From: Haliclona indistincta
Lineage: Eukaryota > Porifera > Demospongiae > Haplosclerida > Chalinidae
Assembly: GCA_964017065.1 (NCBI GenBank)
Contig: OZ024783.1
Span: forward strand, 9,499,367 to 9,563,366
DNA length: 64,000 nucleotides
Direction: 5' to 3'
Of this stretch, positions 1-64,000 are shown one piece after another (the stretch's first letter is position 1; each line of letters starts with the position of its first letter). The position numbers and the translations under genes are program-made. A model generated the notes under the pieces. That model was given only the letters and a program-made list of their open reading frames with translations, was not told the origin of the DNA and searched no databases.

Positions 1-106
1 AAAAATCGGATAACCCAGTTTAGTGTGTTCCCTGAAGAGGTTAATGACAGCAAGAAAACGGTCTAAAAATTGACTAGCAATCACAGAACATTCTATTGAA
101 CCAAAA

Positions 107-946
107 ATGGGAACTGTGGTGTCTTGTCAAGACTATGAAGACTTCTTTACAGCACAGTTAGTAGTAATTGAATTTGTATTTTTCGTAGCCATACTCGTAG
201 TATATATACCATATACTACAAACAAGAAATGGCCATGTGACAATCCATGCCTGATACGATGCAAGAAATGGACCCAACGCATAACTGATGCACTTGTAGA
301 AATCGCATTCGGCAGAATCTTGAAGAAGCATAGCAATCAGGAAGAAAGAAACGTATATAATGTACTCAAATACAAAGCTCTTCCTAACTACACAAATTCA
401 CTGTTTCTTGTTCTTATTTACTTGACCGTTGGTGTATTGGCACAATTTTGGGATGACTTCTTGTTAGAAGAATCTTTTGAGTGCACAACAGATCATTCCA
501 CTTGCTGCTTTGGATACAATCGAAATTCCACTCAATTGTTACCTTTAAATTGCTCTAACACAACTTATTTGAAGAACATCACTAAGATCATCTGCTACAA
601 GTTTGTATTCAAACTAGGCACAGCTACTGGGTCTTCTCTTGGTATATTCACATCCAGTGTTGTGAGCTTATCTGTCATCACTTGGTGTCTTCTAAAAGTT
701 TCAAAAGGAACGGAAACAACAGTATGTCGAGCAGTGTTTACTATAACTATACAATTCTATGCATCACTAGCAGTACTGGCTGCTACAATATTTATGATTG
801 CTTATAAATGGGATTCATACCATGGGTCTAATTTCGGACTAGCATTGAAATTAACAGAGATTTATTTCATAGGTGGTGTATTATTTTGGTATACCATCAT
901 CTTCCCTTGGCGAAAATTTGAAAAGATACTAAACACAAGATTATAA
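107..946 (+). CDS. Five-TM membrane protein with Cys-rich loop, family copy A1
   Basis: Single-exon 279-residue protein of a family repeated along this window; I do not recognise a named function. Predicted helices lie at about 15-36, 96-115, 171-197, 208-232 and 246-266. Between helices 1 and 2 is a charged segment with KKH...ERNVYNVLKYKA (73-91). After helix 2 come QFWDDFLLEES (113-123) and a loop with about five Cys and several N-glycosylation sequons (NST, NCS, NTT, NIT), ending ICYKFVFKLGTATGS (162-176). LLKVSKG follows helix 3 and FPWRKFEKI closes helix 5. All these motifs recur in A2, A3, A4, A6 and A7. The start MGTVVSCQDY matches the MGTLSSCPDY start of A2. The glycosylated Cys loop suggests a plasma-membrane protein with that loop outside. 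That localisation is inference. Confidence 0.85.
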   Translation: MGTVVSCQDYEDFFTAQLVVIEFVFFVAILVVYIPYTTNKKWPCDNPCLIRCKKWTQRITDALVEIAFGRILKKHSNQEERNVYNVLKYKALPNYTNSLFLVLIYLTVGVLAQFWDDFLLEESFECTTDHSTCCFGYNRNSTQLLPLNCSNTTYLKNITKIICYKFVFKLGTATGSSLGIFTSSVVSLSVITWCLLKVSKGTETTVCRAVFTITIQFYASLAVLAATIFMIAYKWDSYHGSNFGLALKLTEIYFIGGVLFWYTIIFPWRKFEKILNTRL

Positions 947-1175
947 ACAGCACGATACTCTTCAACAAACTCTAGATGAACATGTAACAGTGAATTGTGT
1001 GTATTAAATAATTTTGAATGAACAAGTCTATTCATGCAGATATCATGAAAATGTTTGTGCGTGTGCATAGTACACATAATAGTGATAAGAGATGAGTACT
1101 CACAATAATTATGCATACAGTATAGTATGGTCCGTTCACTAAAGGCATTATATAGTACTACACTAAAGCAATGAA

Positions 1176-1707
1176 GCACCAAAGGTGAAGATGCCTTGGT
1201 GGAATGATACTATTTCACATACAAAGTAAACTGCAGCTGTTATACCTTTCTGTACAGCAATCACAATGCAGTATAATAGTTAGTTATGCAATCAGAAGCC
1301 AGTCAATGCTGACCACTAATTCAACTGGGCGTGTCTATAATGTTCAGCACAGCACACGAGCGATATAGCAGCCATAGCTTGCTTACATTTAGACATGCGC
1401 TGCTATCCTGTAGTGAAATTCTAATGTATCAGGTTCTAGGCAGTCACCTGTGGATGATTATGTCTACGGAGAACTCTAGATCGCCAGCAACAGCCATCGA
1501 TTGCGAGGTAAGCAAATCACGCCATAAATCGAGAACGAAGCTTCATATACAAGTTTCAAATGTTGAAAAGCGAGATATTATCGAGTTATACTTGCATTGC
1601 TAGTTTCAGGGCTCATCATTCAGTGTGTGCCGCAAAACTGAAGAAGCAGACGGAATGACTGACGAACGAACTACTGTATGCCTCGTGGCTCCGCCCACCG
1701 AGGCATA
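1176..1707 (+). mobile_element. Short non-autonomous repeat, same family as the outer element at 22249-28179
   Basis: The left end GCACCAAAGGTG followed by GATGCCTTGGTGG, and the right end TGCCTCGTGG..CCACCGAGGCATA, match the two ends of the repeat at 22249-28179. Internal blocks match as well (GCAATCAGAAGCCA, GCTGCTATCCTGTAGT, TCGCCAGCAAC). The right end forms a hairpin. The left and right ends carry GATGCC-TGGTGG and CCACCGAGGCAT in inverted orientation. No convincing target duplication is visible. The open frame inside it at 1331-1603 is repeat sequence, not a gene. This copy shows the unfilled state (GCACAGCACACG at about 1347-1358) of the site where the 5.1-kb transposon sits in the other copy. 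Confidence 0.7.
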
Positions 1708-1755
1708 ACAACAACATGCTGCTTACCACCTGACAGAATCCACACATCAACTAAC

Positions 1756-1825
1756 AAAGTGAGGAGACTGCGTTACATCACAATGGATATAAAGTGAGGA
1801 GACTGCGTTACATCACAATGGATAT
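1756..1825 (+). repeat. Perfect 35-bp tandem duplication at a start codon
   Basis: Bases 1756-1790 and 1791-1825 are identical (AAAGTGAGGAGACTGCGTTA... to ATGGATAT). The unit contains the start region of a five-TM family copy, so two start codons lie 35 bp apart at 1783 and 1818, in different frames. A recent slippage or unequal-exchange product. Confidence 0.9.
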
Positions 1826-1976
1826 CACAGACTGTGAAAGCTACTCTCACCTACAGGAGAAATCCTTGTTACTAATACATGTCTCTATTTGGTATCATTG
1901 GAGTGGTTGTTATAACATCTACTGCATAAACACCAAAAAATACTCTGCATTATTTTTGAGTAGATATGGTCTATAG
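1818..1976 (+). pseudogene. N-terminal stub of a five-TM family gene
   Basis: The start MDITDC..YSHLQEKSLLL is nearly the same as copy A3 (MDITDC..CYSDLQEKPVTLLL), but after about 20 codons the match continues only in another frame and stops before the first helix is complete. No downstream exons follow before copy A2. It is a dead N-terminal duplicate. Confidence 0.65.
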
Positions 1977-2246
1977 TGAGTATAGTGAAACTTAGATAAG
2001 ACTAGTATGGTAAGAACAAAATAAACAGATATTGTATGAAAACAGATTGTCATTATTTTGTTCACTTGGCTGACCAATAAGTCACCAATCTCTCCTACCG
2101 ACTAAAGATCTTCAAGGTACGTGTATATGTATTGTGAATAGGTTATGCAAGTTAATTTGCAAATGTACAACTAATTCATTTTTTATGTGACGTGTCAATT
2201 AAACACAGTTTATGAATCTCATGTTTTTTTACAGCTCGCTGAGAAA

Positions 2247-3094
2247 ATGGGAACTTTGTCATCTTGTCCAGACTATAGCATCATTGTATGTCAGGCAGTA
2301 CTTCTAATATTGATCATGATCATAGCCACAATCAGTGCCTACATGTATTTAGTACTTATATATGTGCCAATCTGGATCTGTATCAAAAGGTTCAGGGACA
2401 AGATTGATGCAATAATCGAGCGTGTATTTGATAGAATCTTGAATAAACACTGCATTCAAGGAGAAAGAAAGGTTTATGAGGTACTGAAGTACAAAGCTCC
2501 TCGTATCTACAACATTCTGCTGTTTGCTACTTTTGTCGGCTTGATCATCAGTGCAATATCAGAGTTTTGGAATCAATTTTTGTTTAAAAATCTAATATTT
2601 GCACAAATGATAAATACACTTGCTGCTATGACGCCAACCAAGACTACCCTCAACGCTTAGATTGCTCCAACTCAAGTTATCTGAAGACAAATAACGTCAC
2701 TTCGATTATTTGCTACAAGTTTGCATTCAGACTAGGCAGAGCCACTGGGTCAACACTTGGCTTGGTAACATCTTGTGTTCTGGGCTTACTCATCATCACT
2801 TGGTGTCTCCTTAAAATTTCGAAAGGAACAAGAGCAACAATGTGGCGAGGGGTGCTTACTATAATGTTCCAAATCTATGTGTTACTGCTAGTAGTCGTGG
2901 TTACATGGTTAATACTTCACTATAGAATTACATCACATGGTGGCGCTATATATGGAGTACTAGGTAATAATATAATGATTGGTTTTGTGAGTGTCGTCCT
3001 ATGCAACTATATCGTCTTTCTTCCTTGGTGGAAATTTGAAAAGATACGGAAAAATCAAGATTACAAAAACATACAGAATGATACTGATCCATGA
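2247..3094 (+). pseudogene. Five-TM family copy A2, single-base frameshift
   Basis: Starts MGTLSSCPDYSIIV at 2247, as in A1; an in-frame ATG at 2187 lies upstream of a good splice acceptor (a T run, then ACAG, ending at 2234), so 2247 is preferred. The family order is complete: helix 1, KH...ERKVYEVLKYKAPR, helix 2, then a break in the A-run at about 2588 (TTTAAAAATCT where relatives encode an acidic residue plus Ser). One missing base shifts the frame to a stop at 2658-2660. The shifted frame carries on the family sequence through the Cys loop (TCCYD, LDCSNSSYLK, ICYKFAFRLGRATGS) and into 2762-3094 with LLKISKG and LPWWKFEKI. Everything but the one indel looks functional, so an assembly error is also possible. 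Confidence 0.75.
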
Positions 3095-3389
3095 ACTATT
3101 AGATGAAATAGCACAGTACATTGTGTGTGTGTGCATTCATATTGCTGTTAATAATTATTGTTGATTTAGGACATTTTGAAAATAATGTCTAAGAAATGTT
3201 TATGATGTTATGTATACAGTAGTACTACACATAATACGTGATACAATGTGAGTACTAGAGTTACCCATACAATGAGTGGTCTGTCAACTAAAAAGGCATT
3301 TATTGATAAGCTGAAATAACTACTATATGACACTTGCTGGCAGTCTCACTACACATCACGTGTTGAAGCAGTGCTACACTATAAGCTAG

Positions 3390-4232
3390 ATGGACATCAC
3401 AGACTGTCAAACGCTTACCTGCTACTCTGACCTACAGGAGAAGCCAGTAACACTCTTGCTAACAATATTTGGATGCATTGGTGTAGTTATTGCACCATTC
3501 TTACTATACGACGGAGGACAAACCAAATTCATCAAGTTAGCAAAATTCCATCGTCTCTTCACCAGATATGTGACTGAACCAGCAATGGAACACTTCTTCA
3601 GCAGTATCCTGAAAAAGCACATTGATGAAAATGGTGAAAAGGTGTATATAGTACTGAACTATAAAGCCCCTCGTGAATACACAGTTCAGTTGTTCATGTA
3701 CACGATTCAGCTAACAGGACTTGCATTAGCTCAGTTTTGGGATGACTTCCTACTCGAAGAATCTTACACATGTAGCCCTAATCCAAGCATTGCCTGTTTT
3801 CGAACACTTACACATCCTGACCTATACAACCAACGCCTAAACTGCTCTGACACAAACTATTTGAGAGAGAACAACATCACTTCCGTCATCTGTTACAGGT
3901 TCGTGCTCAACCTAGCCACAGCCACTGGGTCAGCTCTCGGCTTAGTAACAACCACCGCTTTGATTGTCTACATCATTGCCCTGCTTCTTCTCAAAGTTTC
4001 TAAAGGAATACGCAAGAAATGGTGGAGCTATCTCACCACAATACTGATACAGATTATTCTAGTGATAGTAACCATCACACTGACTGTATTCCTGTGCATC
4101 TATCACGCAAAAATATCCTCCACCTCTCTGTCAGAGTTTAATGTCATCACAAAGGACTGCATCATGGGTTTTATTATAACAACAAGCATATACAGGTTTC
4201 CATGGTACCACTTTATTAGGGAGGCACGGTAG
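3390..4232 (+). CDS. Five-TM membrane protein, family copy A3
   Basis: Intact 280-residue member. The N-terminus MDITDCQTLTCYSDLQEK is followed by helix 1 (about 25-45), KKHIDENGEKVYIVLNYKAPREY (about 73-95), helix 2, QFWDDFLLEESYTC, a Cys loop with LNCSDTNYL and ICYRFVLNLATATGS, helix 3 ending LLLKVSKG, helix 4 and helix 5 ending FPWYHF. The last residues and the stop codon (IREAR, stop) are read from TTAGGGAGGCACGGTAG, which is the end hairpin of the repetitive element at 4218-5473. The native C-terminus has therefore been replaced by element sequence. Direct neighbour of A2, same strand, about 300 bp apart. Function unknown. Confidence 0.85.
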   Translation: MDITDCQTLTCYSDLQEKPVTLLLTIFGCIGVVIAPFLLYDGGQTKFIKLAKFHRLFTRYVTEPAMEHFFSSILKKHIDENGEKVYIVLNYKAPREYTVQLFMYTIQLTGLALAQFWDDFLLEESYTCSPNPSIACFRTLTHPDLYNQRLNCSDTNYLRENNITSVICYRFVLNLATATGSALGLVTTTALIVYIIALLLLKVSKGIRKKWWSYLTTILIQIILVIVTITLTVFLCIYHAKISSTSLSEFNVITKDCIMGFIITTSIYRFPWYHFIREAR

Positions 4233-5473
4233 TGCCTCCCTATGTAGGGTTGAACGAGAAAACAAGATGGCGGCTACATACAATGTATTAGCGTTCAAAC
4301 GCTGATATTTCGCCTGGTCATGAATTGTATACGTCAAAAGACACTTAAATCTGCTCTCTGGCGTTGCCCCATCTTACAGTAGCAAGGAGATTGCTCGAAG
4401 TTGTTACTAAAGTGACGAACCTGGAAACGGTGAAAATCGTGTTTCGTCATCTTCGTTTTCTTCTTTCTTCTTTCTTTCTTTCTTTCTTTCTTCAGCGCGC
4501 CTAGCGCCTTTACGCGAGCAATGCCGAGACCAAAACACCCATGAACAGTCATGAAATTCTCCCGGCAGGTGCCTTTTGAACTTAGTTTTTAGCGAAACGT
4601 CGATATAAATTCCGCGATTTCTCGATCGTGATCCATTGTCAGCTAAGTGTTAGACGCCATTGATGTGATTGCGCAATACGCACGTGACCAAGCAGTGGTT
4701 AGCGCACGTGACCAAGCACTAGCTTGAATATTGCCGCGCGCCCTATGGATCACGGAGAACACATTCATGTACATGTATTTGTCTGGAGTCTTCGAAGAAC
4801 GGTAAGCTCGTATAGGATCACCATTCTGCGTTTGCCAGATAATTACAACCGCCGTACATGTCTACAAACAATTGTGGGCGGGGCTCGTATCCACTGCATG
4901 CATGTGTAGGCGAGCTGATATGTACAGCATAACAATTATTATTAGCTACAAATTTAAAATTCTTAGTAATAAAGAAAAGCCACCAACAACAGGAAAACTA
5001 AACCATTGGTGGAAACAAAGACAGCTCAGTACGTGCATGATATTGAACTGCACTTCGCTGAAAAAGAAAAAAAGGACACAAACAAGAAAATTAAAAAGAT
5101 TTCTATCGAAATCAAAAGGATGTAGGGTTGTGAAATCTACCACTGGTCCACAATGTAAACTAACAAGGAACAAGCATGGAATGGTAACACGATTGACTTG
5201 CTAACAGACCATAGATCCCTACATCAGTGGCTGCTGTGGTTGGTTATAGCTAGTTCAGCTAGTTGCTGTTGACTGACACCTAACATGCATTCAGCTTGTG
5301 ACAAAACATTGATCTTATGTACAGCCACTGATGTAGGGATCTATGGTCTGTTAGCAAGTCAATCGTGTTACCATTCCATGCTTGTTCCTTGTTAGTTTAC
5401 ATTGTGGACCAGTGGTAGATTTCACAACCCTACATCCTTTTGATTTCGATAGAAATCTTTTTAATTTTCTTGT
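4218..5473 (+). mobile_element. 1.25-kb fold-back element, + strand copy
   Basis: Begins with a 10-bp-stem hairpin (AGGGAGGCAC GGTA GTGCCTCCCT, 4218-4241) followed by ATGTAGGGTTGAACG. It ends in a 152-bp inverted repeat. The same sequence recurs in reverse orientation at about 20585-21802, including the CTTT/TTCT microsatellite (about 4460-4493 here) and the inverted repeat. No coding capacity stands out; the open frames at 4724-5204 are not conserved as protein in the other copy. Confidence 0.7.
5082..5473. repeat. 152-bp inverted repeat (fold-back) with 88-bp loop
   Basis: The left arm 5082-5233 and right arm 5322-5473 are reverse complements over essentially their full 152 bp (for example GATGTAGGGTTGTGAAATC and GATTTCACAACCCTACATC). 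Open frames read from the two arms encode the same peptide and are not genes. Confidence 0.9.
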
Positions 5474-6565
5474 AAAGATAGAAAATGACAATGAGATAGT
5501 TAAATATGAAACTATATAACTGTAAATGAACAGAACTATCGATATCATTTATTTTGTGTTGCTGAACATCCTACAAGTAATTTTTATGCACACATGTGAA
5601 TATTGCAGTTTGGAATTGTGATTAAAGTTCAAATACCGTAAAATTAATTTTCATGGTGTTAATAATAATCAATAAATTTTGCATTTTCTGGGTGTTGTCC
5701 TGTATAAAGTGATTGGCTAAAATTGGTAAATTTCGCAATCAAACAGCACTTGCAAAATTCATGAAAATTAAGCTACCACAAAATTTTCTACGTTTACGGC
5801 ACAGTTTGTAATTATTGTTTGTGTATCACAGTTTGTATCTGTATCTAGGACTTTGTATATTTAAAGTAAAGGATTTCATAACTAATTTTAATGCATAACT
5901 AACGTTTGATAACTCTCTTCTGCACAACAAGTGAGAAAGTAAACTCAAGAATTTTAATGATATTCATATGCACCCGCCCCTTAACAGAAGAGTATGAAGA
6001 TTTACTTCAAAAAGATAAAAATTGGTTGATTTGCACACTGCAGACATTCCACAATTTCATGATCAAATTGACTGAGTCATCCTACAATCTCAGTATGTGA
6101 ATACTCATAGCATAACATGAGGATGTTTTTATACTTAAACTATGATATGAATAATTCTCTTTGATGTAATGAGGTATCCAAATTCGCGTATTGACCTGTG
6201 CGTGGGCGGGTGTAAAAAACATGGCGTCATCGCGCACTAGGCAGCAAACTAAGCGCCGTTTATCAGGCTATTTGTATCCTCTGCGCCGTTTCGGGTAGCT
6301 TGCTGGTACAAGAGTGCCATTTTCTCTCCAGGTAAGTCGAAATCATAGTTTAAACCGGTTATAAACCTCGGTTTTCGGTGCATATGTGAATTTGGATTCC
6401 TCGGGCTTCGCCCTCGGTATCCAAATTCCCATATACACCTCTACCTCGGTTTATAACCTACATTTATAATAACACAATACAAGACAACATAAACAATAAT
6501 TGTCAGTGGTAGTAGATAAAATCCCTGTGTTTTGATGATTATCTCAGTTCCTATATAGTAGCAAA
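5474..6565. other. Intergenic stretch with small inverted-repeat elements, no gene seen
   Basis: Contains a possible MITE at about 5636-5799 (ends CCGTAAAATT and TTTACGG, imperfect). At about 6170-6460 there is a palindromic block (TATCCAAATTC...GAATTTGGAT, CCTCGGTTTATAACC), part of which recurs inverted at about 47381-47470. No coding region is convincing. Confidence 0.5.
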
Positions 6566-6660
6566 ATGGGATCTTTACTGACAATCCCGTGTCTAGACTA
6601 TGCTCGCTTCTTGTTATTCGAGGGATGGTGTTTAGCGGCTGTTCTAAACATACCCACGCA
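6566..6660 (+). pseudogene. N-terminal stub of a five-TM family gene
   Basis: MGSLLTIPCLDYARFLLFEG resembles the MGTLSSCPDY and MGSILPSFCSMEY starts of A2 and A4 and runs into the beginning of a hydrophobic helix (WCLAAVLN). It is then replaced by repeat sequence and the hairpin at 6691-6749. Nothing of the rest of the protein follows. Confidence 0.5.
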
Positions 6661-6690
6661 AATCCCACCGCCCTCAATGCCCACGCAAAT

Positions 6691-6749
6691 CATAGACTCT
6701 AACCGTGAACTGCCCCACATGCGTGGGCAATTCGCGGTTAGAGTCTATG
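6691..6749. repeat. Imperfect hairpin, about 25-bp arms
   Basis: CATAGACTCTAACCG...CGGTTAGAGTCTATG pair as inverted arms around a TGCCCCACATGCGTGGGCA core. Confidence 0.8.
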
Positions 6750-7320
6750 GTAGTGATCTGGGAAGCAGTTGTAAAATGGAGTGCCAAATTTTAGCCAGAA
6801 TGTAAGCAAGTAATCGCTTTAACTAGGTTAATGCAGTTGTACAATCGTAGGCGTACAACTAGTACAATCGTAGGCGTACAAGTTGTACAATCGTAGGCGT
6901 ACAACTAGGGCAGTGGACTATAAACTTGGCTGAGAGTTTGTTTGTTTGTAAGTTATGGGTCGAAATGTCGTGAAAAGGCTGTGAAATGGCGAGCGTTTCA
7001 AGACTATTTTGCGTTTTACTCAGAGCCAGTCGCCCAGACGTCCAAGTTAATAGTCTACTGCCCTCCGGAGGATGCTAACCCATCAGTAGACGATGGACTC
7101 TGTAGCGACACTGTTACAGCGCGCGAAAAGTGGCACGCCGTTTTGCAGTTTACTATCTCTCCAATTGTGCCTGCTGTCACCGAGTTGCGTAGTACCCAGC
7201 GTTGAATATAGCTCAAGAGAGAAAGAACAGTGTTTAGCGTCTTCATTGATGGCCTTCACAGCACTCAAGCGCGTTCATATTTTGCACAGTGCATAAAAAC
7301 ATTTTTGTGAATATTAATTA
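6750..7320. other. No gene seen
   Basis: Holds a short tandem array at about 6837-6908 (three copies of GTACAATCGTAGGCGTACAA, about 26 bp apart). Short overlapping open frames on both strands lack any recognisable feature. Confidence 0.4.
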
Positions 7321-7960
7321 GGCGAACTGTTACCCGTCACCTTAACCCTTTAAGCCCTAATGACGCAATTTGGCGTCATACATACTTCAGACAGCATAAC
7401 TTTATGAAAAAGTGCTAAAATATCCCAAAATTAAGCCAAATTGAAGAATACAAGTAACCACAAAAAAATTGATCGGTTTTCGGTGCGCCTCCTGCGCTAA
7501 AAGTAATGGCTTCGGCATTTCTATGGCTTCAGTGCAAATTTCACAACCTTTTAGGAAAAACAAAATGGCTGCCAATAAAATTTGGACATTTCATGGCTTC
7601 GGGTGCTCGGAAAACACATTTTTGCGCATTCTCTATGATCTGGGCTACATTTTACATTGACCAAAACCACTGCTATTTACATGTACTTTTCAGTAGCCAG
7701 CCCCAAAGTACTAACTTTGTGCAAAATTTGACGAGGTCGCTGCACTTTATCGGCTTCACTTTCGAAGTGGGAGGGGCATATCGACCGACTTGAGTGTGGG
7801 CAATTGCGGCTACTCACTGGCGTAAAAGGATGCAAATTTGAGACCAGTAGCACAAAAGACACGAGATAGTCACGATAGAAGTGGTTAGCATTTACGAGGT
7901 TAAAATTTCAGCAAGATAATTTAGTAATTAAAGGGTTAAGGGGACGGGTAACAGTTCGCC
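7321..7960. mobile_element. 640-bp element with 33-bp terminal inverted repeats
   Basis: The left end GGCGAACTGTTACCCGTCAC and the right end GACGGGTAACAGTTCGCC are inverted over 33 bp with one mismatch. The interior carries GCGTCATACATA and other AT-rich sequence with no convincing gene. It shares its end sequence with the adjoining palindrome 7936-8655, so the two are related or overlapping fold-back elements. Confidence 0.6.
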
Positions 7961-8655
7961 TCTTTAAATATTCATAAAAAATCATAGTGTTGAGACAAAA
8001 AGCGCTACATAGCTAAGATAAGTTGTATTGAATGCACCATCGACTAATCCTTGTATAAAATAGTCCAGGCCAACAACTGCTACTGTAGAATAAGCCGGAA
8101 TTGCGCCAAAGCCGATCGCTATAAAACTTGATTTTTCTGTGCCAAATTTCTTGACGAGCGTGCTAAAGCAAGAAGCGAAATACTCACCAAACGCTTCTTA
8201 TGGATAAACTCTAGGGCAAGATCTATATTGGAGAGAATAGAAGCATCTTGTTTCCGAAAAATTCCCAATAAATGGCATAAGGAAGACGCTGAAACACGCC
8301 ATTTTAGCCATTTATTGGGAATTTTTCGGAAACAAGATGCTTCTATTCTCTCCAATATAGATCTCGCCCTAGAGTTTATCCATAAGAAGCGTTTGGTGAG
8401 TATTTCGCTTCTTGCTTTAGCACGCTCGTCAAGAAATTTGGCACAGAAAAATCAAGTTTTATAGCGATCGGCTTTGGCGCAATTCCGGCTTATTCTACAG
8501 TAGCAGTTGTTGGCCTGGACTATTTTATACATAGATTAGTCGATGGTGTATTCAATACAACTTATCTTAGCTACGTAGCGCTTTTTGTCTCCACACCATG
8601 ATTTAATATTATTTTATGAATATTTAATGAGGCAAACTGGTAACCGTCCCCTTAA
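7936..8655. mobile_element. 720-bp near-perfect palindrome flanked by TTAA
   Basis: Inverted arms of about 340 bp meet around a 30-base centre at about 8277-8306. The ends read TTAA|GGGGACGG and CCGTCCCC|TTAA, as expected for elements that duplicate TTAA (piggyBac or Kolobok type). A diverged relative lies at 51598-52100. The same peptide is read from both arms (8119-8355 minus and 8228-8464 plus), so these are not two genes. Confidence 0.7.
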
Positions 8656-8667
8656 GAAGTGGCTACG

Positions 8668-8835
8668 ATGGAAACAAAAGTCTGTCCATATTCTTTCGTT
8701 ATCTTCTATTTTGACACACTACTAGGATTGGTGCTTTACTGCTTGCTTACTCTAAGCAGCATAATACTCCCTTGCTTTCTATGCTGCAGAGACACTAAAC
8801 TAGGAAAATGGAAAAAAGTCGAACAAGTCTTTTAA
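8668..8835 (+). pseudogene. N-terminal stub of a five-TM family gene
   Basis: Fifty-five codons from METKVCPYSF, then FDTLLGLVLYCLLTLSSIILP and FLCC, which aligns with the first helix of A6 (FDSVLGLFVYGILVLSSFILP, FLCC). It ends at TAA (8833-8835), and a MITE begins 11 bp later. The rest of the gene is absent. Confidence 0.6.
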
Positions 8836-8845
8836 TAAGATCTTA

Positions 8846-9294
8846 AGGCTCGTCCGCACTACAGAACTGGTTCAATGCGCATTAGCTAAAGATCGGATCA
8901 AAGTGCATCGATCTGCTTACCGCATGTCCGCACTGGTTGCCATTAGATCGACTTGCTGGCGTCGATCGCGTCACGTGACGTAAGCAACAGCTTGCTAAAC
9001 AGCCAGAAAACTGGTCTTACCACATACCATTGCTAGTCTGTGTGTTTCACGCCCTTTCTTCGCCCGAGTGTGCACCAGGGTTTTCTTCTTTAGCACTGTA
9101 CTAGCCGCATGTCATGTGTTCGAGACCACACCCACATCCAATCCAGTTTCAAGTCACTTCAACGCACCTCCGTAGGTGCATTGGGGCGAATTCGCATTGA
9201 TTCACATAGATTCAGTTTTGCAAAATTGACGTGAGGATTAAACTGGTTTCAAATGCGCATTGAACCGCTTTAGAACCCTAGTGCGGACGAGCCT
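8846..9294. mobile_element. 449-bp Harbinger-like MITE with TTA target duplication
   Basis: The ends AGGCTCGTCCGCACTA and TAGTGCGGACGAGCCT are perfect 16-bp inverted repeats, flanked by TTA at 8843-8845 and 9295-9297. A GGCTCGTCCGCACT-like end with a TTA/TAA duplication is typical of PIF/Harbinger-derived MITEs. No coding capacity. Confidence 0.8.
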
Positions 9295-9449
9295 TTAGTT
9301 TTCCCTACACATACTGGAAGAGACAACACAGGAAGTTATGTATTACAAGTCACATGTTGATTCTTAGCATTTTTGGGTGATGAGTCATTTTTGGCTGTGT
9401 ATATAATATCAAACTCTTGGCAAATACTCATAAGCGTCACTAAACAAAA

Positions 9450-10361
9450 ATGGGGTCGATTCTGCCAAGTTTCTGTTCAATGGAATATAGCGCTGCACTA
9501 TTCCTAGCATTCGACCTTGTGCCTGGATTCTTGCTCTACGTGGTAATCATGAGCATTGGTTTCATATTAGCTCCAATATTAATCTGCTGTAAAAAGGACA
9601 ACAGCAATGTATATGCTATTGTTGAATATACCTTTGGAAGCATCCTAAGAGGGAACAGAAATGATGGTTATATTCTCTCAAACTACCAAGCTCCTCATTC
9701 CTACACCAAATTGCTGTTCATTTTCTTGATACAACTGTTTGCTGCGGCAACTGTTGAATTCTTTGATGATCTAATGCTGGAAGAATCTTACAGTTGTACC
9801 ACAAATGGTTTAACCTGTTGCTACAATGAGAACTATCAATTTGTCGATTGTTCCAATGAAAGTTACCTGGAAGAGAATAACATCGATAACATCATCTGCT
9901 ACAGTTTCGTGTTTCGACTAGGAACTGCCATTGCCTCTACACTTGGAATAGTAACAGTAAGTGCCTTGGTGATTATAGTGACAAGTATGCTACTCCTACA
10001 TTGCTCTAAAGGAAAAGACTATACAACATGTCAAGCTTGTTGCACTGTTATCACACAAATCTCTGCAGTGCTGGGAATATCATTGGGGGCTTTCTTATTA
10101 TGTGCCTTGAGAAGCATTACACAGATACCGAACCCAGTAAAAATGGCAAACATATGTTTTGAGATTGTGGCAATTGCTTTTGTAATTATATTTAATATTC
10201 TAACATTTCCATGGTGCAAATTCAAACGAGAGAGACAGCAAACTCGGAACGACCAACTACAAGAACCAACGACTGTAGTACTGAACCAACCAACATCTGT
10301 AGTACTGAACCAACCAACCACTGTAGTACTGAACCAACCAACTACTGTAGCACAGCACTGA
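9450..10361 (+). CDS. Five-TM membrane protein with repeat-encoded tail, copy A4
   Basis: A 303-residue member starting MGSILPSFCSMEYSAALF. Helix 1 is at about 22-47. The linker (SILRGNRNDGYILSNYQAPHSY) is shorter than in A1. Then come helix 2, EFFDDLMLEESYSC, a Cys loop with TCCYNENYQFVDCSNESYL, ICYSFVFRLGTAIAS, helix 3, LLLHCSKGK, helix 4, helix 5 and FPWCKFKRER. The last 35 or so residues are an 8-residue repeat (TTVVLNQP, TSVVLNQP) encoded by the start of the minisatellite 10263-10870, which continues past the stop. Length therefore probably varies between alleles. Function unknown. Confidence 0.85.
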   Translation: MGSILPSFCSMEYSAALFLAFDLVPGFLLYVVIMSIGFILAPILICCKKDNSNVYAIVEYTFGSILRGNRNDGYILSNYQAPHSYTKLLFIFLIQLFAAATVEFFDDLMLEESYSCTTNGLTCCYNENYQFVDCSNESYLEENNIDNIICYSFVFRLGTAIASTLGIVTVSALVIIVTSMLLLHCSKGKDYTTCQACCTVITQISAVLGISLGAFLLCALRSITQIPNPVKMANICFEIVAIAFVIIFNILTFPWCKFKRERQQTRNDQLQEPTTVVLNQPTSVVLNQPTTVVLNQPTTVAQH

Positions 10362-10870
10362 ACCAACTACCATAGTTACGTACTGAACCAACCAACATCT
10401 GTAGTACTGAACCAACCAACCACTGTAGTACTGAACCAACCAACTACTGTAGCACAGCACTGAACCAACTACCATAGTTACGTACTGAACCAACCAACCA
10501 CTGTAGTACTGAACCAACCAACTACTGTAGCACAGCACTGAACCAACTACCATAGTTACGTACTGAACCAACCAACATCTGTAGTACTGAACCAACCAAC
10601 CACTGTAGCACAGCACTGAACCAACTACCATAGTTACGTACTGAACCAACCAACATCTGTAGTACTGAACCAACCAACCACTGTAGTACTGAACCAACCA
10701 ACTACTGTAGCACAGCACTGAACCAACTACCATAGTTACGTACTGAACCAACCAACATCTGTAGTACTGAACCAACCAACCACTGTAGTACTGAACCAAC
10801 CAACGACTGTAGATCAACATCTGTAGCACAGCACTGAACCAACTACCATAGTTACGTACTGAACCAAGCA
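10263..10870. repeat. 24-bp minisatellite with higher-order pattern, overlapping the 3' end of A4
   Basis: The basic unit is GTACTGAACCAACCAAC plus a variable seven bases (24 bp). Groups of units are separated by CATAGTTACGTACTGAACC, which appears six times (about 10371, 10473, 10551, 10629, 10731, 10847). The array starts inside the A4 coding region and runs about 500 bp beyond its stop. The long reverse-strand open frame here is only the repeat. Confidence 0.9.
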
Positions 10871-11584
10871 CAAGAACCAACCACAAGAAACAACCACTGC
10901 AGTATAATTGATTTGTTATCATGTGTTACAGAGATCTTATTAATTCGAATAAGTGTACAATTTCAAAACAAACTTTATTATAATAATTATTAATTCGTTA
11001 TCACAATATCATCATTAAATAATTATCACCTGAATTACCTGAATTTAATTGTTAAGATTTTTGAAGAGAAAATCAAGTATCATGTGTTGAAAAGAGCTTA
11101 ACGTTACTAGTGATAATAAATATGTAAAAGTAGCCAGACGTGCTACTGGAGAGCATGATGAAAAGCATGAAGCAAGAAAGTGCATTCTTTCAGTGTGCTC
11201 ATAGAAAATTTAAACATTAGTACAATCTTACAGAATGTTAACCTTCTGTCACGAGAGTAAAGATCCTTTCGTGGAAAGATGGAACTTTTGCCAAATGCAC
11301 TCGTTGTCACGTTTATCGTCAACGTAATTGTATCTAAAATTGGAATATCCACTACACGAATGTTCACTACGTTCAAAAGGCCCCATGAATCAAACAAGGC
11401 CTGAAAGATTTTGTCGTGAAGTATAAAAGACTCGAATTCCAGTTGGTTTTGATGCACCCACATGGTCTCACGCGACAAACTTGGTTACGCCCACTAATTA
11501 TTGACCTCCCGACTGGGGCCACCTCTTTACTGGGGACAATATTGTTGTGTCCCAATGGTGCCTGCTTTAGTGAGGTTCCACTGT
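10871..11584. other. No gene seen
   Basis: AT-rich unique-looking DNA. Short reverse-strand open frames at 11143-11478 and 11373-11609 show no recognisable domain. Confidence 0.4.
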
Positions 11585-11696
11585 ACATCAATCCTAGCAT
11601 TGTTGGCATTATAAATCAACTCATTGTGATGTTGAAAACATGCTGACAGTACAGCATGCAGCATTCACAGTACAGCATTCACAAAAAATGCTGACT

Positions 11697-11752
11697 GACA
11701 GACAAGTACTTGGCAAAAACAAGTACTTGTTTTTGCCAAGTACTTGTCTGTC
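11697..11752. repeat. Perfect 56-bp palindrome without loop
   Basis: The 28-bp arms are exact reverse complements meeting at ACAAGT|ACTTGT. Each arm itself contains CAAGTACTTG. Confidence 0.95.
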
Positions 11753-12431
11753 AACATGTCTGTCTGTCAACATGACTTGTCTGTGTGATGTACTGAACAA
11801 TGTAGTTAATGATTGTAATGTGTATGTGCTTGTGGTGTAGGTTGTCTTAATGCATATTGTATGCTTGTAGTTGTATTGTGTATTGTAGTGAATAGCGAAG
11901 CACTCTGTCTGTATGTCTGGTTTAGTTTTTGTAATTAAATGACTGTGTCCAGTGTGTTGTTGTTGTTGAAGTAGTTGCTCAACTTACTCTGTCAGACTCT
12001 ATGCGGCGTTATTATAGTCTGTCAGTACTTGTCCTGTGCATCTCTTTAAGGCCCTGTACAAAGAGGCTACTTTTGTTGTTTGACAATTCACACTGCAAGT
12101 GGTTGCTTCGTGTAGCACAGGTCGCCATTCTTCTCAGCCAATTGTGAACGCTGTACTCACAGTAGCTAGCCACGTGTAGAGAGAGAAAACTAAAATGTAA
12201 TAGCGCTGCGTGCTCGATTCTGTTTCCTTGGAAACGGCGGTATCCTTTGAAGTACATGCGACATCGCAAGTCGCTTGATCAATTCTATTTTGCGCAAATT
12301 TTTGCCGACAAGTTTCAGGCGACTAGCGACTGTGCGACTTTTCAACAAGCAACTTTAGTCATGCGACTTGTCGTGCGACAAAAGTTGCCTTATGTATGGG
12401 GGCCTTTATGTGCATCCTGCAAAATTCTTGT

Positions 12432-12472
12432 GCAACAATGTTTCAATGTTTGAAACATTGAAACATTGTTGC
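12432..12472. repeat. 41-bp palindrome with 1-base centre
   Basis: GCAACAATGTTTCAATGTTT, then G, then the exact 20-bp reverse complement. Confidence 0.95.
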
Positions 12473-12503
12473 TGTGTTGTGAGTACTGTTGTTCAACAAC
12501 AAC

Positions 12504-12589
12504 AATTGCTGTACAGCCTAACTGGGAACATAGAGAATATTCAATGTTTGTGCAACAGTGAATGTTCCCAGTTAGGCTGTACAGCAATT
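12504..12589. repeat. Hairpin with 28-bp perfect arms and 30-base loop
   Basis: Arms 12504-12531 and 12562-12589 (AATTGCTGTACAGCC... and ...GGCTGTACAGCAATT) are exact inverted copies. The right arm corresponds to the single copy at about 18616-18640. Confidence 0.9.
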
Positions 12590-12711
12590 ACTCTGCACAC
12601 TGTATACCATCCAGGATAGTAAATACAAGTATAGGAGCACATAAAGAGAAAGGAGCATCGAATTCCAATAGTCCTCAAACAACTTGAGACTGTAGAAGAG
12701 CTTTTTCCTTA

Positions 12712-13030
12712 CAGGGTTTTGCAGGTCACTTGTCGCATCGAATACGACAAATTGACGAGGCCACGCCCACTTATCCAGCACCACAGAAAGTTGGCGAAAA
12801 CAAACGCTTGTAGTATCGTGTAAGGTATAGCGCCTTACCACTATTTTCTCAAATCACCAAGTATAGTCTATGCTTTGACTGCAACGGTCAAAGTTCACCC
12901 AGCAAAATCAGTGTACACGATACTAAAAGCGTTTCTTTTCGCCAACTTTCTGTGGAGCTAGATAAGTGGGCATGGTCTCGTTGAACTTGTCGTTTTCACC
13001 ACGACAGTACAAGTGAAATGCAAAACCCTG
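12712..13030. mobile_element. 319-bp MITE with TA target duplication
   Basis: The ends are CAGGGTTTTGCA and TGCAAAACCCTG, flanked by TA (12710-12711, 13031-13032). Homology between arms extends inward about 100 bp (for example CACAGAAAGTTGGCGAAAA and CGCCAACTTTCTGTGG). The related repeat at 18510-18870 lacks it. The TA duplication fits a Tc1/mariner-type MITE. Confidence 0.8.
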
Positions 13031-13229
13031 TATAAAGCAGCCAAGTTCCTCCCACTGTAAATTAATACTGCTAATACAAAATAGTTTGCTCAGCACTATC
13101 CATAGTCCAATGCTGGAAGAATTGTATAGATAGCTTACCTGATAATTCCTTACCGTAATTCCTAAAGCATTAATATTGTGGGTGTGGTTATTGGACGCCA
13201 TTTTGGAGGCCTAGTCTGTGTAGTGTATA

Positions 13230-15331
13230 ATGGCGGAAAAGAAGAACGATGCCTATTATTCCTCGCTGCCAGCAGCTGAGAAGAAGAGGTATAAAGAGAA
13301 AGTCGAGGGGTTTACCAAGACCAAGTTTGTCGATCCTTACGAAATCGTGGATGGCTGGAAGGACGATATTTCTCTCTGGCCACCAACGGATTTTCCTACA
13401 TTACATTCCTACTTGATAGATACTTCTGGGCAGTACACATTGGAGAAACTAAAAGCTTTCAAAAGCCTAGAGGCATACAACTATTATATTTGGTGAGTAT
13501 ATCGTTCCCTAGCTTGCTCAGTGTCACTAAATTTGTCCTGTTTTTTTTGTAATCATTGCAGTGGCTGGGTTCAGACGGTTTTTTATCGTTCAGTTCAGTC
13601 AAACCCATCTGTTTGCCTCCTCAAAGCTAAAGTTAAACCATCACAGCGCATGAGTGCTGCTCCCCATGAGGCATGGACTGCTGTCAAGAAAAGGTCTGGG
13701 GGTATTATCACAGGACATTGTACCTGTATGGCTGGGTAAGAATGTGTCTTCGCCGTCTCTAGTTACTATCATTTTTCTACAGGTGTGGTGAAGTGTGTTC
13801 GCATGTGGCAGCAATTCTATTTAAGGTTGAGGCATGTATAAGATTAGGGATTGCAACAAAAACCTGCACCTCATTGCCGTGCGTTTGGAACCAGACATTT
13901 ACAAAACAGGTATACAGTACACATGGGGCTTTTGTTAAAATTTATTAAATTCCTGTTTAGGTTCAACCAGTTACCATCAGCGAGATTAATTTTCAGCGAC
14001 CATGTAAAAGGTTTCGGACGGAGGGCACAGTTGTGGCTACCTCTGGTCCTACTCCTGACTATGCACCCTCTCTGAGTAGAGATACTTTGTTGAACAAACT
14101 ACATGAAGTTTGTCCTTCTGCATCTATTTTCACTGTTGTTCCAGGATATCAACGATCCTTGCCTGTTCGACATCGACCTATTGCTTCGACTAATTCTCAA
14201 CGTCGACTTACTTCTTTGTCTACTGGTCGCCAACTTACGGCTGCTTCGTCAACTGATCAATCTCCTGCTATATTGACCAGCCAACCTGCTTCGTCTACTG
14301 ATCAAACCAATCCATCTGCTGATCAGCCTGCTCCTCGACAATCTGCTGCAATACCTCCTGATCTACCACAACCTCTCACGAGTTTATACAATCCAGACAT
14401 TAAAGATGACGATGATCTTGTTGATCTATGTTCTCAGGCTTTTCAGGAGTTGGCACAGTCAATATCTCATGCTCAGGCAAGCAATTTATCTCTTATGACT
14501 ACACAACAGTCAGATTCAAGCAATTGGTTTGAGCATAGAATTGGACGGATTACTGCATCACATATGCACGACGTAATGAGGTACAGTGGACGCAAGTACC
14601 CTACAAGTATTGTTAAATCTGTTATGCAGTATTCCAAAGTAAATCCAAACGTGGCAGCGTTGAAGTGGGGGCGAGAACACGAGCCTGCTGCTAGACGGCA
14701 ATACTCTAGTCTCATGAAAAAGAACCATCGTAATTTTGAGACATCACTCTCCGGTCTTATGATCGACCCTTCTCTTCCTTACTTGGGTGCCACACCAGAT
14801 GGAATCTCAAAATGTGACTGCTGTGGTCAGCGAATTGTCGAAATTAAGTGCCCGTACAAGTATAGACTCGTGTCTCCAGACTCAGATAGTGCATTGTCTG
14901 ATCCAAAGTTCTGTCTCAAATTAGATGAAAGGAAACAAGTATCCTTATCTAAAAAGCACCAATATTACATTCAAGTACAAGGCCAGCTTCTTGTTAGCAA
15001 GCAGAAGCAATGTGACTTTATTTGTTGGACTACTGAAGGAATGTTTGTGCAAACTATATCACGTGACAGTGAAATGATGGACGCAATTGCTACCAAGAGT
15101 AAAACTTTCTTTACTTCTTATCTGCTTCCTGAGCTGCTAACACATCGTTTGAAACGTGGAGTAGAATGTAAACCAATAAAAACTTACTGTTATTGTGGGA
15201 AGCCTGCAGAAGGATTGATGATCGGCTGTGATAATGAATCATGTGCTTTACAATGGTTTCACTACAAATGTGCTGGAATAAAACGAAAGCCTAAAGGAAA
15301 CTGGTTCTGCAAAAATTGTATTAGTAATTGA
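13230..15331 (+). CDS. SWIM zinc-finger / YqaJ-type nuclease / PHD finger protein of the transposon
   Basis: Four exons: 13230-13492, 13562-13735, 13783-13909, 13961-15331. All introns are 46-69 bases with GT..AG ends, phases agree, and the product is 644 residues. Order: N-terminal region ([10 protein letters not shown]); SWIM finger CTC..CGEVCSH (about 141-153, split by intron 2), a DNA-binding type common in transposases; a low-complexity Ser/Thr/Gln region; a YqaJ/RecB-like nuclease core at about 375-550 with [22 protein letters not shown] (about 424-433), ATPDG (D about 468), VEIKCP (E482, K484) and YIQVQGQL; and a C-terminal PHD finger (CYCGK...[10 protein letters not shown]...WFCKNC, about 598-641). 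The catalytic D, ExK and Q motifs are all present. It faces the transposase gene tail to tail and presumably acts as its accessory nuclease. Confidence 0.85.
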
Positions 15332-15388
15332 CAGTTCACATTGAAATAATTATTCATTGAAGTATTACATGTAAAGTACATGTAATTA

Positions 15389-17297
15389 TTATGACAATAC
15401 AGGATTTGAAAGATTTATCAAAGAAGCAGCTACAGTTACTATCTTGTCAATAGTAGTAATGTCTTTGTCAGATGGACGTTTCAGTAGACTAATAGGGATA
15501 GTACTTTGTAAAATCTTGTACTTTTTCCGTAAAAGCCCAATTACCCGTTCCACATGAATCCGCACTTGAGCTATCTGTCTGGTTTTTTCTACTTCAGCTA
15601 TTGCTAGTTGGTTTTTCCCTCTTGTGAAGGCAGGAATCTCCAAAGTAGCACAACGAACAGCTAGGTCATCACCAATGTTAAAGCCCCTGTCAGCCAAAAC
15701 CCTGTCATAACTACATATGTTGTCCAAATATCCAGATTTTTGGGTAATCACCTTATCGGATACTCTGCCGCCCCATCCTTTAGAAAGAAAGGACACTGCA
15801 CAAGTTGGCGAAATTCCTATCAGAAACTTGACGGTGTTGTGTTTTTTATACTGACTGTAAGTAGCAGCTTTAGCATCGTGCGCAGATGGCCTCTCAATAA
15901 AGATCTCAAAGCAATCTATTATAGACACAACATCTCCATAGTGTTTTCGAAAACAAGCTGGCAGATTTTTACGGAGTGTTTCTCGATCTGGCCAAGTAAT
16001 CAGTTGTCTCAGTTCACGATACATCAAGTCAAGCCATTTGTGAAATATTTTGGAAACTAAAGATTCACTCAGATTTGTTCGATAAGCGATATCCTTGTGG
16101 AGAAGAGCCAAAGTAATCTTTGTCAAAGTGAGAAACAGTTCGTCAATCAGAGAGCATCGAGGTGTAACCTCTTTTGTTGCACTTGTTTTTAAGAGATCAA
16201 AGAGTGTTGTGAAAGCTGCATACGACGGTAGTCCTGTGTAGAACTTTGTTTTCTCATCATCATTAAATATAAAACTTGCACTAAAATGCACAACGTTTGG
16301 TGACATATCTAGTCGACGCATGTGTCGAAAAGAAGTGGCATAAGCAGCTTGATACATTTGTAAGGACTGGGAACACATTTCAAACTTAGCCTTCCACATT
16401 TTCAACTCTTCCTCCAATTCCACATTCTTAGCCCGCAATTCTTCGTTTTCAATTTGTAGCTCGCATACTTCAAACTCAGATTGCAACAATTCTTCACTGA
16501 CCTCTTCTTCTGTTGTCTGAAATTCATCTTCATTTCCACGCCCATCATCCTGTTCAAACTCGGAGTCTGTTTCCACATCACTCCACTCATCACTAGGAAC
16601 CTCCTCTATATGCTCATCATTCTGTTCAGCCTCCTGTAATTGCTCATTGTCTTCCTCCACTTGTTCCTCGTCTTCCTCAGCCTCCTCCACTTGCTCAACG
16701 TCTTCTACTTGCTCATTGTCTTCCTCTACTTGTTCCTCGTCTTCTTCAGCCTCCTCCACTTGCTCAACGTCTTCTACTTGCTCATCGCTTTCCTCTACTA
16801 GGTCATCATTCTGTAAAACCCGCAAATCGTTGGCTGCACTGTGCTCAATTTCCTCGGCACTATTCTTCTCTGCAAGCTCAATCCCTTTTTCTGTGCAAGG
16901 CCTCTTTTTGCAATTCTGTCCTAAAGAATGCATCTTCCTCTTGCTCCGGTTAATTGCTCTCTTTAAACGATCTGACTGCTGTTTCACAGTAGCACTACTC
17001 GGCGGTGCCTGTCGGTGTTGAAACACAGAAGGGGCATAATCAACAGACCTAGGATCACAGGAATGGTTTCCTATGTGAGCACCATCATAAATCAGTTATT
17101 CGTGATGTTAATAGTAACTAACCGCTGACAAAATGTGCGCTGCATATTCTCGAATATTCAGTTGGTTGCCAGTTGGCACGATTTACAGCAGCAATCCAGC
17201 ATAATCTCTGCTTCTCGTCTTTAGGAAACCTGTAGAATCGCTTCCCTGACTTTCCTTGGCGATTGCAGCAACCAACTGCACAGCAATACCATGGCAT
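15389..17297 (-). CDS. THAP-domain DDE transposase (DDE_Tnp_4 type)
   Basis: Two exons on the minus strand: 17297-17123 and 17070-15389, with a 52-bp intron; the product is 618 residues. The first exon encodes most of a THAP DNA-binding domain: MPWYCCAVGCCNRQGKSG, then FYRFP, W, ICSAHF and, across the splice, DYAPSVF (1-75), with the C2CH pattern complete. Residues about 110-260 are Glu-rich with imperfect EEAEEDEEQVEEDNEQ repeats, then a coiled coil. From about 310 come YTGLPSYAAF, a helix-turn-helix region (LTKITLALLHKDIAYRTNLS) and the catalytic core, with candidate triad D444 (IIDCFEIF), D519 (LADRGF) and E566 (HVERVIG). This matches the DDE_Tnp_4 fold of Harbinger-like transposases. No frameshift or stop interrupts it, so the element may be active. 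Confidence 0.85.
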
Positions 17298-17452
17298 TCT
17301 GGCAAGAATATGTAGAGAACGAGCTGAATGGCCAGGCCTCCAAAATGGCGGATTGAAATTTTTAAAAAATTCTTTCCCTATTACGGTACTAGATGAATCT
17401 CATTAAACAATTATCAGGTAAGCCATCTATACTTGTTGCCTATTCTGTTTTA

Positions 17453-17598
17453 ATAGCACTGATTGGCTTCTGATTGCATAACTAAAGCACACTGCTGTAC
17501 AGAAATCCTGTATACATGCATCTGCAGTTGCTAGAATGGTGGATAGTTGTTTTTGTGGATATAGCGTCATTCCACCGAGGCATCTGCACTTTAGGTGC
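17453..17598 (-). mobile_element. Fragment of the 22249-28179 repeat family, reversed
   Basis: Reverse complement of the left end of the outer element. It contains the inverses of GCAATCAGAAGCCAATCAGTGC, CTGCAGATGCATCTATACAGG, GGTGGAAT and the CACCAAAGGTG end. It abuts, and apparently truncated, the five-TM remnant that follows. Confidence 0.7.
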
Positions 17599-18262
17599 TT
17601 CATTGATAGCTATTTTTACTGGCTTATTTTGCGGGTTAAAATTTGAATCGTATTCTTCACATACAAAAATAAGTAATGCGATTTCTGAGATATTACCCAC
17701 AGGCATTATAATATTCGTGTACATCATCTTCTTTCCTGGATACAAATTTGAAACAGTAGATGTAGTCAGGCGCGGCCCGACCCATCATGTGCCGTATGGG
17801 TCAGGAGACACTAGTATCATCGAGTTGTACACTTTGCATGAAATCGTGCAAACCAATCAGATTGCAGCAAAGGTCGCGTCACGTCCGGGTGGGTGGTAAC
17901 TTAACTAACATGTGGCGTGACTGCGTGAGAACTCTTAAAACTCTAGATGCAAGCAAGACCGCGATTGAGCGACGAAGATATTGAAAGAGCACCCACCAAG
18001 GCATGTAGGAAATTGGGCTACGAGTCTACGACAGGCTGAAAGAAGAACAGTTATTACAACGTGGTTATTAACAAAACGACACGTGATTAACTTTATTCAT
18101 CACTCAATTATTGCGTAATGCACATTCCAGAGCGACAACTCGATGATACTAGTGCCTCCTGACCCATCCGTAGACGCGATGGGTCGGGCCACGCCTGACT
18201 ACAGTAGATGATGACAATGACGACAATGAAGATGATGAAGATGACGACAATGAAGATATAAT
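17599..18262 (+). pseudogene. C-terminal five-TM remnant split by a MITE
   Basis: ASLIAIFTGLFCGLKF and ISEILPTGIIIFVYIIFFPG match A6 (TGLFCWLKF, ISEILPTGIIISLYIIFFPW), followed by YKFETVD. The coding match is broken at 17762 by the 439-bp element and resumes at 18202 with the acidic GATGATGAC-type tail that A6 also has. The N-terminal two thirds are missing. Confidence 0.75.
17763..18201. mobile_element. 439-bp MITE with 9-bp target duplication
   Basis: The ends TAGTCAGGCGCGGCCCGACC and GGTCGGGCCACGCCTGACTA are inverted with one mismatch over 24 bp, and inverted homology continues for about 45 bp (ACTAGTATCATCGAGTTGT). It is flanked by CAGTAGATG at 17754-17762 and 18202-18210. A6 shows the uninterrupted site (CAGTAGATGATAATGAC). 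Confidence 0.85.
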
Positions 18263-18509
18263 GATGAACATGAATTTGCAGTGTAGGACTACACTGCTAG
18301 AACTCTCTTCAATAACCATTGTGACAGTCTTTTTAGTACATTAGTCATTCAGTGTCATGGTTTTGTATCCCATTTATTACTTACATTTGTAACACAATAT
18401 GTTTATTGAAGTTTAAGTGGATTACTTTTCACAAATTGCTGATGCTATGTTGCAAAACATAAAACACAATAACTGTGAAATCTTATAATGCAATAGGAAA
18501 CACATCCAT
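18263..18509. other. No gene seen
   Basis: AT-rich DNA following the dead five-TM copy. Confidence 0.3.
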
Positions 18510-18870
18510 CCATCCTAGGCATTGTTGGCAGTATAAATCAACACATTGTGATGTTAAAACATGCTGACCACTCCAGTAGTCCTGCAAAATAATTGTTGTG
18601 CAACAATGTGGACAATGTTCCTAGTTAGGCTGTACAGCAATTACTCTACACACTGTGTACCATCCCAGGAAAAGATCCAGGATAGTAGACAGTGGCTAAC
18701 GAGAAAGGAGCATCAAACTCTATAGTCCTCATAGAACTAGTGTTTCGGACAAGTACTTGAGACCTGTAGAGCAGCTTCTTCCTTATAAGGCAGCCAAGTT
18801 CTAAATTAATACTGCCAGCCAAAACTAACAGTTTACTTAGCACTATCCATAAAAGGATAAATGATCAAAC
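18510..18870 (+). repeat. Dispersed repeat R, short copy
   Basis: Collinear with parts of 11585-13121 but lacking its palindromes and the TA-flanked MITE, so it shows the simpler form. Confidence 0.6.
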
Positions 18871-19272
18871 TTTTTCAGTACTTGTTTTATGAGGACTATT
18901 GGACTTTGCTGCTCCTTTCTCTTTATGTGCCCCTAACAGAGGGGAAAAGAAATGGTACACAAAGCGTACAAAAATTTTTTGCTTAATATATTCATGAGCA
19001 TGTGTCTTCCAAAATTTTCTTACATTTTTTCTAGCGTAGCAATGGTGCCATGGTAACAGTGTGAGAGCTTCTACATCGCATAGCTGATTTAGACAATAGC
19101 AACAGCAAACAGAAACGACACGAATCATGAGAAAGGACACACAAGTGCTATAAAGATTATTCAGAAGAACTCTGTGCACAAAACAATAATCTGAGTTGCA
19201 TGGCGGGATTCAGAATAGTCAGAGCTACAGAACCTGATTGGTGGGCTGAAGTAGTAGTTGTACAGCCTATAT

Positions 19273-20563
19273 TCTCCAATGAAAAAATCGACAGTCACAG
19301 ATTCCGCGGGCTTGCATCTCGGTGTGTAAAGTGGTTCGACCCGAACATAAAACGGACAAACAGAGAAGCGCCAAGTCCTTCCTTTTTGCAGGAAAAAATA
19401 AAAACACTCGAAATAACTGGACGGAGCTTGCCAATCGTAAGTAAATACTTTTTGTTCAAACCACATTCAGTGCCAAAGCTTATTTTCATTGGTAAGGATG
19501 CACAGGATCATGCTGTCAAGATTTCCAAGCTCTTCGACGACGCAGCGATCTTTATGCACTGTTTCCAGGCCATACGTTGAAAGAGGGCGGGGCCCCAAGA
19601 CGATGACGAAAATAGACTTAGGACTCCAGCGCTTTTGTAAATTGTGCTGTAGCAACCCTAATGCAGATTTTACTTAGTTAGGTATCAATACATCTGCACA
19701 GCAAGTTTCATGAAGTTCATACACTTCCTTCCATCTGGCTCAAAATTTTTCTGTTTAATTTTTGGTTTTTTGAGCCAGATGGAAGGAAGTGTATGAACTT
19801 CATAAAACTTGCTGTGCAGATGTATTGATACCTAACTAAGTAAAATCTGCATTAGGGTTGCTACAGCACACAGGCGCGTGTCCACGATAGGGCTCAGGGT
19901 GCTCTAGCATCCCCCTCAGCATTGAATTTTTAAATTAATCATTGCATTAAAGTACACTGTGGCTATAGATTTATCATAATTGTTATTACAACAAACTTAG
20001 CAGCTGCCAATATCCCATTCTAAGGTAGTTTAGGCTGTTTTCCAATAGTTTCAGCGAAGAACAAATCCAGTGTGCCATGATAAATAATGACAAAATGACG
20101 TAATATAATGAATATCATGAATATTAATTAGATTTTTCGGGCGCTTCGCGTGCGCACCTATCTTTCCTCATTTCTGGACACGCGCCTGGCACAATTTACA
20201 AAAGCGCTGGAGTCCTAAGTCTATTTTTGTCATCGTCTTGGGGCCCCGCCCTCTTTCAATGTATGGCCTGGAAACAGCACATAAAGATCGCTGCGTCGTC
20301 GAAGAGCTTGGAAATCTTGACAACATGATCCTGTGCATCCTTACCAACGAAAATAAGCTTTGACGCTGAATGTGGTTTGAACAAAAAGTATTTACTTACG
20401 ATTGGCAAGCTCCGTCCAGTTATTTCGAGTGTTTTTATTTTTTCCTGCAAAAAGGAAGGACTTGGCGCTTCTCTGTTTGTCCGTTTTATGTTCGGGTCAA
20501 ACCACTCTACACACCGAGATGCAAGCCCGCTGAATCTGTGACTGTCGATTTTTTTCATTGGAG
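19273..20563. repeat. Large inverted repeat, arms about 470 bp, right arm carrying a MITE
   Basis: 19273 to about 19747 is repeated in reverse at about 19773-20563, once the 318-bp element at 19871-20188 (plus its 5-bp duplication) is removed. The centre is the A/T-rich spacer between CTTCCTTCCATCTGGCTCA and TGAGCCAGATGGAAGGAAG. Both arms keep the same open frame (for example KWFDPNIKRTNREAPSPSF, about 110 codons). I do not recognise it; it is probably a captured fragment or an old element, not two genes. Confidence 0.75.
19871..20188. mobile_element. 318-bp MITE inside one arm of the inverted repeat
   Basis: The ends CAGGCGCGTGTCC and GGACACGCGCCTG are perfect 13-bp inverted repeats. It is flanked by GCACA at 19866-19870 and 20189-20193. 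The other arm has the empty site (rc of GTAAATTGTGCTGTAGC, about 19636-19652), which confirms the boundaries and a 5-bp duplication. Confidence 0.85.
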
Positions 20564-20584
20564 ACCCTACTATAAAGAAAACAA

Positions 20585-21802
20585 AAAAGATTTCTATCGA
20601 AATCAAAAGGATGTAGGGTTATGAAATCTACCACTGGTCCACAATGTAATCTAACAAGGAACAAGCATGGAATGGTAACACGATTGACTTGCTAACAGAC
20701 CATCCCTACATCAGTAGCTGCTGTGGTTGGCTATAGCTAATTCAGCTAGTTGCTGTTGACTGACACCAGACATGCATTAAATTGAATTGGATTCAGCTTG
20801 TGACAAAATAATTATTGATCTTATGTACAGCCACTGATGTAGAGCTCTATGGTCTGTTAGCAAGTCAATCGTGTTACCATTCCATGCTTGTTCCTTGTTA
20901 GATTACATTGTGGACCAGTGGTAGATTTCATAACCCTACATCCTTTTGATTTCGATAGAAATCTTTTTTATTTTCTTGTTTGTGTCCTTTTTCATTTTCC
21001 AGTTCAATATCATCCATGTACTGAGTCGTTTTTGTCATGGTTTCCACCATTGGTTTAGTTTTCCTGTTGTTGGTGGCTTTTCTTTATTATTAACAATTTT
21101 GAACTTGTAGCTAAAAATATTTGTTATGTGGTACAGCTCGCCTACGCATTCATGCATACGAGCCCCGCCCACACTTATTTGTAGACTTGTACGCCGGTTA
21201 TAATTATCTGGCAAGCGCAGAATGGCGATCCTACACGAGCTTTCCCTTATTCGAAGACTCCAGACTATGTGTTCTCCATGATCCATACGGCATGGCGATA
21301 CTCAAGCTAGTGCTTGGTCACGTGTGCTAGCCACTGCTTGGTCACGTGCGCGCGTGTTGCGCAATCACAATAATGGCGTCTAACACTTAGCTGACAATGG
21401 ATCACGATCGAGAACTCGCGGAATTTAGATCGCCGTTTCGCTGAAAACAATGTTCAAAAGGCACCTGCCAGGAGAATTTCACGAATGTTCGTGGGTGTTT
21501 TGGTATCGGCACTGCTCGCGTAAAGGCGCTAGGCGAGTTGAAGAAAGAAGAAAGAAGAAGAAGACGAAGATGACGAAAGTCGATTTTCACCGTTTCCAGG
21601 TTCGTCACTTTAGCAACAATTTCGAGCAATCTCCTTGCTACTGCAAGATGGGGCAACGCCAGAGAGCAGATCTAAGTGTCTTTGGACGTATAAAATTCAT
21701 CACCAGGCGAAATATCAGCGTTTGAACGCTAATACATTGTATGTAGCCGCCATCTTGTTTTTTCGTTCAACCCTACATAGGGAGACACTACCGTGTCTCC
21801 CT
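20585..21802 (-). mobile_element. 1.2-kb fold-back element, reverse copy
   Basis: Reverse-complement copy of 4218-5473. Its end hairpin AGGGAGACAC TACC GTGTCTCCCT is at 21779-21802 and its terminal inverted repeat at about 20585-20980 (with a small deletion in one arm). Both copies have GCAATCTCCTTGCTACTGCAAGATGGGGCAACGCC-type sequence in their middle; the reading frames differ, so no gene is inferred. Confidence 0.7.
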
Positions 21803-22248
21803 AATAATTTTTATATCAGCCATTTTTGTAGCCATTAATGAACACATGCTGGTGGACAATTCAGTGGTATGACAGAAAAAAATTCCCTTCATTGAATCAC
21901 CCAGTAGCCCCCTCATCTGAATTCGCCTTTGCGACCATTTAAAGTATGTAAAACAGGAGCCTAGGAAGGAGTGTTCAACTGTGAATAACAAAATTAAAGT
22001 CAGCTGCTTACACTGGCAGTATAAGACGGCGATCATGGCTCTGGCTGAACGCTCGCTCGTTTTAGCTGGAGACGGGCAGGACGAAGCATGGATGAATGTA
22101 TAGGTAGGAAACAGCGAGCGACAACAAGTAAGGCCCAAGCTCCAAGTAGCAACAGCACACGGCAGCAGACTTTAAACTTCGACAATATTACTATAGCGAA
22201 CACAGCAGTTGAACGGTCATTTCCCTTATACGCTAATGGTAAAACTAG
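21803..22248. other. No gene seen
   Basis: Short reverse-strand open frames (21788-22138, 22033-22290) have no recognisable domain and run into flanking repeats. Confidence 0.35.
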
Positions 22249-22751
22249 GCACCAAAGGTGCTGATGCCTCGGTGGAATTCCATTGTACACAGCACTGGAC
22301 TAGCTACAGTAAACTCCACCTATTATACAAGCTATAGCACAGTTCCTGTACAGTAACTATCCACCATTCCACAAACACAGCAACTGCAGATGCATCTATA
22401 CAGGATTTCTGTACAGCAATCACAATGCAGTGCTTTAGTTATGCAATCAGAAGCCAATCAGTGCTAACCACAATTCAAATGGGCGTGTCTACAGTGTTTA
22501 GCACAGCACACGCACAGGGGGGGTCGGACAGGATGTCACATGAGCGAGCCTGAGCGAGCCGACTGTCAATGAAAATATATGGCGAAATACTTTTACACGT
22601 TTATTGCACGAAATGCAACAGATTTTCAACTGAAGTGAAGTGAAACCGATAGAGTTTAATGTGTTGTTTCGATTAAAGTTGCGATCCTCAGCGATCCCCT
22701 GCACTCCGAATCTGCTACGAGCGAAAGAAGTCAGTGAATTGATTTGCGAGC

Positions 22752-25700
22752 ATGCAACGACGACAGAAGAAACGCAGGCTTGAACAAGACGTCGAACATG
22801 ATGGCAACACAGCTCCCGTCACCCCTGAGAGATGCACGGCACCGGCAACTCAAACAAACGATCTAGACTTGGCTGCATCAGTTGCAGAGCTCAGCCTATT
22901 GGAAACACCCAAGAGACCAGGGCTTCGCTCGTTGATCGAAGGCTCTCAGAATGCTAGTGCTGTTGGAGTCAAGAAAGTTTTATTTGACGAGGAAAGCAGT
23001 GGAAGTAGTGAGCTCAAGCTCGAGCCTGCTGCTGGAAGCTGGTCGAGTGAGGAAACAGCTGGTTTGATACAATTTATTCTAATGTCCACTGATGGAAAGT
23101 CCTGGTCTTTCCGAAAGAGTATTTATTTTTGGAATAAAGCTGCCACATTTGTTCAATCATATGCAAAGACTTCTCACTGCCGTTCTGGTGAGATAGTATG
23201 GTATTTATCATCATTGTTTGTAAACAACAATCATATTTCATACAGGAATTGCTTGTCGATCAAAGGTTTCAAGATATCTATCATCAAAGTTTGCTTCCCC
23301 ACTGGAAGCAGAAAAGCACTACATGAGATCTACACATCCTGCTGCTGATATAACCAGCACAGTGACAGATGTTGATAACCAATTGACACTAACTGAAGCC
23401 GTTGATTCATGTCAAAGGATAATGGCACAGCTTAGTGACTCAGAGGATCAGCTACGATTGTTGTCAGATCTGTTCGTATCATACTTGCAAGCTAAGTCAA
23501 TTCCTGCAGTTCCACAAGATTTTCTGCAGTTAGCAGTGGCAGGCATGGAGTGCTTGAAAGAGGCTGGTCGCCCAAATCTCATATATAAGTTGGCAAAGGC
23601 ATTAGGCACAACACGACCTGATGCTTCTGGCCCGCTTATTCCCGTGTCTAGAATGCCTATGGGACTACTAGAGCACATTGTGTGTTTCTACACAGCTTCA
23701 TCTATCAGACAGGTGAGTATTAGCACTTGCACCAGGTGCTATGTGACTCCACTCATCTTGAATTAACACTTTGCATGTAGGTGACCTGTCCATCTGATTA
23801 CAGACAATGGTTGCAGAGTATGTATGTTCTTTTTGGTACCAAATGGTCGAAGCTGTTTTGTGGACCAATGTGGAGTTATGTTCCAATTATGCAAGCAGAT
23901 TTTAATACGAACTCATCAATTAATCCACTTGATGTAAGTTTATTGAATTTGCTCTCATGTTTTAAGAATCATAGTAAAATTTTTATAGGCTCTAGTTAAT
24001 GTCCCCGCTGTCTCTGAGCGAACGCTTCGAAGAGACATAGAGAAAAGTGGCTTTACTACTGGCCCAGAGATTCAGGTGCACTTGCCTTATTTAAGCTGTT
24101 AACATTAATTTTAATGTTCTATTATTGGCAGACAGCAGCCTTACAAAAGGTTGCCTCTATTAAAACATGGTGGTGGATAAAGGCTGATGGATGCGATGTC
24201 GTTAAAGGAACATGGGAATCAACTACTGGAAAGTGGTCAGGTGATGTTGATCTTAACAATGGGAAACTGGAGCAACTATACAAGAACTATCAAGAGCAAG
24301 TTCGTTTCACTGAAAGTGTTGGCTTAACTTCAAGATCAACCCCTGGTCAAGTAAAACAAGATTTAGCAACTATATTGAAGAGTATTGACTTGGATTTGAA
24401 GTTCCTCAAAGAAAGTAGGCGTGCTAATGATTATAAACACCATAAATTTATAAATTTCTATGTATAGCACTACAGAATTCACAGAAAACATATGAAGAGA
24501 AATTAAAGGCCGGAAATGCTACTGAAAAAGTTATGTTTGCATTGACTTGGGATATAGAGGAGCTTTCTAAGCTACTTGCAAGCACTCGAACTCTACGGGT
24601 TGATGTGAAGGCTGCACAAGACATTGCCTGTGATCCTCATGCTGACTACGAAGAAGTTAACCTACCAAGAAAGTTAGGACAGATTCGAAAGGCACGAGTA
24701 GATGTCATCAAAAGAACAACACAATTTCGACGCAAGCCAGCAACACATATTTTCGTGGTCATGATAAGCTCTGAGCTGCGTGATCAAAAACCCTACGCAA
24801 TTCCAGTTCAGTGCATTCCTTATGCAGGCCTGAAAGAACAGGATATCAGAAGAATTGTGAATTGTCTTATCAATGAAATGATGAAGTTGGGGATGAAGGT
24901 TGCAGGTAAGCAGAAAGCATAATGTAATGAATATCTGTTTAACATAGTTATTTACAGGTTTTGTTAGCAATGGCGAGTTTAATTACTTGCGGACTAAGGG
25001 ATACTCACGTGCACTGTCTGTGCTACAAATTCGAACCAATGTGAGAAATAAATATGGCAGACCGAACAAAGACACACTACTGGCCATGCTCACACCGATA
25101 TGTAAGTAACTTGATGGCAAATAATTTATTGCATGACTCATAATGCAGCATTGCCGGATGGTACCGTAGTTGCTAGCAAGGTGAACCCAGCTGTATCTGC
25201 TACATTTCTTTGTGAAATCCAAAATATGAGAAAAAGAGGGTTGTCAATAGAGCAAATTGTTGTACAACTTCGGCCAATGACCGTACCTCCTGGTTATATA
25301 TGCAACACATGGAAAGCAGGTAGCCGATGATCATTATTATTTTATCATGATGATTGACTTTATTTTGTAGGTCAAGAAGAAGACTTTACAGACAAGATGC
25401 GGTCTATTCTGGCACAGTTAGATTATTCCTATCAAATACTACAACTGGAACAGCAAGGTGTCAATTTCAGAGTCCACTTGCACGTTCCTGAGATACATTC
25501 TCTTACGCACACTACATTTTGTGAACGAGAGGATGAGGCTCATGTTTTTAAGGTGCGAGCCATTATCTAAGTATGTACATGTATACAATTACAATTTATT
25601 CTATTACAGAGAATTGCTTCACAAACTAGAGGAGGTGGACCAAATCGACTTCAATTGCAGCGGTATGTGGAAGCCTTGTCTGATCCAACATCTAGTTTAA

Positions 25701-26552
25701 CATATCCTGCACTGACTGGGGCACGAAAGCAATCAGTGATTGATGCAGAGCGACTTTTCAATCCAGACCTTCAGAAGTTTATGGCAAGAAAAGGTTACAC
25801 TTTTGAGGCTACTTTCATAGAAACTATCTGGAATTGGAGACGGGCATGTGATGAACGCGGTCTCTCTGAAATTCAGCGCTGCAGATTCAACTATCACTTT
25901 CTAAATTTCATCTTGGACGAGCTTATGCCATGGCATACCTACATGTATGATTTTAGCACTTTGGAAGTGAACAGGTTAGTAAGAAAATGAATGCTATTAT
26001 TTTTAGTTATGTTGTCCATGTGATAGGAGAATTGATGGTATACTGGGATTCTCTAGAGAGACACTTGTGGCTGTACTTGCAAATATCGAAACAAGAGAAT
26101 GGCGTCGTCAAGAAAATGTTAACAGTGGCAGAAAGCCAGAACACCCAAGAGCGAGTAGCACTGATGACGTAGAGTGTTTTTTTAGTGTTTTAAGAGACAG
26201 CGTTGGGCAAAATTTCACTACAAAAGAGGTCAAGTTCGGTTTTCGAAAAGCCTGTGTTGAACTAACAAAACGTCTTGATCCAGATCTACCATTTTACTAT
26301 CACACTTCGAGTCACACACGATTTTATGAAGGACCAATGCCTGACTTCAATGAGCAGAGATCTACTGACAAAAGAAAATGCAGACGGGTTCCAAGAAGGG
26401 AACAGCCAGCAGCATTCGCACCTAGACGGGCTACAATGCCCGTCAGAGGTACTTTAAGTGTCAGGGCAGAATTTCACAACAAGCCAATAGAGTTGCCACC
26501 TCTTCCTAATGAACATGTTCATGTTTTTGACCATAGTTATGCTCAACAGTGA
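22752..26552 (+). CDS. Putative transposase, 11 exons, 1083 residues
   Basis: Exons: 22752-23187, 23246-23712, 23781-23933, 23989-24075, 24132-24414, 24468-24905, 24958-25101, 25149-25319, 25371-25552, 25610-25974, 26027-26552. Introns are 47-68 bases, all GT..AG, and all phases match with no internal stop. The N-terminus is basic (MQRRQKKRRLEQDVE). A zinc-ribbon-like or C2H2-like region may lie at about 105-180 (WSSEETAGLIQFIL, SHCRSGIACRSK, HYMRSTHP). The middle has IKTWWWIKADGCDVVKG and HIFVVMISSELRDQKPYAIP before GFVSNGEFNYLRTKG (622-636). The C-terminus has TDDVECFFSVLRD (954-966) and LDPDLPFYYHTSSHTRFYEG. In RNase H-fold transposases, E in a helix such as E958 of DDVECFFSVLR can be the third catalytic residue; the first two are not certain (N626 sits where D might be expected). 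A role as transposase is inferred from location and size. Confidence 0.75.
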
Positions 26553-26637
26553 CATAATGTTAATTGATTAATATTGGGTTAACAAATTATTATTGAACTT
26601 GTTCATTGATTATAATGATATGATACTGACATTGTTG

Positions 26638-27590
26638 TTATCGTGTACTAGCAGATTTATGTATTACAGAACACCATTTTCCGTTGATAGTAATATCTAC
26701 TCCGGCATAGAATCCAGGTCCAGAACGTTGCCACACCACCAAGTACTTTACCCAAGAAAATGATACATTCACAATTTTTTCTTGATTTAATGCGTTGTGT
26801 ACTTCATCCAATGCTTCTCTAACAATATATCCTATCCGATGCCATTCTTCATCTACTAAGCACTGAATAGCAATGGCTTTAGAATCATGTGTATTTTCGG
26901 GCTCAGGTTTTAGTCTAACAGAGACAACTCCTGTTTTCTGTAGCTGTACAACTTTACTCAGTGTCTCTTGAGCATGATGATCATGAACAGTTCCTATACA
27001 TTTAAAGGTGACTGTGTCAGAGATACCAATACAGGATGATGAGTTGTCATTTTCAGAATCAGATATATCAATCTGGAGATCAGGATTATAATGTTCTGGT
27101 ACATCACTAGTAATTGATGAATCAGATTCAACCGCATCACTTTCGTTGTCATCCCAAGACCATTTCCAAACAATTATCACACCCTGGGAAGGTAAAATCA
27201 GTCCTGTTGTACTAGCAGATCTGTTAAACTCTTCAACCTTCATGTATAAAACACAATGTATTAACTACTAGTACTATAAAAATTATACTGATAAATGCGT
27301 ACCTGGACACACACTGCTTCCTTAATAACTAGCCAAGCTGGATAGCTACGGTTCAGATCGATGTCACTACGAATAAAAAAGTCATAATGGATCTCCTTTC
27401 CATAGCTGTCGTACCCCTTGACTCTTGCTTGCTGTAGATCTACTTGCAGTACCTCAAACGACGGTATAACGTACTTGAAAGTAGGCCCAACCGACAGCAA
27501 ACAAACCTGGTCTTCAGGCAAGCTAGGATCGTAACCTGGACGCGACGATGCAGGAACGAAAGAGACAGAAGAAAGAGTTGATCGCTCCAT
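26638..27590 (-). CDS. HIRAN-domain accessory protein of the transposon
   Basis: Two exons on the minus strand: 27590-27303 and 27237-26638, with a 65-bp intron, phase 0; 295 residues. The N-terminal 96 residues (MERSTLSSVSFVPASSRPGY) are unrecognised. An acidic Ser-rich linker follows (about 125-170). Residues about 172-249 fit a HIRAN domain: VTFKCIGTVHDH, VVSVRLKPEPENTHDSKAIA (a version of the N-x-xDxxAI pattern) and HRIGYIVREA. HIRAN domains, known from HLTF/Rad5, bind single-stranded DNA 3' ends at stalled forks. In a transposon such a domain could hold element ends or hairpin intermediates; that is inference. It converges on the transposase gene, stops 85 bp apart, so they may share terminator sequence. 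The start ATG is followed 54 bp downstream of the right inverted repeat's inner edge. Confidence 0.75.
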
Positions 27591-28291
27591 TCAGTTGAAC
27601 ACGTGCAATAACAAGAATGCTTGGAATGTTAATTGATTTTGCATGTCCGACCCCCCCTGGCACACGCATACCACGAGCTAGATAGCTTCCATAGCTTGCT
27701 TACACGATTTCTCTGGACCTGCGCTGCTATCCTGTAGTAAAATTCTAACCTATCAGCTTCTAGGCAGTCAACTGTGGACAGCTTTGCCTTTGGAGAAGTC
27801 CAGATCGCCAGCAACGGTAAACAAAGTGAGCAAATAGCACCATAACTCACGAACTAAGCTTGATATAAAGTTTTCACATGTTCAAAAGCGAGGTAATACC
27901 GTGTTCTACTTGCATCGCTAGTTTCAGAGCTTAACTTTCAACGTGCGCTACAAAACCGAACCAACCGAGAGCAATTCACACGGTAACTTACGCACTAAGC
28001 TTTAAAATCAAACTTCTGAAAATACAAATCCGAGCAAGTATCGATTTCTACCTGTGTTGCTTTTTTCAGCGATTAGTTTTCAGCGAGCTACGAGAAATCG
28101 TTGCGACAGACAGACTGACTGACTGACTGACTGACACCACGACTACTGTATGCCTCGTGGCTCCGCCCACCGAGGCATAATTAATGCTGGAAAAGTTAAT
28201 GTTAGTTACAATCACCATAATATGTGCTCAAGTGAAAGAACAGAAGCAGTAGGAAACAACTATTATTAACGAGACAACAAATCAGTTAATC

Positions 28292-28729
28292 ATGTATCAT
28301 TATGTTCACAAACAGACTCTTAATTATCAGAATCATCTGAAAGCAACTCAAACAGACAACCACAATAACACACTCACTTCAGTATCAACACAAACAAACA
28401 ATCATTCTAGATCTGGTGCACTAGAGGTCAACACCGGCTTTTCAAACAATCCCGAACTACTTGAATCAAGATCAAAAACTACAGTAACAAAACCACAAGA
28501 GTTCGAAAGTGAATATTCAGTCCTAGCAATAGCACATCGAGTACTAGACTCCATTGAATTTCAAAGAGAAAGGATTGAGAGAGCTGTTCATGGAACATCA
28601 CAGCAGCTAACACTGGGTCTGCTACAGAGGGAGCTAGCTAGTCTGAAGAACAAGATAGAATTGGAGGAAAACACACTGATATGGTGCTCACTGGTAGACA
28701 AGCTGAGAGAGATAGAGAAAGAGATATGA
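28292..28729 (+). CDS. Hypothetical polar protein with C-terminal coiled coil
   Basis: One frame of 145 residues directly after the outer repeat. The N-terminal half is Asn/Thr/Gln-rich (HNNTLTSVSTQTNN). The C-terminal half is helical with a heptad-like run (LLQRELASLKNKIELEENTL, then LVDKLREIEKEI). It could be the last exon of a longer gene or chance; no upstream exon was found. Not recognised. Confidence 0.35.
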   Translation: MYHYVHKQTLNYQNHLKATQTDNHNNTLTSVSTQTNNHSRSGALEVNTGFSNNPELLESRSKTTVTKPQEFESEYSVLAIAHRVLDSIEFQRERIERAVHGTSQQLTLGLLQRELASLKNKIELEENTLIWCSLVDKLREIEKEI

Positions 28730-28833
28730 TGACTAAACACTGACCAATGCACTATATTGATTATATTTAGAATGAAGTGAAACTGAAGTGAAGAGGAGAT
28801 TAGAAACATCTAATCTCCTCATTTCCTATACTT

Positions 28834-29403
28834 CTATCGTGTAGAGGTGACCTTTCGCTCGATAATTTTAGGCACATTAACCAGAATAGCTGCAGCCATG
28901 TAGCAGGTTTCTGCCGAATTTTGATTACCGTAGGTGAGCGCTGTAATAGCTGGGACCTTCTCTTTCAATTTCTGGCACCAGATAATATTTTCAGCACTTT
29001 CATATCCATTATCTTCAAAATACTGCTTCCAGCTATCTCCTTCCCCAATCAGTGCATCCGTTGCCTCATAAAAAAATCCATAATGAAACAAACTACTATC
29101 TCTATAACTGTAATCATTATCTGTGTTAACAATGGACCCTACAGTCACTTCGAGTCCAAGTGAAATAGCAGCTAACATCACCATACGATCAGATCCCTTC
29201 AGTAGAATCTTAGGGTCCTGAGGATACAAACGTACTTGCAGCACTCTACCAACCTCCTCCATCATAGTCATCATCTTCTTTATCAGTTCAGCTTGTCCAA
29301 ACTCTTTAAAAACATATGAATGTTGACAGGCAAAACCAAGGACACCACCTTCCCGTAGGAAATGTGGCTGAACGTATTGGAACGTATTGGCAGAGACAGA
29401 CAA
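28834..29403 (-). pseudogene. C-terminal fragment of a 2OG-Fe(II) oxygenase-like gene
   Basis: From PHFLREGGVLGFACQHSYVF to the end it matches the C-terminal parts of the copies at 38252 and 58871 (LLKGSDRMVMLAA, ETCYMAAAILV). It retains a stretch of about 25 residues (after KEFGQAELIKKMM) that those copies have lost. The catalytic N-terminal half is absent: the homology stops just upstream of PHFLREGG, where the sequence becomes unrelated (about 29372-29403). Confidence 0.7.
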
Positions 29404-30652
29404 TGGTGGAACTCACAAATGGACAAATCCAGTCAGTTCTACTTTAGTGCTCTTCTTCCTGAGCTGAGCTGGCCTGTCCTAGACACAAGAAAGGAGGAAT
29501 CTGGGAACCTCATCTTTAAGGAAACAACTCACTTGCTTTCAGTCCTAGGCCTCACACCTATTTATTCACTCATTGAGCTTCTAGTTAGACTCGTATACAT
29601 GTAGCCCTTACTGAAAGCTCACATGTATTTAATGGTGCAATGATCGGCTATGATTATAATTATTATCACCATAAGTTGACATAAAATAACAATATTCACA
29701 ATGCATAGGTTGTGTGGGCGAAAGGGTACCCGCCACCTCAAGAAGGCAAGCCAAACTCCTCAACTTGCAGTTCTTCCAAGGCATTATACAATTCCTAAGA
29801 CTATAAGTACTGTTGACAATTATAGTTGCTTATAACTTAACAGTCTTAGGCACATACAAACTCATTTTTGTGTGAATTTTTTCTATTTTAAAAATGACAA
29901 TGTGGCCTCCAAATTGCTAAAATTGCAACTAAATCAGCAGTTTAATTTCAATTTTTTTTCTGGGAAAGACTCCAGACCCCCACTGGTTTTTAGATAACTT
30001 GCCGCCTCATTACAAAATCCTGCCTACGCCCCTGACTAGAACCAGTGAAAACAGACAGAAACAACTACTCATACACAACTACAAATACAAGCAGCAACTC
30101 TTTCAAAATAATAATTAGTTTCTTCCCCTCTCCTCCTTCGCTCTCCCCTCCCTTCTCCCTCCTTCTTTGCACAAACATGGTCTACTTATTCGTACTCTCT
30201 TTCACCTGCCCACTCAAATCAATTCATTCACTCACAATCAGTGACGAAACTTCATGTTGTCAAACTAGTAATGCAGTACATCAGCTACTGTCACAATTAA
30301 GATTGAGAGTACCCAGGAGATATCCATTATTTCTGCCAAAGCTCACATAAATCTATACCAATGATGCTGTACTGTACTATGACACAGCAGCTCATGGACC
30401 TACCAAGATCTATATTATCAGCAGTATAACTATGCTCATTATTGCATACAGCTAAAGTATTGCACAGTTAGTCAGTTATGCACACATACGTAATTATTGA
30501 GACAATGAAGAATAAGAGTAAGTTATAACAGAATCCTACTGATAACTAGTAGAATGTTTACAAGAACCTAATGATGAGGAATACCAAAGAATGAGAATGC
30601 ATTATGTGCTGGTGTTTAAGGTAGAGTGCGATAGAAGGAGATGTCAGTGAGT
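29404..30652. other. No gene seen
   Basis: Low-complexity TC-rich DNA at about 30120-30170. At about 30026-30044 there is TCCTGCCTACGCCCCTGAC, which looks like one end of a hAT-type element with no visible partner. No coding region is supported. Confidence 0.4.
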
Positions 30653-33600
30653 TCATGTTTCAAACAGTAGTGGTTCTCTTGCTAACACTACTGGAGAGGA
30701 AGACTCATTCTCGTCATGAAGATGGGAAAACTCTAGTACAAACTGACGCTCTCCTCTACGTGTGCCATACACTATTGATGGAGGGGATCCTGGAGGAGAT
30801 CTGCCTGTTGCTACTTGGTTTATTTCTCTGTACTCATCTGGTCTGTCTCTAAACCCTAGCTTTCTCTTCATCCTTTTAAGATCAAAGTTCCGCCAGATGT
30901 ACATTGCCATAGTAACAAGACAGACAACTAGTGACAAGCAAATGGACACAATGGTTGCTATTTGATAATCTAACTTGAGAAAATCAAAAAACAGAATAAC
31001 AATGCTTAATAGAATTGTGTTAAGAAGAAAAAATGCCTCAAGTGCGCCAAGATATTTTTCTTTGTACACACAATCTGTTAAAGACCACAGTACAAGAATA
31101 CTAACAAACGTGGCAGTGATAGAGACACTGAAAATAGATGAAAAGGAAGATGTCACAGTGAGAGTTAGTCGTACCAACAGAGTCACTCCTGTCCAGAATC
31201 GATACTTGTCTTTGTAAGGTCCTCCATAAGCATCCAACAGTGGCTTGAACCTTGCCACAGGATTCCTCCTGTGCTGTGGGATACACTTGTCACTGTATCT
31301 CTCCAGCAGAGGAGCACACAACACTAAAACAGGATAAGCCAGTCCAATGACAAGGACACCACAGGAGAAGACTATCAGAATAAGGTGTTTACCACTACCA
31401 TACTCAATGTTTCCATCTACACTCCACACAGTCAGTATACTGTCATCACATGGAATTTGAAGTTGGGACATGGAAAGAGCATTAGTGGCTGTGAGTATGA
31501 TTTTTGTATAAGGGATAAAAACTAATGTAGCTAGTGTTGGGACAGCACGAGAGCCACACAACCTGCATAGCCACACAGAGTAGCGGCAGCCCACAATAAT
31601 ACCACCCATGAGCAGGAACAGGTAAGCAGGAAAGGCAAACTGTAGCCAAGTGTTCCAGTAGCCATCCAGTCCATCAAACAAGCACACTTCAATACCCAGT
31701 TCAAGGTTAAGCCATGAGATAAACTGGCTCACCACTGGAATACTACCATTAGGGAAGAAGAAAGCTTCATTGAGCCTCACCATATTTGCGTAGAACAGGA
31801 GTCCATTTATATTTCCGACAGAGACACTCAAGTTGAGGAACATCAACATAGCCACCAACACTATGCCAGCGAGAGCAAATACCGGCAACAAGAAAAGATA
31901 CCAGTTAGAGCAAGTACCACAGCGATTGGATCCTAGCATGATACTAAGGTGAGACTGGCATTGTCCACAGAGTATACCTGTTCTATTGCCTATACATTGA
32001 CGATCAGGTGCCATGATGTCAAATGAGACATTGGATCGATTGCAGTAGTCAAAAGGACAATTAGTAGTACCTGTTATGCACTGAGTGTTGTTGATGTAGG
32101 CGAACCAACTGTTGCCTGATCTAAGAAACTCAACGCTCGCGGTAGATAAATTGCATTGGACATTGCTAGCACTCAAGAACTGCTCGCAGTGACACTGTCC
32201 TGAAATCTTAGTAAAGCCAATTGGGCACTCCATGATGTCAACTCCAATAGACAAACCCCAGCCCGGTAGTCCACTATCCACTCTGATATCAACTAGTGCT
32301 GTTGTTGAGGAAGTGTTCTGCAGGAGAATGTGGAGCTGAAAACAGTTTTTATTGACGCTTTGACCGTAGGAACGAACAAGTGTTGCATGTTGAGTACTGA
32401 CCTGCACAACACCAGGACTAGTACCACCATAGTATCCTACTGTAGCTATTGATGTGTTGATCTCTAGTCCTGGATATGATTGCATGTGATGCTGGGTCCT
32501 ATCAGAGCAATCTGGTAAGCCACTATTGTTACAGAAGCAGACTATGATGGGGTCAGAGGCCATGGAGGAGAGTCTGTCAGTGTTAGTGAAATGAAAGTGT
32601 TTACTGAGAGGAGTGTCAAAGTACCACGAGGTTTCATTGGGTTGTCCCACATGTGGTACACCACTACAACCCATGAGTACTGCACCATACATATCACTTC
32701 CTCCTTTACTTGCTCTGTTGCCTGAGAAGTCTATTGTGCCATAACTAACTGTGATTGTACATTCTGTTTGATGATCCAATGCATATATTGAAGACTGTAA
32801 AAGAATTGCTCCACCACGTTCATCAGCAGTATTGTTGTACAGACACAGCTCGCCATCAACTGTAATGCTGGCTTGCATTGATAGTGTGATACCTGCTCCC
32901 TCTGTGTTTCTGTTATTCTGTATCACATTTCGACCATTGAATATAACCTTACTTGCGATTAGAGTGATTCCAGTCATATTATTATTTGATATGACACAGT
33001 TTTCAAAAGAATTACCATCACTAAATGACCCCTTACAAAAGAATACAATGACAGAGTTACCTCCTGTGTTGTTCGAGAAGATACAGTTTTTGAATTGAGT
33101 GGGTGCTTCAAGCACAGACAAAATGACTGACACGTTGTGACTGCTCTCAAACTGACAACCATATATTTGCACTAAACGAAAGGCTGACATCCCTTTCATG
33201 TAAAAGCCAGCTAAATGTAAATTTGCAAATTTCATTCTAGTGTCCCCTAATGTAACATGGGTGACCCCATCACTGATAATAGACACTCCATAGTCTGAAT
33301 ATGTCATGCCAGTATGAACAATAGTTGACCTCAGCAAGAGAAAAGTAATATGTGAAATAGAAGAGCCTTTAAAGCTTATATCATTAATGGAATGACCATA
33401 ATTATCAATGAAATCTGTGTCTGTAATATTAACAAGTAGCGTTGAAGCATCAGCATAAAAATCCATTCCACCGCCTACTGCAGCTGTATTTTGTGACAAT
33501 ACCAAACGCTCAAAAAACAGTTCAAACGATCCATGCAATGCATTGAACTCTATACCGCCTCCATTGCCATTGGTACGACACTTGGTTATATTTGAGTATG

Positions 33601-34261
33601 ATAAGTCTAGTTGGTAGTTTCCTTCATCGAATGGTTCATCGTATGCAAAGACTACTACGCTGCTATAATAACGGTCTTGGCTGGTATACAATGCTGTTGA
33701 ATTATAGAAAGAGCAGTTTTTGATCACTATAGGATTTTTACAGAGATGAATACTTAGTCCACATCCCATCATGCGTTGTATTGAATTCTTGAGAAAGAGA
33801 ACATTCGTGACAGAAGAAAAGGAAAATACTCCATTACGATCGTCTCTTCCACAGTTGACTACTGTAAGACTTTCAACCGTAATATTATGAGACCTATCAA
33901 AGATGAACCCTCCTCTCCCTCTGGTGCAGTTGATAATTACTGTAGACTGCATCACAGTCTCCTCAGCTCCTTTTATCGGCCACTCACCTTGTCCTTTCAG
34001 AGTCAGATTATGCACATGGCTTATAAATACATGTGACTCTCTATCATAGCTGTGATTTCCTTCCAAGAAGATGATGGTGGTGTTAGAGGTGAAGTAGCGG
34101 CCAGGCTGGGAGATGTAGTAGGAGAGGTTGTGGCATATCTGGTGTGGAGGACATGATTGCTCATGACCAGCATCATCAGCTATGACATAGTAGACATCAG
34201 TGCTTGTAAAGGCAGAGACAGGTACAGTCAACAACAGCAGAAACACTAGTAGTGTTGCCAT
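30653..34261 (-). CDS. Secreted beta-helix / multi-TM surface protein, copy 1
   Basis: Single-exon gene of 1202 residues. The signal peptide is MATLLVFLLLLTVPVSAF (1-18). A long ectodomain (about 20-770), rich in N-glycosylation sequons, carries the repeated NCxFxxN / GGGIxF / ISNNNMTGI pattern of right-handed parallel beta-helix (PbH1-type) repeats at about 60-510. A Cys-rich stalk follows (GQCHCEQF, GILCGQCQSHLS, CGTCSNW, about 680-785). Then come at least six to seven membrane helices (about 786-808, 825-850, 870-890, 905-930, 965-990, 1020-1060, 1070-1125), a short basic segment (LKRMKRKLGF) and a cytoplasmic tail of about 60 residues. Such beta-helix plus multi-TM proteins are numerous in sponges. 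No function is established that I know; a receptor or adhesion role is a guess. The paralogue at 47662-51339 is collinear. Confidence 0.85.
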   Translation of the reverse strand: MATLLVFLLLLTVPVSAFTSTDVYYVIADDAGHEQSCPPHQICHNLSYYISQPGRYFTSNTTIIFLEGNHSYDRESHVFISHVHNLTLKGQGEWPIKGAEETVMQSTVIINCTRGRGGFIFDRSHNITVESLTVVNCGRDDRNGVFSFSSVTNVLFLKNSIQRMMGCGLSIHLCKNPIVIKNCSFYNSTALYTSQDRYYSSVVVFAYDEPFDEGNYQLDLSYSNITKCRTNGNGGGIEFNALHGSFELFFERLVLSQNTAAVGGGMDFYADASTLLVNITDTDFIDNYGHSINDISFKGSSISHITFLLLRSTIVHTGMTYSDYGVSIISDGVTHVTLGDTRMKFANLHLAGFYMKGMSAFRLVQIYGCQFESSHNVSVILSVLEAPTQFKNCIFSNNTGGNSVIVFFCKGSFSDGNSFENCVISNNNMTGITLIASKVIFNGRNVIQNNRNTEGAGITLSMQASITVDGELCLYNNTADERGGAILLQSSIYALDHQTECTITVSYGTIDFSGNRASKGGSDMYGAVLMGCSGVPHVGQPNETSWYFDTPLSKHFHFTNTDRLSSMASDPIIVCFCNNSGLPDCSDRTQHHMQSYPGLEINTSIATVGYYGGTSPGVVQVSTQHATLVRSYGQSVNKNCFQLHILLQNTSSTTALVDIRVDSGLPGWGLSIGVDIMECPIGFTKISGQCHCEQFLSASNVQCNLSTASVEFLRSGNSWFAYINNTQCITGTTNCPFDYCNRSNVSFDIMAPDRQCIGNRTGILCGQCQSHLSIMLGSNRCGTCSNWYLFLLPVFALAGIVLVAMLMFLNLSVSVGNINGLLFYANMVRLNEAFFFPNGSIPVVSQFISWLNLELGIEVCLFDGLDGYWNTWLQFAFPAYLFLLMGGIIVGCRYSVWLCRLCGSRAVPTLATLVFIPYTKIILTATNALSMSQLQIPCDDSILTVWSVDGNIEYGSGKHLILIVFSCGVLVIGLAYPVLVLCAPLLERYSDKCIPQHRRNPVARFKPLLDAYGGPYKDKYRFWTGVTLLVRLTLTVTSSFSSIFSVSITATFVSILVLWSLTDCVYKEKYLGALEAFFLLNTILLSIVILFFDFLKLDYQIATIVSICLSLVVCLVTMAMYIWRNFDLKRMKRKLGFRDRPDEYREINQVATGRSPPGSPPSIVYGTRRGERQFVLEFSHLHDENESSSPVVLAREPLLFET

Positions 34262-35429
34262 CAGCTGGTGATGCTGCTCAGTTAGTTATACAAGCGATTG
34301 TCTGAGTTTAAGACTGAGAGTCAGCCTCTATTTAATGTAGTGGAATGTGGCTACATTAAGTATGCTACTAAAACAACAAAGTAATTCATTGATGGGTAAC
34401 AGATGGCACTGAAAGGAAGTGGTGTACAACTATGTAGTAGACTAATGGAATGCTCTTAAAGGGTAACTGAAGTGATTTCTTCATGTTCCATTTCATTGCA
34501 TTTTTCAATAGATGTATGTGACAGAGCCAAGGGGCAGTTGCTCGTATTAGACGTTTTCGACGTAGAACTGATACCTCAACGAAATGGAGCTAAATTGGTA
34601 ACTGATTTTACATTACAAAAAGAAGAGTATTTATAGTAAAGAGAAGTTTCTAGAAGAAGAATAATCTAAAATTGTCAAGTAAGGTCTATACATAAAAAGA
34701 AAGGAAAGGAATTATCTCGAAGGTTCTATAGTAATCAATTAAGTTTAAAGTTTAAATAGGGAAAATCTTATATGCGGGCTCCTTCTACCACAATGTACCA
34801 TCACTAGAACAATCTGAACAATCTGAACAATCTGAACAATCTGAACTAAAACAATAACCACAGACCACAGTCCTGACCACAGTGTAATTACATTGGTAAA
34901 CCACTCATTGACCCCCATCTACATCAATATCTACTCTAGACATCATAAATATAGTAGAGGCCCTGACTAAGATTTGTATGCATTTAATATAGGAAAAGAT
35001 AACTCAACTGTTTTAGGGTAATTTGACCCCAAGGAATAAGATGTAATAATGTGCCAAATTGTCCATCCGCTGCGAAATACCTAAAAATGACCACGCCCTT
35101 TTATCACCAGTGTCACTAACAATAATTGCTGTATCTTCTTAACCATTTTTAGTAACCTACTTTCTAGCAACTGTTCTAAGGTAATATGACCTTAAGTAAT
35201 GTATTGGGATGTGTGCCGAAACCAATATTCACTGGAAATTTTTTTTTCAGAAATGCATTAACATATCTTTTAAAGAGTTTAATAAGATTCTGTTGGTTTG
35301 AAAACAGTATAAGTACATGGTATTACCAACAAAAGAGACAATTTAATAACTTGAGCAGTCACTTAAATATAAATTTAAGCAGTATTTAAAATGATGATCA
35401 CAAAAAATGGTTTTTTGCAGGATTCACCT
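34262..35429. other. 5' flank of the beta-helix gene and unique DNA, no gene seen
   Basis: Includes one copy (about 34390-34432) of a motif GATGGGTAACAGATGGCACT..GTGTACAACTA that is repeated upstream of the paralogue. A four-fold AATCTGAAC microsatellite lies at about 34811-34847. Short frames at 35186-35601 look like chance. Confidence 0.4.
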
Positions 35430-36370
35430 CCTTTACACATTTTTAGTATTTGCAGCACTTGATTCCAGCTACCCTGCAGCGACATGTCCATTCTTGTGGG
35501 CACATTTACCACATGTACAAGGATCAGGAAAGTCTTCAGGCTTGGAGGTAACAATACTAAATTTTCTTTGTGAAACCATACAACTCAGTGTTCATTTCTA
35601 AACCATCTTTAAGTGGGGCTTGTATCCACAGCTGTTGTTGATAATATGCCCTTTGAATATGCTTTCTTGCATTGGCTGATGTGCAGGGAATTTTCTCAAA
35701 GTCCATTTTGAGGGAATTGCTATTAAAAGCAGCAAGATGCAAGTCATCAAATGTTTCCAAGTCTTTTGTTGGCTTGAGACACCTTACTACAGCACTGGGG
35801 ACAATCTTGCAAGGTGACTCCCTGCACTCCATGCTCTGACTGGATGTAATACAACTAGCAAGATTTCAACGAAGCATGCACCAATGCAAGCTATCCACAA
35901 CAATTTAACACTGATACAGAACGTCTAACAACTCAGAGTTGATACAGAAGGCAGAAAATTTTCTAGTAAGGTGTCTCAAGCCAACAAAAGACTTGAAAAC
36001 ATTTGATGACTTGCATATTGCTGCTTTTAATAGCAATTCCCTCAAAATGGACTTTGAGAAAATTCCCTGCACGTCAACCAATGCAAGAAAGCATATTCAA
36101 AGGGCATATTATCAACAACAGCTGTGGATACAGCCCCACTTGAAGATGGTTTAGAAATAAACACTGAGTTGTATGGTTTCACAAAGAAAATTTAATTGTT
36201 CCTGGTATTGTTACCTCCAAGCCTGAAGATCTTCCTGATCCTTGTACATGTGGTAAATGTGCCCACAAGAATAGATATGTCGCTGTAGGGTAGCTGGAAT
36301 CAAGTGTTGCAAATACTGCAAGTGTAAAGGAGGTGAACCTGCAAAAACCCATTTTTTGTGAACATCATTT
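35430..36370. repeat. Inverted pair of transposon-derived C-terminal fragments
   Basis: 35430-35790 (minus) and about 35960-36350 (plus) are inverted copies. Both encode pieces of the same peptide: VRCLKPTKDL..TFDDLH, AFNSNSLKMDFEKIPCTS, ARKHIQRAYYQQQLW, then, after a frameshift, PCTCGKCAHK and CCKYCKCKGGE. The His-Ile-Gln-Arg-Ala-Tyr stretch followed by a Cys-rich CXC-like end resembles the C-terminus of a protein type frequent in invertebrate mobile elements. Both copies are broken. The same structure is at 53730-54610. Confidence 0.6.
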
Positions 36371-36633
36371 TAAATACAGCCTAAGTTTATATTTAAGTGA
36401 CTCCTCAAGTTATTAGTACTTATACTGTTTTCAAACCAACAGAATCTTAAAATATTCAACTCCTAAAAATATCATTAAAAGATCATTTTGTGATCGCTTG
36501 GCTCTTTCCATGTTGATCTTGCTTCCCGCCATCTCGCGGCTAGCTCGGCTAGACACACACAAGCACTACAGACATAGATCACACACATCACTAGCACACT
36601 ATAATTGTCCTTCTGTCTCAAAAAAAATATTCA

Positions 36634-36900
36634 TCACAAGTCAGTAACTGATTCCTTTCCTTTTCCGAAAACAGCAACACTAGAGGATTCAATAAGCTTC
36701 AAAATATCAGTATCTTGCAAACCAGGAAAAGCAACTCCATTCCATTGTCCATCTCTGTTAAGATAAGTAACTTGTATTTTAGAAGGCTTTGGTAAAGCAC
36801 CTCCACAGGTAAATCGTTCAGAAGATAACTTTCCCAAGGATCGTATAAATTCAGCGTTAGCTATATCTGCGAAAGAATTTACTGTGTCACTGCTAGCCAT
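36634..36900 (-). pseudogene. N-terminal fragment of a 2OG-Fe(II) oxygenase-like gene
   Basis: MASSDTVNSFADIANAEFIR, then RFTCGGALPKPSKIQVTYLN and GLQDTDILKLIESSSVAVFG, nearly identical to 54926-55192 and similar to the N-termini of the copies at 38252 and 58871. It stops after KGKESVTDL, before the catalytic domain. Confidence 0.75.
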
Positions 36901-37334
36901 TAGTCTTGTGGTGATAAAGTAAAATATACAAGTAAAAATAAGTTCATGTTTACAGTGATAGTGGTGGGCGATGGCCCAACATCAAACTCTCAATACTAAA
37001 CTTTAGTTTGTTCTCTTAGCTCTACATAACTAATTCTTACACTCTGTCTATACTTCTTAGATAGATAATAACAGTTTCAGTAATTGATTAAATCTCTACT
37101 AAGCTGTATCAAAATTGTCATTTTTGATATCGTCCACCATTAGTCAATAGTGTGAGACTGACTGTGAGATGAAAGAATTCTTGACAAATGATTATCAAAG
37201 AATTAGAGTAAGCTATTCAGAAAGCTGCTTGCCGGCTTCAAATATTGCATTTCGCGATTATAAGAAAACTTGCTGAGAAATCTGTGGTCAAGTACATTGC
37301 TCTGGGAGAGCCAAGAGCAGTGCCGTGTGGTCAT

Positions 37335-37825
37335 CAGTGGCGTATCTAGGGGGGGGTGCTCAGGGTGCTCCAGCACCCCCCTTAAACTAGATATATTACC
37401 GTATAGCCGGTTTTTTTCGCTGGCCAAATATTTCGTTAGCCAAATTTTCGCTGGGTCTAATTTTCGTCACGGAGCCACGTCATAAAACATTTTAAATAGG
37501 CAAAAAGAATTTTTCGAAATCTAATTTTCGACCTGCACCAGCCGTTCGAAAATTAAATCTACATGAAAATAACCGGCTATACGGTAATATTCATAAAGTA
37601 GCAGGCTACTGGCTAACCTAACCTCAGGCTCTAAGCTCTATAGCTTCATCGAAGAAACCATGATCGAGTGCCGTACAGTTTTAAATAACGCACACTGTAC
37701 CAATTATTACACGCAAAATAAACGAAAATTAATTGATAATGAATAATTAATTAGCAAAATTTTCGCGCGGGCTTTGCGCGCTCATATTCAGCACCCCCTT
37801 CTACCAAATCCTAGATACGCCACTG
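37335..37825. mobile_element. 491-bp hAT-type MITE with 8-bp target duplication
   Basis: The ends CAGTGGCGTATCTAGG and CCTAGATACGCCACTG are flanked by GTGGTCAT at 37327-37334 and 37826-37833. The paralogous block has the empty site at 55617-55624. An 8-bp duplication and CAGTGGCG end are characteristic of hAT. It holds a second MITE. Confidence 0.95.
37399..37584. mobile_element. 186-bp TA-flanked MITE nested in the hAT MITE
   Basis: The ends CCGTATAGCCGGTT and AACCGGCTATACGG are perfect inverted repeats, flanked by TA (37397-37398, 37585-37586). Confidence 0.9.
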
Positions 37826-38251
37826 GTGGTCATTGCTTATAGAGCCTTTTAATAAACAAGTACTAGTGGGCCTCAATTCAGCACCTATCGTGAATGACTA
37901 TCATAGGATTTTGTAGCTAAGTGTACATATACAACAAGACAGCAGCAATTAAATTTTGTGTCTAAAGTCGAACTGCAAAATTAAATTCTCACATACGGTG
38001 CCAGCCATACGGTGTGCATTGAGAGCAGCAACACTATTCATAGTACTTCTTTGAATAGCATGCACACATTTTAATGCTAGAATCACTCTGTATCATTGTA
38101 TTGTAACACATCTGTACACAAGAAATCTATGTAGAGCTACTTTTGACTTCAATCCTTATGAGCCCATTGAAATTAGCTGCTACAGTTATAATAATGTTCA
38201 ACTACACACTGTCAATGACAGTTAATAGTCTTATTCAGCATCTTCATTTGC

Positions 38252-39593
38252 TTATTTTTCTCTTTTCTTCATCTTATTTGTTGTCTCTGTTTTCTTTCGT
38301 TTTGCTGCTCTCTTTGATGTTGGTTCACTTTGTCCATTGGTACATTCTTCATCGATATCATGTAGAGGTGACCTATCGCTCCAGGTAGGTACACTAACTA
38401 AAATAGCTGCAGCCATGTACAAAGTCTCTGTACCCTCGCATTCAACTTCAAAGCCAAAATCAGGAGCTACAAAACCTGGTACTTTCTGCTTAAATTCATG
38501 ACACCAGATGATACCTTCAGCACTTTTATATCCATTACGAGAAAACCACTTCTTCCAGGAATATTTAAATTCCAAGTTCGCCTCCTTGTTCGCCACCTCA
38601 TAGTGAAACTGGCTATGATACAAACATTCCTGTATGTCATAATTATCGTCAAAGTCCTTAGCACTAACAATGGACTTCACTTCTACTACGAGACCAAGTA
38701 AAGTAGCAGCTAACATCAGCATACGATCAGATCCCTTCAGTAGAATCTTAGGGTCCTTTGACTCTCCAAACTCTTTAAAAACATGAATGTTGACAGGCAA
38801 AACCAAGGACACCGCCTTCACGTAGGAAATGTGGCTGACCTAGTGCTGCCTTGAGATTTTGGTAGAATGGAGTGGTAGTAACATTCAACAAAGGAACTGG
38901 ATTAAGCTGGTCACAATGGTAGAGGTTGTAGGTTAAAGTCACACGATAGCCATTGGTAACTGGAAGTATTTCGTGTTCCACATCACTGAAGAATGCTGCC
39001 CACTGAATGACAGGATCACTAGTTGGTGAGGACCAGTCATAAGTAACCTCTTGACCTTGGTGTCTAGTAACAAGTGATCCTCCAGTGAACTGTGAAGGTA
39101 AACACACAACCAGACTACCAAACATGTCACCTCCACGAGGAGTGTCAACATGAGCCTTGAAGCATCCAGTAGGACCACTGTACACATTCATCTTGTACAA
39201 CTCAGCTCGAATATTGAGAACATCTGGAACTAACGACACACGAACTTCTCCAATAATTCCACAGTCTGAAAGATGAAAAGAAGTAAAGAACTTTTCTGGC
39301 TCTAATGCATAAGCATTTCTGTAACTCTTGTCAGTAACTGTTTCCTTTCCCTTACCAAAACTAGCAACACTAGAGGATTCAATAAGCTTGAGAATATCAG
39401 CATCTTGCAAACCAGGAAAAGCAACAGTATTCCATTGTCCAACTTTGTTGAGATAAGTAACTTGTACTTTAGAAGGTGTTGGAATACTACCACCACAGGT
39501 AAATCGTTCAGTAGCTATCTCTCCCAAAGACTTCACAATCTGAGAATTGGCCATCTCCCCTAAAGATTGTACTTCAGCCATCTTCTGATTCAC
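38252..39593 (-). pseudogene. 2OG-Fe(II) oxygenase-like gene with a 2-base frameshift
   Basis: The first part (39593-38775, 272 residues) reads MNQKMAEVQSLGEMANSQIV, RFTCGGSIPTPSKVQVTYLN, then the oxygenase core: HVDTPRGG (iron-binding HxD), FTGGSLVTRHQGQ, DVEHEILPVTNGYRVTLTYN (distal His and the 2OG-binding Arg). It runs out after FACQHSCF. The rest (LLKGSDRMLMLAA through the basic KRAAKRKKTETTNKMKKREK end) continues in another frame from about 38790. Compared with 28834-29403 two bases are missing at TCATGTTTTT. About 25 codons present there are also deleted. The iron ligands survive, so the break is recent or an assembly error. Confidence 0.75.
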
Positions 39594-39839
39594 TATAGAA
39601 AACTACTAACAGCACACCTCAATACTTTTCCGCAACGTAGCAGATATTGTAAGTATATAAATCCAGAGCACTGAAGTTGCACACTTAAATAGAATATTGT
39701 AGTGCTGACTCAGCAATAGCACAATTTCTATTGTCTAGTGCAGTGCTGTTGTGTTGTCTATTGTTTGTGTATTGTGTGTCAGTGCTCCACTGTGCTGTTT
39801 CTTATTGTACAATAGAGAGAAGGTGATCACACAGCACAA

Positions 39840-40410
39840 ACAGTTCATTGTAGTACCATTGTAGTACCATAGGTGGCATCTCTCTTTTCAGCCAGCAGGG
39901 AGAAAACTGAAGCATGTCTACCCATGCCTCCAGTAGCAGACAGAACCACAGGAACAAATGAAGCTCTCTCAACCTCAAGCACTCTCTGTTCATACATTCT
40001 GCGTTTCTAATTTTCGTGCTTCTGGTATGTGGCAGAAATGGAAGAGGTCTTATTAAAAACTCTGACATCAATGAAGGTCCTCTCAGCCCAGAATCTATTC
40101 ACTGCAACATCGAGTCAAGCACCTTCATATGAGTTAGCTGGAGCCCCAACCAAAGGGGAGATAAATGGAATGGGCTGGAGGAGGTCTAGTTCTATCCTTA
40201 CATCCCTACAGACTTCAGTGAGAAGACGGGCAATAAGATCACTGATCTTGTTATGCCTAATAGATGGAAAACCACCCCTTGGGCATGAGAGGGCAAGAGA
40301 GGGCATGACCAACAGAAAAAGGGTTACCACACACACAAGAGAGGGGAGTGTTCAACAGAGACCAACCATACCTCAAAGCAAGGGTGTCAAGAAAAGCTCT
40401 CCAATGTAAG
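39840..40410 (-). pseudogene. Decayed C-terminal fragment of a retroelement polyprotein
   Basis: Read on the minus strand in two frames: CPRGGFPSIRHNKISDLIAR and LLTEVCRDVRIELDLLQPI, then RNAECMNRECLRLRE and ATGGMGRHASVF. This order (a GGFPxxRHNxIRDL segment, then VREVExxxFxPLVxSATGGMG) is familiar from reverse-transcriptase-bearing elements of cnidarians and sponges. At least two frameshifts. Confidence 0.55.
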
Positions 40411-41015
40411 CTGAATCAAAATTCTTCAATCGGTAGACAGGTCAGCCACATACAAGCTCCCTTTTCACTCGCTAGAGATATTTTCTTTAGCATCTCAACA
40501 GAGAGAGACTCCTTTAGAGTAGCAACTTCAGCCAGGTTTTCTTCCTTGATTTCTCTTGTCGTTTGATGGACAACTGTTCCTCAAGAATCGAACTGATGTT
40601 CTTGGGAGCATGACATACAATCTGGTCAGAGAGGGGCTGACAGATTTTTACAGCCGACTCATCTGTGCACCCTTGGAAATACATTCTAAAATTTTTTAAA
40701 TCTATGAAGCTGTCAGAGGTCTGTTCTGATAAGAACATACACTCTGGTTACATGCTGCATTGCTTGTAATAACAGCATGGCTGATCACAAACAATATTCA
40801 TTGCTCTAGTACCTATAATACACAGTGGTTTCTGGTTGCATGCTGCATTGCTTGTAATAACAGCATGGCTGATTACAAACAATATTCATTGCTATTCAAT
40901 ATTCGTTGCCTTGGAAACACTTAAATTCACAACTATAAAATTATGTGTTTCCAAGGCAACGGAAGGCTTAGTTTGGTTCTTTTTTTTCTAGCTTCCTACA
41001 ACATAAATAGGAGCA
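40411..41015. other. No gene; 63-bp direct repeat
   Basis: About 40743-40806 and 40833-40896 (ATGCTGCATTGCTTGTAATA, ACAGCATGGCTGAT.ACAAAC) are direct copies about 90 bp apart. GTTGCCTTGGAAACAC and GTGTTTCCAAGGCAAC (40907-40922, 40951-40966) form a hairpin. Confidence 0.6.
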
Positions 41016-41130
41016 ATGGAGAAGAATTTTGTTCAACTATTGTCCTTCTACTTGACGCAGTACTATAATAGGATTGGTACTTTATGCTGCACTCTTAATA
41101 TTCAGCATGGTGTCCAATGAGAGCAGCAGC
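41016..41130 (+). pseudogene. Remnant of a five-TM N-terminus
   Basis: ATGGAGAAGAATTTTGTTCA... then AGGATTGGTACTTTATGCTGCACTCTTAATATTCAGCAT aligns with the first-helix region of the 8668-8835 stub at nucleotide level. No readable protein remains. Confidence 0.45.
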
Positions 41131-41640
41131 CAAATTAAAACTTATCGCTACTTTACTGTTGAAAAATTCATAGGACATGTATAATGTTTCCAAGGCAACA
41201 GCTATGCTTGATACAGTCAAGGGCGTATAGAGAGAAGAGGGCTTACAACGCTGATTGCCATCCAATAGCTACTCAATAAAAATTTAGATGTTTTCACGAC
41301 TGGTATTGGCGTTAATACCAGCCAAGAATTTTATTGTGTTGTGATTATTATTCTAGCCATCCATTCCTGATAAATGAAAAACAATCATGCAGCATGCCTG
41401 TAAAGACTAGTGAGCAAGCTAAGACTTGCAAATGTCCTGCTGACTATTTGTACAATAATACAAGTTCCACACAATTTTGTAGCAATGATTATGGCAGGAG
41501 ATATTTTTGGTCGTATTGAGTAAACAAAGTCAATGAAATTCAAAACTAAAACCTGACTGATGAATTCAATACATGACATGGATTGACATAGTATATAAGT
41601 GAGTTCAATTGAGAGATTTCAAGAGCGTGGCTATGACACA

Positions 41641-42579
41641 ATGGAACTGTTGTCCTCATGTTCGAAAACCCACTGTTATTGCCATCCCACTGCTATCCTC
41701 TGGTTCGATTCAGTACTAGGATTGTTCGTGTATGGCATACTTGTATTAAGCAGCTTTATACTGCCCTTTTTTCTATGCTGCAAACCCAACAGATCAGTAA
41801 CAGGTAATGAATTGAACACGACAGATCGGATTCTCGGCTGGATTGAAACCATTGTGGAACATGTTTTTGACAATGTTCTTGAAAAGCATACAAGCAGAAG
41901 GGGCATAAAGATTTATACTGTGTTGAACTACAAAGCTCCTAAGAGAATATTCATAATCATACTGGCTTTTCTACTGATTCACATGGTTGCTGTTGCAGCT
42001 GTACAATTCTGTGACGACTTCTTTATTGAAGAATCTCATGATTGCATCACGAATGGATTGACCTGCTGCTACAGTGAAGACCTCTGGTCTGAAACAATTT
42101 TGGACTGCTCTAACAAGAGCTACTCAGAAAACAGCAACATTACCTGTTACAGATTTGTGTCAAACCTAGGTGACGCAACTGGATCTGCACTCGGTGTGGT
42201 AACAACCATTGCTCTGGTTCTCTATATTATTACCATATGCATGTTGAAAGCTTCCAAAGGAAAAAAAGGAACAAATTGTCGAAAATGTTGCACCATGATG
42301 ATACAGGTCATTACAGCACTGTCAACAATCGTTCTGACTGGTCTATTTTGCTGGTTAAAATTCTTATCATATTTCTCGCTTACAAAAAAGATTAATGCGA
42401 TTTCTGAGATATTACCTACAGGCATTATAATATCCTTGTACATCATCTTCTTTCCTTGGTACAAATTTAAAACAGTAGATGATAATGACGATGACGATGA
42501 AGACGACAACGACGATCTCTGTTGTTGTTTTATTAGTGCCAGCTATAGAGACTCAAATGGATATGTACAAATGACGTAG
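41641..42579 (+). CDS. Five-TM membrane protein with acidic tail, copy A6
   Basis: A 312-residue protein from MELLSSCSKTHCYCHP; an upstream in-frame ATG at 41599 would add 14 residues, but 41641 matches the family's MxxLSSC starts. Helix 1 is LWFDSVLGLFVYGILVLSSF. Then KHTSRRGIKIYTVLNYKAPKR, helix 2, QFCDDFFIEESHDC, a Cys loop with TCCYSED, LDCSNKSYSENSNITCYRFV, NLGDATGSALG, helix 3, MLKASKGKKG, helix 4, helix 5 and FPWYKFKTVD follow. The C-terminal tail has a run of about 14 acidic or Asn residues (DDNDDDDEDDNDD) before CCCFISASYRDSNG. Function unknown. Confidence 0.85.
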   Translation: MELLSSCSKTHCYCHPTAILWFDSVLGLFVYGILVLSSFILPFFLCCKPNRSVTGNELNTTDRILGWIETIVEHVFDNVLEKHTSRRGIKIYTVLNYKAPKRIFIIILAFLLIHMVAVAAVQFCDDFFIEESHDCITNGLTCCYSEDLWSETILDCSNKSYSENSNITCYRFVSNLGDATGSALGVVTTIALVLYIITICMLKASKGKKGTNCRKCCTMMIQVITALSTIVLTGLFCWLKFLSYFSLTKKINAISEILPTGIIISLYIIFFPWYKFKTVDDNDDDDEDDNDDLCCCFISASYRDSNGYVQMT

Positions 42580-42811
42580 GCATGATGCATGTTGTATTGT
42601 GAAAACAGTCTTTAGAATAATTAATATTAATTTTTGTTTTATATTGCCATTACTATTATTAAGTTATCATGCTTTATGTAAAATGCACATTGCTGATGCT
42701 GATTTGACAAAGGAATTTAAAGAGCAGTCGAACTTTCAGTGTGTCAACTTGATAATGTCATAGGGATAGTAGTGTAAGAGTTTGCTTATAACAAAATTAT
42801 TATTGCAATTA
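42580..42811. other. No gene seen
   Basis: AT-rich 3' flank of A6. Confidence 0.3.
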
Positions 42812-43025
42812 CAAACCACAGGTGCAGATGCCTCAGTCAACTTGCATGCACACAACATGCTTTGACAACACACAGCAAACTACAGCTATAACAAGTTAAA
42901 GTATACTGCAACAAGACTACTGCACTCGAGAATATACTGCTACAAATATCCACAAACACAACTATCCACCATTCCACAAACACAGCAACTGCAGATGCAT
43001 GTACAAATTTCATGCATATCACCTA
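42812..43025 (+). mobile_element. Left-half fragment of the 22249-28179 repeat family
   Basis: Starts ACCACAGGTGCAGATGCCTC and shares ACTATCCACCATTCCACAAA and CAGCAACTGCAGATGCAT with 22361-22400. The right half is missing. Confidence 0.6.
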
Positions 43026-44147
43026 ACCATAGACATCCAAACCTGACTATAAATTCAATCAACATCCACTGCTGTGTGTGAAGACAACTGTCACAAGTGG
43101 TTTAATCACTGGTATTCAGCTAATAATGAATTCATAGTTATGCTTGCAAGGGCTATAGTCAGGCTTCAGCAATGAATATCCTAATTTACATGAGCTTACC
43201 CGACCATAGATATCCAAACTAGACAATAAATTCAACTGTCACAAGTGGTTCAATCACTGGTATTTAGCTAATAATGAATTCATAGTCATGCTTGCAAGGG
43301 CTATAGTCAGGCTTCAGTAATGAATTTCTTAATTTACATGAGCTTATCAAGAGCATGCTAGCATGTATTGCAAACTCCAAACACAGAGGCTAAAACTCTA
43401 ACATAAGTGATTAGCAGACGAAGAAGCAAAGGATGACCGTAGAACTTGAAAGCTGAACTTCAGAATGAACAGAGCACACAGTTCCATGACATGCATGTTA
43501 ATATGGCAGCTACAATAGATCTTGCATGTTCACTTTGATGAACACCAGTTAGTAAAGATAGTAGTATGCATAGTTGGGCTTAGGTCTAAAGACTGTTCAT
43601 AAATAAGTTTACTCCAAGTTAAATAATGTCACAAGATTTAATACTTCAGGCTAACTATGGCTTTAATTAAGAATAATGGAATGTAGCGTGGAGTAAGAGC
43701 AAACATAGCTGCCATTTAGCATATGCAATACCAAGGGCTCGTCAAGCCGCAAGAGGGCATGCAACTCCAATGTAAATTACAAAAGGTGAATTGTTCCAAT
43801 TCGCCCTTTGTACTAGTTGCATGCCCTCCCGTCGCTTCATGACTCAATATGCCCATAATAAACTTTACGTGCCACTTTCCTGGTAAACACAGACCGACAA
43901 CTATTTCTTACTTCTAAATGAGATTCATATTACAGGAAGTTTATATTACTTGCTCAATAGTAGAGTTACATATAAGTACTATGAATATTGTTTTGTAATC
44001 AAGCATCATACCATCCACCCCTTATTTATTGTGTTGGGCAAAACACATAAGGGGTGGATACTTATCTTTGCAGCTGACCGTAAGACTCCACTGATTTTTG
44101 ATCTACCCAAGACCAAAAGATCTCTTAGGAATTTATCAGAGGAGACA
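43026..44147. other. Direct repeat and hairpins, no gene
   Basis: About 43026-43199 and 43200-43350 are diverged direct copies (CATAGA.ATCCAAAC, CAACTGTCACAAGTGGTT, GCTAATAATGAATTCATAGT, GGCTATAGTCAGGCTTCAG). GAGGGCATGCAACT and AGTTGCATGCCCTC form a hairpin at about 43754-43829. ATCCACCCCTTAT and ATAAGGGGTGGAT form another at about 44012-44060. Confidence 0.6.
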
Positions 44148-44326
44148 ATGGAATACAGTTACTATGCTCATTGGCAGTTCCCAGTATATTTCTTCTTTGA
44201 AGTTACACCCCTTTCTCTAGGTTTGTACTCAGCATGTTTTGGACTAATGAGTTTGTGCATCAGTTTCTGTAACAAATCCAATGAACGCTTCATTCAATGG
44301 ATGGTAGAGAAAGCCTTTAATTTTAT

Positions 44327-45209
44327 CATAGATAATACAGTACAAGTGGATACGCAACGGGGTAATAAACGGAGGGGTCCACGGAAATTTATTGAAACAC
44401 TCACTGCATCGGGCGTGGGCGTGTTGCACAAAGTTGTAGAGCTGTTTCTACGGTTCTGAGAAGCGGGTAGAAGCTGAATCAAATCGCACACGTGTTCATT
44501 TGCTGTTGAAGAAGAGGCTGTTGCTGTAAAATAGCCTTGTTATATTGCTAGGCTGCAAATTCCGCCCTTCCCCTGAAATCCTGTGTTACGGTTACTTTGT
44601 GTTAGATTATTACAGAGCTGGTTTGTGTAGTGCAGGTTTGTTGTATGTTTTTCGGTAGCTTATTGTGTAGTGCAGTTCGTCAAAATACTATTAGATCGCT
44701 ACGCTTCGTAGAGAACAGTAGACACGCCGCCAAGTACGAGAAACAAGCCTGTTGTTACGGTTACTTTGTGTTAGATTATTACAGAGCTGGTTTGTGTACT
44801 GCTGGTTTGTTGTATGTTTTTCGGTAGCTTATTGTGTAGTGCATTTAGCCAAAATACTATTAGAGCGCTACGCTTCGTAGGGAACAGTAGACACGCCGCC
44901 AAGCAGCAGGGAACAAGCAGTCGTTGTTACGTTTTTTCAATAGATTATTGGCAAGACTGATAACACCAGGGCTTCATAAGCAATGCCAGCGAATACCAAC
45001 ATCCTTGCTCTACTGCATCGAAATACGTTTGTACGCACAAAAATATCAAGGAGCTCAATATATTGTCTTGAGCACACACTACTACTGCTGCAGCCATTCA
45101 TTTCTTGTAAATGTTTGTGAACGTCCGTGTTACCCGATGCAATGATTGTGTCACACCGGAATGCAATATACGGGCTCGTTGCGTATCCACTTGTACTGTA
45201 TTATCTATG
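44327..45209. mobile_element. 883-bp element with 33-bp terminal inverted repeats, inserted in A7
   Basis: The ends CATAGATAATACAGTACAAG and CTTGTACTGTATTATCTATG are inverted over 33 bp to GCAACG/CGTTGC. It is flanked by ATTTTAT at 44320-44326 and 45210-45216 (7 bp, perhaps 8 with one degenerate base). It contains a 170-bp tandem duplication and no convincing gene. Superfamily uncertain; 7-8 bp duplications fit P or hAT types. Confidence 0.85.
44582..44930 (+). repeat. Tandem duplication, unit about 170 bp, two copies
   Basis: TGTTACGGTTACTTTGTGTT begins each copy (about 44583 and 44754). Both contain TTGTATGTTTTTCGGTAGCT, GCTACGCTTCGTAG and ACAGTAGACACGCCGCCAAG. Lies inside the 883-bp element. 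Confidence 0.85.
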
Positions 45210-45955
45210 ATTTTATGCTAAAGAAACAAACCGGCAGTGATGGAAAAAAATCTTACCGTATATTAAGCTACAAAGTTCCCAATGGATACATCTACCTGCT
45301 GTTCTTCACTATAATCAATCTGTTTGCAGTTGGACTCATAACTTTTTGGGATGAATATCTGTTAGACAAATCCCATATTTGCAGCACAGATCCACAATTT
45401 GCTTGCTTTCCAGTATTCCCTAATATGGACACTCCGCAATTGGACTGCTCTAACACAAGCTATTTGAAAAATAACAAAATCGATTCTGTCGTCTGCTTCA
45501 ACTTTGTATTCAGGCTAGGCTCGGCCACTGGATCTGCTCTTGGTACAATATCAACTATTGTTCTGATCATTTGCCCAATACAACTGATTCTTCTCAAAGT
45601 ATCTAACGGAAGCGAATGGAATAAGCGTCGTGTAATCTCTACTGTAGCCATACAGATCTTCACGGTAATAACAACACTAGTGTTTGGTTTTGGTCACTCA
45701 TTCTTGGAGTTTCAGATTTCCTCTACAAAAGAAGAAAACCTGATAACAATTCTAACAAATACACTTGTAGTACTTACAATCATAATGGGCACCATATCTT
45801 TCTCAATGACTTATTGCGCAAAGGCTTACGAGCAAAGAAAACAGAGAAGAATAGAGAGCAAAGAACAGAAGAATGACTCTGATAATAATGAAGAGCATGA
45901 ACAGCATGAAGAACATAACAAATTAGCGTATGAAGAGCGAGAAAAATATGAATAG

Positions 45956-46559
45956 GAGTGTGATAAGAGATTGTTGAGTATGATAATTTTATTTCTAGCA
46001 AACTGTACCAGTAAATTGTTTTTAAGATGACGAATTATTTTGTGTGGTCGGTATAAAAATATTTTACTATGAACCAGTTGCCCTTCTGTGAGTTTGCTCA
46101 CTGCTTGCTGTTATGTGTACTTGTTTTTAAAATCTACCAGTCCTTGCAACCAGTGTGTGCTCACTTTAACGCCCAAGGATATAATGAGTGTTGTGGTGGA
46201 GTAATGAGTGCATGATTCACAGGCATTGCTGTGTTACATGAATGACATCAAGCCTGTATACCACATGACAGCATGAATCTATACAGTGAAGCATAGTGTG
46301 GTACTGTATGACTGTAACTCTTTGACTTTGGGAAATAAGGGCATGTTTATAATTTTTCTAAGATTTGAACAAGGCAACGCATGCCTAGGTGAAGACAACT
46401 TAGTGTCGTCAAAGTAAAGCAGTAAATGCACCATGATGTGGTGTAAGGAAGGTAAAGTTGCACTCTGGAAGAAGGGCACATTCAGAACCAATTCAACCTA
46501 TCAGCACTCTCAATCAAGGAACATTCACCACAAAGCACATTCAAATGTGTATTCATGAA
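45956..46559. other. No gene seen
   Basis: 3' flank of A7; no coding region stands out. Confidence 0.3.
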
Positions 46560-46999
46560 CAGAGGAGGCAGGACATGAGTCATAATTACATCACATTGGA
46601 ATGCATTGCATTGATAATCACGTACTGACCAGCTACCACGCCCCCGCATGCCTCAAAGTGGAGGCTGCTTTTGTACGCTTGCTGGCTACTCATAACGTTA
46701 ACTTTCAGTGATCTTCAAGCTGATCGAGGTAGTACAGGACGTCTTTCTTGCTGTGATAGTTTATAGTCTTCCTTCTCTGCTTTTGGATGTTTTGCCAGTT
46801 CACAGGCTTCTACTCAAGATAAAAGGTAATTGACTATGTTCCCTATGTCCTAAAACTACCAGCACACAAACATGTTAAGTTGATAGAATCGTTGCATGAT
46901 TCAAGTTGGCCATTTTCCTCAACCATCAGAACACAAAAACAATGTTTTCTTAATCTAGAAGTTGATCAGCTGTTACATACCCATGTCCTGCCTCCTCTG
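46560..46999. mobile_element. 440-bp MITE with 9-bp target duplication, related to the 5.1-kb transposon
   Basis: The ends CAGAGGAGGCAGGACATG and CATGTCCTGCCTCCTCTG are perfect 18-bp inverted repeats. It is flanked by ATTCATGAA at 46551-46559 and 47000-47008. The end agrees with that of the 22515-27659 element (CAGGGGGGGTCGGACATG on its right end) at 14 of 18 positions, and both duplicate 9 bp. No coding capacity. Confidence 0.85.
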
Positions 47000-47661
47000 A
47001 TTCATGAACAAGATCGGCAGTGGGTGTGGCCTTGAACACATGGCATGTGGCTAACTGTAAAGAAGACGACTGAAATCATTTGACGTAGATCTCAAGACGT
47101 TCAATACCTATCCTCTCACTGCCAATGGCTTCATCTAGACATAGACGTACCCTAATGGCGGCGGTAGTGCTTGCTGTGCTCTTCTTGAACCAGGGCAGTA
47201 TAGAGTGACTACAACAAGGTCCCTCCTCCCCTTCACACTACATACCATCCCATAGAGGGTCATTAGTGCACCATGATCCTCTGTACATAGCACTGTTGTA
47301 CCAGCAAGCTACCTGAAACAGTGCAAAATATACAAATAGTGTGTGACAAACAATGCTTAGTTGCTGCCTAGTATGCAGTGGTGCCATCTTTTTTACACCC
47401 GCCCACGCACCAGGTAAGTACGCAAATTTGGATATCTCGCTACATCAAAAAGAATTATTCATATCATATTTTCAAATGTTTTCACTACTCGTACTGTATA
47501 TACACTACCACTACTACACATTAGGATCACTTGTACATTACTATTAAAATAAACTCAACAACCAGAATGAAGTTAATATAAAGTCAATGGCTAGAAAGAT
47601 GGTGTCCAGAAAAAGCTACTCATAGCCATGATGTGTGTACACGATAAGAAGCAGCTCAAGC
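47000..47661. other. No gene; fragment of a palindromic repeat
   Basis: About 47381-47470 (TTTTTTACACCCGCCCACGC, CAAATTTGGATATC) is the inverse of about 6160-6225. No gene. Confidence 0.45.
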
Positions 47662-50600
47662 TCAAGTGTCAAACAGTAGTGGTTCTCTTGCCAACAATAC
47701 TGGAGAGACTGAATCACGACCATCATGAGATCCAAACTCCAGCACAAACCGATGTTCTCCTCTACTTGAGCCATAAACTATTGATGGTGGGGATCCTGGA
47801 GGAGGTCTGTCCTCTTCATCGTCCTCATCTGCTGCTACCCGAGGCACTTCAATATACTCCGGTCTGTCTTTAAATCCAAGTCTTCTCTTGATCTTTTTAA
47901 AATCAAGGTTCCACCAGAGGTGTATTGCCATAGTGACAAGACAGACAACAAAGGACAGGCAAACAGAGACAATGGTTGCTATTTGATCATGCTTGAACCT
48001 TAGAGAAGCAGCAGCCAGACTAACATTGCTCAGGAGAAGTATGTTGAGAAGATAAAAAAGTTCAAGTGTGCTCAGATAAATCTTCTTATACACACCTTTC
48101 GTGAGAGACCAAAATATGAAAATACCAGCTACAACGGTGATGATGACGTAACCATTGATGGCAGCCAATTTTCCCGAAGTAAAGGAAAATGTCACGGCGA
48201 GAGTTAGTCGTACCATTAAAGTCACTCCTGTCCAGAATCGAAATTTATCTTTGTAAGGACCTCCATAAGCGTCTAACAGTGGCTTGAACTTTGCCACGGG
48301 ATTCCACCTGTGTAGTGGGATACACTTGTCACTGTATCTCTCCAGCAGAGGAGCACACAACACTAAAACAGGATAAGCCAGTCCAACGACCAGGACACAA
48401 CAGGAGATGGCTACCAGAATAAGGTGTTTAAAACTGCCATAATCAATGTTCCCATCTACACTCCACACTATCAGTATACTGTCATTGCATGGCAACTGAA
48501 ACATGGAAAGAGCATTAGTGACTGTGAGTAGGATTTTAGTGTAGGACATGAAAAACAGTGTAGCTAGTGCTGGGACAGCATGAGACCCACACAACCTGCA
48601 TAGCCACACAGAGTAGCGGCAGCCCACAATAATACCACCCATGAGCAAGAACAGGTAAGCTGGAAAGGCAAACTGTAGCCAAGTGTTCCAGTAGCCATCC
48701 AGTCCATCAAACAAACACACTTCAATACCCAGTTCAAGATTAAGCCATGAGATGAACTGGCTCACCACTGGAATACTACCATTAGGGAAGAAGAAAGCTT
48801 CATTGAGCTTCACCATGTTAGCGTAGAACAGGAGTCCATTGATAGTTCCGACAGAGACACTCAAGTTGAGGAACATCAACATAGCCACCAACACTATGCC
48901 AGCGAGGGCAAATACCGGCAACAAGAAAAGATACCAGTTAGAGCAAGTACCACAGTGATTGGATCCTAGCATGATACTAAGGTGAGACTGGCATTGCCCA
49001 CAGAGTATACCTGTTCTATTGCCTATACATTGACGATCTGGTGCCATGATGTCAAATGAGACATTGGATTGATTGCAGTAGTCAAAAAGACAATTGGTAG
49101 TACCAGTTATACACTGAGTGTTGTTGATGTAGGCAAACCAACTGTTGCCTGATCTAAGAAACTTGACGCCTGTGGTAGATAAATTGCATTGGACATTGCT
49201 AGCACTCAAGAACTGTTCGCAGTGACACTGTCCTGAAATCTTAGTAAAGCCAATTGGGCACTCCATGATGTCAACTCCAATAGACAAACCCCAGCCCGGT
49301 AGTCCACTATTCACTCTGATATCAACCAGTGCTGTTGCTGAGGAAGTGTTCTGCAGGAGAATGTGGAGCTGAAAACAGTTTTTAATGACTCTTTGACCAT
49401 AAGAACGAACAAGTGTTGCATGTTGAGTACTGACCTGCACAACACCAGGACTAGTACCGCCATAGTATCCTACTGTAGCTATTGATGTGTTGATCTCTAG
49501 TCCTGGATATGATTGCATGTGATGCTGGGTCCTATCAGAGCAATCTGGTAAGCCACTATTGTTACAGAAGCAGACCATGATGGGGTCAGAGGACATGGAG
49601 GAGAGTCTGTCAGTGTTAGTGAAATGAAAGTATTTACTGAGAGGAGTGTCAAAGTACCACGAGGTTTCATTGGGTTGTCCCACATGTGGTACATGTCCCA
49701 CATGTGGTACATGTCCCACATGTGGTAGATCTAGTTCAGTATTACAACCCATAAGTACTGCACCATACATGTCACTTCCTCCTTTTCTTGCTCTGTTGCC
49801 TGAGAAGTTTATTACTGAGCCATAATCAATTGTGATAGTGCATTCTGTTTGATGATCCACTGCATATGCTGAAGACAGTAAAAGAATTGCTCCACCACGT
49901 TCATCAGCAGTGTTGTTGTACAGACACAGCTCACCAATAACTGCAATGCTGGCTTGCAATGATAGTGTGATACCTGCTCCCTCTTTGTTTCTGTTATTCT
50001 GTATCACATTTCGACCATCGAATTCAGCGTAACTTGCGATTAGAGTGATTCCAGTCATATTGTTATTCGATATCACACAGTTGTCAAAAGAACTTAATGC
50101 GGCCTTAAACAATACGACAGAGTTACCTCCTGTGTTGTTCGAGAAGATACAGTTTGTGATATCAGTGAGTACTTCAAGCACAGACAAAATGACTGACACA
50201 TTGTGACTGCTCTCAAACTGACAACCATATAATTTTATTTCTACTGATTGCCTGATTGCTGTCGTCCCTTGCATGTAAAAGCCAGCTAAATGTAAATTTG
50301 CAAATTTCATTCTAGTGTCCTCTAATATAACTTCAGTGTCCCCTGAACTGAAAATAGACACTCCATAGTCTGAATATGTTGTGCCAGTATGCACAATAGT
50401 TGACCTCAGCAAGGAAAAAGTAGTACGCAAATCTGAAGAGGCTTCAAAGCTTATATCATTAATGGAATGACCGTAATTATCAATAAAATCTGTGTTGGTA
50501 ATAATAACAAGTAGTGTTGAAACAGCAACATTAAAATGCATTCCACCGCCTATTGCAGCTGTATTTTGTGACAATACCAAATGCTCAAAAAACAGTTTAA

Positions 50601-51339
50601 ATGATCCATGATGTGCATTGAACCCTATACCGCCTCCATAGCCATTGGTACGACACTTGGTTATATTTGAGTATGATAAGTTTAGTTGGTAGTTTCCTTC
50701 AGACCTGAATGGTCCATCGTATGCAAAGGCTATTACGCTGCTACGATAATGGTATTGGCTGATATCCAATGCTGTTGAATTATAGAAAGAACAGTTTGTG
50801 ATCACTATAGGATTTTTACAGAGATGAATACTTAGTCCACATCCCATCATGTGTTGTATTGAATTCTTGAGAAAGAGAACATTTGTGACCAAAGAAAAGG
50901 AAAATACTCCATTACGATCGTCTCTTCCACAGTTGACTACTGTAAGACTTTCAACCGTAATATTATGAGACCTATCAAAGATGAACCCTCCTCTCCCTCT
51001 GGTGCAGTTGATAATTACTGTAGACTGCATCACAGTCTCCTCAGCTCCTTTTATTGGCCATTGACCTTTTCCTTTCAGAGTCAGATTATACACATTGCTT
51101 ATATATACATGCAACTCTCTATCATAGCTGTGATTTCCTTCCAAGAAGATGATGGTGGTGTTAGAGGTGAAGTAGGGGCCAGGCTGGGAGATGTAGTAGG
51201 AGAGGTTGTGGCATATCTGGTGTGGAGGACATGACTGCTCATGACCAGCATCATCAGCTATGACATAGTAGACATCAGTGCTTGTAAAGGCAGAGACAGG
51301 TACAGTCAACAACAGCAGAAACACTAGTAGTGTTGCCAT
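47662..51339 (-). CDS. Secreted beta-helix / multi-TM surface protein, copy 2
   Basis: Single-exon gene of 1225 residues, collinear with 30653-34261 and very similar through the signal peptide, glycosylated beta-helix ectodomain, Cys-rich stalk (GQCHCEQF, CGQCQSHLS, CGTCSNW) and multi-helix region. Divergence is concentrated in parts of the beta-helix, in the last membrane helices (TFSFTSGKLAAINGYVIIT in place of TSSFSSIFSVSITATFVSI) and in the tail, which has an acidic insert (AADEDDEEDRPPPGSPPSIV). An 18-bp tandem repeat has lengthened the ectodomain (HVGHVPHVGHVPHVG, where copy 1 has one HVG). Both copies are on the minus strand, 17 kb apart. Same unknown role; a surface receptor or adhesion function is a guess. 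Confidence 0.85.
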   Translation of the reverse strand: MATLLVFLLLLTVPVSAFTSTDVYYVIADDAGHEQSCPPHQICHNLSYYISQPGPYFTSNTTIIFLEGNHSYDRELHVYISNVYNLTLKGKGQWPIKGAEETVMQSTVIINCTRGRGGFIFDRSHNITVESLTVVNCGRDDRNGVFSFSLVTNVLFLKNSIQHMMGCGLSIHLCKNPIVITNCSFYNSTALDISQYHYRSSVIAFAYDGPFRSEGNYQLNLSYSNITKCRTNGYGGGIGFNAHHGSFKLFFEHLVLSQNTAAIGGGMHFNVAVSTLLVIITNTDFIDNYGHSINDISFEASSDLRTTFSLLRSTIVHTGTTYSDYGVSIFSSGDTEVILEDTRMKFANLHLAGFYMQGTTAIRQSVEIKLYGCQFESSHNVSVILSVLEVLTDITNCIFSNNTGGNSVVLFKAALSSFDNCVISNNNMTGITLIASYAEFDGRNVIQNNRNKEGAGITLSLQASIAVIGELCLYNNTADERGGAILLLSSAYAVDHQTECTITIDYGSVINFSGNRARKGGSDMYGAVLMGCNTELDLPHVGHVPHVGHVPHVGQPNETSWYFDTPLSKYFHFTNTDRLSSMSSDPIMVCFCNNSGLPDCSDRTQHHMQSYPGLEINTSIATVGYYGGTSPGVVQVSTQHATLVRSYGQRVIKNCFQLHILLQNTSSATALVDIRVNSGLPGWGLSIGVDIMECPIGFTKISGQCHCEQFLSASNVQCNLSTTGVKFLRSGNSWFAYINNTQCITGTTNCLFDYCNQSNVSFDIMAPDRQCIGNRTGILCGQCQSHLSIMLGSNHCGTCSNWYLFLLPVFALAGIVLVAMLMFLNLSVSVGTINGLLFYANMVKLNEAFFFPNGSIPVVSQFISWLNLELGIEVCLFDGLDGYWNTWLQFAFPAYLFLLMGGIIVGCRYSVWLCRLCGSHAVPALATLFFMSYTKILLTVTNALSMFQLPCNDSILIVWSVDGNIDYGSFKHLILVAISCCVLVVGLAYPVLVLCAPLLERYSDKCIPLHRWNPVAKFKPLLDAYGGPYKDKFRFWTGVTLMVRLTLAVTFSFTSGKLAAINGYVIITVVAGIFIFWSLTKGVYKKIYLSTLELFYLLNILLLSNVSLAAASLRFKHDQIATIVSVCLSFVVCLVTMAIHLWWNLDFKKIKRRLGFKDRPEYIEVPRVAADEDDEEDRPPPGSPPSIVYGSSRGEHRFVLEFGSHDGRDSVSPVLLAREPLLFDT
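49678..49730 (-). repeat. 18-bp in-frame tandem repeat inside copy 2
   Basis: TCCCACATGTGGTACATG is repeated about three times, encoding VPHVGH units. The paralogue has a single unit at 32639-32655. Confidence 0.9.
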
Positions 51340-51439
51340 CAGCTAGTGATGCTGTTCAGTTAGTTATACAAGCGATGTTCTGAGTTTAAGGGTGAGATCA
51401 GGCTTTAAGTTATTCCTAAGTTAATGTAGCGGAATGCGG

Positions 51440-52415
51440 CTACATTAAGTATGCTACTAAAACAACACTGTGAGAAAGTGGTGTACAACAATGAGTATAC
51501 TGCTGAAAACATGTACTGATGGGTAACAGATGGCACTGAAAGGAGGTGGTGTACAACTACTATGTAGTATGTAATAGCCACATGGAATGATTTTAAGGGG
51601 ACAGTTACAAGATTGCCTAATGAAATATTCATGAAATCATAGTGTGGAGACAAAAAGCGTTATAAAGCTAAGTTTCATTGAACGCACCATCGACTAATAT
51701 AATGATAATTATATAAAATAGTCCAGGCCAACAACTGCTACAGTAGAATAAGCCGGAATTAGATCGCTTTAGGACGACGCTGAAACATTATAACCATTAA
51801 CGGGGATGTTTCATAATAAGATGCTGCTACATGTACAAGGATTCTTTCCAGTATAGATCCCGCCCTAGAGTTTATCCTTAAGAAGCGTTTGGTGAGTACT
51901 TCAATTCTTGCCTTAGCACGCTCATCAAGAAATTTGGTGCAGAAAAACCGAGTTTATAGCAATCGGCTTTGGCGTAATTCCGCTTATCCTACTGTAGCAG
52001 TCATTGGCCTGGACTATTTTATACATAGATTAGTCGATGGTGCATTCAATACAACTTATCTTAACTTTATAGCGATTTTTGTCTCCACACTATGATTTAG
52101 TATTATTATTTTTTAATGATTGTTTAATTTTCTTTATGTATAAATAATTTTTTGAAGTATGCTACTGAAAACATGCACTGATGGGCACTGAAAGGAAGTT
52201 GTGTACAACTACATGTTGTATTTAATAGACACATGCAATGCTCTTAAGTAGGCTGCTGAAAACATGCACTGATGGGTAACAGATGGCACTGAAAGGTAGT
52301 TGTGTACAACTACTACGTATGTATGTAGTAGCCATGGGAAAACATGTACCGATGAGTAACAGATGGCACTGAAAGGAAGTTGCGTACAACTACTTTGTAG
52401 TATGTACAGTGTTCC
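51440..52415. repeat. Repeated motif upstream of the copy-2 beta-helix gene
   Basis: The block ACTGATGGGTAACAGATGGC..ACTGAAAGGAAGT.GTGTACAACTAC occurs at about 51518-51565, 52175-52208, 52272-52315 and 52350-52395, against once upstream of copy 1 (about 34390-34432). The TTAA-type element at 51598-52100 separates the first from the rest. Whether it is regulatory is unknown; it lies 0.2-1.1 kb 5' of the start codon. Confidence 0.6.
51598..52100. mobile_element. Diverged relative of the 7936-8655 palindrome
   Basis: Starts TTAAGGGGACAGTTAC and contains both arms' landmarks (GTGTGGAGACAAAAAGCG, CACCATCGACTAAT, GGCCTGGACTATTTTATACA) in inverted order around a shorter centre. The right end is eroded. 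Confidence 0.65.
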
Positions 52416-53729
52416 ACACGAAGACGCTTGAAAACACTTTTTTGAACACTTGGCTCATTTTCTCCAAACTCAGTGATCCCATGCACATAACCACATATGC
52501 ATATACCATCATGACGATCCATCCTTTGTGAGTCTATTGCACCATGGCTTCTCGTCACATGCTTGTCACGTGCTGCACAATGCAACAACGTTAGGCACAG
52601 GATCTCTATAATGGCTAGTAGTTAAGAGCTGCCTAAGCTGCAATGGAACACTCACCTCGGATGCAAATCTACGAGCGGTGTGAGAAGTTGCCGTCAGCTA
52701 TACTTTGGTAATAGAAAGCGAAAAATAGCATTTATGACATGCCCCGATGTTAGGCACAGGATCTCCAGAGTCGGCACTGATAGTTAAGATACAATACTTG
52801 CATATTAAGCATAGTGCTTCAAGAACGTTCTCGCTTGGTGCGTCTCTCTATCGGTACAGCAACAAACGAAGCGCTGTCTCGTGAGAGAGCTGCTTTTTGA
52901 CGGCCATCTTGCTGTTTAGTAACGTAATTATCGGCTTCGCCTCAAAAAGAATGACGACACTCTTGATAAACAGTAACCAACAACTTTACAAGTCAGTGGC
53001 GTCACAAGGTTACTGTTATTAGTCGTGTCGTCATTTTACATGGTACATGTGTGTCAGTGTGTATACAACAGTTTGGTTGCTGTGATCTGGGATTGCTAGT
53101 GTTCTCTGCATACTATACCAAGATATGCATTTTCTGTACATATGCTTCCATCAGAAAAAAAAGAATACAAAATCATTTCAAAAAAATATCAATCACTTAT
53201 TTTAACTTCTGTTAATGCACTAACTGTAGACTGCACTAGCAATCTCAAACCATGTAACCAACTGTTATAATAGACACATGTACCATCACTACAATCTGAA
53301 CTAAAACAATAACCGTGAGTTACTGTCACAACTTGAAGTTCATTGCACAGAGCATGCAATAGCTGAAGTTACATTATTAGTTGGCACTCTCTCTGTCTTT
53401 TCATAGAGCTTTATCTTCTAAACAGGCAGATTTTTATTCCTGAGCATTAGTGTTGGCTTGTTAATTAGATTTTTATGCTACCAGTTTATTTTCTAGCTCC
53501 AGTGAAGCGAAATACAGCATTGATTAGTAGCAAAACTTGGCTCCACAAAATGCTTGCTGCCAAGCATTGGCTATTTCTAGTGTATTTTTAGTTTGTCTGC
53601 CTCAGCACTTACTGAAATAGCCTGGTATCATCTTTGCATGTTAGTTGTTTATTGCTGCAACATGGTCCTGACCACAGTGTAATTGCATTGGCAAACCCCC
53701 ACCCCCATCTACATCATTAACCCTTTAAG
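52416..53729. other. No gene seen
   Basis: Unique-looking DNA. Short frames such as 52313-52588 (minus) have no recognisable feature. Confidence 0.4.
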
Positions 53730-54610
53730 CATTTACCACATGTAAAGATCAGGAAGGTCTTCAGGCTGGGGGGTAACAATACCAAAATTTTCAGTCTTGT
53801 TTTTTCACAAAAGTGAAACCATACGACTCAGCGTTCATTTCTAAACCATCTTTAAGTGGGGATTGTATCCATAGCTGTTGTTGATAATATGTCCCATATA
53901 CTTTCTTGCATTGGCTGCATGACGTGCAGGAATATTCTCAAAGTCCATTTTGAGGGAATTGCTATTAAAAGCAGCAAGACGCAAGTCATCAAATGTTTCC
54001 AAGTCTTTTGTTGGCTTGAGACACCTTACTAGATAATTTTCTGCCATCCGTATCATGCTCTCTGTCAACTCCGAGTTGTTAAAGACATAAACTTCTGTAT
54101 CAGTGGTGGATAGCTTTCATTGCTGCATGCTTCGTTGAAATCTTGCTAGTTGTATCACATTCAGTCAGAGCATGGAGTGCAGTGAGACACCTTCCAAGCT
54201 TGTCCCCAGTGCTGTAGTAAGGTGTCTCAAGCCAACAAAGACTTGGAAACATTTGATGACTTGCGTCTTGCTGCGTTTAATAGCAATTCCCTCAAAATGG
54301 ACTTTGAAAAAATTCCCTGCACGTCACCCAAAGCAAGAAAGCATATGCAAAGGGCATATTATCAACAACAGCTGTGGATACAAGCCCCACTTAAAGATGG
54401 TTTAGAAATGAACACTGAGTTGTATGGTTTCACAAAGAAAATTTAATAGTTCCTGGTATTGTTACCTCCAAGCCTGAAGACCTTCCTGATCCTTGTACAT
54501 GTGGTAAATGTGCCCACAAGATTGGATATGTCGCTGCTGGGTAGCTGGAATCAAGTGTTGCAAATACTGCAAGTGTAAAGGAGGTGAATCCTGCAAAAAC
54601 CCATAACTTA
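53730..54610. repeat. Inverted pair of transposon-derived C-terminal fragments, second block
   Basis: Paralogue of 35430-36370. The minus-strand part (about 54068-53760) and plus-strand part (about 54220-54600) encode the broken LKPTKDLETFDDLRLAAFNS, MDFE, ARKHMQRAYYQQQLW and PCTCGKCAHK pieces. Confidence 0.6.
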
Positions 54611-54925
54611 TTTTTGTGAACATCATTTTTAAATACTGCCCAAGTTTATATTTAAGTGACTCCTCAAGTTATTAAATTGTCTCTTTTGTTGGTAATACAA
54701 TGTACTTGTACTGTTTTCAAACCAACAGAATCTTAAAACATTAAACTCCTAAAAATATCATTAAAAGATCATTTTTGCGATCGCTTGGCTCTTTCCATGT
54801 TGATCTTGCTTCCCGCCATCTCGCGGCTAGCTCGGCTAGACACACACAAGCACTACAGACAGAGATCATTACACACATCACTAGCACACTATAATTGTCC
54901 TTCTGTCTCTAAAAAAAAATATTCA

Positions 54926-55192
54926 TCACAAGTCAGTAACTGTTTCCTTTCCTTTTCCGAAAACAGCAACACTAGAGAATTCAATAAGCTTGAAAATATC
55001 AGCATCTTGCAAACCAGGAAAAGCAACTCCATTCCATTGTCCATCTCTGTTAAGATAAGTAACTTGTATTTTAGAAGGTTTTGGTAAAGCACCTCCACAG
55101 GTAAATCGTTCAGAAGATAACTTTCCCAAGGATCGTATAAATTCAGCGTTAGCTATATCTGCCAAAGAATTTACTGTTTCACTGCTAGCCAT
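54926..55192 (-). pseudogene. N-terminal fragment of a 2OG-Fe(II) oxygenase-like gene, second block
   Basis: MASSETVNSLADIANAEFIR and GLQDADIFKLIEFSSVAVFG; almost identical to 36634-36900 and truncated at the same point (KGKETVTDL), so the truncation predates the block duplication. Confidence 0.75.
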
Positions 55193-55703
55193 TAGTCTTG
55201 TGGTGATAAAGTAAAATATACAAGTAAAAACAAGTTCATGTTTACAGTGATAGTGGTGGGCGATGGACCAACATCAAACTCTCAATACTAAACGTTAGTT
55301 TGTTCTCTTAGCTCTACATAACTAATTCTTACACTCTGTCTATACTTCTTAGATAGATAATAACAGTTTCAGTAATTGATTAAATCTCTACTAAGCTGTA
55401 TCAAAATTGTCATTTTTGATATCGTCCACCATCAGTCAATAGTGTGAGACTGACTGTGAGATGAAAGAATTCTTGACAAATGATTATCAAAGAATTAGAG
55501 TAAGCTATTCAGAAAGCTGCTTGCCGGCTTCAAATATTGCATGTCGCGAATATAAGAAAACTTGCTGAGAAATCTGTGGTCAAGTACATTGCTCTGGGAG
55601 AGCCAAGAGCAGTGCTGTGGTCATTGCTTATAGAGCCTTTTAATAAACAATGTCCTGTGGTACTAGTGGGTCTCATTCAGCACCTATCGTGCATGACTAT
55701 CAT

Positions 55704-57123
55704 TAGCGATGCCAGGAAATTTTTTTTTTGCTTTTAAATAGGCAGTTAAAATTTTCCAAAAATTCTACAATTGTTGTTTTATATCATTCACCAAAAAGTA
55801 AGTCGTTAGCTGCAACCAATCCTGAGATATTAAATTTTAAAATAAGGCAAACAGCCAATAGTTTGTGCACCACTTCACTGTACTAACTGTGGCACCTTGT
55901 TATGTAATGTTTATACATGACTAATGATGTCATTAATTAGTGGTTTGAGTTCAAGAAAACACATTAATCACAATATAAATTATAGTATAATATTATAGCT
56001 GGCAAGTTTGGTGATGCATTTATCCCGAGATTCTCTTTCGCTGTCCATTTCATTGATCTGGGCTGTGGACTCAGCAATCTTAAAATCACATCTTTTGATC
56101 CTCTGTCATTAATTAGTCGTTTGAGCCAGTAAAGAGATGCTGGAGTTTAGCAGTTAACTCTTCAGTCTTCGCTCTTTCCTTTGCTAGCACACTGTCTTCC
56201 AAGTCAGTAAAATGCAGGCTCTGGAATGGTATGCCTACCACAAAACGGCTCTCCTAACAAAACCTCAATATATTCTCTTTTCTTATTTCGCAATAGTAAA
56301 CTTCTCCTCTTTTCTAGCCTACCAACCATAACTTTAAAACTTTCAAATGAGACTGTAAACGATTCATCACACACTGCTCTCATCAACTCAAAGAAGTCTC
56401 TCCAAGGAGTACCCCTAGACTTTCGTACCTGGCAGAGCTCATACACTGCACCCTTCTTAATGTTCGTTATCTTCATCACTTGGCTTACGGAATAAAACTG
56501 GTTGATAGAGAGACCCAGCTTCTTGCAGTGATCCCCAGGGTATCTTTCTGCACTACTAGCTGTTGCAATTTCGGCTCCTATCATATAAAAGAACAATACA
56601 TTTGAATATTGCGTTTCCGCATTTTTCCGTTAAAAATAACACTAGTTCTAAACTGGTAGTATGTATAGTTCTACATGCTAAATTAATATTTGGCCGTTAT
56701 CTTCTTGTACCTTCAACAGATTAGCCTAAACACAATTTTATTTGAGTTCAACAAGCAAGTACCACAAAAAGAATGCCAGAATCGAAATCAGCATGACAAA
56801 ATAACCCTAAAAACAACTAACCTTGCTGTTTGAAGCGTTTGTTGTAGAGAAATTGAAAAGAATACCTCGGTGCCGCGTTCCTCCAATGCAAGCTTTACAA
56901 ACAATTAGCACACTGATTTTCAATATTAATTTGTATTGCGAGTAATTAGAAGTAAACTTTCGACGTTCAATATCTCGAGAACTACTCGGTCTAATAACAC
57001 AGAACAAAGATTGCTAAAAAGCGCTGGGCTTGTATCTTAAAGTATGAGCACATTTGTTTCTTATGAAAAAAAAGACTCTTCGCTGTAAGTCTTTTATTGT
57101 TTGCATTAGTATCTGGCATCGCT
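55704..57123. mobile_element. 1.42-kb element with 8-bp target duplication and a short coding region
   Basis: The ends are TAGCGATGCCAGG and ATCTGGCATCGCT (11-bp inverted repeat AGCGATGCCAG). It is flanked by ACTATCAT at 55696-55703 and 57124-57131. The paralogous block has the empty site at 37897-37904. Ends are certain to within a base. The only coding candidate is 56204-56596 (minus). An 8-bp duplication fits hAT or P types; not assigned. Confidence 0.85.
56204..56596 (-). CDS. Unrecognised 130-residue reading frame within the 1.42-kb element
   Basis: It begins MFFYMIGAEIATASSAERYP and contains KLGLSINQFYSVSQVMKITN, a patch that looks like a helix-turn-helix (IKKGAVYELCQVRKSRGTPW), RDFFELM and a basic helix (VGRLEKRRSLLLRNKKREYI). 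It looks like part of a larger protein, possibly the remains of the element's own gene; a second frame at 56807-57007 (minus) could be an upstream exon. No family assigned. Confidence 0.4.
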   Translation of the reverse strand: MFFYMIGAEIATASSAERYPGDHCKKLGLSINQFYSVSQVMKITNIKKGAVYELCQVRKSRGTPWRDFFELMRAVCDESFTVSFESFKVMVGRLEKRRSLLLRNKKREYIEVLLGEPFCGRHTIPEPAFY

Positions 57124-57154
57124 ACTATCATAGGATTTTGTATCTTAGTGTATA

Positions 57155-58394
57155 CTTAGAGTATAGCTCAATGTTATTGACCAATCAGATTTATTAGATC
57201 CGAGGATCTATTTGCTGTAGAGACCATCCGCGAACGGATAGAGTCCATCCGCGAACAGATAGAGTCCTTCTGCGAACAGATAGACCACAGTTTGCTTAGT
57301 GAAAGTGCATTCATAACAAGCCATAAAATTGTTATTACAAGCACACGTGATGTGAGGCCTTGTAGAGTAAATTATCTATATTCGGCCAACATGTATATTC
57401 GTACGCTATTGCCAGCAAAACCAACGCAGCTAAGACGGTGTCTGCCACAGCAAACTATAGCCACTTGCATGTGTAGAAGACACAGCAAACCGTTAGCTCC
57501 AGCGTCCTTCCTGAAGGCGACAACAAACAATAATAGACNNNNNNNNNNNNNNNNNNNNNNNNNNNNNNNNNNNNNNNNNNNNNNNNNNNNNNNNNNNNNN
57601 NNNNNNNNNNNNNNNNNNNNNNNNNNNNNNNNNNNNNNNNNNNNNNNNNNNNNNNNNNNNNNNNNNNNNNNNNNNNNNNNNNNNNNNNNNNNNNNNNNNN
57701 NNNNNNNNNNNNNNNNNNNNNNNNNNNNNNNNNNNNNNGACGATCTTTGAGGGGTCAGCGGGGGTGATGTTGTTGCGTTTTTCTTGTGTTCAAAGGAAAG
57801 TGTTCGGCTACTTCTGCTGGTCATCGTTTAGCACAAGGATGGGTGTATGCTAGCAGCACTAAATTAGCCAGCTCCTCTACTTCGTTGGACGTAGCGAGTG
57901 GTGAAACGAAAATACAGAGATTCTACCGATCTTAGGGAAATTCGTACACGTGTCTATTATTGTTTGTTGTCGCCTTCAGGAAGGACGCTGGAGCTAACGG
58001 TTTGCTGTGTCTTCTACACATGCAAGTGGCTATAGTTTGCTGTGGCAGACACCGTCTTAGCTGCGTTGGTTTTGCTGGCAATAGCGTACGAATATACATG
58101 TTGGCCGAATATAGATAATTTACTCTACACGTGTGAGCGTGAGTGAGTTCCAGAAACGAACTTCTTGTTGCGTCAGAAAGCCACTAGCAGACGCGAAAGC
58201 GATGGCGGAAGGACGGTAGGAGACGAGACAGAGTACCAGCAAAGTGTAACAAGACAAGGGAAACCGTTTAGCGACGTACTCTAGCTAAACTCGCCTGTGT
58301 TTTTCCATCACTGAACTACGGCCGTGTTCTTCACAAACATTTTGCGCAGCGTCGAAAATTCCTTGTTGGATAGCAACGGTTGCTATACTCTAAG
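57155..58394. repeat. Fold-back element with 177-bp arms, containing the assembly gap
   Basis: The outer ends CTTAGAGTATAGC and GCTATACTCTAAG are inverted. The inner arms 57362-57538 and 57952-58128 are reverse complements of equal length (177 bp). The left arm stops exactly at the N run. A short tandem of GA-TAGA-TCC-TCCGCGAAC lies at 57222-57285. The frames overlapping the gap are not genes. Confidence 0.85.
57539..57738. other. Assembly gap, 200 N
   Basis: Exactly 200 N, so the size is probably arbitrary. Confidence 1.
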
Positions 58395-58539
58395 CCGGTT
58401 AGAGACCTCGGCCAACGGGATCTACGCGGTATAGAAACCCTCTCGTCGCCATAGAACCCTCGCGCTACGCGCTCGGGTTCTATATGGCTTCCTCTCGGGT
58501 TTCTATACCGCGTAGATCCCTAGGCCTCGGTCTCTAACC
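58395..58539. repeat. Palindromic repeat
   Basis: GGTTAGAGACCTCGGCC, GGGATCTACGCGGTATAGAAACCC and GGGTTTCTATACCGCGTAGATCCC, CGGTCTCTAACC pair as inverted arms around an 80-base centre that is itself inverted (TATGGC/GCCATA). Similar in style to the block at about 6340-6460 (CCTCGGTTTATAACC). Confidence 0.75.
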
Positions 58540-58870
58540 TATACATATACAACAAGACAGCGGCTATTAAATTTTGTGTCTAAAGATGAACTGCAAAATT
58601 AAATTCCCACCGCATCGTCATACGGTGCCAGCCATACGGTGTGCATTGAGAGTAGCAACACTATTCATAGTACTTCTTTGAATAGCATGCACACATTTTA
58701 ATGTTAGGATCACTCTGTATCATTGTATTGTAACACATCTGTACACAAGAAATCTATGTAGAGCTACTTTAGACTTTAATCCTTATGAGCCCATTAAAAT
58801 TAGCTGCTACAGTTATAATAATGTTCAACTACACACTGTCAATGACAGTTAATAGTCTTATTCAGCATCT

Positions 58871-60260
58871 TCAATTGCTTATTTTTTCTCTTTTCTTCAT
58901 CTTCTTCGTTGTCTTTGTTTTCTTTCGTTTTGCTGCTCTCTTAGATGTTGGTACACTTTGTCCATTGGCACATTCTTCATCGATATCATGTAGAGGTGAC
59001 CTATCGCTCCATGTAGGTACAGTAACTAAAATAGCTGCAGCCATGTACAAAGTCTCTGTACCCTTGCATTCACCTTCAAAGCCAAAATCAGGAGCTACAA
59101 AACCTGGTACTTTCTGCTTAAATTCCTGACACAAGATGATACCTTCAGCACTTTTATATCCATTACGATAAAACCACTTCTTCCAGGAATATTTTTCATG
59201 TCCAATAAATTCCAAGTTCGGCTCCTTGTTCGCCACCTCATAGTGAAACTGGCTATGATACAAACATTCCTGTATGTCATAATTATCATCAAAGTCCTTA
59301 GCACTAACAATGGACTTCACTTCTACTACGAGACCAAGTGAAGTAGCAGCTAACATCACCATACGATCAGATCCCTTCAGTAGGTTCTTTCGATTTTTCA
59401 AAATTTTCAAAAACATATGAATGTTGACAGGCAAAACCAAGGACACCGCCTTCACGTAGGAAATGTGGCTGACCTAGTGCTGCCTTGAGATTTTGGTAGA
59501 ATGGAGTGGTAGTAACATTCAATGAAGGAACTGGATTAAGCTGGTCACAATGGTAGAGGTTGTAGGTTAAAGTCACACGATAGCCATTGGTAACTGGAAG
59601 TATTTCGTGTTCCACATCACTGAAGAATGCTGCCCACTGAATGACAGGATCACTAGTTGGTGAGGACCAGTCATAAGTAACCTCTTGACCTTGGTGTCTA
59701 GTAACAAGTGATCCTCCAGTGAACTGTGAAGGTAAACACACAACCAGACTACCAAACTCATTGGGAGATGCATTGGGAGATGGGATTCCAAACCAGATGT
59801 TGTCCCAGATGTTGTCCACACGAGGAGTGTCAACATGAGCCTTGAAGCATCCAGTAGGACCACTGTACACATTCATCTTGTATAACTCAGCTCGAATATT
59901 GAGAACATCTGGAACTAACGACACACGAACTTCTCCTAGAATGCCACAATCTGACAACTCAAATGAAGTAAGAAAGTTTTCTCGCTCTAATGCATAAGCG
60001 TCAGTAGCTGTTTCCTTTCCTTCTCCAAAACTAGCAACACTAGAGGATTCAATAAGCTTGAGAATATCAGCATCTTGCAAACCAGGAAAAGCAACTCCAT
60101 TCCAGTGACCATCTTTGTTACGATAAGTAACTTGTACTTTGGGAGGTGTTGGTAAAGTACCTCCACAGGTAAATCGTTCCGCAGCCATCTTTCCAAAGGA
60201 TTGTATAATTTCAGCGTTAGCTATATCTGCCAAAGATTTTACCGTTTGACTGCTAGCCAT
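58871..60260 (-). pseudogene. 2OG-Fe(II) oxygenase-like gene, frameshifted, second block
   Basis: The first part (60260-59367) reads MASSQTVKSLADIANAEIIQ, RFTCGGTLPTPPKVQVTYRN, the core with HVDTPR, FTGGSLVTRHQGQ and DVEHEILPVTNGYRVTLTYN, and FACQHSYVFENF; it ends EKSKEPTEGI at a stop. The remainder (LLKGSDRMVMLAA to the KRAAKRKKTKTTKKMKKREK tail) is in a different frame from about 59390. The break lies in the same short stretch as in the 38252 copy but is a different lesion. It has an extra 17 or so residues after HVDTPR (a short GATGCATTGGGA-type duplication). Confidence 0.75.
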
Positions 60261-61148
60261 TAGTCTTGGGCTTTCAATTTCTTTCTACAGTGATAGAGGC
60301 TGGAAATAGATCAAGAAGGTATCAATACTGGAAATTAATTAAATTTTATACTATCCATATTTCTGGGATAGAGGTATTTGTGGCACCAAAATGACATTTT
60401 TACTCCTCCTTACTCTAATGATAATATTATTCAATAATCAAATCAACAGGCCTTTTAGCAAGCAGAAATTATGAAATGGGCTTTGGCATATTAGCCATTT
60501 AGTTGTTGTAGGCCAACGTCCATTTCCTCTGTGAAATAAAATTAATTGCAAAGGTCTGTATCAAAAAATATCTGATATCCTACCACTAGTCACTGTAGAC
60601 AGTATGAGACTCACCTGGTAGAATTTTTTGACTGGGAGATAGAAACCAGTTTCAAATATTACACACCACGTTCAGATAATAAGAAAACTTGCTGAAATAT
60701 CTGTTGTCAAGTACTTTACTCTGGGAGAGCCAAGAGCAGTGCTGTGGTCATTGCTTACAGAGCCTTTTAATAAAACAATGTCCTGTGGTACTAGTGGGTC
60801 TCAATTCAGCACCTATCATGCATGATTATCATAGGAGTTTGTAGCTACGTCGTCATGTACAACAAGGCTTGATGCTAAACCGCACTGTGCGTTGTGACCA
60901 GAATTTCAATGCAGCAGATTCGAAGATCCTGCATAGAAATGTCAAGAACAAAAGTATGTCGTTGACCAATCAAACACACGAAACTCCTGATACACATGAT
61001 CAAAACTGAATTATGAATGGACAATGTGATGCTTCTGGTCTAGACATTTCTATGAAAACTGCTGTACATGCACAGAATTTCTTAGTTAGATGTAGTGATA
61101 TATGCTGAGACGAAAGATGCATAGGATTGAAATATGCTGAGGATGATT
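60261..61148. other. No gene; third copy of the block flank
   Basis: About 60640-60860 repeats the segment CTGGGAGAGCCAAGAGCAGT ... CAGCACCTATC also found at 37300-37335/37826-37900 and 55590-55695. No gene. Confidence 0.55.
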
Positions 61149-61607
61149 GAAGTGAAATATGCTGACATAGCATAGAAGTGAAATATGCTGACATAGCATA
61201 GAAGTGAAATATGCTGACATAGCATAGAAGTGAAATATGCTGACATAACATAGAAGTGAAATATGCTGACATAACATAGAAGTGAAATATGCTGACATAA
61301 CATAGAAGTGAAATATGCTGACATAGCATAGAAGTGAAATATGCTGACATAGCATAGAAGTGAAATATGCTGACATAACATAGAAGTGAAAATATGCTGA
61401 CATAGCATAGAAGTGAAATATGCTGACATAACATAGAAGTGAAATATGCTGACATAGCATAGAAGTGAAATATGCTGACATAACATAGAAGTGAAATATG
61501 CTGACATAGCATAGAAGTGAAATATGCTGACATAGCATAGAAGTGAAATATGCTGACATAACATAGAAGTGAAATATGCTGACATAGCATAGAAGTGAAA
61601 TATGCTG
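61149..61607. repeat. 26-bp minisatellite, about 18 units
   Basis: The unit is GAAGTGAAATATGCTGACAT followed by AGCATA or AACATA; the G/A variant alternates irregularly. One unit has an extra A (about 61389). All three reverse frames stay open because of the repeat; they are not genes. Confidence 0.95.
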
Positions 61608-61954
61608 ATGTAATTTTTGAACGCAGGCCTGTTTTCAAATGGTTGTAACTCGGTCAAATATTATTGAAACTCAATGAAATTTTTTGTATATAATATTTGA
61701 TCATTCTGCTTGCTGTATGTCAAATTTTAGAGCCATGGGACCAAATTTGGATGAATGCCAGCAAGTTGAAAACATGCGTTAGTTCGAAAATTACATGCGC
61801 GAAGTGACCCCTTTTCTCAAATCCGCTCACAAATATGCTGACATAATTATCATACCACCTTTGATGGTGTAAAGTCAGAGTTACAAGCTTCTCATGTCTG
61901 CAATTAGAAGATCAAAGGAACAAAGACAATGGACATGGCTTTATGATGGTAAAT

Positions 61955-62600
61955 TCAAAAAGACATCGGGAGTGCATTAATACAGAAGAGTAAAGGCTTA
62001 GTACACTCCAACATCGAAGAAGAAGACCTGCAATCTAAGTATACCTCTCTGATCTCATCTGAAACTGACTTGAGATATCCACATTTCATTACACACAAGA
62101 GTGAAGTGTGGCAGAAGCGCAAGCTATGGGCACACTGCTTCCGCAAATCTAGAGATAATCACACTAATAACCAAGCTGAAGAAGGAATTAATATTTTTAA
62201 GGATTTGATATTTGGCAGAGTTAAAGCGTACAATTCGGTCAAGATGTTTTGGAGACACTACAACCTTACTATAAAGTTTTGAACTCCGCAAATTTTTGAA
62301 CATTGTTAACAACCGTCTCGAGTCATACATTACTGTCCGATTTCAGGGTCTTAACATAAAGGAAATTTGCAAAACTGACATTCAGAGAATTGGTCAAAGC
62401 AACTGGTACAAAGTTCAGAGCCAATCAGAGAGGGGTGTACTATGATGTCAACACAAACATTGCTGTGTGTACATGTCCTAAAGGAGTTGACGGGTCACCT
62501 TGCTCTTATCAGGCTGCAATTGTGGTGACGAATCATGTAATTACATTGCTACGAGTTCAGCTTCTGCACGTAAGGAGTTCGCAAAGCTGGAAATAAGATT
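61955..62600 (+). pseudogene. Decayed C-terminal piece of a SWIM-type transposase
   Basis: In shifting frames: YPHFITHKSEVWQKRKLWAH, NNQAEEGINIFKDLIFGRVK, AYNSVKMF, then NRLESYITVRFQGLNIKEIC, NWYKVQSQSERGVYYDVNTN and a SWIM-like finger CTCPKGVDGSPCSYQAA (the usual His is Tyr). This order, NQxEAxxxxxKDxxxxRxKAYN followed by a SWIM finger, is typical of Mutator-like transposases in invertebrates. Multiple frameshifts and stops. Confidence 0.6.
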
Positions 62601-64000
62601 GAGCGGACTCTTCCACAGAAGAATTATCATGTGCAGATGCAGGTGATGAGCCAAATTTTGAGAATTCAGTATGGCTATGGCAGGTGCTCGTGACAGTGAT
62701 GACAGCGAGTATGAGAATATAGTACAGAACTGCTCACAAATAAGTTTACGACTCACAATACTCTATGCATTCGTGGTCACGAGTGTGTGTACAGTATTGC
62801 ACTCAATGTGTGACGCACAGGTAAACTATGAGTTGCTCAAGAGCTGTACTGTTTGTGAATTGTTGAAATAGTGTCAGGAGTGTGCAAGCTATTGCAAATG
62901 CTTTATGTGTCAAACAGATGAATAGTACATGGCTAAAGTTTGACAAGAATGAAGATTCCGTGCATGCGTTGTTGTACACGGACAAAAATGCACAAGACTA
63001 CGTTAGGCAAGTAAAAAGCCTTTATGGTGGTGGTCTCGTGCTTTGGTGCTCTGATAGAGGAATCACACTTCTTGTGTAGCTCATTATTAATTCAAGCTGA
63101 CAGAAAAGCATTCAAGTATGTGTACGACAGTGGGCAACATAATGCACAAAGATTAGATAAGTTATTTGTCCAGTACTATAGCTGTTGATTGAATGTAATT
63201 CCTTTCGTGCACTATGTCAGGAAGTTTTATCTCAAATAATTCGTAAAGTTCTTACTAGTGACTCGTATGATATATTGCTTCATATTTCAATTTCAAAATA
63301 CACATGTACAAGAGCAAATGGAATAAAGAGGGTTTACATTTTTGAAGCTATAGTTATTGTAACCAATCCATCAATTTTCAGTTTATATAATTCTTGGAAT
63401 GATCTTCAATGCTTTGATGCGCAATTTAGGGAATTATCTGGTTTACAGTCATGAGCACAAGGGCGCAAAGCACTGTAGTGCGATTGACTGCAAACTGATA
63501 ATTCTCGAGTATACGGGATAATTATAACTAATGTATATCCCATTGCTTCCGGTGGCAGATCCGTTGCTAAATGAGGTCGAGATCATGGTAGGATCTGCTG
63601 TGTAGTATAGAGACAGCAACCATAAGGAATGCGAAGCAAAGTGTGGGAAACAGGAAAGGAACCACTTATCAAAGTTTTGTGTGTCTAGCGCTTCTATCGT
63701 GCTATCATGAGGAGAGTGATGCTACGTGTCACCGCGGGGACTCGTTACACTAAGGTGTTCTAGGTTTGCTAAGTTAGGAGAATGCTTTCATGCACTAAAC
63801 TTCGTTTCTTGCCAGCAGTCCGTGACCTTTGCACCGAGGGACCATATCAAACATCACAGGAAACATGCATACCAACAGATTCTCAAGAATCACTTACAAT
63901 TCAACACGAAGCATGTGGTTCTCTCTAACGACTATCGGTTGAAGAACTCCCACAGAAAATGAGTTATTTAATCATTAACTTTACTTTGGATTCTAGACTG
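62601..64000. other. No gene seen
   Basis: May include further remains of the decayed transposase up to about 63000. Frames at 62882-63079 and 63185-63454 show no recognisable domain. Confidence 0.35.

Follow-up and report, generated by a model that had tools for sequence, protein, structure and literature searches.

Which superfamily does the DNA transposon at 22515–27659 of the window (the whole 64,000-nucleotide stretch of the sponge Haliclona indistincta analysed here) belong to, and does its own transposase have what is needed to move it? The initial annotation placed the element in an 'unrecognised superfamily', and among the titles listed and passages covered in a literature search there was no description of this transposon lineage.

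A complete and recent insertion

The locus is a complete, recent DNA transposon with inverted ends, a 9-bp target-site duplication and two open spliced genes. Its 16-bp terminal inverted repeats (CAGGGGGGGTCGGACA at 22515–22530 on the forward strand and its counterpart at 27644–27659 on the reverse strand) are 100% complementary, and GCACACGCA abuts the element immediately outside its left and right ends (22506–22514 and 27660–27668), as seen in the flanks and in an empty site. The element splits a multicopy host repeat (49 matches for the left flank), the left part of which lies at 22243–22514 on the forward strand and which resumes at 27669–28068. The joined flanks with a single copy of the 9-mer correspond to C4:11833107-11833778 over 672 of 672 bases at 100% identity, an intact paralogous target site; with 40 of 1939 candidate places scored, at least 70 matches to this query were listed, 14 of which span all 672 bases at 87–100% identity. 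Because the C4 target site is uninterrupted, the insertion is real, and both element ends and the duplication length are fixed. A chance inverted repeat was rejected on the reversed control pattern, which occurs 0 times in the genome, and a segmental duplication in place of an insertion was rejected on the empty target site.

The 144-Mb host genome contains four near-full copies and two with internal deletions. Compared with the window copy, L002 differs by 6 substitutions in 5145 bases with no indel and has both genes open, L003 carries, besides 16 substitutions, several indels of which one deletes a splice acceptor, and L004 differs by 17 substitutions and indels and has a frameshifted HIRAN-like gene. 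Both genes are open in two of the four near-full copies, the transposase gene in three and the partner gene in three. The initial annotation had described perfect 16-bp inverted ends and an exact 9-bp duplication, which are confirmed, and had suggested an apparently complete element of recent activity, a reading that is supported. L004 also carries an insert of ~1.3 kb at TTAA (C4:7741993-7743327, beginning TTAACTCTTTAGGGAC) that is piggyBac-like by its target alone.

The exact 16-bp end occurs 27 times in the genome, with two further occurrences at one mismatch, and a related 14-mer, CAGAGGAGGTYGGM, occurs 418 times versus 6 for its control. The window itself holds a second element at 46560–46999, 440 bp long, whose perfect 18-bp ends (CAGAGGAGGCAGGACATG) relate it to the main transposon; its duplication, ATTCATGAA, is also 9 bp.

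The 9-bp duplication claimed for the window copy recurs at other copies. Across 27 end pairs it was exact at 20, with 10 bp at one, no exact match at six and 8 bp at none, a tally on which an 8-bp duplication misread as 9 bp was rejected. The window element's own family has exact 9-bp duplications in 10 of 11 end pairs, the exception being L004; eight more ends of this family, which had no mate by pattern, were left unscored. Six pairs of related ends gave four exact 9-bp duplications, one 8/9 match and one without a match, unpaired related ends having been dropped (C2:7437684, C4:4708940, C6:10316774, C7:5264096 and C7:5268750). The first 10 close pairs among the listed CAGAGGAGGTYGGM ends, with three unpaired ends met in the list passed over, gave exact 9 bp in six, exact 10 bp in one, a 7/9 match in one and none in two. 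Of the 20 exact 9-bp duplications, 19 begin with G or A and 17 end in C or T. Mispaired flanks, used as a control, agreed over at least 8 bp in 2 of 702 combinations, and both of these matches come from two neighbouring elements with a common target, GTCAATCCT. At C1:19175277-19178002 (L006/L007), a deleted copy of the family adjoins a 771-bp element with AGG-type ends, and three copies of GTCAATCCT are present, as though the duplication left by the first insertion had been used by the second.

Two genes, tail to tail

Two spliced genes without stops, of 1083 and 295 residues, had been annotated initially and were confirmed on the sequence, with the splice sites of both picked from sequence alone. 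The first, at 22752–26552 on the forward strand, has 11 exons and 10 GT-AG introns of 47–68 bp, and we infer that its product is an RNase H-fold transposase. The N-terminus, at about residues 94–170, is weakly Myb/SANT-like, as judged from a Myb_DNA-bind_4 match in one of 16 relatives (E 0.016). The match to PF21787, the TNP-like RNase H profile of P/THAP9, covers residues 563–630. The first catalytic Asp was placed at D400 by eye and from its position, with D403 conserved as well, and N626 occupies the position of the second. The D(2)H motif, D781xxH784, is present in 16 of 16 rows with those columns and E958, assigned by position, in 14 of 14 rows with that column, the alignment having 21 rows in total. 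D400 and N626 are 226 residues apart, and N626 and D781 155, versus 73 and 36 in Drosophila P (PMC8230255), and this long spacing points to two extra stretches inside the catalytic domain, the first of which (about 435–560) is helical-looking, with weak coiled-coil matches. Neither the window transposase nor the 16 relatives gave a Pfam match for a GTP-binding domain; a stretch of similar length has conserved D868 and D955.

The second gene, on the reverse strand at 26638–27590 (exons 27590–27303 and 27237–26638), lies tail-to-tail with the transposase gene across a gap of 85 bp, and its 295-residue product has a C-terminal HIRAN-like domain. The HIRAN profile PF08797 matches this protein sub-threshold (E=2.5e-4, 21.2 bits versus a cut-off of 24.7); it was found in all eight partner relatives scanned (E 0.0039 or better), in one of them above the cut-off. 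When a 20-row partner profile was compared with the PDB, the matches were five HLTF HIRAN sequences alone, and these were weak (E 1.3–1.6). Partner residue N211 is conserved without exception across the 20 aligned rows; in HLTF, N90 and N91 have been mutated as conserved residues (PMC4666394). RING and helicase profiles of Pfam were absent from the 295-residue protein. Almost all of the sixty relatives found for it are ENA, lgn or JGI entries, and the titles listed in our literature search included no HIRAN transposon gene.

The tail-to-tail arrangement of a HIRAN-like gene and a transposase gene was seen at all eight loci with both genes, in three families: the four near-full copies, three loci of the C3/C6 family and C7:5264215. 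The HIRAN partner proposed initially stands as a HIRAN-like gene in a conserved arrangement, with a Pfam match below threshold. By analogy, the protein would be a dedicated accessory of the transposase. HIRAN-like matches also occur without a transposase match, for example at C1:12980201 and in a 1.75-kb element at C8:696236-697989. The stops listed for the HIRAN-like genes of C8 and C7 are located within inserts where the window gene has its intron, so these genes may be intact. Elements of ~1.8–2.7 kb with GGG-type ends and HIRAN-like coding pieces were also observed (L044, L046 and L048, and the single-ended L043, L045, L047 and L049); several of the GGG-ended elements L043–L049 have many stops, and no transposase match was listed for them.

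Asparagine at the second catalytic position

Both frames of the window copy are open, as the initial annotation of intact genes had it, but the residue aligned with the second catalytic Asp is Asn, and the DDE triad, complete in relatives, is incomplete in the window family. The profile comparison by hhalign pairs N626 with an Asp of a canonical P protein encoded in the same genome, and that Asp aligns in turn with D303 of Drosophila P (a weak match, E=0.26). The position is occupied by Asn in three of the four near-full copies and by Tyr in the fourth. Among relatives, it is Asp in 13 of 17 rows and Asn in four (the window protein, P0001, P0004 and P0006), the column being absent from 4 of the 21 aligned rows. 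The tree needs three changes between Asp and Asn, at least two of which are forced by supported branches, and the Asn label shows no marked clustering on it (106 of 500 shuffles were equally low). Metnase/SETMAR functions with a DDN triad, in which the third residue is the N (PMC8230255).

A question separate from kinship is whether the family is self-sufficient at all. It may be that N626 has disabled the transposase and that a relative carrying D mobilized the present copies in trans, to which we give somewhat less than an even chance. This reading draws on the presence of N or Y at 626 throughout the four near-full copies, on the predominance of D among the rows with that column and on the C7 sister family, which has D and one similar end; the recurrence of N in three other proteins, with its forced changes on the tree, suggests instead that N may be tolerated, and the transposase frame has stayed open in most of the near-full copies. 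We think it quite improbable that the element encodes a DDE transposase that works with Asn and is served by its own HIRAN-type protein for binding the ends. Such an enzyme would be a true D-N-E transposase, or would acquire its Asp later, either through A-to-I editing of the AAT codon or through deamidation of the Asn-Gly pair N626-G627, which would make it delayed or tissue-limited. Asn at 626 could be tolerated, be converted to Asp or belong to copies moved in trans.

Kinship of the transposase

The transposase has at least 17 relatives (10 from a first search and 7 new in a second, with ~8000 candidates scored in each), 16 of which were used in the alignment, P0010 being omitted. They include proteins of Dysidea avara, Halichondria panicea and Branchiostoma, and the remainder are JGI entries. 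PF21787 is the sole transposase profile in Pfam that responds, in the window protein (E=0.0037, which misses the curated cut-off, over profile positions 64–128 of 137 only) as well as in its relatives (14 of 16 at E up to 1, the best at 7.8e-6). The canonical P protein from the same genome matches it at E=3e-27. The RNase H profile characteristic of the P superfamily is thus found in this lineage, sub-threshold in the window protein itself. Aligned with hhalign, a 17-row profile matched that canonical P protein over residues 563–628 at E=1.5e-4 (a single comparison, probability 52%), and eight shuffled controls gave E values of 0.14–0.8; since the span is limited to these residues, D400 and E958 rest on position rather than on alignment to P. 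Neither the window protein nor its relatives matched a P transposase, or any other, in sequence comparison with the PDB, and Pfam yielded neither a THAP domain nor a C-terminal P domain in the window protein or the 16 relatives. The same genome also contains 59 canonical P-type PF21787 matches at E up to 0.001, reaching E=1.2e-25, at loci including C1:321664, C1:1427512 and C5:12359044; some of these matches recur in several places, identical in score and in the length of the open frame.

With the PF21787 response, the hhalign match and the D(2)H motif, the 'unrecognised superfamily' of the initial annotation is no longer supported. We consider it probable that the transposon represents a deep, divergent P-element-related lineage that moves by cut-and-paste. 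Because it has no 8-bp (or 7–8-bp) duplication, no THAP domain and no full DDE triad, we name it P-related and not a strict P element. BuT5 was reportedly assigned to a divergent P element by Rius et al. in 2013, and we know of no HIRAN partner for BuT5 or for that element. Given the 9 bp of BuT5, with its reported tie to P, and the 7–8 bp of Galileo, duplication length alone makes no superfamily.

A separate superfamily, that is, an RNase H transposase clade sharing only the general C/DxxH group and distinguished by a 9-bp duplication, a Myb-like N-terminus and a HIRAN-like partner, appears unlikely to us. Such a clade would agree with 9 bp as the commonest duplication length across families, with a profile link to P that is weak and partial, with the unusual catalytic spacing and with the HIRAN-like gene accompanying the transposase, and the C/DxxH motif is common to five superfamilies, namely hAT, Kolobok, MuDR, Dada and P (PMC10045372). 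Against it, PF21787 is the only transposase profile to respond, hhalign links the lineage with a canonical P protein encoded in this genome, and duplication length already varies inside P, as in Galileo. The CAGGG ends of this element recall hAT, but the hAT dimerisation motif and MULE signature that the initial annotation had found lacking are indeed missing at the profile level: scans to E=10 for the window protein and to E=1 for the 16 relatives gave no MULE, hAT or other non-P transposase profile. The 9-bp duplication also departs from the 8 bp of hAT. Even with MuDR duplications ranging from 4 to 10 bp (PMC10045372), membership of MULE, hAT or another described non-P superfamily is therefore very improbable.

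Proposed mechanism and significance

For the P-related lineage that we favour, the Myb-like N-terminus of the transposase would bind the element ends, and the active site would be built from D400, position 626, E958 and the D(2)H motif. The ends would be cut and then joined to the target across a 9-bp stagger, with the host filling the gaps. P transposase cuts leave 17-nt 3' overhangs (PMC7776569), and the HIRAN of HLTF is a DNA-binding domain (PMC4666394); by analogy, we would guess that the HIRAN-like protein binds 3' single strands exposed on the excised element, or else the gap. Many short elements with CAGRGRRGGTYGG-type ends may be mobilized by machinery of this type.

If this placement is right, the P superfamily is widened by a lineage that has a stagger of 9 bp, binds DNA through another kind of front end and conserves a second gene, with relatives in two sponges and amphioxus. 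The partner would raise the question of whether P-type elements, once excised, have their 3' single strands handled by a second protein. Its copies are nearly identical, two of them having both genes open, which would make this a candidate active P-like element outside flies and fish.

Comparison with known systems

The partner protein resembles the HIRAN of HLTF in a core of the EPxNxYDxxAI type that aligns with DPNNPYDKNAI of HLTF, and is unlike it in being a stand-alone 295-residue transposon protein in which RING and helicase profiles were not found. The window transposase resembles the P element and THAP9 in its (partially matched) PF21787 RNase H domain and in the D(2)H motif, which belongs to the P signature (PMC8230255). 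As in P (D528/E531), an Asp sits three residues ahead of the Glu presumed to be catalytic (D955/E958), and the stretch from the D(2)H motif to that Glu is similar in length (177 residues here versus 192). Unlike P, the transposase has extra stretches of ~150 and ~120 residues in its catalytic domain and Asn at the second Asp, the element has a HIRAN-like partner, THAP was not found, and the duplication is 9 bp versus the 8 bp of the Drosophila P and zebrafish P elements (PMC7776569). The target mark, the DNA-binding front end and the conserved second gene set this lineage apart from the P element of the fruit fly. Galileo, a member of the P superfamily in Drosophila, has a D(2)H motif, an RNase H-type transposase and many defective copies in common with the present lineage and differs from it in its 7–8 bp duplications, THAP domain and long ends (PMC4168063). 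The 9-bp duplication, in turn, is shared with BuT5 of the Drosophila repleta group (PMC3355041).
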